A stretch of DNA of 64,000 nucleotides from Arthrobacter jiangjiafuii (lineage in GTDB: Bacteria; Actinomycetota; Actinomycetes; Actinomycetales; Micrococcaceae), in contig NZ_CP076022.1 in the NCBI RefSeq assembly GCF_018622995.1, positions 3,286,001 through 3,350,000 of the forward strand, written 5' to 3'. A program made the translations under genes and the position numbers. The first letter of the stretch is position 1; each line of letters begins with the position of its first letter. The notes beneath the pieces were generated by a model, which had not been told where the DNA came from, made no database searches, and worked only from the letters and a program-made list of their open reading frames with translations. Shown piece after piece: positions 1 through 64,000 of the stretch.

Positions 1-408
1 GACAAGGCCGCGGGCCCCAACGGCTCCATCGACCGTTCCGGCCAGGTGCTGTTCATTGACGCCCGCAACCTGGGCTACATGGTGGACCGTGCCGAGCGTG
101 CTCTGTCCGAGGACGACATCAGCAAGATCGCCAACACCTTCCGCGCCTGGCGCGGCAAGGCTTCCGCGGTCGAATCGGGCCTGGAGTACGACGACGAGCC
201 CGGCTTCTGCTATTCGGCCACCCTCGAGGAAATCAAGGCTGCCGACTATGCCCTGACCCCGGGCCGGTACGTCGGTGCCGCCGCGGTTGAGGATGACGGC
301 GAGCCGATCGAGGAGAAGATCGAGCGGTTGAAGAAGGAACTGTTCGAGCAGTTCGAGGAATCCGACCGGCTCGCCAAGGTTGTGCGCGAGCAGTTGGGGC
401 GGATCTGA
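1..408 (+). CDS. hsdM: Type I restriction-modification N6-adenine methyltransferase subunit, C-terminal part
   Basis: The reading frame is open from the first base of the window, so only the last 135 residues are present. The opening residues include VLFIDARNLG, a hallmark of the C-terminal region of HsdM (N6-DNA methylase, type I). A charged, coiled-coil-like tail follows, with the end reading KVVREQLGRI, as expected for the helices that dock on HsdS. The catalytic NPPF region lies upstream of the window. The TGA stop shares one base with the ATG of hsdS, so translation is probably coupled. HsdM modifies host DNA within the HsdM2S or HsdR2M2S complex. Start unknown because of the window edge. 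Confidence 0.93.
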   Translation, partial: DKAAGPNGSIDRSGQVLFIDARNLGYMVDRAERALSEDDISKIANTFRAWRGKASAVESGLEYDDEPGFCYSATLEEIKAADYALTPGRYVGAAAVEDDGEPIEEKIERLKKELFEQFEESDRLAKVVREQLGRI

Positions 409-1562
409 TGTCCGAACTCCCCGCTGGCTGGCAGCTTAAGCGCGTAGATGAGCTTTGCCGTGTTACAAGAGGAGCCTCTCCTCGTCCCATACATGAATGG
501 GTTTCCACCTTTGGCACACCCTGGATCAAGATTTCGGATGCTACCGCTGACCCGTCAAAATACATCACGAAGACAAAGGAGTTCATTCGCAACGAAGGAC
601 GTAGTAAAAGCGTCGTTGTTTATCCCGGAGATCTGATCCTGTCCAACAGTGCTACACCCGGCATTCCTAAGTTTCTGGGTATCGAGGCGTGCATCCATGA
701 TGGCTGGTTACTCCTCCGCGATCTCCACGACATCGAGCCGATGTATTTCTACTATGTCTTCCTCAACGACAGAAAGGACTTAGCTGGCCAAGGCAACGGG
801 TCGATCTTCACCAATCTGAAAACAGAAATTGTTAAGCGTCACCGGTTGTCCGTCCCACCCATGCCCGAGCAACGAGCGATCGCAGAGGTACTGGGTGCCC
901 TCGACGACAAGATCGCCGCCAACACCAAGCTCGCTGAAACCGCTGCGGGTCTGGCGATCCAGTCCGTGGCACCTTTCCGCGGGGACACAGCGCCTCTTTG
1001 GGATTTTGTCACGCATCGGAAGATCACTGTCGATCCAGCATCTGCGGCATCTAATACGGTTGCGCACTACAGCCTTCCAGCCTTCGACGTCGACGGTTCC
1101 CCGGAAATGACGAGTCCCGCCACCATCAAGAGCTCAAAGTTCTCGGTCGAGGTACCGTCCGTGCTTATATCAAAATTGAACCCACGCTTTCCTCGTGTTT
1201 GGGACATCCAGGAACTCACTGAATTCCCTGCACTCGCCTCCACCGAGTTCTTGGTCCTCGAACCTCGGGAGCCAATCAGCACTTCAGTTCTCTGGGCTGT
1301 CCTTTCACAGAGCGATTTTGGCCTCCGGCTCGAATCGAAGGTGGCGGGCACCTCTGGAAGCCACCAGCGTGTCAAACCCTCAGATTTGCTTGCGACAGAA
1401 GTCGTCGATCCCACACGAATCACAGGTGCCGTACAGAGACAAATCACAGCGCTGGGGAAGTCGATCAGTAGTCTCCAGCAGGAAAACAGAACCCTCGCCG
1501 CCACCCGTGACATGCTGCTCCCGCAGCTGATGTCCGGAAAACTGCGAGTAGGAGATATCTAG
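408..1562 (+). CDS. hsdS: Type I restriction-modification specificity subunit
   Basis: HsdS determines the bipartite DNA target of the complex. The 384-residue protein has the usual two-TRD layout. A first target-recognition domain starts with PAGWQLKRVDELCRV. A central conserved helix region near residues 145-170 reads LSVPPMPEQRAIAEVLGALD. A second TRD spans about 190-340, and a C-terminal helical repeat ends with RDMLLPQLMSGKLRV. The start overlaps the hsdM stop (TGATG). Base composition is visibly less GC-rich than in hsdR, as is common for rapidly exchanged specificity genes. The family is certain; the recognition sequence cannot be read from the gene. Confidence 0.95.
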   Translation: MSELPAGWQLKRVDELCRVTRGASPRPIHEWVSTFGTPWIKISDATADPSKYITKTKEFIRNEGRSKSVVVYPGDLILSNSATPGIPKFLGIEACIHDGWLLLRDLHDIEPMYFYYVFLNDRKDLAGQGNGSIFTNLKTEIVKRHRLSVPPMPEQRAIAEVLGALDDKIAANTKLAETAAGLAIQSVAPFRGDTAPLWDFVTHRKITVDPASAASNTVAHYSLPAFDVDGSPEMTSPATIKSSKFSVEVPSVLISKLNPRFPRVWDIQELTEFPALASTEFLVLEPREPISTSVLWAVLSQSDFGLRLESKVAGTSGSHQRVKPSDLLATEVVDPTRITGAVQRQITALGKSISSLQQENRTLAATRDMLLPQLMSGKLRVGDI

Positions 1563-1619
1563 AAATAGCGTTTCGCTGCCGGACAACTACTAGATCAGCT
1601 TGAACAAAATGGGGGAATC

Positions 1620-2642
1620 TTGCCGTACAGTCTCAAAAACCGCTTGGTGATCGGAATAGCGTCGAGTGCGCTCTTTGATCTCACAGAATCAGATGCCTTT
1701 TTTGTCGAAAACGGTGAAGAGGACTATCGCCTTTACCAGGATGAGCGCATAGGTGAAACGCTCGAACCCGGAGACGCATTTCCATTTATTAAAGGCCTGC
1801 TGGGGCTCAATGATCTACGGCCTGGCGACCCGGTTGTGGAAGTGATTGTGCTATCGAAAAATGACCCATCAACTGGACTCCGACTCCTGCGATCAGTCGA
1901 AGCGCACAAGCTGAGTATTTCCAGGGCTGTCTTTACACAAGGCAAGGCACCTGTGGAATACATCGAGGCATTCGACATGTCTCTATTCCTTTCGGGCAAC
2001 CGAAAAGATGTGGACGCAGCAACAGCTCTCGGCTTTCCGGCTGGCCATGTTCTACCGTCGACAGCGAAATACGACGAAAACGATCCAGCCCTCCGCGTTG
2101 CATTTGACTTCGACGGCGTGCTGGGAGGAGATGAGTCGGAGCGGGTTTTCAAGGAATCCGCAGATCTGGCGGAATACCAGAAACATGAAACCGAGAATGT
2201 CGACCGCGCCCTTGACCCGGGCCCGCTCAAGAACTTGCTGGAGGACCTCAACATGATTCAGGAACTTGAGCTGGCAAGGAAGACCGATGAACCGGACTAC
2301 GGTGTGCGGCTCCGTGTTTCTCTAATCACCGCCCGTAGCGCCCCGGCGCACGAGCGTGCTGTTCGAAGCTTGCGAGACTGGGGCGTGACCGTCAACGACG
2401 CCTTCTTCCTCGGCGGTATCGAAAAGTCAAAGGTGCTTGAAGTTCTGCATCCGCATATCTTCTTTGATGACCAGACAACACACCTTGTTCCCTCCTCGTC
2501 ATTCGTCGCAGGCGTGCATGTCCCCTACGGTGTCGCCAACCAAGTGATCAAACAGCCATCGCTGAAACCAAACCACCTTGCCCCAAATGAGAGTCTGACA
2601 ACTGGCAGTCGGACGACCACGGATGGGTCGGAAGAGGAATGA
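1620..2642 (+). CDS. cN-I-type 5'-nucleotidase (HAD fold) inside the hsd operon
   Basis: The 340-residue protein matches the cytosolic 5'-nucleotidase I family (5_nucleotid-type HAD phosphatases). It starts MPYSLKNRLVIGIASSALFD and has all HAD motifs: D163 and D165 in FDFDGV, T237 in LITARS, K269/K271 in GIEKSK, and D283-D284 in FFDDQ. It should therefore be a catalytically competent phosphatase that dephosphorylates nucleoside monophosphates in the cytosol. The TTG start at 1620 follows a GGGGGAA ribosome-binding site. The stop overlaps the hsdR start (ATGA), so the gene is translationally coupled inside the restriction operon, 57 bp after hsdS. Its GC content resembles hsdS rather than hsdR. 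The last 45 residues are a polar tail. A role in defence is inferred from position only. Confidence 0.88.
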   Translation: MPYSLKNRLVIGIASSALFDLTESDAFFVENGEEDYRLYQDERIGETLEPGDAFPFIKGLLGLNDLRPGDPVVEVIVLSKNDPSTGLRLLRSVEAHKLSISRAVFTQGKAPVEYIEAFDMSLFLSGNRKDVDAATALGFPAGHVLPSTAKYDENDPALRVAFDFDGVLGGDESERVFKESADLAEYQKHETENVDRALDPGPLKNLLEDLNMIQELELARKTDEPDYGVRLRVSLITARSAPAHERAVRSLRDWGVTVNDAFFLGGIEKSKVLEVLHPHIFFDDQTTHLVPSSSFVAGVHVPYGVANQVIKQPSLKPNHLAPNESLTTGSRTTTDGSEEE

Positions 2643-5600
2643 GCATGCAGCTGGGGTACTCCGAAGCCGACTGGGAAGCCAGCGCACTGGATCTTCTCGG
2701 GGAACAACTCGGGTGGGACCCGAGAATGGGACACGACATCGCTCCCGGCACCGGCGAGCGCGACACCTGGGATGAACTCCTCATCCGGCCCCGGCTGCTG
2801 GCCGCCCTGCAGAAGTTCAACCCGGCGGTGCCCGTCCAGTACCTGAAGCAGGCGCTGGCGGAGATCGCCGCCCCGAAGTCCGCCGATGCCATCACCGAGA
2901 ACAAGCGCATCCACGACTACCTCACCGGCGGCTTCCGGCTCACCTACATCGACGCGGAGGGCACCGAGGTCAGCCCCACACTGCGCCTGCTCAGCCACGA
3001 CCCGGATGAGAACGACTGGCTGGCCGTCAACCAGGTCACCCTCCAGCACGGCGACTACAAACGCCGCTTCGACCTGGTGCTCTACTGCAACGGCATGCCC
3101 GTAAGCATTGTCGAGCTGAAAAAGGCCGGCAGCAAGAATGCCGACGTCGCCGCCGCCCACAACCAACTCGCCACCTACCTGCGCGAATTCCCCATGGCCT
3201 TCCGCTTCTGCGTCTTCACGCTCGCCTCCGACGGCCTGTTCGCCAAGTACGGCACCCCGTTCACCCCGTTCAACCACTTCTCGCCCTGGAACGTGAACGA
3301 CGACGGCAACCCCGTCGCGCCCGGCGCCCTGCTCGACGGTGAACCCGCCACCGGACTGGATACCGCACTGCTGGGCCTGTACAACCAGGAACGGTTCCTG
3401 CAGCTGGTCCACAACTTCACGGCCTTCGACGAGGGCGCCTCCGGGCTGACGAAGCGGATCGCCAAGCCGCACCAGTACTTCGCCGTCACCAAGGCCGTGG
3501 GCAGCACCGTCCAGGCCGTGGGCAGCAATGGCAAGGCCGGCGTCGTCTGGCACACCCAGGGCTCGGGCAAGTCCATGGAAATGGAGCTCTACACCAACCT
3601 GGTGGTCCGCCACCCCAAGCTGCGCAACCCCACCGTCGTCGTGATCACCGACCGCAACGAACTGGACGGGCAGCTGTTCGAAACCTTTGTGCAGAGCCAG
3701 CTGCTGCCCGAGACCGCCCGGCAGATCCGCAAACGTTCCGAACTGCGCGAGGAGCTGAGCAGCCGCACCACCGGCGGCATCTACTTCACCACGCTGCAGA
3801 AGTTCGGCCGCAGCCAGGCCGAGCGCGACGCCGGCGCCGAGCACCCGCTGCTCTCGGACCGGACCAACATCATTGTGGTGGTGGATGAAGCGCACCGCAG
3901 CCACTACGACAACCTGGACGGCTACGCCCGGCACCTGCGCGACGCCCTGCCGCACGCCACCCTCATCGCCTTCACCGGCACCCCCATCTCCTTCGAGGAC
4001 CGCAACACCCGCGATGTATTCGGTGACTACATCGACATTTACGACCTCAACCGGGCGGTCGACGACGGCGCCACCGTCCCCGTGTACTTCGAGCCGCGGC
4101 TGATCAAGGTCGGGCTGGCCGAGGGCATCACCGAGGAATCCCTGGACGAGGCGGCCGACGAAGCCACGGCTGGCCTGGACGATACCGAGCGGGCGCGCAT
4201 CGAGCAGAGCGTCGCCGTCGTCAACGCCGTGTACGGGGCTCCGGAGCGCATCGCCAAACTCGCCCAGGACCTGGTGGAGCACTGGGAGCGGCGCCGGGAG
4301 CAGATGGGCAAGTTCATCGACGCGCCGGGCAAGGCCATGGTCGTTGGGGCCACCCGCGAGATCTGTGCCCGGCTGTATGACGCCATTGTGCAGATCCGTC
4401 CGGACTGGCACTCGGATGAGCTCGACAAGGGAAAGATCAAGGTGGTGTACTCCGGCACCGCCTCGGACACGCCCCCGGTCTCCAACCATGTCCGCCGCGA
4501 CTCGATGAACGCCGTCATCAAGGAACGGCTCAAGACCGTGGATGACGAGCTGGAACTGGTGATCGTCAAGGACATGATGCTCACCGGCTACGACTCCCCG
4601 CCGCTGCACACCCTCTACCTGGACCGGCCGCTGAAGGGCGCCCTGCTGATGCAGACCCTCGCCCGGGTGAACCGAACCTTCCGCGGCAAGGAGGACGGCC
4701 TGCTCGTGGCCTACGCCCCGCTGGCGGAAAACCTGGCGGCCGCGCTGAAGGAATACAGTCGGCAGGACGGCAAGCAGCAGCCCCTGGGTAAGAACATCGA
4801 TGAAGCCATCGCGCTGACCGAGACTCTGGTGGAAAAGCTGCGGGAGCTGCTCGCCGGGCACAATTGGAAGGCCACGCTGAACAAGGGCGGCCCGAAGGCG
4901 TTCCTGCACGCCGTCACCGGTGCGGTGAACTACCTGCGCGATCCGCTCACCCCCGGCAACCAGCCGGAGCCCGACGGCGAAAGCCTCGCCTCCCAGTACC
5001 GGCGGTATTCCGGACAGCTGGCCCGGGCCTGGGCGCTGTGCTCGGGCTCCGATCATCTGTCCCAGCTGCTGCCCGAGATCAAGGTCTACGAGGAAATCCG
5101 GGTCTGGATGGCCAAGTGGGATGCCGAGGACCGCCAGTCCCGCGGCGAGCCCGTGCCCGAGGACATTTCCCGGCTGCTTGGACAATTGATCGCCACCTCC
5201 ACCGTCTCCGGGGAGGTGCTGGACATCTACGAGGCAGCCGGCATGCCGAAGCCGTCCCTGGATGATCTGACGCCGGAGTTCATGGCCAAGACCCAGCACG
5301 CGAGGAACCCGCAGCTGGCCATCGAGGCGCTGCGGAAACTCATCTCGGAGGAGGCCACGCGCACCACGCGGAACAACGCGATCCGGGAGCGGGCCTTCTC
5401 GGAGCGGATCACCGAGCTGATGAACAAGTACACCAACCAGCAGCTGACTTCGGCCGAAGTTATCGCCGCACTGGTGGAGCTGGCCAAGGAGGTCTCCCAG
5501 GAGAAGGACCGCGGCAAGCAGTTCTCCCCGGCGCTGGACGAGGACGAGCTGGCGTTCTACGACGCAGTGTCGCAGAACGAGTCAGCGGTGGATGTGCAGG

Positions 5601-5830
5601 GCGAAGGCGTGCTGGCGAACATCGCCCGTGACCTGGTGAAGGTGATGCGCCGCGACGTCCGTACGGACTGGACCGTGCGCGACGACGTCCGGGCCAAGCT
5701 GCGCTCCTCCATCAAACGGCTCCTGGTCCTGAACGGCTATCCGCCGGACAAGCAGCCGGCCGCCATCAAGCTCGTCATGGAGCAGATGGAGTCCATGGCC
5801 CCTCGGTTTGCGGAGGCTCGGGCGGGGTAG
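2639..5830 (+). CDS. hsdR: Type I restriction endonuclease subunit R
   Basis: This is the motor and nuclease subunit of the type I complex, cutting unmodified DNA after ATP-driven translocation. The N-terminal nuclease core shows D145 (FDLVLY) and E159-L-K161 (VELKKA), a PD-(D/E)XK site. Walker A is GSGKS at about residue 308, DEAH (VVDEAHRSH) is at 416, and the helicase motif III-like AFTGTP follows. At 1063 residues it is full length. The start ATG overlaps the nucleotidase stop; a second in-frame ATG lies at 2645. With hsdM and hsdS it makes a complete, apparently intact system. Confidence 0.96.
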   Translation: MSMQLGYSEADWEASALDLLGEQLGWDPRMGHDIAPGTGERDTWDELLIRPRLLAALQKFNPAVPVQYLKQALAEIAAPKSADAITENKRIHDYLTGGFRLTYIDAEGTEVSPTLRLLSHDPDENDWLAVNQVTLQHGDYKRRFDLVLYCNGMPVSIVELKKAGSKNADVAAAHNQLATYLREFPMAFRFCVFTLASDGLFAKYGTPFTPFNHFSPWNVNDDGNPVAPGALLDGEPATGLDTALLGLYNQERFLQLVHNFTAFDEGASGLTKRIAKPHQYFAVTKAVGSTVQAVGSNGKAGVVWHTQGSGKSMEMELYTNLVVRHPKLRNPTVVVITDRNELDGQLFETFVQSQLLPETARQIRKRSELREELSSRTTGGIYFTTLQKFGRSQAERDAGAEHPLLSDRTNIIVVVDEAHRSHYDNLDGYARHLRDALPHATLIAFTGTPISFEDRNTRDVFGDYIDIYDLNRAVDDGATVPVYFEPRLIKVGLAEGITEESLDEAADEATAGLDDTERARIEQSVAVVNAVYGAPERIAKLAQDLVEHWERRREQMGKFIDAPGKAMVVGATREICARLYDAIVQIRPDWHSDELDKGKIKVVYSGTASDTPPVSNHVRRDSMNAVIKERLKTVDDELELVIVKDMMLTGYDSPPLHTLYLDRPLKGALLMQTLARVNRTFRGKEDGLLVAYAPLAENLAAALKEYSRQDGKQQPLGKNIDEAIALTETLVEKLRELLAGHNWKATLNKGGPKAFLHAVTGAVNYLRDPLTPGNQPEPDGESLASQYRRYSGQLARAWALCSGSDHLSQLLPEIKVYEEIRVWMAKWDAEDRQSRGEPVPEDISRLLGQLIATSTVSGEVLDIYEAAGMPKPSLDDLTPEFMAKTQHARNPQLAIEALRKLISEEATRTTRNNAIRERAFSERITELMNKYTNQQLTSAEVIAALVELAKEVSQEKDRGKQFSPALDEDELAFYDAVSQNESAVDVQGEGVLANIARDLVKVMRRDVRTDWTVRDDVRAKLRSSIKRLLVLNGYPPDKQPAAIKLVMEQMESMAPRFAEARAG

Positions 5831-5957
5831 CTTCCCGCTTCTGGTCCACTCAGTGGCCCGGCAGGTTGTGCCGGGCCACAAGTTTGTCCTGCTCTACGTT
5901 CCCCTTCTGCCTCTCCACCGCGTCAACGCTGACGCGCTGCCCGAAAGATGATTCACC

Positions 5958-7835
5958 TTGCTAGATAAAGAACTGCGCGACAAACTCCAGCCCCTCCTCA
6001 AGGGCCTGATCCCTGCTTCCGACTCCACCGAGACAACAGAAATCGTGGCCGCAAGGCCCTCAGGGCAAGGGCAGCGAACACCGGAGTGGGTCACTCGAGT
6101 CCGTGGCGCTAGCAACGCCCCCGTTCAGAGAATGAGTGACGTGTTGGAGGAGAGGGTCGGCCAAGAGCAGCCCGCCCACGTGCCACCTCAATCGCAAAGC
6201 GACGAACGGAACAATCCGTTTGCCTCGACCATTGATGAGTTGGCGGTGGAGATTGGGGTGCCCATCTCAGACGTTCTGCATGCGGCCGTTCAAGAAGGGC
6301 TGCCTCGCTCAGAGGCACGGCCATCCTTGGCTCTGTACGCCTCCGAGGTAGACATTTTGCTCGGCTTCTTCGCCGAGCGATGGAAGTGGCGACAGGACCA
6401 TCCGATCGAGTACCAACCTTCCGCCGACGGCCGGATCTCCTTCGAGACATATGAACGGATCCGCCTTTCCGAGCGCGAACGCCTGGAAAGAGGAGGTTTC
6501 TTACCTTCACGCAAGCTGATCTCTCGTCAACCGCTGCGCGCATGGCCACAGATATTGCGGCACCAAACGCATGCCAAGAAACAAGTGACATCGGCGGCTC
6601 TCGCCGGCAAGGTTACCCAAATCCCCCCTACGGTGTCCCCCCTTTCAACATCCCGTATGGCGAGGGCCGCAGTCTCCCCTAGCAAGCAACCTCCCGCGAA
6701 CCAAATAAGAGTTACCAGTTCGACCACGCCGCCGAAGAAATTACAGGCCGCGGCAGCGACAAACACGGCTTTGATCCCGCCGAAACCCGCGTCCGTGCTG
6801 CAACTTCAGAATCGGCAAGTTGTCGGACTGATCAATAAGGAGGTGGAGGGTGGACAGCATACCGGGGTGTCTCCCGAACCCGCCTTCCGGACCTATCGCA
6901 CCACCGTCAGTGCTGGTTCCGCCGCGGTTGCAGACCTGCAGGAGACCCTAAGAGAGTTTCATCCGCGAATGTATGCCACATTCTTTGATCAGTTCCGGGA
7001 TGTCTTGGACGTGGACAGGCTGGTCTCGAGGACCATGCGGACAGGGAGGGGATTCTTCGCGACGGACCCGGAGCATGTCCGGATCATCAATGACGTTTGC
7101 GAGTACAGCTACGGGATATTCGCCTATTGGGAGATGGGATCCAAGATCGGCCGAAAGGCCCGGAGCCTTCCACCCCCGTCCACCAATAAGGTCAAATCCG
7201 CTCTGATGAACCTCCGTCCTATGTACAAGGGCGTACTGACGGACCTGTGTCACCGACGTTTTGTTTTCTGGCGGGTTGGAAAGATCTGGGACCTATTAGA
7301 AGTGCGGTTCGACGACGTGCATGACTGGCTGGAGGGCCTGGCCGCCGGAGAATATGTTCCACTCACAACGCACCACATTCCCCTTGGGAATTATCCGAAC
7401 CTTGCCACGTGCGCGAACTTATCTAACCGGGATCACGACATCGTGAAGTTCATGTCGGAAGCCGCACAGAATCTTCGCCAAGGTGTCCGCGGAGTCCGGG
7501 GTAGAAAGGCCACCAATGGTGGTGCCGCGTTGCAGTCTCGAACATCGGGAGCGTCGGCATCGTCAGGGCCGAGGACGCTTGGGTACCGACCGGAGAACAC
7601 CTGGCTGGTCCCGATTACGATCACCGACGGGCATGTCGACACGACCCTTGACGAGGATTTTTTCACCTCGCCGGACGACAAGAAACCACATCAAGTCCGG
7701 TCCTTCTACCGCCGGCCCAAAGGATCCTCGCCCAGCGCTCCTCGAACCGAATTTGTCAGCGGGCACGTCCGAGGAGGACGCGGCGCATTCGCGGACATGA
7801 AGCTGCTCCCGACGGTCACGATCCGTCGCCGTTAA
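5958..7835 (+). CDS. Unrecognised 625-residue protein downstream of hsdR
   Basis: I do not recognise this family. From a TTG start at 5958 the frame encodes 625 residues; an in-frame ATG at 6132 would give a protein about 58 residues shorter. The N-terminal part (to about residue 195) is charged and mostly helical. It contains ELAVEIGVPISDVLHAAV, which looks like a small helix-turn-helix or Rho-N-like helical motif. A Pro/Ser/Thr/Ala-rich linker runs from about 205 to 290. A compact domain rich in Trp, Tyr and Phe follows at about 310-490, then a basic tail (TVTIRRR). There is no signal peptide or membrane segment. It sits 127 bp after hsdR on the same strand. GC is lower than in hsdR. Coding is supported by length and balanced composition; function is unknown. 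Confidence 0.7.
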   Translation: MLDKELRDKLQPLLKGLIPASDSTETTEIVAARPSGQGQRTPEWVTRVRGASNAPVQRMSDVLEERVGQEQPAHVPPQSQSDERNNPFASTIDELAVEIGVPISDVLHAAVQEGLPRSEARPSLALYASEVDILLGFFAERWKWRQDHPIEYQPSADGRISFETYERIRLSERERLERGGFLPSRKLISRQPLRAWPQILRHQTHAKKQVTSAALAGKVTQIPPTVSPLSTSRMARAAVSPSKQPPANQIRVTSSTTPPKKLQAAAATNTALIPPKPASVLQLQNRQVVGLINKEVEGGQHTGVSPEPAFRTYRTTVSAGSAAVADLQETLREFHPRMYATFFDQFRDVLDVDRLVSRTMRTGRGFFATDPEHVRIINDVCEYSYGIFAYWEMGSKIGRKARSLPPPSTNKVKSALMNLRPMYKGVLTDLCHRRFVFWRVGKIWDLLEVRFDDVHDWLEGLAAGEYVPLTTHHIPLGNYPNLATCANLSNRDHDIVKFMSEAAQNLRQGVRGVRGRKATNGGAALQSRTSGASASSGPRTLGYRPENTWLVPITITDGHVDTTLDEDFFTSPDDKKPHQVRSFYRRPKGSSPSAPRTEFVSGHVRGGRGAFADMKLLPTVTIRRR

Positions 7836-7872
7836 TCGTTAATATGGTCGGCGCAACATGGGATATCCGAGG

Positions 7873-8580
7873 CTAAGCCACTTCGTCTTCGCTGGACGGC
7901 GCCTTGGCCCCGCCGTCCGTGCCGTTCATCCAGAGCACCACGTCCATCACGCGCAGTTGGGACACCGGGTATGGCACTTCGGCTTGGTCCCGGATGTTGT
8001 CCAGGCGGGTAGCTAACGCTTTACCGTCTTGGGTGAGCATCTCGTGCCAGTCGGTCCACTGCGTCAGGGAGCTCTTTAGACCGATCTCTTCCCCGACCAC
8101 CGAATCCCAGATTGGGATCAGACGCGGACGCTTGCGTGCCATGAGCTTGCTGGCTCGAGTGGGGCCGATGCCCCAGCCGCCGTCTTCCTTGCCGCGGAGA
8201 ATGTTCCAGAGCTTCCACGCAGGGCTTTCCTCGCCCAAATGGGCTTTGAAGTCATCGTGGGTGACATCGGCCAGATCGAGATCAACGGGGATCTCCGTCA
8301 GCAGTGCGGTGATATCAAGTTGGCGCTCGGCAAGCAGGCCAATCACTGCGGCAGGTTCAAAGGGCACGGAAAGGAAAGACGCAGCCAGCATGTCGTCTGC
8401 AGTGATGGCATTGACGACGTCGGGGGCGTCGCCGCCGCCCGCCCATGAATCGAAGCGCGCTCCCGTTCGGACCCGCCCCTTGGAAACAGGCTGCGTGTAG
8501 TAGTCCTTGAGCAATTTTGCCGCTCGGCCAACCTGCTGGTTAGTGAGTATTTCCGGAATCTGCACGTCTTGCCTCCCCAA
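7873..8580 (-). CDS. DUF6308-like protein with a helix-hairpin-helix segment
   Basis: The 235-residue protein resembles the actinobacterial DUF6308 group, a family without a known function. The central part contains GWGIGPTRASKLMARKRPRL followed by IPIWDS. This pattern is like the helix-hairpin-helix of the HhH-GPD DNA glycosylase fold, so DNA contact is possible, but the usual glycosylase catalytic residues are not obvious. The C-terminus has SQLRVMDVVLWMNG and an acidic tail. The gene runs convergently to the unknown 625-residue gene, with 37 bp between stops, and marks the right edge of the restriction block. The family assignment is from memory of conserved motifs and is moderate. Confidence 0.75.
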   Translation of the reverse strand: MGRQDVQIPEILTNQQVGRAAKLLKDYYTQPVSKGRVRTGARFDSWAGGGDAPDVVNAITADDMLAASFLSVPFEPAAVIGLLAERQLDITALLTEIPVDLDLADVTHDDFKAHLGEESPAWKLWNILRGKEDGGWGIGPTRASKLMARKRPRLIPIWDSVVGEEIGLKSSLTQWTDWHEMLTQDGKALATRLDNIRDQAEVPYPVSQLRVMDVVLWMNGTDGGAKAPSSEDEVA

Positions 8581-8621
8581 TGATGGCAGGGCAGCGGACG
8601 CTCCCCCAGCGCTGATACTAC

Positions 8622-9056
8622 CTATGTGCCGAGAGGAGCTATTTCACCCTGGCTTATCCGGACCACCGGCTGCGAGAGCAGCCGTACGTTCCTGTGATAC
8701 TGAAAATGGCTCTTGACCTGCACAGAGACATCAATGTTCTGCATTTTCCCGCCGCCTGCTTTGAACCCGGTAAGGCCGGCCGCGCACTCTCCTGGCTGAG
8801 TGGCGGCATAGGGGAATTTGAGGACACTGTCATTGACTGAGTGGTAGTTATAGACCGCGTCGTCGACCTTGGCCATCAGGCTGTTCCAGTCGCTCTTGCC
8901 TCCGATGGCGGCCCCCAGAAGGTGCATGGCCTCCACACGCGGGCCATCCTTCTTGCTGGCCAAGGTCTGGGCTGTGACAACCATGGCCCGTGCGCCGAGA
9001 CTGTGCCCAACCAGAATGTAAGAGTCTTCGCTCGTCCGGGCCAGCAGATCCGCCAG
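8622..9056 (-). pseudogene. 5'-truncated alpha/beta hydrolase of the DUF726/TMCO4 type
   Basis: Read on the minus strand, the segment encodes YILVGHSLGARAM, with the serine-hydrolase GxSxG elbow. HLLGAAIGG follows, then a stretch with YNYHSVNDSVLKF that resembles the Asp-containing end of DUF726 (TMCO4-like) hydrolases. The 5' half of the gene is missing: upstream of about 9056 the sequence changes to DoxX homology in more than one frame. The open frame to 9146 is a chance fusion. The 3' end is intact to the stop at 8622. I call it a gene fragment; a short expressed product cannot be excluded. Confidence 0.65.
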
Positions 9057-9155
9057 AGCACCAGCAGCAGCGACTGGAAAAACAGCCGGATCAGCCGGGC
9101 TGATCTCTGCGACACCCGAAAGCAGCACAACGACGTCGTCGCCCACCGGAACCCC
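9057..9155 (-). pseudogene. Decayed DoxX-family gene remnant with an internal deletion
   Basis: The minus strand encodes DDVVVLLSGVAEIS in one frame and LIRLFFQSLLLVLW in another. Both match the intact DoxX-like gene at 33898-34353 (DDVVVLLSGVAEIS and LIRLFFQPLLVLW). By direct alignment 9101-9155 matches 34140-34194 with 7 differences in 55 bases. 9057-9094 matches 33956-33990 with 4 substitutions plus one 3-base insertion. Between the two blocks 143 bp present in the intact gene are missing, which also shifts the frame. The remnant has the same orientation as the intact gene. Confidence 0.75.
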
Positions 9156-9333
9156 GCTTCATCGCTCCGAAGCCGAGGGCCAGGACATCCATTCCACCCA
9201 GGACTTCTTTCAATGAGGGTTCGGTTCTGCCACGGGACTCACCGACCGCGGCAGAACCCGGGCAGACTCCGCGGACACGCAGGGATGCGCAGCGCCCGGT
9301 GGTTCAGTCCGGACAAAGAGTGTGCAACACTGC
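9156..9333. other. Gene-free junction between scar and catabolic cluster
   Basis: No coding region is supported here. The only structure seen is an inverted repeat GGTTCTGCC (9223-9231) / GGCAGAACC (9250-9258) with an 18-nt spacer. It could be a leftover terminator or operator. The region joins the decayed DoxX remnant to the promoter of the first catabolic gene. Confidence 0.4.
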
Positions 9334-9349
9334 ACTGGTACGTACAGTA
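9334..9349 (+). promoter_or_regulatory. Regulon operator site 1 (ACTGGTACGTACAGTA)
   Basis: The 16-mer ACTGGTACGTACAGTA lies 37 bp before the ATG of the monooxygenase at 9387. It matches 15 of 16 bases of the site at 24549-24564 and is related to those at 28858, 24504 and 18241. It contains the inverted ends ACTG/CAGT and includes TACAGT or TATAGT, either of which could be the -10 hexamer. Binding of a repressor here would cover the promoter. Confidence 0.7.
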
Positions 9350-9386
9350 TAGTTCTTTCAATACGTCACCCACGAGAGGTATACCG

Positions 9387-10574
9387 ATGTCGACGACGAC
9401 AACGACCGCCCCCACAGCAAGCGAGCTCATCGCCCGCGCGGAAAAGCTGGTCCCACTGTTGCGGGAGCGTGCATCCGCGGCCGAGAACCTCCGACGCCAG
9501 CCCGATGAGACCATCGAGGATTTCAGCTCAGCCGGGTTCTTCACAGCGATGGTCCCCGCCGAACACGGTGGCTCCGCACTGGGCCTCAGCGAGTTTGCCG
9601 ACCTCGTCCGCGTCCTCTCGCGGGGCGATGCCTCCGCCGGCTGGATCGCCGCATTCCTCATCTCGCACTCGACCCTTCTCTATCGCTACGGCGCGCAGGC
9701 ACAGGGTGAGTTCTTCGCGGACAAGCCGTACGGACTCACCGTCGCCGCTGCGGGCCCGCCCGGAACCGCAACCCCGGTGGAGGGCGGGTATACCGTCTCC
9801 GGCACCTGGCGCTTCGGCTCCGGTGTTCTCCATGCCGAGTGGGCCGCGCTCAGTGCAATGTCACCCGATGGCCCTCTCAGCGTTGTGGTGCCCGTCAGCG
9901 AGACCGAAATCGTCGACACCTGGCACGTGCCCGGAATGAAAGCCACGGGCTCCAACGACATCAAATTGGAGGGACTCTTTGTTCCGCGCCACCGCACGGT
10001 TTCCTTCCCCGTGTACTCGTCCGAGCACAACGAGGGTGCGGCCCTGACTGAATACCCGCTCATCGGCTACCCCATGAACCGCACGCTCAACCTCATCCAT
10101 TCCGCCGTCGCCATCGGCACCGCAGACGCAGCCCTCGAGCTGTTCGCAGCCGGGATCGGCAAGCGGGTCCGGATGCAGACCCGGCAGAAGCAGATCGACG
10201 AACCGATCACCCGCCAGACCTACGGCAAGGCATGGGACCTCGTACAGGTCGCTGGTCTCCAGCTGCACGACGCGCTTGCGCACACCGACCGGGTTTACGG
10301 CAGGCACTCCACCGGTCCCGCGACGCTCGCAGATCGCGCCCGCATCAATCTGGGGCTGACCGGAGCCGGGCAGAAAGCTTTCCAGGCCATCGACCTCGTG
10401 GTGCGGGCAGCCGGCGCCTCCATCTTCCGCACCGGGGACCCCCTGGAGCGGATCGTCCGCGACACGCAGGTCATGCGCAATCACGCCGCAGTCGACTTCG
10501 AGACCATGGCATCGGTCGCCGGCGGAGCGCTGCTCGGTGTTGGTATCGGCGACTACGCCGAGCCCATGTTCTAA
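9387..10574 (+). CDS. Acyl-CoA dehydrogenase-fold flavin monooxygenase (HsaA/DszC-like), copy 1
   Basis: The 395-residue protein has the acyl-CoA dehydrogenase fold but looks like the oxygenase of a two-component flavin-dependent monooxygenase (group D, as in HsaA or DszC). Typical elements are the N-terminal helical region, the GDASAGWIAAFLISH motif near residue 75, the WHVPGMKATGSND loop near 180, and the C-terminal DPLERIVRDTQVMRNHAAVD. The C-terminus lacks the YEGT-type catalytic Glu motif seen in the true dehydrogenase at 31393. It would use reduced flavin from a partner reductase (17711-18235 or 21633-22244) to hydroxylate an aromatic or polyketide-like substrate. The start at 9387 follows GAGAGGT. 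The frame is open further upstream to 8841, but that extension antisenses the hydrolase scar. It is a close paralogue of the gene at 18974-20161. Confidence 0.85.
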   Translation: MSTTTTTAPTASELIARAEKLVPLLRERASAAENLRRQPDETIEDFSSAGFFTAMVPAEHGGSALGLSEFADLVRVLSRGDASAGWIAAFLISHSTLLYRYGAQAQGEFFADKPYGLTVAAAGPPGTATPVEGGYTVSGTWRFGSGVLHAEWAALSAMSPDGPLSVVVPVSETEIVDTWHVPGMKATGSNDIKLEGLFVPRHRTVSFPVYSSEHNEGAALTEYPLIGYPMNRTLNLIHSAVAIGTADAALELFAAGIGKRVRMQTRQKQIDEPITRQTYGKAWDLVQVAGLQLHDALAHTDRVYGRHSTGPATLADRARINLGLTGAGQKAFQAIDLVVRAAGASIFRTGDPLERIVRDTQVMRNHAAVDFETMASVAGGALLGVGIGDYAEPMF

Positions 10575-10615
10575 ATCGATCCGACTGCCCTCCACCAAAT
10601 GAAAAGGAAGACCCT

Positions 10616-11269
10616 ATGACCGACATTGCCGCACTCGAACGCCGGATTTCCCGGACCGAGGCCTACATCGAGATCTCGAACATCATGGGAAGGATTGAGT
10701 TCCTCCATTCCGCCTACGCGAACGAACCGATAGTGCCGTACTTCAGCACACGGTCCGACACCGTGATCGAACTCCCGTTCGGCCGCTACACCGGTTCCGA
10801 CGCGGCGCAGCGCTGCTTCGTCGGCGCCCTCGACGAGGGCCTGCCGCCCCGCGACCTCAGCGGTGAGTACGTCGAGCATCTTTTGTCCACGCCCGTCATC
10901 GAGGTTGCCGATGACCTCCAAACGGCCAAGGCCGCGTGGATCACGCCGGGCGCCGAGGCGCACCACCTTGGTTGGGTCGAGGGTAATCCCCTCCACGGGT
11001 TCTGGTACTGGGGGCGCTACCACCTGGTCTTCCGCAAGGAGGATGGCGCCTGGAAGATCTGGAAGTACCGGAACTCCCTCACGTTCGTCGCCGACTACTA
11101 CAAGAGCTTCACCGACGGCAGCCTCCCCCGGCCCCCGGCCCCGATCGGCAACGGCGGACCGGACAGCGCTCCGCGGTTCCAGGTCGAGTACACCCCGTCA
11201 TGGGATCCCAAGGAACTCGTGCACGCGCCCGAGCCCTATGCCACGTTCGTCGATGAGGACGAGTTCTAA
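10616..11269 (+). CDS. SnoaL/NTF2-like protein, copy 1
   Basis: The 217-residue protein belongs to the SnoaL-like / nuclear transport factor 2 superfamily of cone-shaped alpha+beta folds used by ring hydroxylase small subunits, polyketide cyclases and isomerases. The N-terminal helix region reads EAYIEISNIMGRIEFLHSAY. The core contains AAWITPGAEAHHLGWVEGNP and GFWYWGRYH, both shared with the paralogue at 18276-18935. It follows the monooxygenase at 9387 with a 41-bp gap and an AAAAGGAAG ribosome-binding site. The same monooxygenase/SnoaL pairing recurs on the other strand, so the two proteins probably act on the same intermediate. Catalysis cannot be assigned from sequence alone. Confidence 0.8.
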   Translation: MTDIAALERRISRTEAYIEISNIMGRIEFLHSAYANEPIVPYFSTRSDTVIELPFGRYTGSDAAQRCFVGALDEGLPPRDLSGEYVEHLLSTPVIEVADDLQTAKAAWITPGAEAHHLGWVEGNPLHGFWYWGRYHLVFRKEDGAWKIWKYRNSLTFVADYYKSFTDGSLPRPPAPIGNGGPDSAPRFQVEYTPSWDPKELVHAPEPYATFVDEDEF

Positions 11270-11301
11270 GCACGCAGGACCAAAGCACGCAGGAACACCG
11301 A

Positions 11302-11336
11302 AAAGCGGCCGGGTGAACAATTCACCCGGCCGCTTT
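11302..11336. terminator. Bidirectional rho-independent terminator
   Basis: A perfect 16-bp stem (AAAGCGGCCGGGTGAA at 11302-11317 paired with 11321-11336) has a 3-nt loop. A- and T-rich ends on both sides let it serve the convergent genes ending at 11269 (+) and 11349 (-). Confidence 0.9.
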
Positions 11337-11348
11337 CCGTTCTGCCGA

Positions 11349-12569
11349 TCAGCTGAGGCGTTCCAGCACGAGTGCCATTCCCTGCCCGCCTCCCACACAC
11401 AGTGTGGCCATGCCGAGCGTCTTGTCCCCGGTCGACAGGCCGTTGATCAGCGTGCCGATGAGGCGGGTGCCCGTCGCGCCGAACGGATGCCCGATGGCAA
11501 TCGCCCCGCCGTGCGTGTTGAGCTGACGGTCCACGTCGATCCCGAGCTCCCTCGCAGAGGCAACGACCTGGACGGCGAATGCCTCGTTGATTTCGATAAG
11601 GTCGAGGTCAGCGATGGTCAGGCCGGAGCGGCGCAGCGCCCGCCGCGACGACTCAACGGGTCCAAGCCCCATGATCTCCGGCGACAGACCCGAGACAGCG
11701 GTCGAGACGATGCGTGCCAGTGGCTGCAGACCGTGCGCCTTCGCGTACCTCCCGGAGACGACCACTGCGGCGGATGCACCGTCATTGAGCGGGCAGGCAT
11801 TACCTGCCGTGACCGTTCCGACGGGCGAGAACACGGGTTTCAGCTCGGCAAGCGCCTCCGCCGTGGTCCCCGGACGCAGCGAGTCATCCTGGTCGAAGAC
11901 CGATCCGTCCGGCCGTACCACGGGCACGATCTCCCGCGCGAGGTAGCCGCTGGCCTGCGCTTCCCCCGCCAGGCGCTGCGAGCGCGCAGCAAAGGCGTCC
12001 TGCTCAGCACGGCTGACTCCGGTCAGCCGTGCAACATACTCCGCCGTGTGGCCCATTTGGATATAGGCGTCAGGCATTGCACCCTCGGCACGTGGGTCGC
12101 GCCACGGCTCCCCCGACAGCATCGCCTGCGCGGTGCGTTCCGCGGCGACGTCAAAAGCGGCGTTGCCCGCGCCGGCCGGCGGGGCCGCGTGTGATGTCGA
12201 CTCGGTGCCTCCGACGAGAAACGCGTCCCCTTCGCCGGCTTTAATGGCGTGGAATGCCATCCGGGTGGTTTGGATCGAGGATGCGCAGAAGCGGTTCACT
12301 GTCGTGCCCGGCAGGGAGTCGTAGTTGAGCAGCGTCGCCACGACGCGGGCCATGTTGAACCCCTGTTCACCGTCGGGGGCCGCCGTGCCGAGCATCAGGT
12401 CGTCGACGTCGTCGATTGACAAGCCTGGTACACGGTCGATGACGCCGGCGAAGACTTGGCGGGCCAGTTCATCGCCTCGCACATCGGCCAGCCCGCCCTT
12501 GCGGGCACGGCCGATGGCCGTGCGGGCGATGGAGACGATGACGGCATCGTTGTCGGCAAGAGTGGTCAT
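11349..12569 (-). CDS. Thiolase (acetyl-CoA C-acyltransferase)
   Basis: The 406-residue thiolase has the nucleophilic Cys95 in NRFCASS, the GHPFGATG histidine motif near residue 355 and the C-terminal acid/base Cys391 in CVGGGQGMA. All catalytic residues are present. It would cleave a 3-oxoacyl-CoA such as acetoacetyl-CoA to acetyl-CoA. It is the last gene of the minus-strand catabolic operon and its start overlaps the stop of the FAD hydroxylase gene by 4 bp (ATGA). Placement beside an acetoacetyl-CoA synthetase suggests that it completes the conversion of acetoacetate to two acetyl-CoA. A strong terminator follows. Confidence 0.93.
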   Translation of the reverse strand: MTTLADNDAVIVSIARTAIGRARKGGLADVRGDELARQVFAGVIDRVPGLSIDDVDDLMLGTAAPDGEQGFNMARVVATLLNYDSLPGTTVNRFCASSIQTTRMAFHAIKAGEGDAFLVGGTESTSHAAPPAGAGNAAFDVAAERTAQAMLSGEPWRDPRAEGAMPDAYIQMGHTAEYVARLTGVSRAEQDAFAARSQRLAGEAQASGYLAREIVPVVRPDGSVFDQDDSLRPGTTAEALAELKPVFSPVGTVTAGNACPLNDGASAAVVVSGRYAKAHGLQPLARIVSTAVSGLSPEIMGLGPVESSRRALRRSGLTIADLDLIEINEAFAVQVVASARELGIDVDRQLNTHGGAIAIGHPFGATGTRLIGTLINGLSTGDKTLGMATLCVGGGQGMALVLERLS

Positions 12570-14143
12570 GCGGATTCCCCCAGCTGGGTTGTTTCAAGGG
12601 CGGCCATGAGGTTTATGGCGTCGTCAACGGTCTTTGCGGAGGCGAACCCGTGGAAGTCGGGACGGTAGACGACGGCCACGGCCGTGTCGAAGACCTCCCC
12701 GTACCGGCCGTCGACGTCGCTGCCGCTGTGGCGGTTGCGGGCCGCGGTATCAGGGGGCATAACCTCGATGACCTTGCATGGGAATCCGGCGGGCCTGGCC
12801 GCGCGGATACGCTCTGCATCGTCCTCGCTCACCACGCGCCCGTCGACGAAGGCCACGAACTCACCCCAGGTAATCCGGTCTGCGGCGCTCTCGCTGCCGT
12901 CGAGGCCCCGCAACCGTCCCTGCACGCCGATTCGGCCGGCGACCGGATCTGATCCGGGCGCACCGCCGGGGAAGAAGCCCGGCCCGAGGATCTCCGGCGG
13001 CATGGGAGGAAGGGCATTCCACGGGAACGGCCCGATGCTGAGGAAGTGGGTGTCGCGCGCCTCGACCTTGGCGGGATCCGTCTCGCAAATCATCCGGCCA
13101 AGTTCCAGCGACATCATCAGCGCATGCTGAACGTGGGCACCCCGTTCGCTCCCATAGGTGTCGAGCAGACCAAGCGGCGCGATCCCGCTCAACACGTGGT
13201 CAAGCTTCCACACGAGGTTCGCGACATCGCGGACCCCCGACACCATCCCCCGCCCGAAGAAGGGCGGCATCTGGTGCGCGGCATCGCCGGCGACGAACAC
13301 GCGCCCGCGGCTCCATTCGGTGACGCACCGCGCGTTGAACGTATACATCGCCAGGCGCTCAAGGTCGGCGTTTTCGGGAGTGACTTCCCAGGGAGCGACA
13401 AGTTCCCAGGCGTTCTCCGTGCTGGTGAATGCCGCAGCGTCCTCCCCCGGCATCAGCATGAATTCGAAGCGGCGCCGGCCAGGACCACCGGAGACGACAG
13501 ACGTGGGACGCAGCGGGTCGCAGATCTGGCCGTTCTCGGGTGTCCATGCACGCTCGGCCAACTGGAGGTCCATCACCAGCCAGTCCGAGCTGAAGTCCAG
13601 ATCCGTCATTGACAGCCCGGCGAGTTCCCGCACGGCTGAGTTGGCACCGTCGCATCCCACGAGGAACTTGGCCCGGACCGTGGTCTCGCTGGCAGGTCCG
13701 TCAATGAACGCCGACACCCCCTCGGCGTCCTGGTCAAACCCGGCCAGAGCGGTTCCCCAGCGGATCTCGAGCCCTTCGGCCGCCTCCTGGTGCCTGCGCA
13801 GCGCGGCTTCGAGGTCGGGCTGGGCGAACATGGTGGACTCCGGCCAGCCCTGCGGCCCGTCGAGGGGTGCGGGGAAGGTCAGCAGGAGCTTCCGATCGGC
13901 AGTCAGCCAGTCGTAGCTCAGGGCAGGCTCGCTGAACGTGGCCTGCTCCTCCGCATCCAGGCCTACGCCGGCCAGGAAACGGTTGACGTCCGGATCATAA
14001 TGGACCGCCCGTGGCAGAGAGTACGGCTCGCGGTGCTGCTCAATGGCCAACACCCGGTACCCGCGCTGTGCAAGGTAGAGCGAGGTCAGTTGCCCCACCA
14101 CGCCCTGCCCCACAACAAGCACATCGACATCGTTGTCGCTCAT
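12566..14143 (-). CDS. FAD-dependent aromatic hydroxylase (MhpA/PheA-type, group A)
   Basis: The 525-residue protein is a class A flavoprotein monooxygenase, like 3-(3-hydroxyphenyl)propionate or resorcinol-type hydroxylases. It shows the N-terminal dinucleotide motif GQGVVG (residues 11-16), the DG motif GCDGANSAVRELAG near 165, and the GD motif VFVAGDAAHQMPPFFGRGM near 285. NAD(P)H reduces the bound FAD, and a phenolic ring is hydroxylated ortho or para to an existing hydroxyl. That would make the diol or triol cleaved by the VOC dioxygenase of the same operon. The ends overlap both neighbours by 4 bp, showing tight translational coupling. The precise substrate is not readable. Confidence 0.9.
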   Translation of the reverse strand: MSDNDVDVLVVGQGVVGQLTSLYLAQRGYRVLAIEQHREPYSLPRAVHYDPDVNRFLAGVGLDAEEQATFSEPALSYDWLTADRKLLLTFPAPLDGPQGWPESTMFAQPDLEAALRRHQEAAEGLEIRWGTALAGFDQDAEGVSAFIDGPASETTVRAKFLVGCDGANSAVRELAGLSMTDLDFSSDWLVMDLQLAERAWTPENGQICDPLRPTSVVSGGPGRRRFEFMLMPGEDAAAFTSTENAWELVAPWEVTPENADLERLAMYTFNARCVTEWSRGRVFVAGDAAHQMPPFFGRGMVSGVRDVANLVWKLDHVLSGIAPLGLLDTYGSERGAHVQHALMMSLELGRMICETDPAKVEARDTHFLSIGPFPWNALPPMPPEILGPGFFPGGAPGSDPVAGRIGVQGRLRGLDGSESAADRITWGEFVAFVDGRVVSEDDAERIRAARPAGFPCKVIEVMPPDTAARNRHSGSDVDGRYGEVFDTAVAVVYRPDFHGFASAKTVDDAINLMAALETTQLGESA

Positions 14144-16095
14144 TTGGCTTTGATTCCGTTCTCTTCGTTGAACACTCGGGCCCGCTGGACGAACCAGTCG
14201 ACCGAGCCTGGGTTCTGCAGCGATCCGCGGTTTACCGCCTTGGCATCGTCATGGCCCAGGAACACCTTCTTCAAGGGCACCTCGATCCGCTTGCCGGAGT
14301 ATGTGACGGGGATGCCCGGCGCTGCTTCGATCGCGTCGGGAACGTGCCGTGCCGTCGCCCGGGAGCGGATGGCGGTCCGGATCCGGGCCACCAGGTCGTC
14401 GCTGAGTCCGACGCCGTCGGCCAGTTCCACGAACAGGGGCATCCAGTACCGCCCGCCCGGCATCTCGATGCCCAGAACGACGCCGTTGCGCACCTCATCC
14501 AGGGTCTGCAGCGCGGCGTAGATCTCCGCGCTGCCCAGCCGCACGCCGTCGCGGTTGAGCGTTGCGTCGGATCTTCCGTGCACCACAACACCCCCGCGCG
14601 GGGTGCGGCTGATCCAGTCGCCGTGCGTCCAGACCGAGGGATCCGCCTCGAAGTACGCCGCGTGGTACTTGGCGCCATCCTCATCGCCCCAGAAGCGGAC
14701 CGGCATCGACGGCATCGGCCCGGTGAGCACGAGCTCGCCCACTTCGTCGTCCGCCGCCTCCCGGCCGTCCTCGGCGCGGACCTGGACGGGAGTTCCGAGC
14801 GTCGGGCCCTGCAGTTCGCCGAGGTGCACGCGCTGCCAGGGGTTACCCCCGATGAAACCGCTGCAGATGTCGGTGCCGCCGGAATCACTGGACAGGTGGA
14901 CATCTGCCTTGACCGCCTCGTGGACCCAGCGCCAGGTCGAGGGGGCGAGGACCGAACCGGTCGACATGATCGTACCGAGGCACGAGAGGTCGTGGCGGTC
15001 CCCCGGGCGCAGCCCGGATTTCTCCACGAGGGCAAGGTACGCGGCGCCGGTCGCGAGCATCGTCGCCCGCGTCTGGGCGGCGATGGCGAACTGCCCGTCG
15101 GCGTCCGGCCACGTGGACGCACCCGGGAAGGTGACCACCGACGCCCCGACGCTGAGCGTATTCGGAAGAGTGTTCCACACCATCCAGGAGGTATTCGCTG
15201 CGGTGAAGTACCGATCGCCCGGACCGAGGTCGAACTGCAGCCCGATCCCCTTGGCCGACTCCAGCAGCATCCCGCCGTGTCCGTGCACAATGCCCTTCGG
15301 GACGCCCGTGGTGCCCGAGGAGAAGAGAACCCACAAGGGATGGTCGAACGGGAGGCGCCGGTAGTCCGCGGGTGCATGCGGCAAGGCGTCCAGGTCGTCG
15401 AGGTACACGACGTCGGTCACTGAGGGCAGCGCGGAACCGACCGAGTCCACCAGCGGCCGGGAGTCGACCGCTCGGCCCTTGAACGTGTAGCCGGAGGAGC
15501 CCAGCAGCACGCGGGGCGTCAGCGGCGCGAGCCTGTCAACGATGGCAGGTTGGGCGAAGTCGGGCGAGCACACCGACCAGACGGCGCCGAGGGAGGCGGT
15601 CGCGAGCATCGCCGCGATCGCCTCGGGGATGTTCGGAAAGACAGCCGCGACGACGTCGCCCTGCTCCACGCCGAGGCCGCGGAGGTGGGAGGCGAGGGCA
15701 GCGACACGGTCGCGGAGACCGGCCCAGGTCCATTCGCTGCGCCCATCCTCGGACAGGCCGACGACCGCCACCTCGTCCGGCCGCGTATCCGCGTGCCGCA
15801 GGACGTTCTCGGCATAGTTCAGCCGCGCATCCGGGTACCAGACTGCGCCGGGCATGCGGCGCTCCGAAAGGGCAGGTCCCGCCAGTCCGTCGCCTATCAG
15901 ACCTGCGTGCTCACGTACGAGATCCCAGAATGCCCCGGGCTCCTCAACCGACCACCGCCAAAAGGCGGGGTAGTCGTCGAGGAGCACGCCGTGGCGTTCG
16001 AGGGCGAGCTCACGCAGGGCCCACAGACGGGTGTTCCGGATGCTTTCCTCGGTTGGCGCCCAGGTAACCTCGGGCGCCTCAGACATCTGAGTCAC
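14140..16095 (-). CDS. aacS: Acetoacetyl-CoA synthetase (AMP-forming)
   Basis: The 651-residue ANL-superfamily ligase has the length and layout of acetoacetate-CoA ligase: an N-terminal segment with HGVLLDDYPAFWRWSVEEPG, the AMP-binding P-loop FSSGTTGVPKG at residues 258-268, the DSGGTDICSGFIGG acyl-site region, and a C-terminal lysine domain with PVTYSGKRIEVPLKKV. It converts acetoacetate (or a similar 3-oxo acid), ATP and CoA to the CoA ester. In this operon it links a fumarylacetoacetase-type hydrolase to a thiolase, which points to acetoacetate as a ring-cleavage product. 4-bp overlaps on both sides. Confidence 0.9.
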   Translation of the reverse strand: MTQMSEAPEVTWAPTEESIRNTRLWALRELALERHGVLLDDYPAFWRWSVEEPGAFWDLVREHAGLIGDGLAGPALSERRMPGAVWYPDARLNYAENVLRHADTRPDEVAVVGLSEDGRSEWTWAGLRDRVAALASHLRGLGVEQGDVVAAVFPNIPEAIAAMLATASLGAVWSVCSPDFAQPAIVDRLAPLTPRVLLGSSGYTFKGRAVDSRPLVDSVGSALPSVTDVVYLDDLDALPHAPADYRRLPFDHPLWVLFSSGTTGVPKGIVHGHGGMLLESAKGIGLQFDLGPGDRYFTAANTSWMVWNTLPNTLSVGASVVTFPGASTWPDADGQFAIAAQTRATMLATGAAYLALVEKSGLRPGDRHDLSCLGTIMSTGSVLAPSTWRWVHEAVKADVHLSSDSGGTDICSGFIGGNPWQRVHLGELQGPTLGTPVQVRAEDGREAADDEVGELVLTGPMPSMPVRFWGDEDGAKYHAAYFEADPSVWTHGDWISRTPRGGVVVHGRSDATLNRDGVRLGSAEIYAALQTLDEVRNGVVLGIEMPGGRYWMPLFVELADGVGLSDDLVARIRTAIRSRATARHVPDAIEAAPGIPVTYSGKRIEVPLKKVFLGHDDAKAVNRGSLQNPGSVDWFVQRARVFNEENGIKAK

Positions 16096-16943
16096 GATGC
16101 CGCAATGAACTCGTTCGTAAACGAGCCAAAACCGTCGAGAGTGCTGGTGAGCCGATAGCCCGGCCGCATCAGGATCCCACGCGAGAGTCCCACACCCGCC
16201 GGCGTGCCCGTGAAGATGATGTCCCCGGGCAACAGCGTCACGATCTGCGAGAGCCGGTGGATGCTCTCGTCAATCGGGAAGAAGAGCTGATCCGTGTCGC
16301 CGTCCTGAAGAGTAATTGTCTCTTCGCCCGGGCGCTCCAGCACCGCGTGGAACGAGATGGAGTCCCGGTCCGGGAATTCGTCCGGTGTGACCACGTACGG
16401 TCCGAACGGTCCGAAATTCGGGAACGACTTGCCCAGCGAGAACTGAGGAACGGGGGGACGGCGCTGGATCGTGCGCTCCGAGTAATCCTGGCCGACGGCG
16501 ATGCCGGCCACATGCTGCCAGGCATCGGCCTTCGGGATCTTGCGGCCTTCCTTACCGATAACCACGACAATCTCGGTTTCGTAATCGACGTCGTCGCTCG
16601 GCAGTTCGACCTGCACGTTGGGGGCTGCGAGGCTGGAGCGGAACTTCGTGAAGACGATCAGTTCATCGGGTGCCGGGATGTTCGCCTCGGCGGCGTGGTC
16701 CTTGTAGTTCACGCCGATGGCGAGCACCTGCGGAGGCCTCGGGACCGGGATGCCCAGATCCGCCGGCTCGAAGGGCACTGCCTCCGGCAGGGTCGCCTGC
16801 GCCGCCCAGGCGGCGAAGTCGCTCCAGCGCTCGTAAACGTCCATGGGGTCAGGCCCGAAACCGCCGTCGGAGGCCTTGGCGATGTCTACTGCTCCCTCCT
16901 CGGTGACGAGGCAGGCACGGCCGTTCAGGTTGGCGATGCGCAT
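16092..16943 (-). CDS. Fumarylacetoacetate hydrolase family protein
   Basis: The 283-residue protein is a FAH-family C-C hydrolase or related decarboxylase/isomerase. The domain starts at GVNYKDHAAEANIP (residue about 77). Metal ligands are E122 and E124 in DYETEI, with a later Asp in VGQDYSERTIQ. The typical end GDIIFTGTPAGVG is present. The family cleaves 1,3-diketo acids such as fumarylacetoacetate or acylpyruvates using Mg2+. It begins 3 bp after the VOC dioxygenase stop and overlaps the acetoacetyl-CoA synthetase gene. I infer that it hydrolyses the meta-cleavage product to pyruvate- or acetoacetate-type fragments. Confidence 0.92.
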   Translation of the reverse strand: MRIANLNGRACLVTEEGAVDIAKASDGGFGPDPMDVYERWSDFAAWAAQATLPEAVPFEPADLGIPVPRPPQVLAIGVNYKDHAAEANIPAPDELIVFTKFRSSLAAPNVQVELPSDDVDYETEIVVVIGKEGRKIPKADAWQHVAGIAVGQDYSERTIQRRPPVPQFSLGKSFPNFGPFGPYVVTPDEFPDRDSISFHAVLERPGEETITLQDGDTDQLFFPIDESIHRLSQIVTLLPGDIIFTGTPAGVGLSRGILMRPGYRLTSTLDGFGSFTNEFIAAS

Positions 16944-16946
16944 CGG

Positions 16947-17639
16947 TCAGGCCTCCGCTGCGTGCGGGAAGGGAACTCCGCGCAGGAGCTCGGGATTCGC
17001 CGCGATCTTCTCGGCCCAGCGGTCGGGGAACGACGGGTTGGGCACTTCGACGGCGGGACGGTACTCTCCGGCATACGCCCGGCGATGGATCTCGTCGTGG
17101 TCCATTCCCGCCTCGCGTGCGGCAACCAGCATGTCCGGGTCGAACTGCGGCCCGAGCTGGTCCTCCGCGAACTCGCGCGATGCCCACATCCATTCGCTCG
17201 ACTTGCCCCAGTCATGGAAGTTGTCCACCTGGATTTCGATGCCGTTCCCGTCGGGGTCGGCGTAGTACATGGACATCGTCATGCCGTGGTCCATGTTGAA
17301 GGCGGGAAGGATTCCCTGATCCCGCAGGCGGACGTAGTTGTCCAGCCACGAGTCGAAGTCGGGGTACTCGAACGCCGTGTGGTGAATTCCGGCCGAGTGG
17401 GGTTTATCCACCGGCGGGACCGTGCCGGGGATCCGGAGAAGCGCGATGCGGTGGTTCGCCTCATCGTTGACCAGCCAGGCAGCGTTCTCCGAGTAGAAGA
17501 TCGGCTGCAAGCCGCAGACTGCCTCGTAGAACTTCACCATGGGGTCGATCTCCATGGTCATGAAGGTCGCGTGGTGGAGCTTCGGGGCCCGGATAGGGCG
17601 CGGTTTCGGCGTGGTGGCGTAGACGGACTGGGACATCAT
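16947..17639 (-). CDS. VOC-fold type I extradiol ring-cleavage dioxygenase
   Basis: The protein (about 230 residues) is a vicinal-oxygen-chelate enzyme with the HHATFMT and GIHHTAFEY strands and GNGIEIQVDNFHDW at the end. The ligand set H22, H86, E134 (numbering from the second ATG) is that of Fe(II) extradiol dioxygenases. It is shorter than the classical two-domain enzymes of about 300 residues. Two adjacent ATG codons exist at 17639 and 17636; AAAGGA is better spaced for 17636. The context (FAD hydroxylase, FAH hydrolase, flavin reductase) supports cleavage of a catechol or hydroxyquinol. A glyoxalase-like role cannot be excluded. Confidence 0.87.
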   Translation of the reverse strand: MMSQSVYATTPKPRPIRAPKLHHATFMTMEIDPMVKFYEAVCGLQPIFYSENAAWLVNDEANHRIALLRIPGTVPPVDKPHSAGIHHTAFEYPDFDSWLDNYVRLRDQGILPAFNMDHGMTMSMYYADPDGNGIEIQVDNFHDWGKSSEWMWASREFAEDQLGPQFDPDMLVAAREAGMDHDEIHRRAYAGEYRPAVEVPNPSFPDRWAEKIAANPELLRGVPFPHAAEA

Positions 17640-17710
17640 TGTTCCTTTACTCGGCGGCTGCGCCGCAGCCGATTTGGTGTACTTACGACTCAGTTTTGTA
17701 GGGAAGGCCC

Positions 17711-18235
17711 TCAGGCCGCCGGCTCCACCGGGGTGAAGTGACCGAACCGGCGGTGCTGGTAAACGAGGCCGGCAACATCGAAGCTGTCCGCAGCACCGAC
17801 GAGACCCGTCACGATCGTGTGATCGCCGGCCCGTACCAGGTCCACGACCTGGCACGCTGCCCACGACGCGATGCCGGCAATACGCGGCAATCCCTGATCC
17901 ATCACCCAATTCACGCCGGCGAACCGATCGAGCCCACGCCTTGCGAAGGTCGAGGCTATCCCCGCCTGGTCGAAGGCGAGGACATTGAGACCAAACCGCC
18001 CGGACCGCGTGATCAACTCGAGCAGGTCCGAGTCGTGTTGAAGCGACACGAGGACCATCGGCGGATCGAGCGACAACGACGCGAACGCGCTGACTGTTGT
18101 CCCATGCGGGACACCGAGAGTGGTCGTCACGATGGAGACGGGCGTGGCGACGGCTCCCATAGCTGCACGGAATGCCTGCGGATCAACGGAAACTTCTGCG
18201 TGCGTATCCACCGGTGCCTCCTCATTGAGATTCAT
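17711..18235 (-). CDS. Flavin reductase of a two-component monooxygenase (HpaC/HsaB-like)
   Basis: The 174-residue protein is a flavin_reduct-domain NAD(P)H:flavin oxidoreductase. Features include FRAAMGAVATPVSIVTT at the N-terminus, the TVSAFASLSLDPPMVLVSL core, GRFGLNVLA and a final GDHTIVTGLV. It supplies FMNH2 or FADH2 to the acyl-CoA-dehydrogenase-fold oxygenases of this cluster. The start at 18235 has no Shine-Dalgarno sequence. A TACAGT hexamer ends 6 bp before the ATG and a TTGCGC lies 17 bp further upstream, which fits a leaderless transcript. A regulon operator overlaps this promoter. The frame could be extended upstream to 18379, but that would cross the stop of the SnoaL gene. It is the first gene of the ring-cleavage operon down to 11349. 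Confidence 0.9.
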   Translation of the reverse strand: MNLNEEAPVDTHAEVSVDPQAFRAAMGAVATPVSIVTTTLGVPHGTTVSAFASLSLDPPMVLVSLQHDSDLLELITRSGRFGLNVLAFDQAGIASTFARRGLDRFAGVNWVMDQGLPRIAGIASWAACQVVDLVRAGDHTIVTGLVGAADSFDVAGLVYQHRRFGHFTPVEPAA

Positions 18236-18240
18236 AGTCG

Positions 18241-18270
18241 TACTGTACGGTGTAGTGCAGATAAGCGCAA
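18241..18270 (-). promoter_or_regulatory. Promoter with overlapping operator site 2 before the flavin reductase gene
   Basis: On the minus strand TTGCGC (18265-18270) and TACAGT (18242-18247) are separated by exactly 17 bp. The same hexamers with the same spacing occur before the ABC importer at 28859-28887. The 16-mer ACTACACCGTACAGTA (18241-18256) overlaps the -10 and matches the regulon consensus except in its left part. The -10 ends 6 bp before the start codon. Confidence 0.65.
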
Positions 18271-18275
18271 TGGGT

Positions 18276-18935
18276 TTATTGCGGCAGCCCGGGGAACGTG
18301 TCGTACGGCTCCGGGGCGAGCGCGAGTTCCCGGGGGTCCCAGACAGGCGAGTACGGCACCTGCCCGCGGGGCGGGGCATCCGGTCCGTTCCCGCCGGCGG
18401 GCGGCAGCGGCGGAGGGCTCAACTGCGCAGCAACATCCGTGAAACTGGCGCTATAGTCCGTGATGAAGGTGGCCGAGAGCCGGAAGTGCCAGAGCCGCCA
18501 GGCATCGTCTTCACGGACAAAATCCGCCGAGTAGCGACCCCAGTACCAGAGACCGCGAAGCGGGTTCCCCTCAACCCACCCGAGGTGATGCGCCTCGGCG
18601 CCTGGCGAGATCCATGCCGCCCGGGCGGTGCGCCCGTCCCGGGCGACTTCCACCACCGGTGTCGTCAGCAGGTGCTCGGCGTATTCACCGGCCAGGTCGC
18701 GCGTGGGTGCCTTCATTGGCGGTGGCGCCCACGCCCTCCGGGCGGCATCCCGCCCGGTGAACGTACCGAACGGCATCTCGACAACCAGATCCTCCCGGTC
18801 CGCGAACAGCGGCGGAATCAGGTCGTCCCGATAGGCCGAGTGGTAGAACGCATAGCGCCCCATGAGATTTTCGATTTCGTGAACGGCCTCGAGGCGTTCC
18901 AGGCGGCGGACGACCTCTGCAAATTCGGACATCAT
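18276..18935 (-). CDS. SnoaL/NTF2-like protein, copy 2
   Basis: This is a paralogue of the protein at 10616-11269, sharing AWISPGAEAHHLGWVEGNPL, GLWYWGRYS and the ending WDPRELALAPEPYDTF. It has the SnoaL-like fold with N-terminal helices (IENLMGRYAFYHSAYRDD). Tandem ATG codons at 18935 and 18932 follow AAGGG; the second is better spaced. It lies between the monooxygenase copy 2 gene and the flavin reductase gene, 40 bp before the latter. It is probably a small partner or isomerase for the same hydroxylation step; the specific chemistry is unknown. Confidence 0.8.
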   Translation of the reverse strand: MMSEFAEVVRRLERLEAVHEIENLMGRYAFYHSAYRDDLIPPLFADREDLVVEMPFGTFTGRDAARRAWAPPPMKAPTRDLAGEYAEHLLTTPVVEVARDGRTARAAWISPGAEAHHLGWVEGNPLRGLWYWGRYSADFVREDDAWRLWHFRLSATFITDYSASFTDVAAQLSPPPLPPAGGNGPDAPPRGQVPYSPVWDPRELALAPEPYDTFPGLPQ

Positions 18936-18973
18936 GCCCTTTCGTAACGGAGGGGAGGGAGGGGCCGCATGGA

Positions 18974-20161
18974 TCAGAAGAGGGGTTCCACGAAGTCGCC
19001 GAGCCCCTGCCCGAGAAGGACACCGCCGGCAACGGCGCTCATGGACATGAAGTCGGCCGATGCGTGGTTGCGAATAACCTGCACATCCCTGCAGATGCGC
19101 TCCAGGGGGTCCCCCGTGCGGAAAATAGAGGCCCCCGACGAGCGGACCACCAGGTCCACTGCGGCGAATGCCTTGGTCCCTGCGCCCGTGAGGCCCAGGT
19201 TGATCACGGCGCGATTCTCCAGACTTGCTTCCTTCGAGTGTTCAGGCCCATAGATGGCGGCCGTCATTTCGAGTGCGTCCCTCATCTGCAGCTCTGCGAC
19301 GTGCAGCAGGTCCCATGCGTGGGCGTATGCCGACCGCACCAGCGGGTCGTCCACGATTCGCTGCCCCGTCTGCATGCGGACACGTTTGCCGGCATTCGTG
19401 CGGAACAGCTCCAGGGCTGCATCCGCAGTGCCCAGCGCAACGGCCGCCTGGATGACGGGCAGGATGCGGTTGACGGGGTAGGCGGCAAGCGGGTAGCCGG
19501 GGTGCAGGGCAGCAGCCCGCTCCGAGTCGGCAGAGAACAGGCCGAACTCAATGGTTCTGTAATCGGGAACGAAGAGGTCCTGCGCCATGACGTCGTTGCT
19601 GCCGGTGCCCTTCATGCCGGGAACCTGCCAGGTATCGACGATCGTCACGTCCTCGATGGGCACTGCCACTGAGAGCGGCCCAGCAGGAGAAGCAACACTG
19701 ACCATCACCCATTGGGCGTGCATCACGGCGGACGCGAAGCGCCACCGGCCACTGATCAACAGGCCGCCCTCGGTTTTCACCGCCGTTCCGGGAGGGGTGG
19801 CTGCAGCCGCTGCCAGCGCGTACGTGCCGCCCTGAAAGAAGTCGGCCTGCGCCTGTGCCCCGTAACGGGCGAGCAGGAGATTGTGGGACATGAGGAACGC
19901 GCCGACCCACCCGGCCGATGCATCGCCCCGGGACAGGGTCCGGACGATGTCAACGAATTCGATGAGATCGATCTGGGAGCCACCCAAAGTGGCCGGGAGC
20001 ATCGCGCTGAACAGGCCCGCCTTCTCGAAGTCGGAGATTGTTTCGTCCGGGAGGCGGCGAAGCTCCTCGGTCTCGGCAGCGCGCTCCCTCAGCAGGGGCA
20101 CAAGTGCTTCGGCATTCGACAGGAGTTCAGAGGGAAGGGGGGCGGTGAGCAACTGGGGCAT
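18974..20161 (-). CDS. Acyl-CoA dehydrogenase-fold flavin monooxygenase, copy 2
   Basis: The 395-residue protein is a close paralogue of the one at 9387-10574 and has exactly its length. Shared stretches include EALVPLLRERA, TLSRGDASAGW, WQVPGMKGTGSNDV and the end FRTGDPLERICRDVQVIRNH. It probably acts as the oxygenase of a two-component system using reduced flavin. It is followed by a SnoaL-like gene, just as copy 1 is, so the pair forms an inverted duplication relative to 9387-11269. The separate paralogue at 20227 precedes it in the operon. Whether the copies act in succession or on different substrates cannot be told. Confidence 0.85.
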   Translation of the reverse strand: MPQLLTAPLPSELLSNAEALVPLLRERAAETEELRRLPDETISDFEKAGLFSAMLPATLGGSQIDLIEFVDIVRTLSRGDASAGWVGAFLMSHNLLLARYGAQAQADFFQGGTYALAAAAATPPGTAVKTEGGLLISGRWRFASAVMHAQWVMVSVASPAGPLSVAVPIEDVTIVDTWQVPGMKGTGSNDVMAQDLFVPDYRTIEFGLFSADSERAAALHPGYPLAAYPVNRILPVIQAAVALGTADAALELFRTNAGKRVRMQTGQRIVDDPLVRSAYAHAWDLLHVAELQMRDALEMTAAIYGPEHSKEASLENRAVINLGLTGAGTKAFAAVDLVVRSSGASIFRTGDPLERICRDVQVIRNHASADFMSMSAVAGGVLLGQGLGDFVEPLF

Positions 20162-20226
20162 GACGGCGAACCTTTTCGTAATGATGGGATTTGGGCGGGA
20201 GAGAGATGTGTATCCGGAAGAAAGGC

Positions 20227-21618
20227 CTACGTCCGGGGCGGGGCCCCGGAGGCGGGCGGCCCCTGCGGCGGGGCCGCCGGAGAGCTGAGGGCAGCCATCA
20301 TCGGGAACGGCGGGAGCCCGAACAGGTCACGGCCGTTTATCTCGGCCATTGGATCAATGCGGAAGGCACCATGCGTGGCCAGGACGTGTATGTCTCGCAC
20401 CGCACGCTGGAGCGGGTTCGAGAGTACGACCGCAGACGAGCCCAGAGTGAGGAGAAGTCCGTCCACCGTGTGAAGGCACTGGTGGATCAGATGGACAAGG
20501 TCCATCGTGATCTCGGGTTCTTCAGAGGGGAGATAGTCCTCTCCCGCGAGCGCCCGCCGATCAGCCTCGTCCATGTGCCGGGCGAGGACGGCGTCCGCCG
20601 CGTTGATGACCGCACGGGCTTTGCCGGCGACCACCTGGATCGAGGCCATCTCCGACATGGTCCGGTAGGGCAGATTGAACGGGGGACGCTTCGCGGCCTG
20701 CGCCAGGAACGAGTCCAGTGCCCCCTGCGCGATCCCGATGGCCAAGGCAGCGAACGCGCCGCTGCTGCCGATCATCATCCCGAACGCTCCGTGCTTGAAA
20801 CCCAACCCCGAGTAGGCGCCGCGAAGTGAATCGCTCAGACGCGGAAGGTCAGCGGTGTGGACGACGCGGTAGTCGGGGACGAAGATCTCCTCGTCCGCCC
20901 GGATGCTGTTCGAGTTCGTCGCTTGAAGCCCCATGACGTGCCAGTCGTCGACGATCGTGTACTGGTCCCTGGACAGGACCCCCATTGCGCGTCGCCGCTC
21001 GCCGCTTGCCGGGTCGTCATACTCGAAACCTACGGAACCCCAGGCAGCGTGCTTGCTGCCGCTGCCGAACGACCACTTGCCCTTCACCTGGTAGCCGCCG
21101 GCCACCTTGCGGCCGTCGCCGACCTTCGGAGCGAAGACGGTCGCGCCGAACACGAGCGGACCGACCCATTCGTCGATTCCCGCAAATACTTCGTCGCGGA
21201 CCTTCGCATCGAATCCCAGGATGTTCCGGGTCGCGCTCGAAACAATAACCAACCAGGCGGCTGCCGCATCGCCCTGGCCGAGTGTCCGCACGACCTCCGC
21301 AGTGTCGCGGGCCCCGAATGCGTAGCCGCCCAACTCCGTGGGGATCGTGATTTTGAAGGCACCGACCCGGTTCACCGCTTCCAGGGTGGCAGGAGTCAGT
21401 GCGCCGAGCGCTTCCCCCTCGGCTGCCTGTTCGCGCAGCAGCGGGAGGAGCTGGACGATCTCGTCCCGCATTCGGCGGCCCTCATCACTCAGGTACGGCG
21501 ATTCGGGAAACTTCGCCCCGGTGGCGGGAAGCCCGTCCGGCAGGATCGGCTCTCCGTTGGGGATACCTGCTGGCGGCATTGTGTGTGATGTTGTCATCGA
21601 GGGATCCATTCTCTTCAT
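20227..21618 (-). CDS. Acyl-CoA dehydrogenase-fold flavin monooxygenase, copy 3
   Basis: The 463-residue protein from the ATG at 21618 (GGAAG six bases upstream) has the same fold as copies 1 and 2 but belongs to a second subgroup with the gene at 24591-25922. Both start with a Pro-rich segment, then SPYLSDEGRRMRDEI or a similar stretch. They also share RTLGQGDAAAAWLVIVSS, DDWHVMGLQATNSNSIRADE and NPLQRAVRDIHVLATHGAFR. The C-terminus is Pro/Gly/Ala-rich. A hydroxylase role dependent on reduced flavin is expected. An NADPH-dependent FMN reductase gene lies directly upstream, with 14 bp between them, and is a likely partner. Confidence 0.85.
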   Translation of the reverse strand: MKRMDPSMTTSHTMPPAGIPNGEPILPDGLPATGAKFPESPYLSDEGRRMRDEIVQLLPLLREQAAEGEALGALTPATLEAVNRVGAFKITIPTELGGYAFGARDTAEVVRTLGQGDAAAAWLVIVSSATRNILGFDAKVRDEVFAGIDEWVGPLVFGATVFAPKVGDGRKVAGGYQVKGKWSFGSGSKHAAWGSVGFEYDDPASGERRRAMGVLSRDQYTIVDDWHVMGLQATNSNSIRADEEIFVPDYRVVHTADLPRLSDSLRGAYSGLGFKHGAFGMMIGSSGAFAALAIGIAQGALDSFLAQAAKRPPFNLPYRTMSEMASIQVVAGKARAVINAADAVLARHMDEADRRALAGEDYLPSEEPEITMDLVHLIHQCLHTVDGLLLTLGSSAVVLSNPLQRAVRDIHVLATHGAFRIDPMAEINGRDLFGLPPFPMMAALSSPAAPPQGPPASGAPPRT

Positions 21619-21632
21619 TGAGGCTTCCGTGA

Positions 21633-22244
21633 TCAGGGGCGGGGTGCGGCCGGACCCGACGGCAGCGCCGGGGGCGGCGGGCCTTGGGCACGGAGCGGTC
21701 CCAGCGCATGCGTCCACCGCAGCAGTTCCGTCAGCATCGGTGCGACGGCACCCTGGGCGGAAGGCGGCGGCACGAAGTCGCCGGCCTCAAAGTTCTGCAT
21801 AACAAGCGGCAGTACGACGCCGTCCGGCAGCGGCATCATGCGGACAGTCGTGACGATCTGTTTCATGACCTGGACTGCACGGAGACCTCCCGCGATGCCG
21901 CCGTAGCTGACGAAGGCGACGGGAGCATACATCCACTCGCGCCCGAGGTAGTCGAAAGCATTCAGCAGGGCGGCCGACGGCCCGTAGTTGTACTCCGGTG
22001 AAACGAAGATGAACGCGTCCGCTTCCCTGATTTTCGCGGCCCACCGCTGCGTGTGCCCATGCTCGTAGCGTCCCAGGACAGGGTGGTGGCGTTCGTCGAG
22101 GACGGGCAGTTCATACTCCGCGATGTCGACAAGCTCTACCTCGAATCTCCCATCGGCCACCGCTCGCTCGAAGGCCCACTTTGCTATGGGTCCGGCGAGG
22201 CGGCCGGGGCGAGTGCTGCCGACAATGATCTGCAGTTTGGGCAT
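21633..22244 (-). CDS. NADPH-dependent FMN reductase (flavodoxin-like)
   Basis: The 203-residue protein is in the FMN_red family. It has the N-terminal phosphate-binding stretch IVGSTRPGRLAGPIAKW, the SPEYNYGPSAALLNAFDYL motif and YGGIAGGLRAVQVM. It reduces FMN or another acceptor with NAD(P)H in the cytosol. It begins 2 bp after the stop of the SnoaL-like gene and precedes monooxygenase copy 3, so it is a second reduced-flavin source besides the HpaC-like protein. The open frame extends upstream to 22349 inside the previous gene, but MPKLQIIVGS is the normal family start. Confidence 0.9.
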   Translation of the reverse strand: MPKLQIIVGSTRPGRLAGPIAKWAFERAVADGRFEVELVDIAEYELPVLDERHHPVLGRYEHGHTQRWAAKIREADAFIFVSPEYNYGPSAALLNAFDYLGREWMYAPVAFVSYGGIAGGLRAVQVMKQIVTTVRMMPLPDGVVLPLVMQNFEAGDFVPPPSAQGAVAPMLTELLRWTHALGPLRAQGPPPPALPSGPAAPRP

Positions 22245-22246
22245 CG

Positions 22247-22768
22247 TCAGTCCCCCAGCGGGTTTTGGCCGGGGACCGCCTTGCGGAAGGTGCTCCAGTG
22301 CTCGGCGAGTTTGCCGTTGTGCACGCGGAACAGGGTGAGAATGTTCCATTCGTATGCCTCTCCCGCAACGACGGGATCCGGCACGACCTCGCGCATCATG
22401 AGGCAGGCGACCTCACCGTCGAGAATGACACCCACCACGGGCGGCGGAACGACGCCGGTGGCCGGGACGTGGCGGAAGTGCTCGATGAGGTTTTCGAGCC
22501 CGTTGCCGGGCGCGTTCGGATCGTGCTGGACATAGTCTTCGGCGGCGTATCTGGTCATCACCTCGACGACCTGTTCCTGCACCTTGTCGTCACGGACCAT
22601 GCGGGCCATGTCGGCTTCGAATTCGATGAGCAGCCGCTTGACCGCGGTGCGCTCAGGCGAAGAATCGGCGGCGACCGCAGACTTGAACTCCTCGTTATCG
22701 AGCCAGTTCTGATAGATCGCGGGATCGCTGATCTCAGCAATCCCATTGATGATGGCGAATCCAGGCAT
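22247..22768 (-). CDS. SnoaL-like protein (predicted aldol condensation type)
   Basis: The 173-residue protein shows the signature of secreted or soluble SnoaL-like proteins, RYAAEDYVQHDPNAPGNGLE, followed by a beta-sheet with EWNILTLFRVHNGKLAEHW. It differs from the two longer SnoaL-like paralogues in the cluster. It is the first gene of the minus-strand run 22768-18276 and is followed 2 bp later by the FMN reductase gene. The start MPGFAIIN at 22768 is preceded by AGAGGA. Upstream lies a perfect inverted repeat (22821-22842), a likely operator. A cyclase, isomerase or hydratase role on a ring intermediate is possible but unproven. Confidence 0.82.
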   Translation of the reverse strand: MPGFAIINGIAEISDPAIYQNWLDNEEFKSAVAADSSPERTAVKRLLIEFEADMARMVRDDKVQEQVVEVMTRYAAEDYVQHDPNAPGNGLENLIEHFRHVPATGVVPPPVVGVILDGEVACLMMREVVPDPVVAGEAYEWNILTLFRVHNGKLAEHWSTFRKAVPGQNPLGD

Positions 22769-23093
22769 GATGCGGGTCCTCTCTGCGGCTGTCTGCGTCG
22801 CGCCGCGAGTGGGCGACATTATCGAAACGTCAGCGTTTCGATCAGCTCGAGCGTCACACTACTGCCGCTCCACAGGGAGCGCAACCCCCGTCACCTTTCG
22901 CAGCCCGTTCCTGACGCAGGATATGGGTCTGGAGGCACGCGCAGCTCGGGCGGATGCGGACGGTGAAGGCATCGCCGGGCTCGGGGGCCCTGTGGGTTCG
23001 ATGATGCCCACGGACATGCGAAAGCACGGTTGAAAAACGCACACCTCCGGCAGCATGCGCGCGTGGGCGCCGCCGGGGCGGGAGTGCGAAGTA
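22769..23093. other. Non-coding region upstream of the minus-strand catabolic operon
   Basis: No gene is supported. The region must hold the promoter of the operon beginning at 22768. The only clear element is the inverted repeat at 22821-22842 (separate entry). The rest, towards the TetR stop at 23094, shows no convincing terminator or ORF. Confidence 0.5.
22821..22842. promoter_or_regulatory. Perfect inverted repeat, probable TetR-type operator
   Basis: ATCGAAACG (22821-22829) and CGTTTCGAT (22834-22842) form a perfect 9-bp inverted repeat with a 4-nt spacer, 53 bp upstream of the SnoaL-like start. The size and symmetry fit a TetR-family operator. It is unrelated to the ACTG...CAGT sites, so it may answer to the TetR protein at 23094-23690, which is encoded next to it. 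Confidence 0.6.
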
Positions 23094-23690
23094 TCAGCGG
23101 TGCGAGAGCACCGGGACCAGAACCGTGTCGACGAAGCCGACCAGGTAATCGCGGTCCGGAAACGTTCCCTCAGCCAGGTGTTTGGCAAGCGGGATGGACA
23201 GGAACACATGATGGCAATAGCGCCGGACGGACGCGTCGACGGAGATTTCCTGCCTTGCGACGGCGCGGTCAATGGCCCGGTCGAGCGGGGAACCTGCAGG
23301 AGCCGAGAGCTGCTCACGCATCGTTTCCGCGAGCGCCTCATCGCGCATCGATGCGTGGGCGAGGGCCGCGAGGAGAGTCATCTCTGACTCGGCCACATGG
23401 GCGATCTGCTCCATGACGGCGACCAGGTCGCCGCGCAGCGTGCCGGTGTCAAGATCGGACGGCTCCGCCAGTTGGGAGTGTGAACGCAGGGCGGCCATAA
23501 CCAGCCCCGGCTTGCCGTGCCACTGACGATAAATCGTTGCCGTGCTGCATCTGGCGCGTTTCGCCACGGCGGGCATGGCCAGGCCCTCATAACCGACCTC
23601 CTCGAGGAGGCCCAGGGTCTCGGCGAGGATCTCTGCCTCGCGGTGCGGCGAGAGCCGGCTGTGCCGCGGCCGTTCACCGGGACTATTCAC
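23094..23690 (-). CDS. TetR/AcrR family regulator 1
   Basis: The 198-residue protein has an N-terminal TetR DNA-binding domain: EILAETLGLLEEVGYEGLAM, the helix-turn-helix MPAVAKRARCSTATIYRQW, then HGKPGLVMAAL. The C-terminal ligand domain includes VRRYCHHVFLSIPLAKHLAEG. It is encoded downstream of regulator 2 on the same strand, 25 bp apart, and next to the palindrome at 22821-22842. It probably represses the operon starting at 22768 until a pathway intermediate binds. Confidence 0.88.
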   Translation of the reverse strand: MNSPGERPRHSRLSPHREAEILAETLGLLEEVGYEGLAMPAVAKRARCSTATIYRQWHGKPGLVMAALRSHSQLAEPSDLDTGTLRGDLVAVMEQIAHVAESEMTLLAALAHASMRDEALAETMREQLSAPAGSPLDRAIDRAVARQEISVDASVRRYCHHVFLSIPLAKHLAEGTFPDRDYLVGFVDTVLVPVLSHR

Positions 23691-23715
23691 CGTGGCAGCC
23701 TTTCTCCGGGCATCC

Positions 23716-24414
23716 TCAGCCCAGCGCCGGGCCCCAGGGGTAGTCGTAGTCGGGTTTCAGCACCAAGTCCTGCTCCCCCGCAATTGGACGCAGCCCGCGC
23801 AGGAAGACGCGCACAATGTAGCCCACATGAGCTTCGAGCAGCTCGCCGGAGACGGCGAAGTCCGAGATCAGTGCGTCGAACTCGATGCCGGAAACCGTCA
23901 TCCGCAGGAGCATTGAGGCGTGTGCCTCCGGCCGGTCCACTTCGAAGCCGTGCTCGGAGCCATAGGCAACGAGCAGCTGGGCGATGATGCTGATGATGTC
24001 CGAGACATCAGGCATCGCAAGGGTAGTGATAACGGACTGAATCTCGCGCCGACGGTTGTGCTCAGCGATCAGCACGCGGAAGTAGGCGATCGCCTGCGCG
24101 CCCGTGCCAGCCTTGCTCGCCGCGACCAGCGCGTCGACCAGCCGATCCTCAGCGGACCCCTCCGCTGATCCTTCGCGCTGCCGAAGCTCGCGCAACCGCT
24201 CCCCGAGCTCCATGCTGCCGTGCTGCAGAACAGCCTTGAAGAGCTCGAGCTTGTCCGAGTAATGCGCGTAGACCGTCGTCTTGGACACTCCGGCCCGAGC
24301 AGCTACCGCATCCATGGACGTGCCGTCATACCCGTTGACCAGCAACAGTTCGACAGCAGCATCGAGCACCGCGTCGCGCTTGCTGCGCCCGCCGCTTCGT
24401 TTTGCCCGTGGCAT
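23716..24414 (-). CDS. TetR/AcrR family regulator 2, candidate master repressor of the ACTG...CAGT regulon
   Basis: The 232-residue protein has the TetR domain DAVLDAAVELLLVNGYDGTS followed by the helix-turn-helix MDAVAARAGVSKTTVYAHY and SDKLELFKAVL. A longer C-terminal ligand-binding domain follows (residues 80-230). The start at 24414 (MPRAKRSG) has GAGGAGAG upstream. It is divergent from monooxygenase copy 4. The 176-bp divergent region carries two of the five related operator sites, one facing each gene. That arrangement suggests autoregulation and control of the whole cluster. The assignment of the site to this regulator is inferred from position. Confidence 0.87.
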   Translation of the reverse strand: MPRAKRSGGRSKRDAVLDAAVELLLVNGYDGTSMDAVAARAGVSKTTVYAHYSDKLELFKAVLQHGSMELGERLRELRQREGSAEGSAEDRLVDALVAASKAGTGAQAIAYFRVLIAEHNRRREIQSVITTLAMPDVSDIISIIAQLLVAYGSEHGFEVDRPEAHASMLLRMTVSGIEFDALISDFAVSGELLEAHVGYIVRVFLRGLRPIAGEQDLVLKPDYDYPWGPALG

Positions 24415-24503
24415 CCGGCTCTCCTCGTATTTCCGCTCCGGCTGAAATGTTTCCGCTCCGGCTGGATTCACGCCCGCCAGGTGCCGATAATCCCCATCCT
24501 ATG

Positions 24504-24519
24504 CGCTGGACCGACCAGT
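24504..24519 (-). promoter_or_regulatory. Regulon operator site 5, before TetR regulator 2
   Basis: On the minus strand the sequence ACTGGTCGGTCCAGCG matches the site at 28858-28873 in 13 of the first 15 bases. It lies 90 bp upstream of the TetR start at 24414. It is the most diverged of the five sites and would allow autoregulation. Confidence 0.5.
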
Positions 24520-24548
24520 ACGGAAAGTTTCGATGGACAAACTCTCAA

Positions 24549-24564
24549 ACTGGTCCGTACAGTA
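24549..24564 (+). promoter_or_regulatory. Regulon operator site 3 (ACTGGTCCGTACAGTA)
   Basis: The site overlaps the probable promoter of monooxygenase copy 4. TGGACA (24534-24539) and TACAGT (24558-24563) are spaced by 18 bp, and the ATG follows 26 bp after the site. It differs from the site at 9334-9349 at a single base. Confidence 0.7.
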
Positions 24565-24590
24565 CAATCCAGCCGACAGACGGAGATGAT

Positions 24591-25922
24591 ATGACTGACA
24601 CGATCCCCCAGCCGCCCGCCGAACTGAGCCAGGGCCTGCCCCCAGGACCTCCGCCGGAGCGCTCAAGCCCCTTGGATGCGCCGGCGTCGAGATACCTCAC
24701 CGCTGAGGGGAAGCGGCTCGCGGCCGGGGTGCGCACCCTCCAGCACCGCATTCGCGAGCTCGCCCCTGAGTCTGAACGCCGGGGCCGGCTCAGCACAGAG
24801 ATTGTCGAGGCCTTCACCGAACTTGGCCTCTACCGCGCCTGCGCCCCCATTGAGTACGGCGGCTACGCTCTGGGCGCTCGCGACATTGCGGAGATTGCCA
24901 GGGCGCTTGGACGAGGTGACGCCGCGGCAAGTTGGACCTTTTTTGTCGGCACCAGCCTTCGGATGGTCAGCACCTTCCCCAAGCCCTTGGTGGACGAGCT
25001 CTACAGCCGCCAGCAGGGCCACGTAGGCCCGCTGGCCGCCGGGGGGTCCACATTCGCTGCCGTGACAGGCAAGGCGACCAGGGTGGAAGGAGGGTGGAAC
25101 GTCGAGGGCAAGTGGACCTATGTATCGGGAAACCATGACGCCGCCTGGCTCTTCGGCGGTGCCGCATGGGTCGACGGAAACCGCAGCGGGCATGCGCTCT
25201 TCATGATGGATCCGGCCGATATCCAGCCGCTCGATGACTGGCACGTGGCCGGCATGATGGCGTCCGACTCCAACTCCATCATCACCACCACGCCGATGTT
25301 CGTCCCCGACCACCGCTTCATCGACATGGCAGAGCTCCCGGTGCACATGGACAGCGCGGCCGGACGGTTCGCGGGCCTTGCCTACGAGGCGAAGACACGG
25401 GCATCCATGATGACCGCCACTGTATTGAACATGGCCACCCTGGCCGGAATGGCGGAGGGCGCCCTCGAGGTATTCCAGCAGCTCGCACCCAAGCGAAAGC
25501 CGTTCAGCCCGCCGTATGACACGATCGCCGAGATGGCATCGAGCCAGGTGGCAGCCGGCAAGGCAAAGGCGCTCATCGGTGTTGCGAGCGCGACCGTGCT
25601 CCAGTATGCGGACGAGATCGACCATCTGGCGGTTCGCGGCGAAGACTACACCGGGGACGAGGAAGCACAGGGCTGTACTGACCTCGCCTTCGCCGGACAG
25701 CTTGCAAAGGACGCGATCGACCTCCTGCTGCGCATCCTGGGCTCGTCGGGCATGGCGCTGTCCAGCCCGCTCCAGCGTTACTCGCGCGACGCCGGCGTCA
25801 TACTCTCCCACGGCGCAATGCGCCTGGAATCGCTTGCGGAGATCAGTGGCCGACGCCTCCTGGGACAGCCCCCGTTCAAGATGTTCGCCGGCGGCCTGCA
25901 GGACAAGAGTGCGCAGAAGTAA
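24591..25922 (+). CDS. Acyl-CoA dehydrogenase-fold flavin monooxygenase, copy 4
   Basis: The 443-residue protein from the ATG at 24591 (CGGAG upstream) belongs with copy 3. It shares ASRYLTAEGKRLAAGVRTL, CAPIEYGGYALGARDIAEIA, ALGRGDAAASWTF, LDDWHVAGMMASDSNSI and SPLQRYSRDAGVILSHGAMR. It is expected to hydroxylate an aromatic substrate with reduced flavin from a separate reductase. It stands alone on the plus strand, divergent from TetR regulator 2, with an operator over its promoter and a terminator behind. It may be the inducible first step, but that is inference. The open frame reaches back to 24402; the operator and ribosome-binding site argue for 24591. Confidence 0.86.
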   Translation: MTDTIPQPPAELSQGLPPGPPPERSSPLDAPASRYLTAEGKRLAAGVRTLQHRIRELAPESERRGRLSTEIVEAFTELGLYRACAPIEYGGYALGARDIAEIARALGRGDAAASWTFFVGTSLRMVSTFPKPLVDELYSRQQGHVGPLAAGGSTFAAVTGKATRVEGGWNVEGKWTYVSGNHDAAWLFGGAAWVDGNRSGHALFMMDPADIQPLDDWHVAGMMASDSNSIITTTPMFVPDHRFIDMAELPVHMDSAAGRFAGLAYEAKTRASMMTATVLNMATLAGMAEGALEVFQQLAPKRKPFSPPYDTIAEMASSQVAAGKAKALIGVASATVLQYADEIDHLAVRGEDYTGDEEAQGCTDLAFAGQLAKDAIDLLLRILGSSGMALSSPLQRYSRDAGVILSHGAMRLESLAEISGRRLLGQPPFKMFAGGLQDKSAQK

Positions 25923-25942
25923 CCGGCACAACAAATACTGAT

Positions 25943-25976
25943 GATCTCGGGTGGAGCTTTCGCTCCACCCGAGATC
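25943..25976. terminator. Bidirectional rho-independent terminator
   Basis: A perfect 15-bp stem, GATCTCGGGTGGAGC (25943-25957) with 25962-25976, has a TTTC loop. It sits between the convergent ends at 25922 (+) and 26001 (-). Confidence 0.88.
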
Positions 25977-26000
25977 TCCCGGCCTCCCCCTGTGTAGAGC

Positions 26001-26777
26001 TCAGGACTCCAGGACGCCCTCTTGGACGGAGGCTCCCGTGATCCACCCGATGACGCTTTCCTTGTCGACTGAGCGTGTCGCGATATCTGCCACCTTGCGC
26101 CCGCGGTTGAGGACCAGGGTGCGATCGGACACGGCAAAGGCGAGGGGAAGGTTATGGGTGACTACGACGATCGAGGTGCCGCGCGCAGCGAGGGCCGTAA
26201 TGAGCTCCTCGACGAGTTCGGTCTGCTCGTGGCCGAGCGCGGCCGTCGGCTCATCCATGAGGAGGATTCCCTGCTCGGGCAAGCGGGCGCTTGCGCGCGC
26301 GATGGCGATTACCTGGCGCTGTCCACCGGACAGCATCTCGACGGGACGATTCACCGGCGCCGTCCGGATTCCCAGCTCGTCGAGCTCGCGCTCCGACTCG
26401 CGCCGCATGGCCTTACGGTCGAGAAAGCCGAGCCATCCGAGAGGACCACGCATGAGCTGCTCCCGGCCCAGGGTGAGGTTCCCGGCGATATCCATCGCCT
26501 CCACCAGTGCGAGATCCTGATACACCATCTGGACCCCGGCACCGGACGCATCCCGCGGTGACTTGAACTCCACCGGGCGCCCGTGTACCAGGATCTCCCC
26601 GGAGCTGGGGCTGTGCGCACCCGACATTACCTTCAGCAGCGTCGACTTGCCGGCGCCGTTATCCCCCAAGAGCGCGACGACCTCGCCTGGACGGACGGTG
26701 AGGGACACCCGCTCCAGGGCTCGCGCATATCCGTAGTGGACAGAGATGTCCTTCAGTTCCAATGCGGCGTCACTCAT
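26001..26777 (-). CDS. ABC importer ATPase (sugar/CUT2-like, single domain)
   Basis: The 258-residue ATPase has Walker A GDNGAGKS (about residue 39), signature LSGGQRQ, Walker B LLMDEPTA and the switch histidine VVVTHN. It resembles the FrcA/RbsA group but has only one nucleotide-binding domain, so it acts as a dimer. Its start overlaps the permease stop by 4 bp. With 26774-27820 and 27823-28794 it forms an importer with the order binding protein, permease, ATPase. The operator before the binding protein puts it under the same control as the monooxygenases, so the substrate is likely a growth substrate or breakdown product of the pathway. The frame is open further upstream, but MSDAALELKDIS is the natural start. 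Confidence 0.93.
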   Translation of the reverse strand: MSDAALELKDISVHYGYARALERVSLTVRPGEVVALLGDNGAGKSTLLKVMSGAHSPSSGEILVHGRPVEFKSPRDASGAGVQMVYQDLALVEAMDIAGNLTLGREQLMRGPLGWLGFLDRKAMRRESERELDELGIRTAPVNRPVEMLSGGQRQVIAIARASARLPEQGILLMDEPTAALGHEQTELVEELITALAARGTSIVVVTHNLPLAFAVSDRTLVLNRGRKVADIATRSVDKESVIGWITGASVQEGVLES

Positions 26778-27820
26778 CGTGTTCCTCTTTTCGCGCCGTC
26801 GTCGCCACCGGCGAGAAGGAGCTTTGACGTTGTGTTTGTCGTCCACATGTTGAGGCCGAGACCGCCGACCAGCAGCACGCCCGTCACCACCGAAGACCAG
26901 TCCGACGGCACCTTCGCCAGCAGCAGTCCGGCAGAGATCGTCGCTACCACGATCACGCCAAGGCCGACTCGGGGGAGGCTCCCCCGCCCGCCGACGAACG
27001 GCACCCCGGCAAGCGCAACAGCTGTCATCGCGGTGAAGACGGTGCCCACGCTGGCGCTCGGAACTGCGGTAGTGATGTAGGCCGCCGTCACGATCCCCCC
27101 GAGGGCTGCACACAGTCCCGAGATCGCGAAGCCGAGAATGCGGTACCAATTAACCGCTATGCCGACGCGGCGGGCGGCCTCGGCGCTGCCGCCGACGGCC
27201 AGCAGCCGCATCCCCCCGCGGGTGAACTTGAGGAACACCGTGAGGATGACGAAGAGGACCACCGCGATATACACCGGTGCGGGAATGCCGAAGTACGTCC
27301 GCGTCCCCATGAACACCAGCTGGGTAAGCCCCGAGATGTTGTAACTGCCGGCGATCAGGAGCGCTGCACCACTGAGCACGCTGAGCATGGCGATGGTAAC
27401 AATGAGGGGATTGAACCCCCGAAGCACAACCAGGGCGTTGACCAGACCCACGACGAGCCCCATCAGCAAGCCGCACATGATCGCCACCCCCACCGGCAGC
27501 CCCTCCTGCAGGAGGCGCCCGGTGACGACGCCGGCCAGCGCGGCCGTGCCAGGTACCGAGAGGTCCAGCACGCCCGTCATGATCCCGACGGCAACACCCG
27601 CGGCGAAAATGCTCGCGATCGCTGCCGCGTTCAGGATCGAGATACCGGTGGGGAGGGTAAGGAAGTACGGTGCCCCCCAGAACGCGAAGACGATGACGAT
27701 CGCGATGAAGAGCGCCATGAGGCCCTGGTCACGGATCAAGAGCAGTCCACGGATCTTCCACGGCAGCCGGTTGCTGGGGGATTCCAGGCTCACCGTTCTG
27801 GCAGGGGTGACGAGCGCCAT
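26774..27820 (-). CDS. ABC importer permease (RbsC/BPD_transp_2 family)
   Basis: The 348-residue membrane protein has about ten hydrophobic segments and the family motif AAIASIFAAGVAVGIMTGVLD, then FNPLIVTIAMLSVLSGAALL, as in ribose/branched-chain type permeases. It forms the transmembrane pore of the importer with the ATPase at 26001 and the lipoprotein at 27823. The spacing to both is minimal (2-bp gap upstream, 4-bp overlap downstream), indicating one transcript from the promoter at 28859-28887. The imported compound cannot be deduced from sequence; CUT2-type systems take sugars and many other small molecules. Confidence 0.92.
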   Translation of the reverse strand: MALVTPARTVSLESPSNRLPWKIRGLLLIRDQGLMALFIAIVIVFAFWGAPYFLTLPTGISILNAAAIASIFAAGVAVGIMTGVLDLSVPGTAALAGVVTGRLLQEGLPVGVAIMCGLLMGLVVGLVNALVVLRGFNPLIVTIAMLSVLSGAALLIAGSYNISGLTQLVFMGTRTYFGIPAPVYIAVVLFVILTVFLKFTRGGMRLLAVGGSAEAARRVGIAVNWYRILGFAISGLCAALGGIVTAAYITTAVPSASVGTVFTAMTAVALAGVPFVGGRGSLPRVGLGVIVVATISAGLLLAKVPSDWSSVVTGVLLVGGLGLNMWTTNTTSKLLLAGGDDGAKRGTR

Positions 27821-27822
27821 AT

Positions 27823-28794
27823 TCAGTTACCGCCCGTGGACTTCACCGGCGTCTCGATGATCCCTCCCGGAGAGGTGGGGTCGGAGATCATGCGGATGAG
27901 GTCGGTCCCGGCCTCTGCAATGGCAGAGGTGTAGTCCCAGCTGACGACCGCCGTGATGTCCCCGGCCTCCTGGGCGGCCACGGCCCCGTCACCGCCGCCT
28001 CCGGCCACGATGCAGGCCGGAGTCTTGTTGGCAGCCTTGAAGGCACCGGCCGCGCCGAGCGCGGTCTCATCGCTCGCCGCAATGATGACGTTCGCGTCAG
28101 GGTTAGCGATGAGGAGCTGCGAGACGGTGGTCTGTGCACTCGAAATATCCGCAGCCTCGCCGGTCGCGACGATGGGGACGTCCGGGGCTCCGGCTGCGAA
28201 GGATTCCTCGATGGCACCGATGACCTGCTCCGTGCCGCCGGCGGCGTCAGGCGGCATCAGGAACAGCGCCTCGCGCCCCTCGCCGTCAACGGCGCAACTC
28301 GCTGCAGTGTCGCCGATCATCGTGCCGTACTTCAGGAAGTCCGGCATATCGAACGCGATCCCTGGCTGAGGGCCGTCCAATCCGACCGACATCGGGGGAC
28401 CCTCCACGACCGCGGGGATCTTCGCCCCCTGCAGGGCCGCGATGCTCTGAGCAGCGGTCTCAGGCGCCACGGGCATGATCCACGCCCCCACGATGCTTCG
28501 CGTGTCAATGGCCTGCTGGATCTGCTGGGCCTGTTTCACGGCGTCGAAGCCCGCGTCCTGGATGGTGACGGTGTAACCCTCACTCTCGAAGTACTCGGCC
28601 ACGCCGTCGGCCAGCGCCGCGACGACGTCGATCTGGGAGGACGGAGTGAAGAAGGCGATTTCTCCCTTCGACTCCGCGCCGGCGGAACCGGCGGGCTTGG
28701 AAACTGCCTCGCCGGATGCGGCACATCCGGAAAGGGTCAACAGGCTTGCCGCGAGTGCGGCGCCTGCAACTGTAAAGGCGCGAGTATTCTTCAT
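27823..28794 (-). CDS. ABC importer substrate-binding lipoprotein (type I periplasmic-binding fold)
   Basis: The 323-residue protein starts with a lipoprotein signal (MKNTRAFTVAGAALAASLLT followed by LSGC), so it is lipid-anchored outside the membrane. The mature part has the two-lobed sugar-type binding fold: IAFFTPSSQIDVVAALADG, a middle lobe with AQQIQQAIDTRSIVGAWIMP, and ANVIIAASDETALGAAGAFK. The start at 28794 has AAGGAG upstream; the longer frame to 28914 would run through the promoter. It delivers the ligand to the permease at 26774. The gene is first in the importer operon and is preceded by an operator/promoter identical in hexamers to that of the flavin reductase. Confidence 0.92.
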   Translation of the reverse strand: MKNTRAFTVAGAALAASLLTLSGCAASGEAVSKPAGSAGAESKGEIAFFTPSSQIDVVAALADGVAEYFESEGYTVTIQDAGFDAVKQAQQIQQAIDTRSIVGAWIMPVAPETAAQSIAALQGAKIPAVVEGPPMSVGLDGPQPGIAFDMPDFLKYGTMIGDTAASCAVDGEGREALFLMPPDAAGGTEQVIGAIEESFAAGAPDVPIVATGEAADISSAQTTVSQLLIANPDANVIIAASDETALGAAGAFKAANKTPACIVAGGGGDGAVAAQEAGDITAVVSWDYTSAIAEAGTDLIRMISDPTSPGGIIETPVKSTGGN

Positions 28795-28857
28795 TGAAAC
28801 TCCTTGGGCACGGGGGCAGCATTGCCAGCGAAAGACACCCGACGTTGTCGGTTTCTG

Positions 28858-28887
28858 CACTGTACCGACCAGTAGCCAATTGCGCAA
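28858..28887 (-). promoter_or_regulatory. Promoter with overlapping operator site 4 before the ABC importer
   Basis: On the minus strand TTGCGC (28882-28887), a 17-bp spacer and TACAGT (28859-28864) form a promoter. The 16-mer ACTGGTCGGTACAGTG (28858-28873) overlaps the -10. The same hexamers and spacing occur at 18242-18270. The leader to the start codon is about 57 nt and contains AAGGAG. Confidence 0.72.
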
Positions 28888-28949
28888 TACCCCCTCCCAC
28901 GCCTGGCCCGGCACGGAGTGCGGACAGGCGGCGGATCACGCGGGCGGAC

Positions 28950-29435
28950 TCAGTCGGCGCTGCTGGCGATCCTTCGCACGAGAGCGGAAAGCACCGCTTG
29001 GTCGGCGGTTGAAAGCGCCGCGAACGCGGACCCCTCGGCTATTCGGGCAGCCTCCCTGGCCCGCCCGTACAGCGCACGGCCGGCGTCAGTGGCGACGACG
29101 ACGTTCACCCGGCGGTCGCCCGGATCCACCTCGCGGCGCACCCAGTTGCGAGACTCCAACCGGTCAATGATCGAGACGACCTGGCTGGGGTCCAGCTTGA
29201 AGAAGGCGGAAAGCTCTCGCTGCGTGGGGCGGGCATCCTCCGCCGCAAGTGCGAGCACCGAGTAGGACCGCACCTGCAGTCCGAACTCGGCGAGAGCAGC
29301 GTTGGCATTCAGGAGCGAGATGGCATGTGCCCGCGCCATCAAGAAGGCGAGGTCACCGGCGATCACGGTGCCCCAGAGGCGGCTGAGCTCTCTTGATGAA
29401 CCCATGACCCCCGTCGGAGAAGGTGGTTTCGACAT
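28950..29435 (-). CDS. MarR family regulator, copy 1
   Basis: The 161-residue winged-helix protein has VRSYSVLALAAEDARPTQRE, recognition helix FKLDPSQVVSIIDRLESRNW and the wing VDPGDRRVNVVVATDAGR. It is divergent from the SDR gene at 29531, with an ATTGA-N5-TCAAC palindrome between them. It is clearly paralogous to the MarR protein at 44379-44861, which also faces an SDR gene with a related palindrome. It probably represses the 29531-33055 operon and responds to a CoA thioester or aromatic acid, as MarR proteins often do. Confidence 0.9.
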   Translation of the reverse strand: MSKPPSPTGVMGSSRELSRLWGTVIAGDLAFLMARAHAISLLNANAALAEFGLQVRSYSVLALAAEDARPTQRELSAFFKLDPSQVVSIIDRLESRNWVRREVDPGDRRVNVVVATDAGRALYGRAREAARIAEGSAFAALSTADQAVLSALVRRIASSAD

Positions 29436-29471
29436 GGCACCATGCTAAAGGGTTCTGTGGCAAATCAAATG

Positions 29472-29501
29472 ATTGACTTATTCAACTATTTAGGTTTTTA
29501 T
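29472..29501. promoter_or_regulatory. MarR operator and promoter in the MarR/SDR divergent region
   Basis: ATTGA-CTTAT-TCAAC (29472-29486) is an inverted repeat matching GTTGA-N5-TCAAC at 44336-44350. On the plus strand TTGACT (29473-29478), a 17-bp spacer and TTTTAT (29496-29501) give a likely promoter for the SDR operon, so the palindrome covers the -35. Confidence 0.6.
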
Positions 29502-29530
29502 GGGAACGACTTCACGATAGGGAGAAAACC

Positions 29531-30466
29531 ATGAGCCTCGAAGGCAAAGTCGCCATCGTTACCGGATCGGGTCGCGGCCTTGGCCTGGCCTACGCGCAGG
29601 AACTCGCCCGCCAGGGCGCATCAGTTGTCATAAACGACGTGGACAGTGCCATCGCGGCTGACGCCGTCGCCTCGATCGAGGCGACAGGCGGCAAGGCCTT
29701 CGCGGTTGTTGCCCCGGTCGGATCCACCGAGACCGCCAAACTTCTCGTCGCCGCCGCGGTGGAGAGTTTCGGCCGTCTCGACATCCTGGTCACCAATGCC
29801 GGCGTCCTGCGCGACACCGTGCTCTGGAAGATGACCGACGAGGACTTCGACCTCGTTATCAACGTGCATCTCCGCGGCACCTTCACCTGTGTGCGGGAAG
29901 CAGCCGCCTATATGCGTGAGAACAGCATCGCCGGCCGCATAATCTGCATCGGCTCCCCCACCGGACAGCGCGGCAACTTTGGCCAGACTAATTACGCGGC
30001 GGCCAAGGCCGGCATCGTGGGCATGGTGCGGACATGGGCGCTTGAGCTCAGGAAGGCCGGCATCACTGCCAACGCGGTCGTTCCCGTAGCGGCCACCGCA
30101 ATGACGGCGACCGTGCCGTACTTCGCCGCTGCCGTTGCGGCGGACGAGAAGGACGAAGCCATGCCTGCGTTCTTCCGCCACGACCTCGGTTTCGGCACCG
30201 CCGCTGACGTCGCCGGCACCATCGCCTTCCTCGCCTCGGATGAGGCCGCGAACATCACCGGTCAGGTCATCGGCGTGGGCGGTGACCGCCTGCAGGTGTG
30301 GTCACACCCGGAGCCCGTCGTCACCGAGTATCAGGACGGCGGCTGGACCTACGATGCTCTTGCCGCGCGGGGACCCGGCCTCATCACCGACAATCTGCAG
30401 AGCATTGGTGAAAAGTTCCCGCCGTTGCCCGAAGAACTCCGGCCGGCCGCAGCTCCGACCGCCTAA
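29531..30466 (+). CDS. SDR dehydrogenase, MFE-2-type 3-hydroxyacyl-CoA dehydrogenase-like, copy 1
   Basis: The 311-residue short-chain dehydrogenase has the NAD(P) motif TGSGRGLGLAYAQELA (residues 11-26), NDVD for cofactor choice, NAGVLRD and the catalytic S...YAAAK (NYAAAKAGIVGM). The start VAIVTGSGRGLG...NDVD is like the dehydrogenase domain of (R)-specific multifunctional enzyme 2. It therefore probably oxidises a (3R)-hydroxyacyl-CoA. The last 60 residues extend past the usual SDR core. GGGAGA precedes the start. It is the first gene of a four-gene operon with amidohydrolase, acyl-CoA dehydrogenase and MaoC hydratase, and a paralogue of 43283-44293. Confidence 0.87.
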   Translation: MSLEGKVAIVTGSGRGLGLAYAQELARQGASVVINDVDSAIAADAVASIEATGGKAFAVVAPVGSTETAKLLVAAAVESFGRLDILVTNAGVLRDTVLWKMTDEDFDLVINVHLRGTFTCVREAAAYMRENSIAGRIICIGSPTGQRGNFGQTNYAAAKAGIVGMVRTWALELRKAGITANAVVPVAATAMTATVPYFAAAVAADEKDEAMPAFFRHDLGFGTAADVAGTIAFLASDEAANITGQVIGVGGDRLQVWSHPEPVVTEYQDGGWTYDALAARGPGLITDNLQSIGEKFPPLPEELRPAAAPTA

Positions 30467-30502
30467 CCCCGGTTCCACACTTCTCCGCGCAAGAGAGCCG
30501 AC

Positions 30503-31396
30503 ATGACCCGATACGAACCTGCCATCGATGTTGACGCGATCACCGCTATCGACATGCACGTCCACATAGAAGTGGGCGCGCACGGGCACCCTTCCCTGCC
30601 CGCCGACCTCTCCGAGGCTGCGTCGAAATACTTCGCCACGGACGGCCCGAGGCCCGACCTCGATTCGGTTGCGGACTACTACCGCGAGCGCAAGATGGCT
30701 GCTGTCGTCTTCACTGTCGACGTGACGACTTCGCTGGGCCACCAGCCCATTCGAAGTGAGGACATCGCCGAGGGCGCAGCACGCAACAACGACGTGCTCA
30801 TCCCCTTCGGTTCCGTAGACCCGTTACGCGGTGCAGACGCGGTGGTGCACGCACGCCGGCTCATCGAGGACCAGGGCGTGCGCGGCTTTAAGTTCCATCC
30901 GACCCTGCAGAACTTTGACCCGAGCGACACGGCATTCTTCCCCTTATACGAAGTGCTCCAGGAGGCCGGTGTCATTGCCCTGTTCCACACGGGGCAGACC
31001 GGCATCGGCGCCGGAATGCCGGGTGGACGCGGCCTGCGCCTGGGACTTTCGAACCCAATGCTGCTTGATGTGGTGGCAGCCGAGCACCCCGAACTCCAGA
31101 TCATCATGGCCCACCCCTCTGTGCCCTGGCAGGACGAAGCGATCTCGGTTGCAACGCACAAGCACAACACGTGGATCGATCTCTCTGGCTGGAGCCCGAA
31201 GTACTTTCCGCCAGAGCTCGTGCGGGCGGCGAACTCGCCATTGAAGCGGCGTGTGCTGTTCGGCTCCGACTTTCCCATGATCACCCCCGACCGCTGGCTC
31301 CGCGACGTGGAACAGGCCCCGTTCAAGCCTGAGGTACTCCCCGGGATCATGAAAGACAACGCGGTGCGCCTGCTGGGCCTCGGAGGACCATCATGA
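30503..31396 (+). CDS. Amidohydrolase-2 family (ACMSD-like) hydrolase or decarboxylase
   Basis: The 297-residue TIM-barrel protein has the metal motif H19-x-H21 in DMHVHIE, FKFHPTLQNFDP in the middle, FHTGQTG, MAHPSVPW and the final Asp in LFGSDFPM. This is the PF04909 pattern of ACMSD, resorcylate decarboxylases and some ring-opening lactonases or hydrolases, with one divalent metal. It is encoded between an SDR and an acyl-CoA dehydrogenase, and its stop overlaps the latter's start by 4 bp. It could decarboxylate an aromatic or ring-fission acid or hydrolyse a cyclic intermediate; the sequence does not decide. Confidence 0.85.
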   Translation: MTRYEPAIDVDAITAIDMHVHIEVGAHGHPSLPADLSEAASKYFATDGPRPDLDSVADYYRERKMAAVVFTVDVTTSLGHQPIRSEDIAEGAARNNDVLIPFGSVDPLRGADAVVHARRLIEDQGVRGFKFHPTLQNFDPSDTAFFPLYEVLQEAGVIALFHTGQTGIGAGMPGGRGLRLGLSNPMLLDVVAAEHPELQIIMAHPSVPWQDEAISVATHKHNTWIDLSGWSPKYFPPELVRAANSPLKRRVLFGSDFPMITPDRWLRDVEQAPFKPEVLPGIMKDNAVRLLGLGGPS

Positions 31397-32577
31397 CCAT
31401 CACGGCATCCGCGATCGGAATAGACCCCTACGGCTTCGCCGAGACACATCTGAGTGGGCCGGCGCGGGCTGCCCTCGCCGAACTCGCAGGCGTTCTTGAT
31501 CGTGAGGTGCGTCCCCTGATGGCTGACGCATGGGAGACCGCGACGATGCCCGACGGTGTGCTCGACGCCCTGATCCCGCTGAATCTGATGGAGCCCAGGG
31601 ACGTCCCGGATCACGAGGCACGCTCGTCGATGTTCGCCGGCTTTCGCAACTATGTGCTCGCCCGCGCAGACGTCTCCGTCGCCACCGTGTACAACGCACA
31701 GTCCGGGCTGTTCCGCACCGCCTGCGCCCTCGGCGGGGCGCCCGAGCAGGCGGAGAATCTCGATCCGGAGATCCGCTCGTTCGCGCTGAAGGGTGTCTTC
31801 GCCCTCACCGAGCCGGACCATGGTTCCGATATCGCTGGCGGCATGGCAACGACCGCCCGGCGTGACGGCGCGCATTGGGTTTTGGACGGCGCTAAGCGCT
31901 GGATCGGTGGCGCGTCGTCGGCCGATGTATTTGCTGTCTTCGCCCGGGATATCGCCGACGGGCAGGTCAAGGCCTTCATCGTGCCTCGGGATGCGCCCGG
32001 CGTTGCGCTGAGCCCCATCTCGGGCAAGATCGCCCTGCGGCCAATGCAGAACGCGGTTATTACTCTGACCGGTGTGCGTGTTTCCGAGTCCAACCGGTTG
32101 CAAGGCGTCAATTCGTGGCGCGATGTTTCCCGGATTCTCCGCGCCATGCGCTCGGATGTCGCCTGGATCGCCGCTGGCCTGCAGGCCGGTGCGCTTGAAG
32201 CCACGCTCTCCTACGTGCGCAAGCGCGAGCAATTCGGAAAGCCCATTGGAGGCTTCCAACTCATCCAGGAAAAACTTGCCCGCATGCTTGGCAACACAGT
32301 CGCCTCGCTCGCAATGGTTGTACAGCTCTCCGCCCGCCAGGATGCCGGCGACTTCAGCGACGAGAACTCCGCACTGGCCAAGATGTGGACCGCGCTGCAC
32401 GCGCGCGAGACGGTCGCCCTGGCGCGCGAAATCCTCGGCGGCAACGGCATCCTCCTCGAACACGACGTTGCACGGTTCTTCGCTGACGCGGAAGCCGTCT
32501 ACTCGTACGAAGGAACGCACGAGATCAACTCCCTCATCGTCGGACGGGCCCTCACCGGCCAGTCCGCCTTCGCCTGA
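31393..32577 (+). CDS. Acyl-CoA dehydrogenase
   Basis: The 394-residue protein looks like a true acyl-CoA dehydrogenase, unlike the four monooxygenase-type homologues in the cluster. It has FALTEPDHGSDIAGGMATTA with the FAD-contacting region, WIGGASSADVFAVFARD, REQFGKPIGGFQLIQEKLA, and a C-terminal YEGTHEIN. The latter has the Glu position and sequence of glutaryl-CoA or isovaleryl-type enzymes. It introduces an alpha-beta double bond into an acyl-CoA and passes electrons to ETF. The next gene encodes a MaoC hydratase and the first operon gene an SDR, so a beta-oxidation series is complete except for a thiolase, which the cluster has at 11349-12569. Confidence 0.9.
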   Translation: MTITASAIGIDPYGFAETHLSGPARAALAELAGVLDREVRPLMADAWETATMPDGVLDALIPLNLMEPRDVPDHEARSSMFAGFRNYVLARADVSVATVYNAQSGLFRTACALGGAPEQAENLDPEIRSFALKGVFALTEPDHGSDIAGGMATTARRDGAHWVLDGAKRWIGGASSADVFAVFARDIADGQVKAFIVPRDAPGVALSPISGKIALRPMQNAVITLTGVRVSESNRLQGVNSWRDVSRILRAMRSDVAWIAAGLQAGALEATLSYVRKREQFGKPIGGFQLIQEKLARMLGNTVASLAMVVQLSARQDAGDFSDENSALAKMWTALHARETVALAREILGGNGILLEHDVARFFADAEAVYSYEGTHEINSLIVGRALTGQSAFA

Positions 32578-32602
32578 CCCCTAGCAAAAGGACCCCAGCA
32601 CC

Positions 32603-33055
32603 ATGACGACAACCACCGCGTATTCCGACCTGCCCGGCCTCGTTGGCTCCGACCTCGGCTTCACTGACTGGCGGACGATCACGCAGGAGCAGGTCAACAC
32701 CTTTGCGGACGCCACCGACGACCACCAGTGGATCCACACCGACCCCGAGCGTGCCAAGGACGGCCCCTTCGGCGCACCCATCGCGCACGGGTTCCTCACC
32801 CTCTCCCTGCTCATTCCGATGTGGGAGTCGCTGCTTACTGTCGACGGCGTCTCCACGAAGGTCAATTACGGACTCGACAAAGTGCGCTTCGTCTCCCCCG
32901 TTAAGGTGGGCGCACGCATCCGGATGACCGCGGCCATCGCGGGGGTGACCGAAGTCGCCGGCGGCTACCAGCTCACCGTCGATGTCACGATTGAGATCGA
33001 AGGCGGCGCTAAGCCCGCGGTCGTCGCGCGTAGCCTGCAGCGCTTCTACGCCTGA
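32603..33055 (+). CDS. MaoC-like (R)-specific enoyl-CoA hydratase, copy 1
   Basis: The 150-residue hot-dog protein contains FADATDDHQWIHTDPERAKD, where the D...H pair is the hydratase-2 catalytic motif, and GPFGAPIAHGFLTLSL. It hydrates a trans-2-enoyl-CoA to the (3R)-hydroxyacyl-CoA, which suits the MFE-2-like SDR of the same operon. The homologue at 42834-43286 shares long identical blocks (KVNYGLDKVRFVSPV). The stop overlaps the convergent membrane-protein gene by 10 bp. Confidence 0.92.
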   Translation: MTTTTAYSDLPGLVGSDLGFTDWRTITQEQVNTFADATDDHQWIHTDPERAKDGPFGAPIAHGFLTLSLLIPMWESLLTVDGVSTKVNYGLDKVRFVSPVKVGARIRMTAAIAGVTEVAGGYQLTVDVTIEIEGGAKPAVVARSLQRFYA

Positions 33056-33591
33056 GCCGGCCGCACCCGGTTAGCCTTCCGGTAGCCGTGCACCCCGCCG
33101 ATGATGGCCCCGGCTCCGCCGATCATGCCGCCAATCACGGCTCCCTGCGCCATCCCGCCAAGGAATCCTTCACCGGGGGTCACGTCAAACTGCGGCGGGC
33201 TGATCAGCGGCTGGCCCGCGAACACGGTGTAGCCCATGGCCGCGAAGGTAACCACCATGCCCACGCCAAAGACGACGATGCCCAGCATCGTGGACCGGGC
33301 CCCGGCATTTTCCGCGAGCTTCTGCGGATTCACGCCGCGCCGCTTCGCGTACCAAAGCGCGGCGAGAGACGGAAGCATCGTCGTTAGCACCAACAGCGTC
33401 ACGGGCAGCAGGAACAGCCCAAAGACTGCGGCGATGAAGGCACCCACGAGGCCCGCATAAAGTCCGATCGTCAACCCGAAAGCATTCGACTCCATGAAGA
33501 CGGAGCGTTCCCGTTCGTCGCCGTAGGCGGGACTGTCCAAGTCCATAATTCTTTCGGCGGCTCGGTCGAGCCTGCTCGGCTTGCGTGTCAT
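33046..33591 (-). CDS. Membrane protein paired with an XRE regulator
   Basis: The 181-residue protein has a polar N-terminus followed by hydrophobic segments at about 38-75, 98-120 and 145-170. The last is Gly-rich (GFLGGMAQGAVIGGMIGGAG). I do not recognise a family with certainty. The start overlaps the stop of the XRE-type gene by 4 bp, a common arrangement of small HTH regulator plus inner-membrane protein. It is probably controlled by the palindrome at 33828-33858. Confidence 0.78.
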   Translation of the reverse strand: MTRKPSRLDRAAERIMDLDSPAYGDERERSVFMESNAFGLTIGLYAGLVGAFIAAVFGLFLLPVTLLVLTTMLPSLAALWYAKRRGVNPQKLAENAGARSTMLGIVVFGVGMVVTFAAMGYTVFAGQPLISPPQFDVTPGEGFLGGMAQGAVIGGMIGGAGAIIGGVHGYRKANRVRPAQA

Positions 33592-33815
33592 TTCCGGTCT
33601 CCCGCCTCGTCGGTGAACAGTTCCTCGACGGTCCCGCCCAAGGCACGGGCAATCTTCAAGGCCAGATACACCGACGGGGCGTAGTCGCCCTGCTCGACGG
33701 CGATAATCGTCTGCCGGCTCACACCCACCTGCTCGGACAGCTCTGCCTGGGTCATGCGCTGCTGCTTCCGGCGCTCCCGCACCGGACTCGCAAAGTCAGC
33801 CTTTCGAGGAACCAT
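33588..33815 (-). CDS. Small XRE-family transcriptional regulator
   Basis: The 75-residue protein is essentially one Cro/C1-type helix-turn-helix: VRERRKQQRMTQAELSEQVG then VSRQTIIAVEQGDYAPSVYL. It ends with a short acidic tail. Such YozG/YgzD-like proteins bind their own promoter. Only 6 bp separate the -10 (TAACAT) from the ATG, so the mRNA is probably leaderless. It is translationally coupled to the membrane-protein gene. Confidence 0.9.
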   Translation of the reverse strand: MVPRKADFASPVRERRKQQRMTQAELSEQVGVSRQTIIAVEQGDYAPSVYLALKIARALGGTVEELFTDEAGDRK

Positions 33816-33821
33816 ATGGCA

Positions 33822-33858
33822 ATGTTAGGGATCCTTGACATTTGAAGTCAAGGATCCC
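33822..33858 (-). promoter_or_regulatory. Promoter and 12-bp inverted-repeat operator of the XRE gene
   Basis: GGGATCCTTGAC (33828-33839) and GTCAAGGATCCC (33847-33858) form a perfect 12-bp inverted repeat with a 7-nt spacer. On the minus strand TTGACT (33846-33851) and TAACAT (33822-33827) are 18 bp apart, so the repeat fills the -35 and spacer. It is a strong candidate for autorepression by the XRE protein. Confidence 0.75.
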
Positions 33859-33897
33859 AGACATTTTCCTCCGACCCTGCGCGCCAAGCCCCCGCCG

Positions 33898-34353
33898 CTA
33901 CTTCTTCGCCGCAGCCCGCAGGCCCTTCCACGCACCCGTGGACCAGAGTGCCCACAGCACCAGCAGCGGCTGGAAGAACAAGCGGATCAGGCGGTCACGG
34001 TCGGAATTGAGGCCAAACGCATCGGTGTGGGTGACGTACTGGGAAATGTTGCCCGGAAAGATCGCGACGAAAAACGCCGCCACCGCCAGGCCCACGGGAA
34101 CCCGCCGCTTGCGCAGCAGGATCAAAGCCGCACCGAGGCTGATCTCCGCCACCCCGGAAAGCAGCACGACGACGTCGTCGTCCACCGGAACCCAGTCCGG
34201 GACCTGGGCCTGAAACTCTGAACGGGCAAAGGTCAGGTGCAAGGTACCGGCGAAGGCCAGGAACGATCCCAGCGCGATGGCGCCGATCCGGCGGGCCTTG
34301 GAGGTGGGCTCCGAGGGACGGGCGAGGGCTGATACCAGAGGTGCACGAGTCAT
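33898..34353 (-). CDS. DoxX-family membrane protein
   Basis: The 151-residue protein has four hydrophobic segments, with RIGAIALGSFLAFAGTLHLT first, then VVVLLSGVAEISLGAALILL, LAVAAFFVAIFPGNISQYV and LIRLFFQPLLVLWALW. This is the DoxX/DoxD-like pattern. Its function in bacteria is mostly unknown, sometimes linked to redox stress. A decayed copy of the same gene lies at 9057-9155 on the other side of the catabolic cluster. Confidence 0.88.
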   Translation of the reverse strand: MTRAPLVSALARPSEPTSKARRIGAIALGSFLAFAGTLHLTFARSEFQAQVPDWVPVDDDVVVLLSGVAEISLGAALILLRKRRVPVGLAVAAFFVAIFPGNISQYVTHTDAFGLNSDRDRLIRLFFQPLLVLWALWSTGAWKGLRAAAKK

Positions 34354-34362
34354 CTGCAGGCC

Positions 34363-35538
34363 CTAGGTCAGCCGGTTGTACGCCAGCTGGGCGAGCGCCG
34401 CGGCCTGGTCGCCGAGCACGGAATCGTCAAACACCACGCGCGGAGAATGATTCCAGGCAACAGCCTCCGGATCGAGCGACGGCGGGGTGGCCCCCAGGAA
34501 CAGGAACGTTCCGGGCACCTCATTGAGGATCAGGGAGAAGTCTTCGGAACCCATCAGCGGATCCCGGGATTCCAGGACGCGGTCCTCGCCGAACATTTCC
34601 CGCAGTCCGGTGATGGCTTCCCGGGTGCGCCCCGGGTCGTTGCAGGTGACGGGGTACCGCACGGTGAAGTCCACCTCCGCGCTGCATCCGTGGGCGGCGG
34701 CAATGCCTTCGGCGAGTGCCTTGGACTCCACGATCACCCGGTCCAGGGACTCCTCGGAAAGAGTGCGCACCGAGGCCCCCAGCTTGGCGGTATCCGGGAT
34801 GACATTGATGGCGTCGCCGGCCTCGAGCTGGGTCACGGTCAGCACCACCGGATCAAAGACCGAAAAGCGGCGGGTGGCCATGGTCTGCAGCGCGGTGGCG
34901 ATCTCGGTCAGCGCAGGAACGGGGTCGACGGCGGTTTGCGGCTGGGAGCTGTGGCCGCCGGATCCCTTGACGGTGATGCGCAGTTCGTTGGCCCCGGCCA
35001 TCAGGGTCCCGGGCCGGGTCCGGAAAACCCCCAGCGGACCGGGCCGCACATGGATTCCGTAGGCAGCCACGGGGCGCTCTCCGGCGGCGTCGAGCACCCC
35101 CTCGTCAATCATGAGGCTGGCGCCGTCGTGCCCCTCCTCCCCCGGCTGGAACATGAAGATGACACTGCCGGAGAGGTCTTCCTGCTGGGCGCAGAGCAGG
35201 CGGGCGGCGCCGACCAGGCCGGCCACGTGCAGGTCATGGCCGCAGGCATGCATGTTGCCGTTGGTTGAGGCATAGTCCAGGTCGGTCAGCTCAGACACGG
35301 GCAGGGCATCCATGTCGCCGCGCAGCAGCACCGCGGGTCCGGGCTCGGCGCCGCGGAGCACAGCGATCACCGACGTGGACTTCACGCCCAGGGTGATCTC
35401 CAGATCCAGCCCCGCCAGGGCTGCCAGGATCCGCTCCTGGGTCCGCGGCAGGTCGTTTCCGGTCTCCGGATCGGCGTGCAATGCCCGCCGCAGCGCCACC
35501 AGTTCGGGCAGGATCGTTTGGGCCTCTTCAACAAACAT
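34363..35538 (-). CDS. M20-family amidohydrolase (hippurate hydrolase/N-acyl-amino-acid type)
   Basis: The 391-residue protein from the ATG at 35538 has the M20 catalytic core: LLRGDMDALPVSE, NMHACGHDLHVAGLVGAA with metal ligands, FQPGEEGHDGASLMI with the general base Glu-Glu, and a dimerisation domain starting RITVKGSGGHSSQPQTAVDP. The C-terminal metal residue is likely in MGSEDFS. It hydrolyses an N-acyl or N-aroyl amino acid in the cytosol. Longer starts up to 35634 exist but lack a ribosome-binding site and family similarity. It lies 9 bp beyond the DoxX gene. Confidence 0.92.
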   Translation of the reverse strand: MFVEEAQTILPELVALRRALHADPETGNDLPRTQERILAALAGLDLEITLGVKSTSVIAVLRGAEPGPAVLLRGDMDALPVSELTDLDYASTNGNMHACGHDLHVAGLVGAARLLCAQQEDLSGSVIFMFQPGEEGHDGASLMIDEGVLDAAGERPVAAYGIHVRPGPLGVFRTRPGTLMAGANELRITVKGSGGHSSQPQTAVDPVPALTEIATALQTMATRRFSVFDPVVLTVTQLEAGDAINVIPDTAKLGASVRTLSEESLDRVIVESKALAEGIAAAHGCSAEVDFTVRYPVTCNDPGRTREAITGLREMFGEDRVLESRDPLMGSEDFSLILNEVPGTFLFLGATPPSLDPEAVAWNHSPRVVFDDSVLGDQAAALAQLAYNRLT

Positions 35539-35729
35539 GCGGTCAAGTCCTGTCGTCAGCGCGAATACACGGCTGCCGTACAGGCGCCGTTCCATCTCTA
35601 GGCAGTAAACCATCTGAAACCCCGCCGGGCACACCCAACAGGGCGCCGCCCCGGGTGCCGGCCGTCATCCCTGCGACGGAATCCTTCCGGCGGATCCGTA
35701 GCGGACAGGCCCACTCGTAGACTGGGCCC

Positions 35730-37124
35730 ATGCTCGAGACTGCAGCGCCGCCGGCCGATCAACTTACCCGCTCCAGCCGGTTCCAGGACCGGATCCAGCA
35801 AAAGGTCAGCGATGACTGGGAACGCCCGGCCCCCACCCGGGAACAGCTGCGGCGGGACGTGATCGGCACCGCCGTCGTAATCCTGATCGGTGCCATTGCC
35901 CTCGAAAGCAGCCGCGGGTTCGGCGCCATGGGCGGGGAGGACCGCCCGGTCTGGCTGCAGCATCTGGTGCTGGCCCTGATGATCCTGCCGCTGGCACTGC
36001 GCCGCCGCTTCCCGGTTACCGTTCTGCTCGTTTCCTCTGCCCTCTTCCTGGGCCTGAGCATGTACATGCCGGCCCTCTCCGTGCAGGTCGTCTTTCAGGG
36101 CGCCTATTTTGCCGCCATCTACGCCGGCGTGGCCTGGGCGCGGAACCGCCGCCTGCTCCGGCTGGCCCTGCTGCTGGTGATCACGGGAATGGCCCTGTGG
36201 CTGTTGCTGTCCTTCACGGTCTCCAATGCATATGACTCCTTCATGGAGGATCTCTTTGAGACCCAGGAGGATGACCCCACCGCGCGGGGACTGCTGCCGC
36301 CGATGGTTTCGTATGCCATTTACTCCGCCCTGATCAACGCCGCGTATTTCGGCGGCGCCATCATCTTCGGCCTCACTTCCTGGCGCAGCGCCCACCAGCG
36401 GGAGCAGCTCGCTCATCAGGCCGAGCAGCTCAAGGCCCAGTCAGCAGAACTGGCGCACCAGGCCGTAGTCAATGAGCGGCTGCGGATCGCCCGCGAACTG
36501 CACGACGTCGTCGCGCACCACATCGCGGTGATCGGTGTCCATGCCGGAGCCGCGCGGCGCGTCCTGGTGAAGAAACCCGAAACCACCGCGACGGCCCTGC
36601 AGACCATCGAGGAATCGAGCCGCCAGGCGGTGGAGGAAATGCGCTCCCTGCTGGGGGTGCTGCGCGCCTCCGACGAGGGTGAGCCCGGAACCGGCGACGG
36701 CGGCACTCACCGCAGGCCCGAGCCGGGGCTGGCGGAGCTGGACGCCCTGGTCGCCGAGCACCGTGCCAACGGACTGCAGGTCTCTTTCAGCCGGATCGAA
36801 GACAGCCCGGGCGCCCTGGATTCGGTGTCAGCACCGCTGGCGCTGTCGATCTACCGCACCGTACAGGAGTCCCTGGCGAACGTGCGCCGCCATTCCACCG
36901 CCGGCGCCGCCGTCGTCACGCTGCGCACCGGTACCACCGGCAATGTCCGCTGGCTGGAAGTGGAAACGGTCGACGACGGCAGGCCGCGCCCGGGCAGCAC
37001 CTCCGGTTCCGGCTTTGGCCTGCGGGGCATCCGGGAACGGGCGGCCCTGCATGGGGGTGTCGCGGAGATCGGGCCGCGTGCCGGCGGCGGCTGGCGGGTC
37101 CGCGTGCGCTTCACACAGCGCTAA
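35730..37124 (+). CDS. NarL-type sensor histidine kinase
   Basis: The 464-residue kinase has a membrane-embedded N-terminal half (five or so hydrophobic segments between residues 45 and 225). A short coiled coil follows (HQREQLAHQAEQLKAQSAEL), then a HisKA_3 phosphoacceptor at H258 in ARELHDVVAHH. The C-terminal ATPase domain ends with GFGLRGIRERAALHGG. No large extracellular sensor domain is visible, so it probably senses signals in the membrane or through the adjacent ABC transporter. The response regulator gene follows after 74 bp. Confidence 0.93.
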   Translation: MLETAAPPADQLTRSSRFQDRIQQKVSDDWERPAPTREQLRRDVIGTAVVILIGAIALESSRGFGAMGGEDRPVWLQHLVLALMILPLALRRRFPVTVLLVSSALFLGLSMYMPALSVQVVFQGAYFAAIYAGVAWARNRRLLRLALLLVITGMALWLLLSFTVSNAYDSFMEDLFETQEDDPTARGLLPPMVSYAIYSALINAAYFGGAIIFGLTSWRSAHQREQLAHQAEQLKAQSAELAHQAVVNERLRIARELHDVVAHHIAVIGVHAGAARRVLVKKPETTATALQTIEESSRQAVEEMRSLLGVLRASDEGEPGTGDGGTHRRPEPGLAELDALVAEHRANGLQVSFSRIEDSPGALDSVSAPLALSIYRTVQESLANVRRHSTAGAAVVTLRTGTTGNVRWLEVETVDDGRPRPGSTSGSGFGLRGIRERAALHGGVAEIGPRAGGGWRVRVRFTQR

Positions 37125-37198
37125 AGCCTGCTCCGCCTGCGCTACCGTGGACCGCGGGGGCGGCGGAGCCCAGGGACTGCCGGAAGCAGAAGGACAAG

Positions 37199-37930
37199 AT
37201 GGAACCGATACGGATACTGCTCGCAGATGACCAGGCGCTGGTACGCGCCGGATTCTCCATGATGCTCTCTGTGGAGGAGGAGATCGACGTCGTCGGGCAG
37301 GTGGCCAACGGCGCCGAGGCTGTCGCATTCGCCGCGGCCAATCCCGTGGACGTCATCCTTATGGATGTGCAGATGCCGGTGCTGGACGGGATCCGGGCCA
37401 CCGAGCAGGTCACGTCCGCCGGAACCGCCAAGGTCATCATCCTGACCACGTTTGAACGCGATGACTATCTCTTTGACGCCATCCGTGCCGGAGCCAGCGG
37501 CTTCCTGCTGAAAAACGCCGATCCCGATGACCTGGTAGCCGCGGTGCACGCCGTGGCCAGCGGCCACGCGCTGCTGGCACCGGAAGTAACGGTCCGGGTC
37601 ATCGAGCGGTTTGCCCGGCAGCTTGATGCCGAGCAGGCGCCCGCCGCGGCCGGAGCACCCGCCCCGGTCTCCGAACATCACCGCCGGCTTCTGGAATCCC
37701 TCACGGCGCGCGAGCGCGAAGTCCTGGTCCAGCTGGCCGGAGGATGCAGCAACGCCGAGATAGCCCGCGACATGTTCCTGGCCGAGGCAACCGTGAAAAC
37801 CCATGTCTCGAACCTGCTCGCCAAGATCCAGGTCCGCGACCGGGTGCAGGCCGTGGTCTTCGCCTACGAATCCGGACTCATCCTTCCGGGGGAGAGCGCG
37901 GCGGAATCATCCGCCGGCCCCCGGACCTGA
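37199..37930 (+). CDS. NarL/LuxR-type response regulator
   Basis: The 243-residue protein has a receiver domain ([19 protein letters not shown]) with phospho-acceptor D56 in VILMDVQMP and a conserved Lys in FLLKNADP. A LuxR helix-turn-helix follows ([20 protein letters not shown], with [14 protein letters not shown]). It is the cognate partner of the kinase at 35730. The genes that follow encode a NatAB-like exporter, the expected target by analogy with HK-RR-ABC resistance modules. Confidence 0.94.
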
Positions 37931-38043
37931 CCCGGATAGATTCACCCGCCTGGCCGATCCGGAGCTGGCACCCCCTCCCCTAGGGTTGAAGGAGAAGAAA
38001 CCTTCCAACAACACCCGGCCCGCCCGGGAAAGGAGCAGCCACG

Positions 38044-38925
38044 ATGCTGCAGGTTCGCAACCTCACCCGGACATTCGGGGATAAGACGGCGGTGGACAAC
38101 GTCACCTTCGACGTTCCGGCCGGACAGATGACCGGATTCGTGGGCGGCAACGGTGCCGGTAAAACCACCACCATGCGCATGATCATGGGGGTGCTGACGG
38201 CCACAGCCGGCGAGGTACTCCTGAACGGGTCCCCCGTAACTGCCGCAGACCGCTCCCACTTCGGCTACATGCCCGAAGAACGCGGCCTCTACCCCAAGCA
38301 GCCCATCCTGGACCAACTGATCTACCTGGGCCAGCTGCACCGGATGAGCGCCGCCGATGCCCGCCGTGAAGCGATGGACCTGCTGGAACGCTTCACGCTG
38401 GCGGACCGGTACAAGGACAAACTGGAATCGCTCTCCCTGGGCAACCAGCAGCGGGTACAGATCGCCGCGTCGCTGCTGCACCGCCCCACCGTGCTGATCC
38501 TGGACGAGCCGTTCTCCGGGCTTGACCCGGCGGCCGTGGATTCCATGGTGGAGCTGCTGCGCGAGCGCACCGCCGCAGGTGTGCCGGTGCTCTTCTCCAG
38601 CCACCAGCTGGACCTCGTGGACCGCCTCTGCGACAACCTGGTGGTCCTCAAGGCCGGGAACGTCATGGCCGCCGGCTCCAGCGAGTCGCTGCGCGCGAGC
38701 GCCCCGCGCCGGCACCGCGTCACTGTCTCTCCCGACGCCGGCTGGCTCCGCGACGAGCCGGGCCTGCAGGTGATTGACGTGGCCGGTCCCACGGCGCTGT
38801 TGGAGTTCGACGGCGACGCCGACACCCAGCGCTTCCTCAGCGCCGCCCTGGCCCGCGGCACGGTGGAGGAATTCACTCCCCTGCGGCCCACCCTCAGCGA
38901 AATTTACCGGGAGGTATCAGCATGA
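38044..38925 (+). CDS. ABC exporter ATPase (NatA/ABC-2 type)
   Basis: The 293-residue ATPase shows Walker A GGNGAGKTT (about residue 38), signature LSLGNQQRVQ and Walker B ILDEPFSGLDP. Its C-terminal extension is like the DUF4162 domain of NatA-type exporters. GGAAAGGAG precedes the start. It overlaps the permease gene by 4 bp. Together they form an ABC-2 exporter, for Na+, lipids or antibiotics; the substrate is not identifiable. Confidence 0.94.
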   Translation: MLQVRNLTRTFGDKTAVDNVTFDVPAGQMTGFVGGNGAGKTTTMRMIMGVLTATAGEVLLNGSPVTAADRSHFGYMPEERGLYPKQPILDQLIYLGQLHRMSAADARREAMDLLERFTLADRYKDKLESLSLGNQQRVQIAASLLHRPTVLILDEPFSGLDPAAVDSMVELLRERTAAGVPVLFSSHQLDLVDRLCDNLVVLKAGNVMAAGSSESLRASAPRRHRVTVSPDAGWLRDEPGLQVIDVAGPTALLEFDGDADTQRFLSAALARGTVEEFTPLRPTLSEIYREVSA

Positions 38926-40154
38926 CCACCGAAACCCGCCGTCCCGCTTCCCCTGCAGCGCAGCAGCCCGAACGGGCAGGCAACAACACTCCCGCGTGGG
39001 CCATCGTCACCCTGCGCGAGGTCATGGTGAAGGCCCGCGACCGCAGCTACCTCATCTCCACCCTGGTGACCCTGCTGCTGATTGTGGGCGGCGTCGTCTT
39101 CAATGCCTACATGTCCAACCGCGGCACCGACTACACGGTTGCCGTCACCGGCAGCCAGGGCTCTTCAGTGGTGGAACTTGCCGATGAGGCTGCCTCCGCC
39201 AACGACAGCAACACCACCTTCGAGGCGGTCGACGCCGGCTCCCCCGAGGCGGCACGGGCCCTGGTCAGCGACTCAGAGGCCGACGCCGCCCTGCTGGCCG
39301 GGGCGGACGGCACCTGGACGCTGGTGGGCGGCGAAGAGATCGACAACGGCCTGCGCTCTCCGTTGTCCGAAGCCCTGCGGCTGCACGTCATCAACACCAA
39401 CGCGGAAGCGGCCGGCACCACCGGCACGCAGCTGCTGGCCGGCAGCGAGCTGCAGGAAGAACTGATTGACGGCAACGCGGAGAACGCGCTGCTGGCCACC
39501 GTGGTGGGCTTTGTCTTCAGCTTCCTGTTCTACATGTCAGCCATCATCTTCGGCATGGCAATCGCCAACTCGGTCCTGGAAGAGAAGCAGAACCGCGTGG
39601 TGGAAATCCTGGCCACTGCCATTCCCATCCGACAGCTGCTCTACGGCAAGGTGGCGGGCAACACCATCCTGGCCATGGTCCAGCTGGCGGCCTACGGCGG
39701 GGCAGCCCTGCTGGCACTGAACCTGACCGACACCGCGGACATGGTGGGTTCCATCATTCCGGCCTCGGGCTGGTTCCTGGTGTTCTTCCTGGCCGGCTTC
39801 CTGATCCTGGCCTCGGCCTGGGCCATGATCGGATCCATGGCCAGCCGCAGCGAGGACCTGAACAACAGTTCCACGCCGGTGCTGACCGTGATCATCGCCG
39901 CCCTGTTTGCCGGGATGTTCGCCAAGGGACAGCTGCTCGTGATTGCCTCCTACGTGCCGGTGATCTCCTCGGTGGCCATGCCCATCCGGATGCTCAGCTC
40001 CGAGGTTCCCCTGTGGGAGACGTTCGCCTCCCTGGCGGTGGCCCTCGCCGCTGCCTACGCCCTGCTGCGCTTCAGCGAGAAGATCTACCGCCGGGCCGTC
40101 ATGCAGAGCGGCGGCGCGCTGACGCTGCGCAAGGCCATGAAGCTGGAGGCCTAG
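38922..40154 (+). CDS. ABC-2 family exporter permease (NatB-like)
   Basis: The 410-residue permease has one N-terminal transmembrane helix (LISTLVTLLLIVGGVVFNAY), a large extracytoplasmic domain to about residue 185, then five or six helices. These include NSVLEEKQNRVVEILATAIP, the cytoplasmic loop typical of ABC-2 transporters. It is coupled to the ATPase gene and follows the kinase and response regulator genes. The arrangement is similar to drug- or linearmycin-resistance modules, by analogy only. Confidence 0.92.
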   Translation: MTTETRRPASPAAQQPERAGNNTPAWAIVTLREVMVKARDRSYLISTLVTLLLIVGGVVFNAYMSNRGTDYTVAVTGSQGSSVVELADEAASANDSNTTFEAVDAGSPEAARALVSDSEADAALLAGADGTWTLVGGEEIDNGLRSPLSEALRLHVINTNAEAAGTTGTQLLAGSELQEELIDGNAENALLATVVGFVFSFLFYMSAIIFGMAIANSVLEEKQNRVVEILATAIPIRQLLYGKVAGNTILAMVQLAAYGGAALLALNLTDTADMVGSIIPASGWFLVFFLAGFLILASAWAMIGSMASRSEDLNNSSTPVLTVIIAALFAGMFAKGQLLVIASYVPVISSVAMPIRMLSSEVPLWETFASLAVALAAAYALLRFSEKIYRRAVMQSGGALTLRKAMKLEA

Positions 40155-40189
40155 GCTGGCTCTCCGCGGCAGTTAGTCCGGATACGGCG

Positions 40190-41764
40190 TTAGTCCGAGT
40201 ACAGCCGCCGCAGGTCCGCCTTCCGGATCTTTCCGCTGGCGGTCCGCGGGAAATCCTGCACCATCAGCACGGTCCGCGGAACCTTGTACCGGGCCAGACG
40301 GCCGAAGAGATGCTGCTGCACCTCTTCGGCCGTCAACGTATACCCCTCCCGCAGGCTGATGACAGCCCGCGGCACTTCACCCCATTTGTCATCCGGAACA
40401 CCGATCACGGCCACCGCTGCAACGGCTTCCAGCTGGGCAATGGCCTGCTCCACCTCGGCCGGATAAATGTTCTCCCCGCCGGAAATGATCATGTCCTTCA
40501 GGCGGTCGGAGATGAACAGGAACCCGTCGTCGTCGAAATAGCCCATGTCCCCGGACCGGAACCAGCCCTCCTGGGCATATGCCTCAGCGGTGGCGTCCGG
40601 ACGGTTCCAATAGGAGGCGATCACGTTGGGTCCGGAAATCTGGACCTCGCCTACCTCCCCGGCACCCAGGACCTCCCCGTCCGGAGAGGTGATCCGGACA
40701 TCAGTGAAAAAGTGCGGCAGCCCGGCGGATCCAGCCTTTTCCCGCGACCGGTCGGCCGGCAGCGCGGTGGCTCCCGGAGCCGTTTCGGTCATTCCGTAGC
40801 CGTTGGAGAAGGACAGCCCGCGGGCTTCGTAGGCTTCCAGGACGCGCAGCGGCACGGCGGATCCGCCGCAGGTCATGGTGGAGAGCGAACTGATGTCCCG
40901 TTTGTCCCAGTCCGGATGTTCGCAGAGCATCTGGAACGTGGTGGGAACGCCGCTGATGTAGGTGGCGGAATACTGCTCAATGGCCGCGAGCGTGCGGGCG
41001 GGGTCGAAGCGGGTTTCCAGGACCACGGTTCCGCCCTTCAGGAGCACCGGCAGCACGCCCATGTCCAGCGAAGCAACGTGGAACATCGGCGAAATCATCA
41101 GCCCGATCTCGGAACCGGAAAGATCGTAGTCGACCAGCACGTTGTAGCAGTTCCAGGCCAGGTTGGCGTGGGTCAGCAGGGCGCCCTTGGGCTGTCCGGT
41201 GGTCCCTGAGGTGTACAGGATCATGGCGCCGTCCTCCCCTCCGACCGGCACATCCAGCCGGTCCGGGGAAGCCCCGGCGATCACGGCGTCGAAGTCCAGG
41301 GTTTCGCCATCAACGTCTGTCCCGTCCGAACCGCCCTCCAGCTCCTGCCCGCCGTGTTCCGTCCCGCCGTCGGCCACTGCCAGCCGCACTGCCACCGGGG
41401 TCCCGGTTGATCCGAGCCGCGCCAGTTCAGCGAGTGCCCCGGTGTACACCAGGACCGAGCTGCCCGAATCCTGCAGCGCAAACCGGATTTCCGGCGGAGC
41501 CAGCCGCGTGTTCAACGGTACAAACACGGCGCCCAGCGTACCGGCGGCGAAAAACGTTTCCAGGAACGCGGGATGGTTGTCTCCGAGGAAAGCCACGCGG
41601 GATCCGTGCTCCACGCCAAAGGACCGCAGCGCCTGCGCCAGCCGGTTGATCCGTTCATCCAGCTCCGGATAGCCGATCCGGCGGCCCTGGAAGATCAGGG
41701 CCGCCCGGTCGGCGGACTTGCGCCGGCGGCGGTGTATCCAGGATCCCAGCCCCTGGTTCTTCAT
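40190..41764 (-). CDS. Acyl-CoA synthetase (AMP-forming, medium/long-chain type)
   Basis: The 524-residue ANL ligase has LYTSGTTGQPKGALLTHANL (P-loop), SNGYGMTETAP, and the C-terminal hinge SGDMGYFDDDGFLFISDRLK with catalytic Lys in PRTASGKIRK. It activates a carboxylic acid to its CoA thioester. It is the last gene of a minus-strand operon headed by the SDR at 44293, with MaoC and a substrate-binding lipoprotein between. The product may be fed to the SDR/MaoC beta-oxidation enzymes. The substrate could be a fatty or aryl-alkanoic acid. Confidence 0.92.
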   Translation of the reverse strand: MKNQGLGSWIHRRRRKSADRAALIFQGRRIGYPELDERINRLAQALRSFGVEHGSRVAFLGDNHPAFLETFFAAGTLGAVFVPLNTRLAPPEIRFALQDSGSSVLVYTGALAELARLGSTGTPVAVRLAVADGGTEHGGQELEGGSDGTDVDGETLDFDAVIAGASPDRLDVPVGGEDGAMILYTSGTTGQPKGALLTHANLAWNCYNVLVDYDLSGSEIGLMISPMFHVASLDMGVLPVLLKGGTVVLETRFDPARTLAAIEQYSATYISGVPTTFQMLCEHPDWDKRDISSLSTMTCGGSAVPLRVLEAYEARGLSFSNGYGMTETAPGATALPADRSREKAGSAGLPHFFTDVRITSPDGEVLGAGEVGEVQISGPNVIASYWNRPDATAEAYAQEGWFRSGDMGYFDDDGFLFISDRLKDMIISGGENIYPAEVEQAIAQLEAVAAVAVIGVPDDKWGEVPRAVISLREGYTLTAEEVQQHLFGRLARYKVPRTVLMVQDFPRTASGKIRKADLRRLYSD

Positions 41765-41768
41765 GGCC

Positions 41769-42773
41769 CTACTGCACCGTCATGGCTGCGACGTCGGGCT
41801 CCTTGGACACGAACTCGTACTTCATCATCAGCCCGCCCAGGCCCTCGAGCTGTTCCGTGCGGAGCTCGCCGTCGAACTCCTCCATGGGCAGGCCCTCAGC
41901 CACGGCCGGGTCCATTCCCATGAAGGCCGGCAGCGTGGCCCGGACATCGTCGGTGTTGGCCTGCGCCTGGGTGAGCGTTTCGGTGACGGCTTCCTGGAAG
42001 GCGGTGACTGTCTCGGGGTTCTCCTCCGCGTACCGGCCGGAGGTGAACGTGACCATGGTGGGCATTCCGGGGATGGCTTCCTGGTTCGGGTGCCCCACCA
42101 GGACGTTGTCTGGATTGGCCAGGGCACGGCTCAGGAACGGTTCGGGCAGCCAGATGGCATCCGTGTTGCCCATCTCCAGCTGGGCTTCCATGTCCGGGAA
42201 CGGCAGTTCGTTGAACTTGATGTTCTCCGGGTTGCCGCCATCCAGGGCCGCGCTCTCCATGATGGTCAGGTCGCCCTGGGTGTTGACCGCGTTGACGGTG
42301 GCGGTTTTGCCTTCCAGGTCGCCGAAGGAGGTAATCCCTGAATCCTTGCGGGCCACCACCCCGTTGATGTCGGCTCCCTCGGCGAGCGAGTTGGAATACC
42401 CGGACACAATCTTCATGTCCAGGCCTTTATCCTTGGCCACCATGACGGAGAGCGGGTTGCCCACGGCGAATTGCAGGTCGCCGGTGGAGACCGCCGGCAG
42501 CATGGCCGCCCCGCCGGTGCCGGGCTGGAGCTCAACGTCCAGGCCGTGCTCCTCGAAAATCCCCTGGTCGATGCCGTACTGCATGGCCGAGGAGGGAGCA
42601 ATGGACAGCACGCCCACCACCACCTTCTGCAGCCCCTGGCTTTCGCCGGCCGACGGAGTGGACTCCGCCTCGGTTCCGGAGGGGGAGCCGCCGGAGCAGC
42701 CGGTGAGTGCCAGGGCCAGCACGGCTGCGCCTGCCGCCGCCGTGGACAGTTTCCTGGTGATCGTGTTCCTCAT
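41769..42773 (-). CDS. Orphan ABC substrate-binding lipoprotein (NMT1/SsuA-like)
   Basis: The 334-residue protein begins with a lipoprotein signal peptide ending LALTGC, then a Ser/Glu-rich linker. The type II periplasmic-binding fold contains VVVGVLSIAPSSAMQYGIDQ, GIFEEHGLDVELQPGTGGAA, VMVAKDKGLDMKIVSGY and SFGDLEGKTATVNAVN. This is the NMT1/SsuA/TauA class, binding sulfonates, pyrimidines, aromatic acids and other ligands. No permease or ATPase gene of this class is in the window, so it must share a distant transporter or act as a receptor. It is in one operon with an acyl-CoA ligase and MaoC. Confidence 0.9.
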   Translation of the reverse strand: MRNTITRKLSTAAAGAAVLALALTGCSGGSPSGTEAESTPSAGESQGLQKVVVGVLSIAPSSAMQYGIDQGIFEEHGLDVELQPGTGGAAMLPAVSTGDLQFAVGNPLSVMVAKDKGLDMKIVSGYSNSLAEGADINGVVARKDSGITSFGDLEGKTATVNAVNTQGDLTIMESAALDGGNPENIKFNELPFPDMEAQLEMGNTDAIWLPEPFLSRALANPDNVLVGHPNQEAIPGMPTMVTFTSGRYAEENPETVTAFQEAVTETLTQAQANTDDVRATLPAFMGMDPAVAEGLPMEEFDGELRTEQLEGLGGLMMKYEFVSKEPDVAAMTVQ

Positions 42774-42833
42774 GACCTGCCTCTTCCTGAAGCTGGAAAG
42801 TGGCGCCCTGGCTGGTAGCCGGGCGGTGGACGG

Positions 42834-43286
42834 TTAGGCGTAAAAGCGGTAGAGGGAATGCGCGACGACGGCGGGCCGGGTTTCGCCGTCTGCCTCGATG
42901 ACCTGGTCCACGCCGACCTGGAAGCCGCCGGCAACCTCGGTGACCTCGGTGACCCGGGCGTTCATCCGGATTTTGGCTCCCACCCGGACCGGTGAAACGA
43001 AACGGACCTTGTCCAGCCCGTAGTTCACCTTGGTCTTCGCACCGGTCACATCCAGCAGCTCGCTCCAGAAAGGAATGGCCAGGGACAGGGTCAGGAAGCC
43101 GTGGGCGATCGGGCCCCCGAACGGGCCGTCCGCTGCCTTCTCCGGGTCGGTGTGGATCCACTGGTGGTCGTCGGTGGCATCAGCGAACGTGTTGACCCGG
43201 TCCTGGGTGACTTCCCGGTATTCGGTCCAGCCCAGGTCCCGGCCCGTGAGCCCGGGCAGTTCTTCGAGGGAAACGGTGGTCCTCAT
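42834..43286 (-). CDS. MaoC-like (R)-specific enoyl-CoA hydratase, copy 2
   Basis: The 150-residue hot-dog hydratase is a close paralogue of 32603-33055. Shared blocks are TFADATDDHQWIHTDPE, PIAHGFLTLSL and KVNYGLDKVRFVSPV. The catalytic Asp and His in DATDDHQWIH are kept. It overlaps the SDR gene by 4 bp. It probably hydrates the enoyl-CoA that the SDR then oxidises. Confidence 0.93.
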   Translation of the reverse strand: MRTTVSLEELPGLTGRDLGWTEYREVTQDRVNTFADATDDHQWIHTDPEKAADGPFGGPIAHGFLTLSLAIPFWSELLDVTGAKTKVNYGLDKVRFVSPVRVGAKIRMNARVTEVTEVAGGFQVGVDQVIEADGETRPAVVAHSLYRFYA

Positions 43287-44293
43287 GCGGTTCTCCTTTT
43301 GGCGCGGGGATCAGGGTCAGCAGCCGGCGGGCCGGGCGCCGGCTCGGCCTCGGGCTGCAGTTCTTCGGGCTGCAGTTCTTCGGGCCGTAGTTCTTCCGGC
43401 AGTGGCGGGAAGGTTTCCCCCACGGACTGCAGCCGGCCGCCAAAGAGGTCCCCGAAGCGGGCGGTGAGTTCCTCGTAGCTCCATCCCCCGCTGCTGTACT
43501 CGGTGGCCACGGCTTCGGGATGGGACCACAGCTGCAGCCGGTCACCGCCGATCCCCACGGCCTGTCCGGTGATGCCCGCCGCCGCATCGGAGGCGAGGAA
43601 CGCAACCAGCCCGGCGACGTCGTCGGCCGTCCCGAAGCCCAGGTCCCTGCGGAAGAAGTCCGGCATCGCCTCGCCGCGTGCAGCGGCCTCCACGGCGCTG
43701 CGGAAGTACGGCACGGTCTCGGTCATGGCGGTGGCAGCCACGGGGATGACGGCGTTGGCCGTGATCCCCGCCTTGCGCAGCTCCAGGGCCCAGGTCCGCA
43801 CCATGCCGACAATTCCGGCCTTGGCCGCGGCGTAGTTGGTCTGGCCGAAGTTGCCCCGCTGGCCGGTGGGCGAGCCGATGCAGATGATCCGGCCGCTCCC
43901 CTGCACCCGGAACACGCCCACCGCTTCGCGGACGCAGGTGAAGGTGCCGCGCAGGTGCACGTTGATGACGGTATCGAAATCCTCGTCCGTCATTTTCCAC
44001 AGGGTTTTATCCCGCAGCACTCCGGCGTTGGTGACCATGACATCCAGCCGGCCGAAGTTCTCCAGGGCCGCGGCCACCAGTTCCTCCGCAGTGCCGGTGG
44101 GGCCCACGGGGGCTACAACGGCAACGGCAGTTCCGCCCGCGGAGCGGATTCCTGCCACTGCCTCGTCCGCCACTGACTGATCGACGTCGTTCACAACAAC
44201 GGACGCGCCCAGCCTGGCCAGCTCACGGGCATACGCGAGGCCAAGTCCGCGCCCGCTGCCGGTGACTATGGCTGCTTTTCCATCGAGGGACAT
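43283..44293 (-). CDS. SDR dehydrogenase, MFE-2-type, copy 2
   Basis: The 336-residue SDR is paralogous to 29531-30466. It has MSLDGKAAIVTGSGRGLGLA, VNDVD, NAGVLRDKTLWKMTDEDFD and the catalytic NYAAAKAGIVGM, then GFGTADDVAGLVAFLASDAA. The C-terminal part has a tandem Glu/Pro-rich motif (LRPEELQPEELQPEA) caused by an in-frame repeat of 15 bases. It starts at 44293, though the frame is open to 44506; MSLDGK aligns with the paralogue. It begins the operon 44293-40190 and is divergent from the second MarR gene. Confidence 0.88.
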   Translation of the reverse strand: MSLDGKAAIVTGSGRGLGLAYARELARLGASVVVNDVDQSVADEAVAGIRSAGGTAVAVVAPVGPTGTAEELVAAALENFGRLDVMVTNAGVLRDKTLWKMTDEDFDTVINVHLRGTFTCVREAVGVFRVQGSGRIICIGSPTGQRGNFGQTNYAAAKAGIVGMVRTWALELRKAGITANAVIPVAATAMTETVPYFRSAVEAAARGEAMPDFFRRDLGFGTADDVAGLVAFLASDAAAGITGQAVGIGGDRLQLWSHPEAVATEYSSGGWSYEELTARFGDLFGGRLQSVGETFPPLPEELRPEELQPEELQPEAEPAPGPPAADPDPRAKRRTA

Positions 44294-44335
44294 CCGAGCT
44301 CCTTCGCTCTTGATGCGTTCATCACAACCCTCATC

Positions 44336-44350
44336 GTTGAAAAAGTCAAC
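44336..44350. promoter_or_regulatory. MarR operator in the second MarR/SDR divergent region
   Basis: GTTGA-AAAAG-TCAAC is a perfect 5-bp inverted repeat with a 5-nt spacer. It lies 42 bp upstream of the SDR start and 28 bp before the MarR start. On the minus strand TTGACT within it can serve as -35 with TGTGAT 17 bp later. It matches the palindrome at 29472-29486 between the paralogous genes. Confidence 0.62.
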
Positions 44351-44378
44351 AGTGTTCTTTTTCGCGTATTGTGAGGGC

Positions 44379-44861
44379 ATGAGCGAACCAGGGCAGGACG
44401 GCGCATCCGGGACGACAGGCATCAACCGCCTGTATGCCACGGACCTTGCCAACGAAACCGAATTCCTTGCAGCCCGCGCGCGGTCGCTGGGGTCCGCCCG
44501 CGCCAACGCCGCCCTCGCCGTGCTGGACCTGAAGGTGCGCTCCTATTCGGTGCTTTCCCTGGCCTGCAGCGGCACGCAGCCTTCCCAGCGTGAACTGGCT
44601 GAATTCCTGGCCCTGGACCCGAGCCAGATCGTGGCCCTGGTGGACCAGCTGGAAAAGCGCGGCGCGGTGCTCCGGATGGCCGATCCCCGCGACCGCCGCT
44701 CCAACATCATTGCCGCCACCGACGCCGGGCGCAGCCTGTTTGCCGAGGCGGCCCGGCTGGTCGAAGCGGCCAGCAACGAGTCCCTCGCTGCACTGAACGC
44801 GGCGGAACGGGACCAGTTGCGGTCCCTGCTGCGGCGGGTGGCGCTGACCCCGGAGGGCTAA
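44379..44861 (+). CDS. MarR family regulator, copy 2
   Basis: The 160-residue protein is a paralogue of the MarR at 28950-29435. It shares NAALAVLDLKVRSYSVLSLA, the QRELAEFLALDPSQIVALVD recognition region and the wing DPRDRRSNIIAATDAGRSLF. The start MSEPGQDG at 44379 aligns with the paralogue's length; GAGG is close upstream. It faces the SDR gene at 44293 across a palindrome and probably represses both directions. The stop codon lies within a 16-bp tandem duplication (44852-44883). Confidence 0.9.
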   Translation: MSEPGQDGASGTTGINRLYATDLANETEFLAARARSLGSARANAALAVLDLKVRSYSVLSLACSGTQPSQRELAEFLALDPSQIVALVDQLEKRGAVLRMADPRDRRSNIIAATDAGRSLFAEAARLVEAASNESLAALNAAERDQLRSLLRRVALTPEG

Positions 44862-44890
44862 GCGGCCGGAGGGCTAAGCGGCCGGAGGGC
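44852..44890. repeat. 16-bp tandem duplication over the MarR stop codon
   Basis: GGAGGGCTAAGCGGCC occurs at 44852-44867 and 44868-44883, followed by a partial copy at 44884-44890. The first copy contains the TAA stop of the MarR gene. It is a simple slippage-type repeat. Confidence 0.85.
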
Positions 44891-44917
44891 AGCCGGCTCC
44901 AGCCCGAACCAGGCAGC

Positions 44918-47101
44918 CTAGATCGAGTCCTTCATCAGGCCCGCCAGGGACGAGAAGCGCGGGTTGGACGGCAGGTCATCAAGCAGGACAGCTTCCCCAT
45001 CCGGCCCGCACAGCGGAATCCGCCAGTTCGGATACTCGTCAGACGTGCCGGGCTGGTTCTGCGTGCGCCGCTCCCCCACCGCATCGGCCAGTGCCACGCC
45101 GAGCAGTGCAGACGGCGTCTGCAGGATGAAGGCATGCAGGGCTTCCACCGTCTGGCGGACCTGCTCCGGGTCAGGTGGTCCGAATCCGGACACGGGCATT
45201 CCGGCAGCTGATTCAGGCAGCAGGCCGCGGCTGCGCAGCAGGGACAGCACTGCTTCCTGTGCCGCGGCGTCGGCGGCCCGTTCCTCCTCCACAGGGCGGC
45301 TGAGCAGGCCCAGGGAGCTGCGCAGGTCCACATGTTCGCCGGCAAGGTAGCCGGCGGCGGGAGGCAGGTCGTGGGTGTTCACGGTGGTCAAGGCTCCGGC
45401 CCGGTAATCCTCCGGGGGCCGCGGGCCTGCTTCGGTGGCTTCGAACCACAGGATGGAGGTGCCGAGCACGCCCCGCTCCCCGAGGTAGTCCTGGACCCAG
45501 GGCTCAAACACGCCCAGGTCCTCGCCCACCACCAGGGCGCCGGTCCGCTGGGCTTCGAGGGCCAGGATGCCGACCAGCGCCTCGTGGTCGAAATACACGT
45601 ACGCACCCTCCCCGGGGGATGATCCCGCGGGAATCCACCACTGCCGGAACAGCCCCAGGACGTGGTCGACCCGCAGCCCCCCGGCATGCCTCAGCACGGT
45701 GCGCAGCATGTCCCGGTACGGAAGGTAGCCGGCGTCGGTGAGCCTCCCCGGATGCCATGGCGGTTGGCTCCAGTCCTGGCCCTGCTGGTTGAACATGTCC
45801 GGCGGGGCCCCCACGGAAACTCCGTGAGCGAGCACCGGGCGCAGCATCCAGGCGTCGGCACCGGCCGGATGGACACCCACGGCCAGGTCATGGACCACGC
45901 CAATCTCCATGCCCGCACTGCGCGCGGCCCGCTGGACCGTTTCCAGCTGCTGGTCGCACAGCCACTGCAGCCACATGTAAAACTCGGCACGGGGTGCAAG
46001 CTCCCCGCGGTGCTCCCTGACATAACTGCTGTCCGGACCGGTGATCTGCTGCCAGCGCGGGTCGCCGGCGGGCAGGTTCTCCGCCAGCGTGCACCACAGC
46101 GCAAAGTCCTCAAGGCCTTTGCCTTCCACGGCACAGAAGCGTTCAAACTGCAGCTGCCTGGCGATGCTGCGCGGCACGGAGAAGACCAGTTCCAGGGCAG
46201 CAAGTTTTGCCGCGTAGGTGGTGTCACGGTCCAGCAGCTCCGATGACCGGTTCGCTGCACTGCGGGCCCGTGCCTCTTGGTCAACGAGGGCACGGTCTGC
46301 ACCGGACAGATAGGCGAACTCAGGAACATCCTCCACCCGGATGTACAGCGGGTTAAAGAAGCGGCGGGTGGTGGGCAGGTAGGGCGAGGGTTCCACCGGC
46401 GGCACCGGTTCGGCGGCGTGCAGCGGATTGATCAGGATGAAATCGGCATCGTAACCGGCGCCGGACAGCGCTGCCAGGTCCGCGAGATCCCCGAGGTCAC
46501 CGATCCCCCAAGAACGGGACGAGCGCACGGAATACAGCTGTGCCATCAGCCCCCATGCCCTTTTGCGCGCCACGTCAGCGCCCGTTGTCAGCCGCTCAGG
46601 CGTGACCACCAATTCCGTTTCGGCCTGCCGGTCTTCACTCTGGATCTGGAACCGGTGCCAGCCCAGCGGCAGGTCCTGCGGCAGCAGCACCATGGTTTGG
46701 CCGGTCGGCACGCCGTCGACCTCGCGTTCCTCACCTGGCACGCCCGGCCATTCCAGGTCCCGCCGGTTTCCGTTCTCCTCGGTAATCCAGACCTGGGCCT
46801 TCTGCCCGGCCGGCAGGTGCACGGGAACCGATTGGCTGCGTTGTCCACGGACGACGACGGCGCCGGGCAGGGTGCGGCGCCACGGCGCCAGGTGCGCCTG
46901 CGCCAGTGACTGCGCCAGCTCTTCGTCCGTGCCGGTGGCAACCCCCAGGGCAGCCAGCACCTGGCGCAGTGTCTCGTCGGAAACGTCCTTGCGGGTGCCG
47001 TCCCAGCCGTTGAAGGTGGTGGCTACGTGATGATGTGCCGCGAGCTCCTGCAGAAGGGAGCTGCCTGCGGCTTGGTCGCCGGTGGAATTCACTTCAGTCA
47101 T
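44918..47101 (-). CDS. malQ: 4-alpha-glucanotransferase (amylomaltase, GH77)
   Basis: The 727-residue protein has the actinobacterial GH77 layout: an N-terminal beta-rich domain of about 170 residues, then the TIM barrel from RAWGLMAQLYSVRSSRSWGI. The nucleophile is D479 in GLRVDHVLGLFR, the acid/base Glu is in VVGEDLG, and the third carboxylate is in NTHDLP. It transfers glucan segments between maltodextrins in glycogen or maltose use. The ATG at 47101 is taken as start; a TTG at 47110 is in frame. There is no clear Shine-Dalgarno. It stands alone between the MarR gene and a DUF6221-like gene. Confidence 0.96.
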   Translation of the reverse strand: MTEVNSTGDQAAGSSLLQELAAHHHVATTFNGWDGTRKDVSDETLRQVLAALGVATGTDEELAQSLAQAHLAPWRRTLPGAVVVRGQRSQSVPVHLPAGQKAQVWITEENGNRRDLEWPGVPGEEREVDGVPTGQTMVLLPQDLPLGWHRFQIQSEDRQAETELVVTPERLTTGADVARKRAWGLMAQLYSVRSSRSWGIGDLGDLADLAALSGAGYDADFILINPLHAAEPVPPVEPSPYLPTTRRFFNPLYIRVEDVPEFAYLSGADRALVDQEARARSAANRSSELLDRDTTYAAKLAALELVFSVPRSIARQLQFERFCAVEGKGLEDFALWCTLAENLPAGDPRWQQITGPDSSYVREHRGELAPRAEFYMWLQWLCDQQLETVQRAARSAGMEIGVVHDLAVGVHPAGADAWMLRPVLAHGVSVGAPPDMFNQQGQDWSQPPWHPGRLTDAGYLPYRDMLRTVLRHAGGLRVDHVLGLFRQWWIPAGSSPGEGAYVYFDHEALVGILALEAQRTGALVVGEDLGVFEPWVQDYLGERGVLGTSILWFEATEAGPRPPEDYRAGALTTVNTHDLPPAAGYLAGEHVDLRSSLGLLSRPVEEERAADAAAQEAVLSLLRSRGLLPESAAGMPVSGFGPPDPEQVRQTVEALHAFILQTPSALLGVALADAVGERRTQNQPGTSDEYPNWRIPLCGPDGEAVLLDDLPSNPRFSSLAGLMKDSI

Positions 47102-47160
47102 GACAGCCAATCTATGGGCTTGGGCACCCCGACCCCAACCTGCACCCGCTGCATCGGGGC

Positions 47161-47490
47161 TCAGCTGCGTTTTTCGGTAAGCCGCCAGACATCCTGATAA
47201 TCGGGATGGTCCTCATAGGTCGCAGCCATCGCCGCCAGTGCCAGGGTTGTCCATTCCAGTTCATCCGCGAAGTGCTTGCCCTGGGCTTCCGGGTCCATCA
47301 ACATCCTGGACAGTGTGTTGCGCCGGGCCCCACCGATGATCTCGATCAGCATCAGCTTCGCCTCGCATTCGCGCAGCAGGCGCTCTTCATACCAGCGGTC
47401 CGAGGGAGGAAGGCCTTTGGCTGTCAGGAGCTTCCGGGATTCCGCTGCGTCGTCCTGGAAGCGCGTCAGGAGGAAATCCACGATGTCCAT
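47161..47490 (-). CDS. DUF6221-like small protein
   Basis: The 109-residue protein starts MDIVDFLLTRFQDDAAES, continues with RWYEERLLRECEAKLMLIEI and ends LALAAMAATYEDHPDYQDVWRL. This resembles the DUF6221 group of actinobacteria, where the conserved end is a HPDY-x-W motif. The function is unknown. The frame extends upstream to 47676 without family similarity, and the ATG at 47490 fits best. It is a single gene just upstream of malQ on the same strand. Confidence 0.78.
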   Translation of the reverse strand: MDIVDFLLTRFQDDAAESRKLLTAKGLPPSDRWYEERLLRECEAKLMLIEIIGGARRNTLSRMLMDPEAQGKHFADELEWTTLALAAMAATYEDHPDYQDVWRLTEKRS

Positions 47491-47576
47491 GGGACCGATG
47501 CTACGCCCCGGCGCAGGGGGCGTCAGCAGGAGCGGCACGGAACGACGCGGCGCGGGGAGGAATAAATCTCCGGCCC

Positions 47577-47597
47577 GCTTAGTTGACATAACTAAGC
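47577..47597. promoter_or_regulatory. Perfect inverted repeat containing a -35-like TTGACA
   Basis: GCTTAGTT (47577-47584), GACAT, AACTAAGC (47590-47597) is a perfect 8-bp inverted repeat. It includes TTGACA at 47583-47588. It lies 18 bp before the proposed TTG start of the small protein at 47615 and 86 bp from the DUF6221-like gene, so it could regulate either direction. The regulator is unknown. Confidence 0.55.
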
Positions 47598-47614
47598 CAA
47601 GAGAAAGATGCCCC

Positions 47615-47854
47615 TTGCCAGTAGTCAGCACCCCAGCACCTGCCACAACCACCCGAGCCAAACGCGTTCGGAACATCCGCTCCCTCCACCGCGGGGACCT
47701 GGTAGAGGTCCGCAGCGGGAAGAAGGTCTATTACAGCGGAGAAGTCCGCGACACTGCCCCCGGCCTGGGTACCATCTGGATCCGCACGGACGAAGACGGT
47801 ACCCGGACCTCGGTCAGCGTCGAGGACTACACCATCTGGAAAAACCCCAGCTAG
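47615..47854 (+). CDS. Small SH3-like protein of unknown function
   Basis: From a TTG at 47615 (GAGAAAG upstream) the frame encodes 79 residues: a Thr/Ala-rich start, then IRSLHRGDLVEVRSGKKVYY, SGEVRDTAPGLGTIWIRTDE and a terminal SVSVEDYTIWK. The alternating hydrophobic pattern suggests a five-strand SH3-like or KOW-like barrel. I do not recognise a named family. The start is uncertain, as no ATG or GTG is in frame nearby. Its stop and that of the convergent SDR overlap within the CTAG at 47851-47854. Confidence 0.6.
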   Translation: MPVVSTPAPATTTRAKRVRNIRSLHRGDLVEVRSGKKVYYSGEVRDTAPGLGTIWIRTDEDGTRTSVSVEDYTIWKNPS

Positions 47855-48609
47855 CGGTCCATCAGCGCCCCGGCACTGATGTTCAGGGTAGCCGCCGTCA
47901 TGCTGGCGGCTTTGTCCGATGCCGCGAACGCTGCCGCGTTGCCCACCTCCTCGAGGGTGGCTGCCCGGCGCAGCAGAGTGGCGTCGACAATGCTGCTGGC
48001 GATCTCCTCTCGGTCGCCCATATCCTCCGGCAGGCTCTCCGGCACTCCCCCGCTGCGCAGCGTCAGGACCCGGATCCCGTAGGGGCCGAGTTCCACGGCG
48101 AGCTGCCGGCGCATCGCCTCGACCGCTTCGAAGGCAGTGATCAGCCCGCCAAAGTAGTTTCCCGGCGTGGGATCCCCTGATCCGCCGAACGCCAGCAGCA
48201 CGCCTGAGCGCTGCTGCATCATGTGCCGGGCAGCCGCGCGGGCGGTCAGGAAGACCGTCTGCACCGCCGTCGATACCGGCCTCAGATAGTCCTCCACATG
48301 CATATCCACCATTGGCAGGCCTTGAACGTCTCCGTGCTGAATGACATTCATCGAAATGTCCAGGCTTCCGCCGGCGGCCACCACGTCGTCAGCGTGCTGC
48401 TCCACCGCGCGGCCGTTGGTGGCATCGAGCAGCGCCGTTTCGGCCAAGCCGCCGGCGGCACGGATCTGCCGGGCCACCAACTCGAGCTTCTCGGGACTGC
48501 GCCCGGCCAGGAACACCCGGGCCCCCTCCCGTGCGAAGGCCCGGGCAACGGCGCCGCCAATGGCTCCCCCGCCGCCGTAGATGACTGCGTTCTTCTTATT
48601 GAGCAGCAT
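47851..48609 (-). CDS. SDR family oxidoreductase
   Basis: The 252-residue protein has the Rossmann motif YGGGGAIGGAVARAFAREGA near residue 11, GRSPEKLE and the ending TAATLNISAGALMD. The usual YxxxK is replaced by a region around NYFGGLITAFEAVEAMRRQL: the catalytic Tyr is present (NYFGGLITA), but the Lys four residues later is not. It may therefore be a non-classical or inactive SDR. The start at 48609 has GAGG upstream; the frame is open to 49179, which would cross the small gene at 48732-49028. Substrate unknown. Confidence 0.82.
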   Translation of the reverse strand: MLLNKKNAVIYGGGGAIGGAVARAFAREGARVFLAGRSPEKLELVARQIRAAGGLAETALLDATNGRAVEQHADDVVAAGGSLDISMNVIQHGDVQGLPMVDMHVEDYLRPVSTAVQTVFLTARAAARHMMQQRSGVLLAFGGSGDPTPGNYFGGLITAFEAVEAMRRQLAVELGPYGIRVLTLRSGGVPESLPEDMGDREEIASSIVDATLLRRAATLEEVGNAAAFAASDKAASMTAATLNISAGALMDR

Positions 48610-48731
48610 TCTTGAGCCTCTTCGTCCGCTGTGGCTGGCTGAGGCTGTCAATGATGGCACTGCCCGCAGCGCCTGCACAGGGACCCGGGAGCATGCCCGG
48701 GTCCCTGCGAAGGTTTGGTGGCGCCGGCTCC

Positions 48732-49028
48732 TTACCAGCGCACCTTCTTTTCGCGTCGCCCCTGCTTGCCGTTGGCATGCGTGGGCTTGTGGTCCTTGCC
48801 CAGGCTCTGCCAACCGGGAAGGGCGCTCTCCGCTGCGGCCGCGGCAGCTGCTTTTTCCGACGCATCGGTGCCGAGTTTGGCGGCTGCGGCAGGGGCGAGG
48901 TTCACGTTTGCCTCCAGCGGTACGCCCGGTACCGGCAGCGGCGTCCCGGACAGGGAAGCCGCCGACAGAGAGGGTGCCGACAGGGGTGTGGACAGGGAAC
49001 TGGAACGGTTTTTCTTGTTGCGCGTCAT
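48732..49028 (-). CDS. Small Ala/Ser-rich basic protein, unknown
   Basis: From the ATG at 49028, GGAG upstream, 98 residues are encoded. The start is basic (MTRNKKNRSSS). It is rich in Ser, Leu, Pro and Ala, has an Ala run (EKAAAAAAAESALPGW) and ends in a basic KDHKPTHANGKQGRREKKVRW-like tail. No membrane segment or known domain is seen. Low complexity makes the coding call uncertain, but the ribosome-binding site and position support it. A 122-bp gap separates it from the SDR gene start downstream on the same strand. Confidence 0.5.
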   Translation of the reverse strand: MTRNKKNRSSSLSTPLSAPSLSAASLSGTPLPVPGVPLEANVNLAPAAAAKLGTDASEKAAAAAAAESALPGWQSLGKDHKPTHANGKQGRREKKVRW

Positions 49029-49409
49029 GGCTGTCTCCGAACAATGGATACGGGCCGGGAGCTTCGCTGGGTATGGTGCGGACAGCGGTCCTGACGCGGC
49101 CAAGACACTGCCGCCGGCCACAAACAGGTGGCGCAGCGACAGCAGCGGGCCGGTTGGACGGGAGCACGGTCAGCAACACGCACCATCGACAAGCTCACCC
49201 GGCGCTGGGTGGATGCTGTCTGCGAAAAGCGGGTGCGTGCGACCGGGTGGATCAGCGGCTGATGCGGCGCGGATCCCTCAGCCCGGTCCGGGCACGGCCC
49301 TACTCGTAAATGAGTTCCATGCGCCACACCTTAACAACAAAGGACGGCGCCGGGATAGACCCGGTGCCGTCCTTTGTTGTGTTTGTTGTCCGGTTCAGCT
49401 CCAGCCGAA
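49029..49409. other. Gene-free region before putA
   Basis: No convincing gene or RNA was found. Overlapping frames exist on both strands but have no ribosome-binding site or recognisable sequence. The putA terminator occupies 49334-49380. Confidence 0.5.
49334..49380 (-). terminator. putA terminator
   Basis: A 21-bp stem (49334-49354 with 49360-49380) has one G-T pair and a 5-nt loop ATAGA. AACAACAAAGGAC and GTCCTTTGTTGT give A/T-rich ends. It is 30 bp beyond the putA stop on the minus strand. Confidence 0.85.
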
Positions 49410-52400
49410 CTAGATCAGGGCATCGGAGAGGTGGTTCGGCGTACCGAAGCGGTGGGCGGTGATGCTGATTGCCTGCTCATGCAGGAACGGCAGCAGTTCA
49501 ACGCGTCCGGCTTCGGTGACCGGGTTGGCGTAGACAGCCACGTCCGGACGTCCGCCGAGTGCTGCCGCCAGAGCCGAAGCGTCGCCGCCGATGAGCCGGA
49601 TCCGGGAACCCTGGACGGCAGGATCGTAGCTGGAAGCGCCAGCCAGCCAGGCGGCGTCGTTCTCCTGCGCCACAACGATTCCCTGCTCGGTCAGCGCAGC
49701 CTTCAATGCCAGCGGCAACTCCACGCCGGACGAGATCCGCAGGGCCGAGCCGGCCAGCAGGCCCGCGGCGGCAACGCGCATCAGAGCGGACAGCGGCTGG
49801 TTTTCGGCCAGGCGGATGGTGACCGGCAGCGGCCGGTACCGGAAGACGTTGCGCTCGGCGCTCAGCGCCGAGACGTCCTTGGCCGTGCCGAATTCCTCAG
49901 CCCAGGCTGCCGCGTCGCTGCTCAGCGCGCGCTGCAGGAAGTCGGTGTCTGCTTCGAAGCTGCCGGCGGCAGCCGTGGCCAGCAGCTTGGCTGCACCCTG
50001 ATGCGTCACGGGTGCTCCGGCGCCGGTGGAAACGGCAGGCTCCCACTCGCCCAGGCCCATCAGGTAGTTGGGGCCGCCGGCCTTGGTGCCGGCACCCACT
50101 GCCGATTTCTTCCAGCCACCGAAGGGCTGGCGCTGCACAATGGCGCCGGTGATCCCGCGGTTGATGTAGAGGTTGCCCGCTGAGACGTTTTCCAGCCAGA
50201 CGTCCATTTCCTTCGGATCCAGGGAATGCAGGCCCGAGGTCAGGCCGTATTCGATCTGGTTCTGCAGCTCGATGGCTTCCTCGAGCGTGTCGGCGGTCAT
50301 GACGCCGAGGATCGGGCCGAAGTACTCGGTGAGGTGGTATTCGGAACCGCGGCGGACACCGGTGCGTACGCCCGGGCTCCACAGCCGGCCGGACTCATCC
50401 AGCTGCTTCGGTTCAATCAGCCAGGACTCGCCCTCGCCCAGCACCGTGAGGCCGCGCAGCAGCTTGCCCTCGGCCGGTTCGATGATCGGACCCATCTGGG
50501 TGACGGCATCCACCGGGTAGCCCACCTTCAGGGACTGCACGGCGTCAACAAGCTGGTTGCGGAAACGCGGGGACTTGGCCACCGATCCCACGAGGATGAC
50601 CAGGGACGCGGCGGAGCACTTCTGTCCGGCGTGGCCGAAGGCGGAGGCGACGACGTCGCGCGCGGCGAGGTCGAAATCTGCGCTGGGAGTAACGATGATG
50701 GCGTTCTTGCCGGAGGTTTCAGCCAGCAGCGGCAGGTCGGCGCGGAAGGAGCGGAACAGTTCAGCCGTCTCATAACCGCCGGTGAGGATGACGCGGTCCA
50801 CGGAGGAATGGGCTACCAGCTGGCTGCCGAGTTCCTTCTCGCCCAGCTGCACCATCTGGAGCACGTCGCGGGGCACGCCGGCTTCCCAGAGTGCCTCCAC
50901 CATGACGGCGCCGCTGCGTGCGGACTGGCGGGCGGGCTTGATGATGACGGCGGAACCGGCGGCCAGGGCGGCCAGCGTGGAGCCGGCGGGGATGGCCACC
51001 GGGAAGTTCCACGGCGGGGTCACGACGGTCAGCTTCGCCGGAACGAACCGGGCGCCGTCGATGGTCTCCAGGTCCTTGGCGCGCTCGGCGTAGTAATGCG
51101 CAAAGTCGATGGCCTCGGAAACCTCGGGGTCCGACTGGTCCAGCGTCTTGCCGGTCTCGGCCGCCATGACCTCCATGAGGTCGGCGCGGTGGTCCTCCAG
51201 GACGGTGCCTGCACGGTGCAGGATCTCCGCGCGTTCGGCTGCGGGAAGCGCAGCCCAGCCCTTCGCCGAGTCGACGCCCTTGGCGATGGCGGCGTTGAGC
51301 GCTGCTTCGGTCTCGATCTGTGCGGCAGCCACGGCGGCGGCACCCAGTTCGGAGTCCGCGACCCGGGTCAGGATGGCGCGGCCCCAGGCCTGGTTGGCCG
51401 GCAGTGACGGGTCGGTGTCCGGGGTGTTTTCGAAACCCTGATTGGCGGCGTCGGCGCCGGCGGTATCCGCCGGACGGGGACGGCTGCGGTCCTGGGTGCG
51501 GTTGGCGGCGGGGACCGCGTTGTCGAGGGCCTCGAGCGAGGTCAGGAAGCGGAGCTTCTCGCGCTCGAACAGGGCCTCGTTCTCGCTGAGCTCAAACACC
51601 GCTGACATGAAGTTCTCGGAGCTGGCGCCCTCTTCGAGGCGGCGGATCAGGTAGGCGATGGCGACGTCGAACTCCGCCGGATGCACCACCGGGGTGTACA
51701 GCAGCAGCGAACCGACGTCGCGCTTGACGACCTCGGCCTGGCCGGTGGCCATGCCCAGCAGCATTTCAAACTCGATTCCTTCGGTGACGCCGCGCTGCTT
51801 GGCGAGCAGCCAGGCGAAGGCGATGTCGAAGAGGTTGTGGCCGGCGACGCCGATCCGGACGTTGTCCACGTGCCCGGGCTGCAGCGCGTAGTTGATGACG
51901 CGCTTGTAGTTGGTGTCGGTTTCCGCCTTGGTGCCGCAGGTAGCCAGCGGCCAGCCGTGCAGCGAGGCTTCAACCTGTTCCATGGGCAGGTTGGCGCCCT
52001 TGACCACGCGGACCTTGATCGGGGCACCGCCGTCGGCGCGGCGGGCAGCGGCGAATTCCTGCAGCCGCATCATGGCGGACAGGGCGTCCGGCAGGTAGGC
52101 CTGCAGCACGATCCCGGCTTCCAGGTCCTTGAATTCGGGCTGGGAGAGGAGCTTGGTGAAGACCGCCATGGTCATCTCCAGGTCCTTGTATTCCTCCATG
52201 TCCAGGTTGATGAACTTCTTCTGCGCGGAGGACGCGGCGCGGCGGTAGAGCGGTGTCAGGCTTTCCACCACGTGCTCCACTGCCTCGTCAAAGGCCCAGT
52301 GCGAGTGCGGGGAGACGGTGGAGGAGACCTTGATGGAGACGTAGTCGACGTCGTCGCGCGCCAGCAGTTCATGGGTGCCCTCGAGGCGGCGGGCAGCTTC

Positions 52401-52886
52401 ACGCTCGCCGAGGACTGCCTCGCCCAGGAGGTTCATGTTCAGCCGGACGTCGTCCTTTTTGATGCCGGCAATTGCCTTGCCCAGGCGGGCGTCGGTGGCA
52501 TCCACGATCAGGTGGCCCACCATGCGGCGCAGCACCTTCCGGGCCACGGGAATGACAACCTGGGGAAGCACCGGCGCCATCACGCCGCCGAGCCGGACGG
52601 CGGAGCGCATGTACCAGGGCAGGAAGCCGGGGACGCCGGGGGCCAGGGTTGCCAGGTTGCGGCCGGCGACACGGAGGTCTTCGGGGCGGATGACGCCGTC
52701 GACAAACCCGACGGTGAAGTCCAGGCCGGCCGGATCCTTGAGCACGCCCGCCAGCTGGGCAGCCGACGCGTCAACGGGAACGTTCTTGGCTTCGGTCAGC
52801 CAGCGGCGCACAAGGGCCACTGCTTCATCGGCGAGGTCATGGGGGGCGGACGCACCCGCGGGTGTTTCCGTAACTGTGTTGCTCAT
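49410..52886 (-). CDS. putA: Bifunctional proline dehydrogenase / delta-1-pyrroline-5-carboxylate dehydrogenase
   Basis: The 1158-residue protein oxidises proline to glutamate in two steps. The proline dehydrogenase barrel lies at about 80-440, including KVRVVKGANLPMEQVEASLH and PGHVDNVRIGVAGHNLFDIA. The P5C dehydrogenase domain starts near 500, with TVVTPPWNFPVAIPAGSTLA, LAETSGKNAIIVTPSADFDL and catalytic C757 in HAGQKCSAA. A C-terminal domain of about 170 residues follows. There is no DNA-binding domain at the N-terminus, so regulation is separate, and the divergent LysR gene at 53033 is the obvious candidate. FAD and NAD+ are the cofactors. Confidence 0.96.
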   Translation of the reverse strand: MSNTVTETPAGASAPHDLADEAVALVRRWLTEAKNVPVDASAAQLAGVLKDPAGLDFTVGFVDGVIRPEDLRVAGRNLATLAPGVPGFLPWYMRSAVRLGGVMAPVLPQVVIPVARKVLRRMVGHLIVDATDARLGKAIAGIKKDDVRLNMNLLGEAVLGEREAARRLEGTHELLARDDVDYVSIKVSSTVSPHSHWAFDEAVEHVVESLTPLYRRAASSAQKKFINLDMEEYKDLEMTMAVFTKLLSQPEFKDLEAGIVLQAYLPDALSAMMRLQEFAAARRADGGAPIKVRVVKGANLPMEQVEASLHGWPLATCGTKAETDTNYKRVINYALQPGHVDNVRIGVAGHNLFDIAFAWLLAKQRGVTEGIEFEMLLGMATGQAEVVKRDVGSLLLYTPVVHPAEFDVAIAYLIRRLEEGASSENFMSAVFELSENEALFEREKLRFLTSLEALDNAVPAANRTQDRSRPRPADTAGADAANQGFENTPDTDPSLPANQAWGRAILTRVADSELGAAAVAAAQIETEAALNAAIAKGVDSAKGWAALPAAERAEILHRAGTVLEDHRADLMEVMAAETGKTLDQSDPEVSEAIDFAHYYAERAKDLETIDGARFVPAKLTVVTPPWNFPVAIPAGSTLAALAAGSAVIIKPARQSARSGAVMVEALWEAGVPRDVLQMVQLGEKELGSQLVAHSSVDRVILTGGYETAELFRSFRADLPLLAETSGKNAIIVTPSADFDLAARDVVASAFGHAGQKCSAASLVILVGSVAKSPRFRNQLVDAVQSLKVGYPVDAVTQMGPIIEPAEGKLLRGLTVLGEGESWLIEPKQLDESGRLWSPGVRTGVRRGSEYHLTEYFGPILGVMTADTLEEAIELQNQIEYGLTSGLHSLDPKEMDVWLENVSAGNLYINRGITGAIVQRQPFGGWKKSAVGAGTKAGGPNYLMGLGEWEPAVSTGAGAPVTHQGAAKLLATAAAGSFEADTDFLQRALSSDAAAWAEEFGTAKDVSALSAERNVFRYRPLPVTIRLAENQPLSALMRVAAAGLLAGSALRISSGVELPLALKAALTEQGIVVAQENDAAWLAGASSYDPAVQGSRIRLIGGDASALAAALGGRPDVAVYANPVTEAGRVELLPFLHEQAISITAHRFGTPNHLSDALI

Positions 52887-53032
52887 GGCGGGCGGCTCTT
52901 TTCAACGTGCGGCTTATTGGTACTTCTCTAAGTATCCGCGCAAAGTTCCGTAAGGCAAAGGCAACTTTTCTTACTGGTATAGGTTAGTTTTGCTAATGAA
53001 AAGTATTGGGCAAACCACATCGGAGGAAGACC

Positions 53033-53944
53033 GTGCTCGACGTGCGCCGCATGACGCTTCTGCGGGAGGTAAAGGTGCGCGGCACCCTCGCTGCCGTGGC
53101 GGAGGCGCTGAGCCTCAGCCCCTCGGCTGTCTCGCAGCAGCTGGCCCTGCTGGAGAAGGACGTGGGAGTCGAACTCCTGCGCAAAAGCGGGCGACGGGTA
53201 CAGCTCACCCCGCAGGCGGAAATCCTGGTGGCCCACACCTCCGACATCCTAGAGTCCCTGGAACGGGCCGAGGCAGACCTCGCGTCATCGCTGACGACGG
53301 TGACCGGAACAATCCGCATCGCCGTATTCCAGTCCGCGGCCCTGGCCCTGCTCCCGGGCGCACTGTCCATCCTGCGCCGGGAGCATCCGGAACTGCGTGT
53401 GGAGATGGTCCAGCGCGAACCTGAAACCGCACTCTATGAAACCTGGGCCCGGGACTTTGACCTGGTCATTGCCGAGCAGTATCCCGGGCACGCGGCGGTG
53501 CGGCACGCGGAGCTGGACCGCGTGCATCTGACGTCCGACGCCATCCGGCTCGCGGTACCGCATGCCGGACTGCCTCCGGTGCAGTCCCTCGCCGACACCG
53601 CGGAATTGCCCTGGGTGATGGAACCGCGCGGAGCAGCCTCCCGGCATTGGGCGGAGCAGGCCTGCCGGCGGGCCGGGTTTGAACCCGATGTCCGTTACGA
53701 GACGGCCGACCTGCAGGCGCAGATCCGGTTGATTGAATCCGGCAACGCCGTGGCCCTGATGCCGGACCTGGTCTGGACCGGACGCGAGCCCAGCGTGGCG
53801 CTGCTGGAGCTGCCCGGCAGGCCGCGCCGGAGCATCTTCACCTCGGTCCGCCGGGCGGGTCGCCGCCGGCCGGCCATCCTTGCGTGCCGTGAGGTGCTGG
53901 ACCGGTCGGCCCGGCAGGTGGCCGGGCAGCAGCCGGCGGGCTAG
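53033..53944 (+). CDS. LysR family regulator, likely of putA
   Basis: The 303-residue protein starts with a GTG at 53033 after GGAGGAAG. The helix-turn-helix is at residues 3-62 (LLREVKVRGTLAAVAEALSL, SPSAVSQQLALLEKDVGVEL). The effector domain begins at GTIRIAVFQSAALALLPGAL. It is divergent from putA with 146 bp between the starts, a usual arrangement for LysR control of a catabolic gene. A TTG at 53006 would add nine residues but has no ribosome-binding site. Confidence 0.9.
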   Translation: MLDVRRMTLLREVKVRGTLAAVAEALSLSPSAVSQQLALLEKDVGVELLRKSGRRVQLTPQAEILVAHTSDILESLERAEADLASSLTTVTGTIRIAVFQSAALALLPGALSILRREHPELRVEMVQREPETALYETWARDFDLVIAEQYPGHAAVRHAELDRVHLTSDAIRLAVPHAGLPPVQSLADTAELPWVMEPRGAASRHWAEQACRRAGFEPDVRYETADLQAQIRLIESGNAVALMPDLVWTGREPSVALLELPGRPRRSIFTSVRRAGRRRPAILACREVLDRSARQVAGQQPAG

Positions 53945-53985
53945 AAGCCGGGCTGGGTACGCAGCAGTACAGGTGCACAGCAGTA

Positions 53986-54017
53986 CAGCCCCGGCCGAAG
54001 CCGGGGCTGCACTTTTT
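53986..54017 (+). terminator. Rho-independent terminator after the LysR gene
   Basis: CAGCCCCGGC (53986-53995), loop CGAA, GCCGGGGCTG (54000-54009) and then CACTTTTT. The structure lies 41 bp beyond the stop. Confidence 0.9.
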
Positions 54018-54035
54018 GGTGCCCGATAGCCGGGA

Positions 54036-55007
54036 TTACCTGCCGGAGCTGGAACCGCCGGAGCCCGAACCGCCCGAGCCCGAGCTGCCCGAGCCGGAAC
54101 CACCCGATCCGGAACCACCCGAGGCATCCCTGCCCCGTGATGAATGGCCGCGCGTGGTGCCGTCCACATCGGTTTCGATGTGCTCCTTGCGGACTTCCTC
54201 GGTCACGTCTTCCGTGCCCGTGACGGTCTCGGTGTCCATCCGGACCCGCTCCACCGGAACGGTCTTCTTGTTGATCACCGGCTCCTCGGAGTGCAGCGTG
54301 ACCTCGTGCTCTTCCTCGCTGAGCTCCGGGCCCGCCATGGCGGAGTCCACGTTGGCATCCGTGATGGGCTCGCGCTCCACCCGGATCTCTTCGTGGCTGA
54401 CCGGAACCTGCGTGGTCACGGTCTCGGTGACCACGTACTTCCGCAGGCGGGCCTTGCCGCTTTGCCTGCTCTGCGTACCGATATCCAGTTGTTCTTCCGA
54501 ACGGGTCATGGCGTCGTCGGTGGTGGGGCCGGAAGTGTCATGTCCCACGGTTCCGTGTGCGTTGCCGGAGCGGGTGAAGTCGCTGTCCTCCCCGATGCCG
54601 CTGCTCCGGTCGGTCATGGAGTCCGTCCGGCTGTCGGTCATGGTGCCGGTGCCGGAGCTCATGGAGGTGGTGTCGGCGGAGCCGTCGTCGTATGTGAAGC
54701 CGTAGTAGCGGTACAGCGTCACCTCTTCTTCAGGCGAGATGGAGCCGTCCGATTCCACCTGCGGTGAGTTCTTCACCTCGTCCTTGGAATAGGGCACCAG
54801 GACATCCACGCCTTCGACGGTCGCTTCGCTGAGCGGAACAAAGGACTCGTTGGTGCCGAAGAGTCCCGTATTGACGGTGACCCAGGCAGGTTCGTTGGTC
54901 TGGTCATCCAGATAGAACGTTCCAACGGAACCGATCTTGTCTCCATTGGGTCCCAGGACATTACCCGAACCGGCCATCAGGCCTTCGACTTGCTGGTTGC
55001 TGATCAT
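54036..55007 (-). CDS. PRC-barrel and DUF2382 (YsnF-like) stress protein
   Basis: The 323-residue protein has an N-terminal PRC-barrel (residues 1-80: VLGPNGDKIGSVGTFYLDDQ and WVTVNTGLFGTNESFVPL). A flexible Ser/Asp/Thr-rich segment follows (about 85-165), then a DUF2382/YsnF domain with RLRKYVVTETVTTQVPVSHE, HEVTLHSEEPVINKKTVPVE and DTETVTGTEDVTEEVRKEHI. It ends with a Gly-Ser low-complexity tail. AAGGAGACCAAC precedes the start at 55007. Such proteins are common in stress-tolerant actinobacteria; a general stress role is expected from the family. Confidence 0.93.
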   Translation of the reverse strand: MISNQQVEGLMAGSGNVLGPNGDKIGSVGTFYLDDQTNEPAWVTVNTGLFGTNESFVPLSEATVEGVDVLVPYSKDEVKNSPQVESDGSISPEEEVTLYRYYGFTYDDGSADTTSMSSGTGTMTDSRTDSMTDRSSGIGEDSDFTRSGNAHGTVGHDTSGPTTDDAMTRSEEQLDIGTQSRQSGKARLRKYVVTETVTTQVPVSHEEIRVEREPITDANVDSAMAGPELSEEEHEVTLHSEEPVINKKTVPVERVRMDTETVTGTEDVTEEVRKEHIETDVDGTTRGHSSRGRDASGGSGSGGSGSGSSGSGGSGSGGSSSGR

Positions 55008-55255
55008 GTTGGTCTCCTTGCTGCTGCGAACCTTCACCTGGTCGGTGTTATTCACTGAGGGCCGGAGTCAGCCCGGTACACCACAGGGCGAACGGCGAAG
55101 GAATCAGGAGCCGATCGGCCTTCGACGGGTACGCACGCCAAACTCCGGATGAGCCGTGTCAGGGCCCGATTTTCGGCCCGGCCTGGAATCCCAAGCCTGC
55201 TTACTATTCCAACCCAACAGCATGGGAGCGTCAATAGGTAGCGGGTGCCTGCGCC

Positions 55256-56944
55256 CTACGCGTCGTCGGCCAGCAGGTCCCGCACCTGGCGCCGCAGCAC
55301 CTTGCCCAGCAGGGACTTGGGCAGTTCCTCAACGGCCACAATGCGGCGGGGCACCTTGTACGGCGTCAGCCGTTCGCGGCACCAGGCGCGCAGCCCGGCC
55401 TCGTCCAGGTCGGTGTTCGGCTGCAGCACGACGGCGGCCACCACCTGCTCGCCGCCGTCGGGCCGGGCAAGCCCCACCACGGCGACGTCGGCGATGTCCT
55501 GGTTGCTGCGCAGCACTTCCTCCACCTCGGAAGGCGAGACGTTGAAGCCGCCGGTGATGATCAGTTCCTTGCGGCGGTCCACCACCTTGACGAAGCCGTC
55601 GTCGTCCACGGTCACGATGTCGCCGGTGCGCAGCCAGCCGCCCTCGAGCAGCACTTCCTCGGTGTCCTCGGTGTTGTTCCAGTAGCCGGCAAAGACCTGG
55701 GGCCCGCGGATCAGCAGTTCGCCCGGCGTCCCGGCCGGCACGTCGTTTTCCGGATGCTCCGGGTCGGCCACGCGCATTTCGGTGCTCGGGAACGGCACGC
55801 CGATGGTGCCGTTGCGGCGCGTATCAGCGAACGGGTTGCCCAGCGCGACAGGTGAGGACTCCGTGAGTCCGTAGCCTTCGACCAGCAGCCCGCCGGAGAC
55901 CTCTTCCCACAGCTTCACGGTGGTGGCCGGGAGCGTCATGGCCCCGGAAATCGCAAAGCGGATGGTGGACAGGTCGATGCCGCGCTCCTTGGACTCCAGC
56001 GCCACCTTCTCGTAGATCGGCGGCACGGCGCAGAAGACCGTGGGCTTGGACTTCTTCGCCGCCGACAGCACCAGGTCGACGTCGAACTTGGGGAAGAGCA
56101 CCAGCCGCGACCCGGTCAGCATGGCGAAGGTCAGGTACAGGGTCAGGCCGAAGGCATGGAACATCGGCAGCACGCCGTAGATGACTTCCTTGCCCTCTTC
56201 GGCGCCGTGCATCCAGGCCTGGCCCTGGAGCGCGTTGGAGCGCAGGTTGAAGTGGGTGAGCATTACGCCCTTGGGAATGCCGGTGGTGCCTGAGGTGTAC
56301 TGCAACGCTGCCAGGTCCTTCACGGAGGGGCGCGGATGAGCGCTGTCCAGCGGGGGTGCGCTCAGCAGCTTTTCCCAGGACATGGTGTTCTGCGTCTTGG
56401 TGGTGAGGCCGGCGCGGGTGCGGCGCAGCGAGGGCAGCGGCAGCCGCAGCGCCATCCGCTTGAGCCGCGGCATGGCCTTGGTGATGTCCACGGCAATGAC
56501 GGTCTTGACCGCAATGTCGTCGGGGAAGTCCTGGATTTTCTCCGCGGCCTTGTCCCAGATGATGGCCACCTGCGCGCCGTGGTTTTCGAACTGGTGGCGC
56601 AGTTCCCGCTCGGTGTAGAGCGGGTTGTGGCCGACGACGACGGCGCCCAGGCGCAGCACGGCGTAGAACGCGATGAGGTACTGCGGGCAGTTCGGCAGCA
56701 CGATGGCCACGCGGTGGCCCCGGCGTACGCCCAGCTTCCGCAGCCCTTCGGCGGCACGGTTGATCTGCTCGCCCAGCTCCGTGTACGTGGTTTCAGCCCC
56801 GAAGAATTCCAGCGCCACCTTGGGTCCGTAACGGGCGACGGCGTCCTCCACCATCGCGGTCAGGGACTCGGTGGGCAGCTCAATGGTTGCCGGAACGCCG
56901 GGCTGGTAGTTCTTGACCCACAGTGGTTCCTGGGCAGCAGTCAT
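55256..56944 (-). CDS. Long-chain fatty acid-CoA ligase
   Basis: The 562-residue ANL ligase has LQYTSGTTGIPKGVMLTHFN, VEGYGLTESSPVALGNPFAD and LLEGGWLRTGDIVTVDDDGF, followed by a C-terminal Lys in LPKSLLGKVLRRQ. It has FadD-like length and order. It activates fatty acids for beta-oxidation or lipid synthesis. It stands alone, 95 bp before the ATP-grasp gene end. It is the second acyl-CoA ligase of this size in the window. Confidence 0.93.
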   Translation of the reverse strand: MTAAQEPLWVKNYQPGVPATIELPTESLTAMVEDAVARYGPKVALEFFGAETTYTELGEQINRAAEGLRKLGVRRGHRVAIVLPNCPQYLIAFYAVLRLGAVVVGHNPLYTERELRHQFENHGAQVAIIWDKAAEKIQDFPDDIAVKTVIAVDITKAMPRLKRMALRLPLPSLRRTRAGLTTKTQNTMSWEKLLSAPPLDSAHPRPSVKDLAALQYTSGTTGIPKGVMLTHFNLRSNALQGQAWMHGAEEGKEVIYGVLPMFHAFGLTLYLTFAMLTGSRLVLFPKFDVDLVLSAAKKSKPTVFCAVPPIYEKVALESKERGIDLSTIRFAISGAMTLPATTVKLWEEVSGGLLVEGYGLTESSPVALGNPFADTRRNGTIGVPFPSTEMRVADPEHPENDVPAGTPGELLIRGPQVFAGYWNNTEDTEEVLLEGGWLRTGDIVTVDDDGFVKVVDRRKELIITGGFNVSPSEVEEVLRSNQDIADVAVVGLARPDGGEQVVAAVVLQPNTDLDEAGLRAWCRERLTPYKVPRRIVAVEELPKSLLGKVLRRQVRDLLADDA

Positions 56945-57039
56945 TACGGGAGCTCCTTCGGTTTCGATATTCCTGACTATATCGACGGGCCGCGCCGGAG
57001 GATAAATTTCTTGTCCGAAGCCACTGATGTGTTGGACAG

Positions 57040-58002
57040 TCAGGAACCCAGCCCTGCCAGATACCGGGCCAGCGCACGCGGGGCGGACCGGGGTGCTGCC
57101 GCTTCCACCACAGCGTTGTAGTTGGTGTTGGTGTTCACGTCGTAGGTGAGGATCCGGCCGTCGGCGGTCTCGATGAATTCGATGCCGCAGACCTCCAACC
57201 CGGTGCGCCGCGCAAAGTCGAGGTATTTTTCGATGATGGGGTGGTCAAAACCCTCCCGGAGGCTGAACAGCTGGGTGTCGGCATCCGGGGTTATGGTGGC
57301 CCCGGGCGGCATGATGGGCTTGCCGGTGGACGGGTCAATGGCGCAGGCGTCGGCCGGGCAGAGCTGGAACCCGCCCCGGGCGGTGTCCGCCTTGATGGCG
57401 TAGATGAACTCCCCGCCCACGATCTCCACCCGGGTGATGAAGGGTTCCGCGGCAACGATGTACTCCTGGATGAGGGTGATGCCGTCTGCCGGTTCCTCGA
57501 AGCCGGGGCCGGCCACGTAGTCGGCCAGCTCGCCGTGGGACTCGAACTTGCGCACGCCCAGGCCCTTGCCGCCCTGGTTGTGCTTGGTGATGAACGGCGC
57601 CGGGAATTCCTTGGCAGCAGCCAGGATCGAATCACGCCCGACGGCGGCAACGGTGCGCGGGGTGTCGATGCCGGCGGCCCGGAGCGCGGTGAGCTGGTCC
57701 ACCTTGCTCATTTCCAGTTCCAGGATGCGCCGCCCGTTGACGGTGCGCCGGCCGTGGGCTTCGAGCCAGGACAGCACCGCCCGGGCATAGTCCTTGGACA
57801 GCCCGTGGTCGCGGGTGTGGGAGGAGGCGCTGATCCGGGACCAGAAGATGCCTTCGGGCGGCACCGCGTCCAGGTCCAGGACGCCGTCGGTGAGCAGCCA
57901 CTCCTCCACTTCCAGGCCCTCGGCTTCGAAGGCGCGGGCAAAGGGCGGAAACCACTCGGGGTTCTCGTGCAGGGCGTAGATCTTGGGGCTGGTGGAACTC
58001 AT
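57040..58002 (-). CDS. RimK-type ATP-grasp ligase
   Basis: The 320-residue protein has the ATP-grasp pattern: PAPFITKHNQGGKGLGV for ATP binding (near residue 137), LIQEYIVAAEPFITRVEIVG for the central lysine/glutamate region, and VCGIEFIETADGRILTYDVN with the metal-binding Glu and Asn. The N-terminal pre-ATP-grasp domain covers about 1-100. It forms an amide bond between a carboxylate and an amine; in the RimK/LysX group this is often a glutamate or amino-group carrier ligation. The substrate is unknown. The AbgT transporter gene lies just upstream on the same strand. Confidence 0.87.
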   Translation of the reverse strand: MSSTSPKIYALHENPEWFPPFARAFEAEGLEVEEWLLTDGVLDLDAVPPEGIFWSRISASSHTRDHGLSKDYARAVLSWLEAHGRRTVNGRRILELEMSKVDQLTALRAAGIDTPRTVAAVGRDSILAAAKEFPAPFITKHNQGGKGLGVRKFESHGELADYVAGPGFEEPADGITLIQEYIVAAEPFITRVEIVGGEFIYAIKADTARGGFQLCPADACAIDPSTGKPIMPPGATITPDADTQLFSLREGFDHPIIEKYLDFARRTGLEVCGIEFIETADGRILTYDVNTNTNYNAVVEAAAPRSAPRALARYLAGLGS

Positions 58003-58035
58003 CGGGAGTGCCTTTCCTCAGGTTGTTGTCACGAT

Positions 58036-58111
58036 GCCGTCGTTGCTGAATGGCGCCGTTGTTGAATGCCGTCGTTGTTGAATGGTGCCGTTGTTGAATG
58101 CCGTTGTTGCC
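58036..58111. repeat. Two tandem 32-bp repeats plus a partial copy
   Basis: A 32-bp unit beginning GCCGTCGTTG and ending GTTGTTGAAT occurs at 58036-58067 and 58068-58099 with two differences. A partial copy follows at 58100-58111. Within the unit a shorter GCCGTTGTTGAAT element repeats. It fills the gap between the AbgT gene stop (58123) and the ATP-grasp start (58002). It may form weak hairpins; no gene is seen. Confidence 0.8.
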
Positions 58112-58122
58112 GGATGCAGCGT

Positions 58123-59724
58123 CTAGCCGCCGATGTATATTCCGTTGCCCGGCCCCATCGGCAGGTTCAGCACGTAGAACACGGTCAACACCCCTACCCA
58201 GGCGAGCCAGAAAAGCACGGTGAAGGGCAGCATCCTGGCGATGACGGTGCCCAGCCCGGCCTGCGGCTCATATTTGCGCAGCATGGTCAGCAGCACGATC
58301 ATGTACGGGTTCAGCGGAGTGAGGATCTGGGTGGCGGAATCCCCCACCCGGAAGGCGCCCTGGATGAAGGCCGGTTCAAAGCCGAGCAGGGCAAACATGG
58401 GCACAAACACCGAAGCCATCAGCGTCCACATGGCCGAGCCGGAAATGATGAACAGGTTCAGCACGGAAGCCAGCGCGATGAAGCCGATGATCGCGGGATA
58501 GCCGGTCAACCCGATGGATTCCAGGCCGCCGGCCCCGGCCACGGCAATCCAGTTGCCGATCCCGGACCAGTTGAACAGGGCAATGAACTGGCCCAGGATG
58601 AACGCCAGCACCAGGAACCCGCTCATGTCCTTGATCGATGCACCCATCACGCGGGGGATGTCCTTGGCCGAAGCGATGGTGCCGGTGATCTTGCCGTAGA
58701 CCAGGCCCGGCACGGTGAAGAGGACGAACACGATGAAGACGATCGAGTTCAGCAGCGGGGACTTGGGCAGGAAGCCGCCGTCTTCGTTGCGCCACGGGGA
58801 GTCCGGCAGCAGTGCGCCCGCAAGGATGGCCGCGGCGACGACGGCGCCGGCCGCCACCGCCCAGATCACGCCTTTGCGCTCGGTCCAGGTCAGTTCCGAG
58901 GACAGCGCGGGGACGGCGGCTGCGGAGCCGGTGTTTGTCCCCTCGGCCTCGGCATCGGCGGTTTCCTCAGTGGGCACACCCTGCCGGGTCAGCCTCGGTT
59001 CAAGGATCTTGTCGATGATGAATCCGGCCAGCAGGATCAGCACGAAGGAGGAGACGAAGTTGAAGAAGTAGTTGGACAGCGGGTTCACCGGGGCGCCGGG
59101 GTTGGGCAGGGACGCGGTGACCGCGGTCGTAATCCCGGAAAAGAGCGCATCGAGGCTGGTGACCAGCATGGAGGTGGAATAACCGGCGCCCGCGGCGGCG
59201 AAACCGCCCAGCAGCCCGGCCACGGGATGGCGTCCGGCGGCCTTGAAGACCAGCGCGGCCAGCGGCGGGATCACCACAAACGCGGCGTCGGACATGATCG
59301 ACCCGGTCACGCCGACAAAGCCGACGGCGTATGGCAGCGCCCAGCGCGGCGCCGAGCCGAAAGCGCGGCGGATCAGGGCCGAGAGCAGCCCGGATTTCTC
59401 GGCCACGCCTACGGCCAGCAGGATCGGCAGCACGGTGGCCAGCGGCGGGAAGCCCAGGTAGTTCGCACCGAGGGTGGTGGTGAACCAGCTGAGCCCTTCC
59501 GCGGTGAAGAACCCCTTGATGACCGTTTCCTCGGCCGCGCCCGGGACCGTCACCACCACGTTGGCCCACGCCATGGCCGTGGACAGCACCGCCACGATCA
59601 GGAAGAGGAACAGGAAGAGCATGAACGGGTCCGGCAGCTTGTTGCCGATCCGTTCCACTGTGCCCAGCAGCCGGTCGGGAAGGCTGGAACGGCCGGAGCG
59701 GGTGGAAGCAGATTCAGTGGTCAT
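58123..59724 (-). CDS. AbgT-family transporter
   Basis: The 533-residue membrane protein has about 12 to 14 hydrophobic segments and the AbgT-type blocks IGNKLPDPFMLFLFLFL, GGFAAAGAGYSTSMLVTSLD and GSAMWTLMASVFVPMFALLG, with LNPYMIVLLTMLRKYEPQAG near the end. The family carries p-aminobenzoyl-glutamate or antifolate sulfonamides. The start at 59724 aligns with the family; the frame extends to 60096 without family similarity. It is followed upstream on the same strand by an M20 amidohydrolase gene, the same pairing as AbgT with AbgA/AbgB. Confidence 0.93.
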   Translation of the reverse strand: MTTESASTRSGRSSLPDRLLGTVERIGNKLPDPFMLFLFLFLIVAVLSTAMAWANVVVTVPGAAEETVIKGFFTAEGLSWFTTTLGANYLGFPPLATVLPILLAVGVAEKSGLLSALIRRAFGSAPRWALPYAVGFVGVTGSIMSDAAFVVIPPLAALVFKAAGRHPVAGLLGGFAAAGAGYSTSMLVTSLDALFSGITTAVTASLPNPGAPVNPLSNYFFNFVSSFVLILLAGFIIDKILEPRLTRQGVPTEETADAEAEGTNTGSAAAVPALSSELTWTERKGVIWAVAAGAVVAAAILAGALLPDSPWRNEDGGFLPKSPLLNSIVFIVFVLFTVPGLVYGKITGTIASAKDIPRVMGASIKDMSGFLVLAFILGQFIALFNWSGIGNWIAVAGAGGLESIGLTGYPAIIGFIALASVLNLFIISGSAMWTLMASVFVPMFALLGFEPAFIQGAFRVGDSATQILTPLNPYMIVLLTMLRKYEPQAGLGTVIARMLPFTVLFWLAWVGVLTVFYVLNLPMGPGNGIYIGG

Positions 59725-59759
59725 GCCGGTCTCATTTCTGGGGCGGGACGGGGCAGGTG

Positions 59760-61124
59760 TCAGGCGAAGTAGGCGGGGACGTCCACGGGCCCGCCGGCAT
59801 CCTTGAACTCCTGGGCCACGGCGGCGCGCAGTTCCGGATCGCTGAGATAGTCCAGGGCGGTCAGGGCCAGCCCGGCGGCGCCGTCGAGCGCCCCCGCATC
59901 GGCGGCCTCGGATCCTGCGGCCTCGGCGAACGCGCGGGTGTGGAGCGCAACATCGGCGGGAGCGATGCCGATCAGTGGATGGATGCCGGGGATCCGGTAG
60001 CTGACATTGCCGAAGTCGGTGGAGGCGGCGATGGTCTCGGAGACGACGCCGGCGGGCAGCGGAGCGCGGCCGCGGCGCTGTTGGGCCGCTACCCACCGGC
60101 CTGTAAGGGCGGAGTTGGTGCGCACCGGCAGCGAGGGCGGGTGTTCATCCCAGTCAATCTGCACGCCCGTGCCGGTCATCAGGGCCGCGCCGCGGGCGAT
60201 GTCCTCCAGCCGGGCGCTGAGGTCTTTGAGGGTTTCGGGGTACTTGGACCGGGCGTAGAGCTTCAGCACTGCCTTTTCCGGAATGACGCTGGGGCGCTGC
60301 CCGCCCTCGGTGATGATCGCGTGCACCCGGTCCGACGGCGGCAGCTGCTGGCGGAGCAGCCCGATGGCGGTATAGGCCAGCGACGCGGCGTCCAGGGCGT
60401 TGCGTCCCATGAACGGCTGCGCGGAGGCATGCGCCGCCACTCCGCTGAACGTCACGGTCAGCAGCCGCCGGCCCAGCCAGACCTGCTCGGCCAGGTCCAT
60501 GGCGTAAGGGTGGACCATAATGGCGGCGTCGACGCCGTCGAACGCCCCGTTGCGGGCCATCACCTCCTTGCCGGAGTGCCCCTCCTCCGCCGGAGTGCCG
60601 AGGAACAGCACCCGGCCCTCAAAGGCCGCCGGGTCTTCCTTCAGCGTCCGGGCCAGCGCAATGAAGGCGCCGACGCCGGTGGCCGCGATGACGTTGTGCC
60701 CGCAGGCGTGGCCCACCTCGGGCAGTGCATCGTATTCGGCCAGGATGGCGATTGTGGGTGCGGCGGCGCCGGTTTCGGTGCCGGCGCCGGTGCCGGTGCC
60801 GGTGCCGCCGATTTCGGCGCTGATCGCGGTGGGCAGGCCGTAGGCACCCAGCTGTGCTTCGATGCCGTGACGGTGCAGCAGCTGGACCAGGTAAGCGGCG
60901 CTGCGGTGTTCCTGGTAGGCGGTTTCCGGATCCTGGTGCAGGGTGTGGACCACCCCGGACAGGTCGGCGGCGAGCGCCTCCACCTGCGCCTCGACGGCGG
61001 CGGCAAGTTCACCGGGGGCACCGGCGAAGGGTGAGTCCGGTGTTTTGGCCGTGGCCATCCGGAGCCGGGTTTCGGCGTCGAGCCGGGTCAGGTAAGCCGT
61101 ACTGGGGACTGTGAGGCGCGTCAT
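59760..61124 (-). CDS. M20-family amidohydrolase (AbgB-like)
   Basis: The 454-residue protein has the M20 core: AILAEYDALPEVGHACGHNV, FLGTPAEEGHSGKEVMARNG and the lid domain beginning LTVTFSGVAAHASAQPFMGR. The residue pattern is that of p-aminobenzoyl-glutamate hydrolase subunit B or other di-zinc amidohydrolases. It is encoded directly before the AbgT transporter (35-bp gap), so it probably cleaves the imported amide. Only one subunit is present, so the AbgA half is not obvious nearby. A short Gly/Thr repeat (GGTGTGTGAGTETG) sits between two conserved blocks. The frame is open to 61136. Confidence 0.9.
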   Translation of the reverse strand: MTRLTVPSTAYLTRLDAETRLRMATAKTPDSPFAGAPGELAAAVEAQVEALAADLSGVVHTLHQDPETAYQEHRSAAYLVQLLHRHGIEAQLGAYGLPTAISAEIGGTGTGTGAGTETGAAAPTIAILAEYDALPEVGHACGHNVIAATGVGAFIALARTLKEDPAAFEGRVLFLGTPAEEGHSGKEVMARNGAFDGVDAAIMVHPYAMDLAEQVWLGRRLLTVTFSGVAAHASAQPFMGRNALDAASLAYTAIGLLRQQLPPSDRVHAIITEGGQRPSVIPEKAVLKLYARSKYPETLKDLSARLEDIARGAALMTGTGVQIDWDEHPPSLPVRTNSALTGRWVAAQQRRGRAPLPAGVVSETIAASTDFGNVSYRIPGIHPLIGIAPADVALHTRAFAEAAGSEAADAGALDGAAGLALTALDYLSDPELRAAVAQEFKDAGGPVDVPAYFA

Positions 61125-61199
61125 GGGCCCCCACACTAGGGGCGGATGCGCCCCGGAGGCCAGTTGGATGACGCGGTGTTGTGCCGGCGGTGTTTGTGC

Positions 61200-61961
61200 C
61201 TAGCGGCCGCGGCCGGCGATCCGGGTGACCAGTGTCTGCGGGCCGCGCGCACCGAACCAGGCGAGCAGCTTGTAGCGCTTGCTGGGGATGGACACGCCCT
61301 TGCCGGCGAAGGCATCGGCAAGTCCCTCGCGCACCACGCGTTCGGCGTCGAGCCACATCCAGCCGGGATACAGGGACTTGTCCATGTCCATGCGCTGGTG
61401 GAATTCCGTGTGCACAAACCCCGGGCAGAGCGCGGTGACGTGGATCCCGCGGCCGCGGTAGGCGATGTTGGCCCACCGGCTGAAGGTGATCACCCAGGAC
61501 TTGGCCGCGCTGTAGGTGCCGCGCGGAATGAACCCGGCCACGGAGGCGACATTGATGATGTGCCCGCCGGGGTTCTCCATCCGGGACAGCATGGTGTTCA
61601 GCGCCGTATGGCTTAGCTGCAGCGGTGCAGCCACCAGGACGTTCAGGTGATCCAGCTCCACGGACAGGTCATTGCGCTCAAAGCTGTTCTTCAGTCCGTA
61701 GCCGGCGTTATTCACCAGCATGGTGATGTCCGGTTTTTCCAGCCGCCTGCTCACCCGTTCCACGCCTTCGGGGTCCGCGAGGTCGGCGACGACGTATTCG
61801 GTCTGCACCGAATACTCGCGCGCCAGGGCGGCGGCGGAGTCGCGCAACCGGTCCTCATTGCGGGCAGTCAGCACCAGGTTGTAGCCACGGTTGGCCAGCT
61901 GACGGGCGAACTCGGCTCCAATGCCGGACGTTGCGCCGGTAATCAATGCTGTTGAAGTCAT
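61200..61961 (-). CDS. SDR family oxidoreductase (DltE/YqjQ-like)
   Basis: The 253-residue classical SDR has TGATSGIGAEFARQLANRGY, NNAGYGLKNSF, catalytic Ser (INVASVAGF) and YSAAK (Y-x-x-x-K complete). The C-terminus has IPSKRYKLLAWFGARGPQTL. It resembles short-chain dehydrogenases of unknown substrate widespread in actinobacteria. The start MTSTALITG at 61961 has AAGGTGGAG upstream. It is a single gene between the AbgB-like gene and the phosphoribosyltransferase. Confidence 0.9.
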   Translation of the reverse strand: MTSTALITGATSGIGAEFARQLANRGYNLVLTARNEDRLRDSAAALAREYSVQTEYVVADLADPEGVERVSRRLEKPDITMLVNNAGYGLKNSFERNDLSVELDHLNVLVAAPLQLSHTALNTMLSRMENPGGHIINVASVAGFIPRGTYSAAKSWVITFSRWANIAYRGRGIHVTALCPGFVHTEFHQRMDMDKSLYPGWMWLDAERVVREGLADAFAGKGVSIPSKRYKLLAWFGARGPQTLVTRIAGRGR

Positions 61962-62126
61962 GGCTCCACCTTTCCATGCCACGGGCGCTATCTGCTGCCC
62001 GCTTTGGCAACGGCGCGCCCCGCGGCGCTCCGCCGCCTTGCCAGCGGACCTCAGCCGCCCCTACCGTGGCAGGAAAACCCGTGGCAGGAAAGCGCGCCCC
62101 CAATGAGCCCCTGCCGAGGAGGAGTC

Positions 62127-62813
62127 ATGAGCGCATCGCGGCCGTACCGGGACAGGCAGGACGCCGGGCGGGCCCTCGGCGTCGAACTTGCGCCGTACTT
62201 CGGCGCACCGCGGCTGCTGGTCCTGGGACTCCCGCGCGGAGGCGTGCCGGTGGCCGCCGCGGTAGCCGGAGTGCTGCGGGCCCCGCTGGACATCGTGGCC
62301 GTGCGAAAGGTCGGGGTGCCGGCCCAGCCGGAGCTGGCCGCCGGCGCCATGGCCTGGCTCGCCGGCAATGTCACCACGGTCCGGAATGAAACCGTGCTGG
62401 CGGACTGGCAGCGGGCCATGGGGTCATTCCAGCCGCAGGACGCCGGCGCAGCGGACCGCGCCTTTGACGAGGCCGCCGCCATCTCGCTGCTTGAGCTGAT
62501 CCGGCGCGACAAGCTCTACCGGATGCGCCGGCCGCCGCTGGATGTCAGCGGCAGGACGGTGATTGTGGTGGATGACGGGCTCGCCACCGGCAGCACCATG
62601 CGGGCCGCGTTGCTGGCGCTGCGCGCGCAGGAGCCGGCCCGGCTGGTAGCGGCGGCTCCGGTCAGCTGCGGCAACGCCGCGGACGCAGCGGCAGTGGCCG
62701 ACGACGTCGTCATCCCCTGGAACGGAGCCGGCCTGTCCGCCGTGGGACAGGCCTACGCGGTTTTCGGCCAGACCACGGACGATGAGGTCCGGAAGATCCT
62801 GGGCACACCGTGA
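62127..62813 (+). CDS. Phosphoribosyltransferase-domain protein
   Basis: The 228-residue protein has the PRTase fold: PRLLVLGLPRGGVPVAAAVA near the start, VAVRKVGVPAQPELAAGAMA for a flexible loop, and the PRPP motif TVIVVDDGLATGSTMRAALL. Proteins of this class often carry a hydrolase domain downstream, but here the C-terminus is PRTase only. Nucleotide salvage or regulation is possible. GAGGAGGAG precedes the start. The acceptor base is not determined. Confidence 0.9.
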   Translation: MSASRPYRDRQDAGRALGVELAPYFGAPRLLVLGLPRGGVPVAAAVAGVLRAPLDIVAVRKVGVPAQPELAAGAMAWLAGNVTTVRNETVLADWQRAMGSFQPQDAGAADRAFDEAAAISLLELIRRDKLYRMRRPPLDVSGRTVIVVDDGLATGSTMRAALLALRAQEPARLVAAAPVSCGNAADAAAVADDVVIPWNGAGLSAVGQAYAVFGQTTDDEVRKILGTP

Positions 62814-62906
62814 CCGGTTCCGGCGCCACACCCTAGAGATTCGGCGCCCTGGCACCGGATAATTCCTATACGGGGGAACCATCATCCGATGCTGTGGGAG
62901 GTTCCA

Positions 62907-63500
62907 ATGTCCATGTCAGGAAGCGAATTTGGACTCGGCGGGATGAGTCTGGACATAGCCGGACTCACCCGCACAGCAGTCCGCACTATCCGCGGAGGCC
63001 TGGCACTGACCGGGGTCCTCTCCATTGTCCTGGGGGCCCTCGTGCTGTTCTGGCCCGAGGCCACCCTCGAGGTGATCGCGTTCCTGTTCGGGCTGTTCTT
63101 CCTTGTAGCCGGGGCCGTCCGTGTCATCACCGGACTCGTGACACCGTTGTTGGGCGGACTGCGGGTGCTGAACATCCTCACCGGCGTACTGCTCTTCATC
63201 TTTGGCGTGGTGGCGATGCGCAACCCGCTGGCCTCGCTCGCCGTGCTCGCACTGGCGATCGGAGTGGCGTGGATCGTCGAGGGCATCATGGCGCTGGCTG
63301 AAACCGAAAGCGGCGGCTCCCGCTGGTATGCGATCGCCTACGGTGTCATCAGCATTATTGCCGGCATTGTGGTGCTGTTCCTGCCGGTGGGCTCGCTGAC
63401 GACCCTGGTCATCTTCGGCGGCATCTTCCTGGTGGTGCTGGGGATCGTGGAAGTGGTGCGCGCCTTCACCTTCGGCCGGGGCCTGCCGCGGGCTGCGTAG
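62907..63500 (+). CDS. HdeD-family (DUF308) membrane protein
   Basis: The 197-residue protein has six hydrophobic segments with Gly-rich turns: LTGVLSIVLGALVLFWPEAT, LEVIAFLFGLFFLVAGAVRV, ILTGVLLFIFGVVAMRNPLA and AYGVISIIAGIVVLFLPVGS. This duplicated pattern is typical of HdeD/DUF308. GGGAGG precedes the ATG at 62907. The family is linked to acid stress in enterobacteria; its role here is unknown. It precedes the amt gene by 208 bp. Confidence 0.9.
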   Translation: MSMSGSEFGLGGMSLDIAGLTRTAVRTIRGGLALTGVLSIVLGALVLFWPEATLEVIAFLFGLFFLVAGAVRVITGLVTPLLGGLRVLNILTGVLLFIFGVVAMRNPLASLAVLALAIGVAWIVEGIMALAETESGGSRWYAIAYGVISIIAGIVVLFLPVGSLTTLVIFGGIFLVVLGIVEVVRAFTFGRGLPRAA

Positions 63501-63708
63501 GGCGCATCCGGGCATCGGGGACGGGCATCCGGGACGGGCTTCCAAGCAGGGCATCGAGGCAACGTCCAGCAGGCTCCCAGCAGCTGTTAACACAGCGATA
63601 ATCCTGCGGGAAACGTGGTTGTAATACAGCGCCGCGACTCTGGAAGGGCAGGTTTCCTCCCGCCGTTCCGGCCTGCACGGCCGGCCACATCCCGAATGGA
63701 GTACCTCC
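63501..63708. promoter_or_regulatory. Region upstream of amt with a possible nitrogen-control site
   Basis: The stretch around 63585-63615 contains GTTAAC and GGAAAC separated by A/T-rich bases. This is loosely like the GlnR/NtrC-type elements of ammonium transporter promoters. It is a weak visual match and no exact consensus is claimed. The start of the region has a degenerate repeat of GGGCATCSGG. Confidence 0.2.
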
Positions 63709-64000
63709 ATGGACTCTGGAAACACCGCCTGGCTGCTTGCCAGTTCCGCTTTGGTTTGCCTGATGATTCCCGGTATCGCCTTCTTCTACGGAGGAATGGT
63801 GGGGTCTCGCCGGATCCTGAACATGATGTTGATGTGCTTTGGGGGCGCCAGCCTGGTTGCCGTGCTGTGGGTGCTTTACGGCTACTCGGCGTCCTTCGGC
63901 AACTCCCTCACCGGGGCCGGGCTCCTCGGAGACCCGCTGGAGTTCCTCGGCCTCTCCGACCTGCTGGTCGAGGACGAGGCCAGTGCGCTGCCGCTGGCAC
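63709..64000 (+). CDS. amt: Ammonium transporter, N-terminal part
   Basis: The frame begins MDSGNTAWLLASSALVCLMI and continues with PGIAFFYGGMVGSRRILNMM, the classical start of Amt/MEP/Rh proteins, including the AFFYGG motif. It stays open to the end of the window. About 97 residues are seen out of a usual 400-430. The protein is a trimeric inner-membrane channel for ammonium. In actinobacteria it is often followed by glnK and glnD, which would be beyond the edge. Confidence 0.96.
   Translation, partial: MDSGNTAWLLASSALVCLMIPGIAFFYGGMVGSRRILNMMLMCFGGASLVAVLWVLYGYSASFGNSLTGAGLLGDPLEFLGLSDLLVEDEASALPLA

Follow-up and report, generated by a model that had tools for sequence, protein, structure and literature searches.

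A cN-I-type 5'-nucleotidase in the hsdS-hsdR interval of an Arthrobacter type I restriction operon

The locus described here raises the question of why a gene for a 5'-nucleotidase is located inside a type I restriction operon of Arthrobacter jiangjiafuii, and whether such a gene belongs to the restriction enzyme, contributes to phage defence as exchangeable cargo or is a metabolic gene caught at this site. The window, by which we mean the whole stretch of 64,000 nucleotides that was analysed, contains the nucleotidase gene close to its beginning.

The nucleotidase and its operon

The genes hsdM, hsdS and hsdR are all present at the locus (Table 1), which identifies it as a type I restriction-modification system; the complete hsdM encodes 537 aa and starts 1205 bases upstream of the window. 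The initial annotation had placed the nucleotidase between hsdS and hsdR with overlapping stop and start codons, and the coordinates confirm this arrangement. The 3' end of the gene reads ...GAGGAATGAGC, where the hsdR ATG (2639-2641) and the nucleotidase TGA (2640-2642) form an ATGA overlap. The open reading frame has a TTG start and 340 codons with no internal stop. On the other side, 57 bases separate the end of hsdS from the nucleotidase start, and because of this gap and the TTG start the coupling is tight on the hsdR side only. A dN of 0.26-0.35 together with a dS that is saturated or about 2.5 points to purifying selection. The gene is, as had been claimed, intact and a part of the operon. 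The inverted repeat that follows hsdR perhaps represents the end of the hsd operon.

Table 1. Coordinates of the hsd genes, the nucleotidase and its two halves in the window
Feature	Position	Strand	Remarks
hsdM, 3' end	1..408	+	N6_Mtase and HsdM_N matches on full gene
hsdS, specificity subunit	408..1562	+	384 aa; GC 54.9%; PF01420 Methylase_S, E 8.3e-12; PADLOC Specificity_I, 5.8e-48
cN-I type 5'-nucleotidase (PF06189 / PADLOC PDC-S08)	1620..2642	+	340 aa; GC 54.2%; cargo in the hsdS-hsdR slot
Nucleotidase N-terminal half, residues 1-152	1620..2075	+	degenerate HAD-like copy
Nucleotidase C-terminal half, residues 153-308	2076..2543	+	predicted catalytic HAD domain: D163, D165, T237, K269, D283, D284
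hsdR	2639..5830	+	1063 aa; HSDR_N, SWI2_SNF2, T1RH-like_C; TIGR00348, 1.9e-139
11-base perfect inverted repeat	5853..5879	+	read from sequence; about 20 bases past hsdR stop; no clear T run

Further genes flank the operon on both sides. Upstream of the window, a gene for a 696-aa protein (L029:5083-7173, + strand) overlaps the hsdM start; the protein has a marginal N6_Mtase match and no match in PADLOC, may be an accessory pseudo-methyltransferase, and has complete or partial relatives upstream of hsdM in 35 of the 36 subfamily loci considered below, the exception being L180. Downstream, hsdR and a DUF6308 gene are separated by an ORF of 625 aa (5958-7835, GC 59.1%), at a position where the same-genus genome G011 has about 4 bases. 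This ORF has no match in Pfam, NCBIfam or PADLOC at E 0.01, is matched in 5 of 99 relatives with its own genome counted (one other full-length copy at 67% in G009, three partial), and is a second insertion adjoining the hsd operon. The genes that follow encode DUF6308 and DUF726 (alpha/beta hydrolase-like) proteins (7873-8580 and 8622-9146, - strand). The window has the DUF6308 gene in common with G011, at 81%; the free-standing nucleotidase at L027 has a more remote relative of it (30%) about 3 kb away.

The nucleotidase matches the Pfam family PF06189 (5-nucleotidase) over residues 1-308 with an E of 1e-117 (392.7 bits against a cut-off of 28.2; profile positions 1-302 of 302) and the PADLOC model PDC-S08 (PDLC04900) with an E of 2.4e-129 (model positions 15-317 of 323); at E 0.01 these are its sole matches in the two collections. 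PF06189 is the family of cytosolic 5'-nucleotidase I, the class of human NT5C1A and NT5C1B. The six residues listed for the C-terminal half in Table 1, which represent HAD motifs I-IV, are invariant in an alignment of 14 family members. The motifs are thus intact, as the initial annotation had stated, and because of this invariance the enzyme appears to be catalytically complete. In a global alignment of the two halves, A14, S16, P111, S125 and G126 of the N-terminal half pair with D163, D165, K269, D283 and D284 of the C-terminal half, and hhalign relates the halves to each other with an E of 2.8e-12 and a score of 75.9, as compared with 11-19 for 20 column-shuffled controls. The protein is therefore an internal duplication of a HAD domain, of which the N-terminal copy has degenerated. 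It has its Pfam family and its HAD motifs in common with cN-I enzymes, from which its nucleotide substrate is predicted, and differs from them in that its gene is set in a restriction operon.

By its nearly full-length match, the window protein is a further member of PDC-S08, an already catalogued candidate defence family. Payne et al. are said to have proposed PDC-S08 (PDLC04900) as a phage defence candidate by guilt-by-embedding. PADLOC lists it as a single-gene candidate without a description. In the accessible parts of two publications, PDC entries are described as candidate defence genes obtained from "guilt-by-embedding", the majority of which lack experimental validation (PMC12988326, PMC10855318), and for PDC-S08 a survey of 100 strains of P. 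aeruginosa reports resistant and susceptible ones to be evenly divided (PMC10855318). A literature search, bioRxiv preprints aside, found no published test of nucleotide starvation by PDC-S08. New here are the comparison set of empty, nucleotidase-bearing and otherwise filled slots, the linkage to type ISP and to E. coli type I enzymes, and the tandem HAD architecture.

Variable contents of the hsdS-hsdR interval

The interval between hsdS and hsdR was compared in 36 loci of the type I subfamily, of which 12 are empty, 5 carry the nucleotidase and 19 hold other or unassigned contents. This census consists of 34 HsdM places from the order sample (at least 61% identity; at least 58% in a second search), with 15 more distant HsdM places (52-56%) omitted, and of the two loci L025 and L082, which entered through the nucleotidase searches; of the 34 places from the order sample, 3 have the nucleotidase after hsdS, the window among them. 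In the 12 empty slots at most 112 bases separate hsdS from hsdR. At L180, L186, L188, L199 and L203 no hsdS ORF satisfied the rule and the gap was counted from an assumed end, and of three stretches without hsdR, L190 and L209 were scored as other and L030 as a carrier. The five carriers are the window, L025, L181 (the same place as L028), L030, where the contig stops short of hsdR, and L082. Additional cargo lies between the nucleotidase and hsdR at L025 and L181.

Defence-type families are matched in 11 of the 19 other slots. Seven of these are PADLOC matches at E 1e-20 or better, namely PDC-S02/YhcG (L184), AbiD (L195), the NYN protein HEC-09 (L188), PD-Lambda-1 (L199), PD-Lambda-2_B (L206), the GmrSD-type protein PDC-M55C (L194) and a peptidase that matches part of RT_III-A (L209), while the remaining four are SLFN_AlbA_2 proteins (L183, L193, L200, L207). 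The other slots contain a GTPase (L189), helix-turn-helix genes (L192, L197), a lipoprotein gene (L196), genes with weak matches only or none (L190, L198) or no convincing ORF (L185, L186). These scans cover chosen ORFs, with L185 and L186 outside the scan and L190, L196, L197 and L198 compared with Pfam only. The genome G052 carries this type I family twice: L181 has the nucleotidase in a total of 7.8 kb between hsdS and hsdR, and L194 has 11.3 kb of other cargo including the GmrSD-like gene.

The closest comparison is provided by G011, whose HsdM and HsdR are 96.4% and 91.1% identical to those of the window and whose site is empty, with a gap of 6 bases. DNA homology, at 83-85%, extends to the end of hsdM and resumes at window position 2647; between these points there are two short matching stretches only, both within hsdS. 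The GC content of hsdS (54.9%) and the nucleotidase gene (54.2%) is lower than that of hsdM (65.4%) and hsdR (66.2%), and the hsdS of G011 is likewise low, at 53.9%. The simplest reading of synteny and base composition is that recombination within the conserved hsdM and hsdR on either side exchanged hsdS and the adjoining cargo as one unit. Five changes are needed to account for the five carriers on the HsdM tree, and the supported branches alone also force five. The nucleotidase tree, built after the removal of ten rows that were shorter than 260 residues or contained a stop in their aligned part, places all five carriers within one 12-row clade (100/98) together with seven relatives from the genus g40, near which no restriction genes were seen; here the carrier label takes three changes, at least two of them by supported branches.

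The view that the nucleotidase is integral to the restriction enzyme is not supported, as the operon most closely related to this one has no such gene, most loci of the family that were read do not adjoin hsd genes, and the slot is otherwise filled or empty in 31 of 36 cases; a required or integral restriction subunit was rejected on account of the 12 empty intervals.

Distribution of the family and its linkage to restriction genes

The nucleotidase is a patchy gene. PF06189 occurs in 8 of 99 relatives with the window genome counted. At the level of the genus it is present in 1 of 29 genomes, at that of the order in 37 of 396, and at that of the phylum in 11 of 396 at E 0.001, of which 9 exceed the cut-off. 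The description of the gene as embedded in a type I operon therefore holds for this lineage and fails for the family, given that a single genome of the genus has it. Among the best 80 of at least 581 confirmed chromosomal relatives, one is linked to hsd genes, and much of the family thus looks free-standing; several of the contigs do not span the 10-kb flank, and linkage can be missed there. The linked relative is L082 from Mycolicibacterium peregrinum, with the order hsdM-hsdS-nucleotidase-hsdR as in the window. In the order sample, 27 of the 37 nucleotidase places were read against a panel of restriction proteins and five were found to be linked, three beside this hsd set and two near type ISP enzymes (L026, L212); a third type ISP-linked locus, L119, is on a plasmid of Prescottella equi, five of 46 plasmid records having been read. 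The nucleotidase is present in 17 sampled genomes of g40, and in all 10 loci read there hsd or ISP genes are absent nearby, a pattern that looks like ordinary metabolism. Co-occurrence in genomes was dropped as evidence, since the HsdM subfamily (33) and PF06189 (37) are found together in 5 of 396 genomes against about 3 expected by chance; the notable part is adjacency, observed in 3 of these 5 genomes.

In E. coli, 96 of 5426 complete genomes contain DNA related to L121, a family member carried on a plasmid. Fifteen chromosomal loci were chosen from 30 rows across 97 records, with short matches left out, and in 13 of them the nucleotidase adjoins annotated hsdM and hsdS (one hsdS being frameshifted); one of the other two lies beside hsd fragments and one has no hsd gene in its 7-kb flanks. 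Nine loci have the arrangement hsdR-hsdM-hsdS-cargo-nucleotidase followed by an integrase or an integrase remnant, with tRNA-Leu, tRNA-Sec or tRNA-Phe near in the seven loci that show a tRNA. The cargo between hsdS and the nucleotidase differs among these loci and includes Dsr1, SIR2, a PDC-M01 ATPase-HNH pair, a carbon-nitrogen hydrolase and unknown genes. The laboratory strain E. coli W has hsdR-M-S together with other cargo and the PDC-S08 gene (L230). In the four loci of the second arrangement, at several chromosomal sites, the nucleotidase faces hsdR-hsdS-hsdM. As the loci are near copies within each arrangement, they represent two lineages and not 13 events. Both of the hsd-adjoining E. 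coli copies that were scanned match PDC-S08. A 325-aa protein (L242:5967-6944) precedes the nucleotidase in all four loci of the second arrangement; it has no match in Pfam or PADLOC and is a possible partner of the E. coli nucleotidase.

The link to restriction genes recurs across phyla, with Mycolicibacterium and E. coli among the examples; the initial annotation would have regarded the gene as a chance insertion had it been found beside hsd genes nowhere else. A chance insertion unrelated to restriction is not favoured because the linkage to restriction recurs in unrelated settings. Relatives of the nucleotidase are also encoded, at 38-41% identity, by the phage-labelled records H47 and H48 (MT839165, MT839593; 4.2-4.5 kb, human stool) and by H49, a 1.5-kb fragment of the cyanophage AS-1.

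Possible roles of the nucleotidase

The explanation that we prefer, and hold to be about evenly balanced between right and wrong, is that the nucleotidase is interchangeable cargo of the hsdS-hsdR interval and that it probably counters phages by acting on nucleoside monophosphates. The cN-I/PDC-S08 gene would ride this interval of an actinobacterial type I operon as swappable cargo, and recombination in the conserved hsdM and hsdR would replace the segment made up of hsdS and its cargo, thereby changing specificity and cargo together. Presumably co-expressed with the restriction enzyme, the nucleotidase would dephosphorylate nucleoside or deoxynucleoside monophosphates during infection, and a phage escaping restriction would find fewer usable nucleotides. 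The degenerate N-terminal copy of the HAD domain may act in regulation or dimerisation.

By analogy, published precedents would support both halves of this explanation, defence cargo in the slot and a HAD phosphatase that depletes nucleotides. The available portions of one report describe a DarTG2 defence island between hsdS and hsdR of E. coli that is active against phages, in an interval which its authors call a potential recombination hotspot (PMC12255303). The likeness lies in a second defence gene in the same type I slot; as far as that text goes, the island differs in encoding a toxin-antitoxin pair, and its phage tests were made on the entire island. For the second half, the Chp proteins, CARF-HAD phosphatase effectors of type III-A CRISPR systems, deplete ATP and IMP and stop phage, and point changes in their HAD motifs affected immunity little, according to the sections at hand of PMC12715507. 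Chp thus resembles the window protein as a HAD phosphatase with nucleotide substrates that serves immunity, and differs by its CARF sensor, its membrane helices and its cyclic tetra-adenylate trigger, as described there. The window nucleotidase has no CARF match in Pfam or PADLOC at E 0.01 and is therefore not a member of Chp; likewise, Pfam, PADLOC and NCBIfam give no match at E 0.01 to an HD or deaminase domain of the dGTPase or dCTP deaminase type.

A serious alternative, because most loci of the family that were read are free-standing, is that the nucleotidase is a metabolic passenger caught at a recombination-prone site, serving nucleotide homeostasis or the recycling of nucleotides from degraded DNA, with no direct effect on phages. 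The absence of the gene from the 28 other genomes of the genus and the presence of non-defence-like genes in some slots, such as the lipoprotein at L196, would fit such a salvage function, which has to be reconciled with the link to restriction genes that distant lineages and several chromosomal sites of E. coli display, with the share of defence-type families among the other slots and with the constraint on the nucleotidase sequence. We consider this alternative doubtful, with an appreciable chance of being correct.

Anti-modification, by which the nucleotidase would strip the phosphate from modified phage dNMPs so that phage DNA stays cleavable, is unlikely. Free-standing members without adjoining restriction genes and the unrelated cargo in the same slots speak against it, even though it would account for a nucleotidase that travels with restriction genes. 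The cN-I class acts on monophosphates, and it is also as a monophosphate that hydroxymethyl-dCMP is formed by phages such as T4. In addition, the E. coli enzyme YjjG clears non-canonical nucleotides, as stated in the accessible part of PMC12715507. The fuller version of this idea, a counter-counter-defence partner that dephosphorylates the modified dNMPs of phages and keeps their DNA cleavable by the co-encoded enzyme, is slightly less probable again. If true, it would make PDC-S08 a "restriction enabler", would account for its recurrent association with enzymes of type I and type ISP and would turn the degenerate N-terminal HAD copy into a sensor for the modified base. That the HAD domain removes 3' phosphates from, or otherwise processes, the DNA ends made by restriction is very improbable.

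Returning to the preferred reading of exchangeable and probably anti-phage cargo, these findings turn PDC-S08 from a bare catalogue entry into a testable case, a single operon family in which natural versions coexist that carry the nucleotidase, other cargo or no gene at the site. They also extend to the Actinomycetota the use of the hsdS-hsdR interval as an accessory defence site, which the available text of PMC12255303 reports for E. coli. If the nucleotidase protects, the removal of nucleotide monophosphates would be a layer of defence coupled to restriction.
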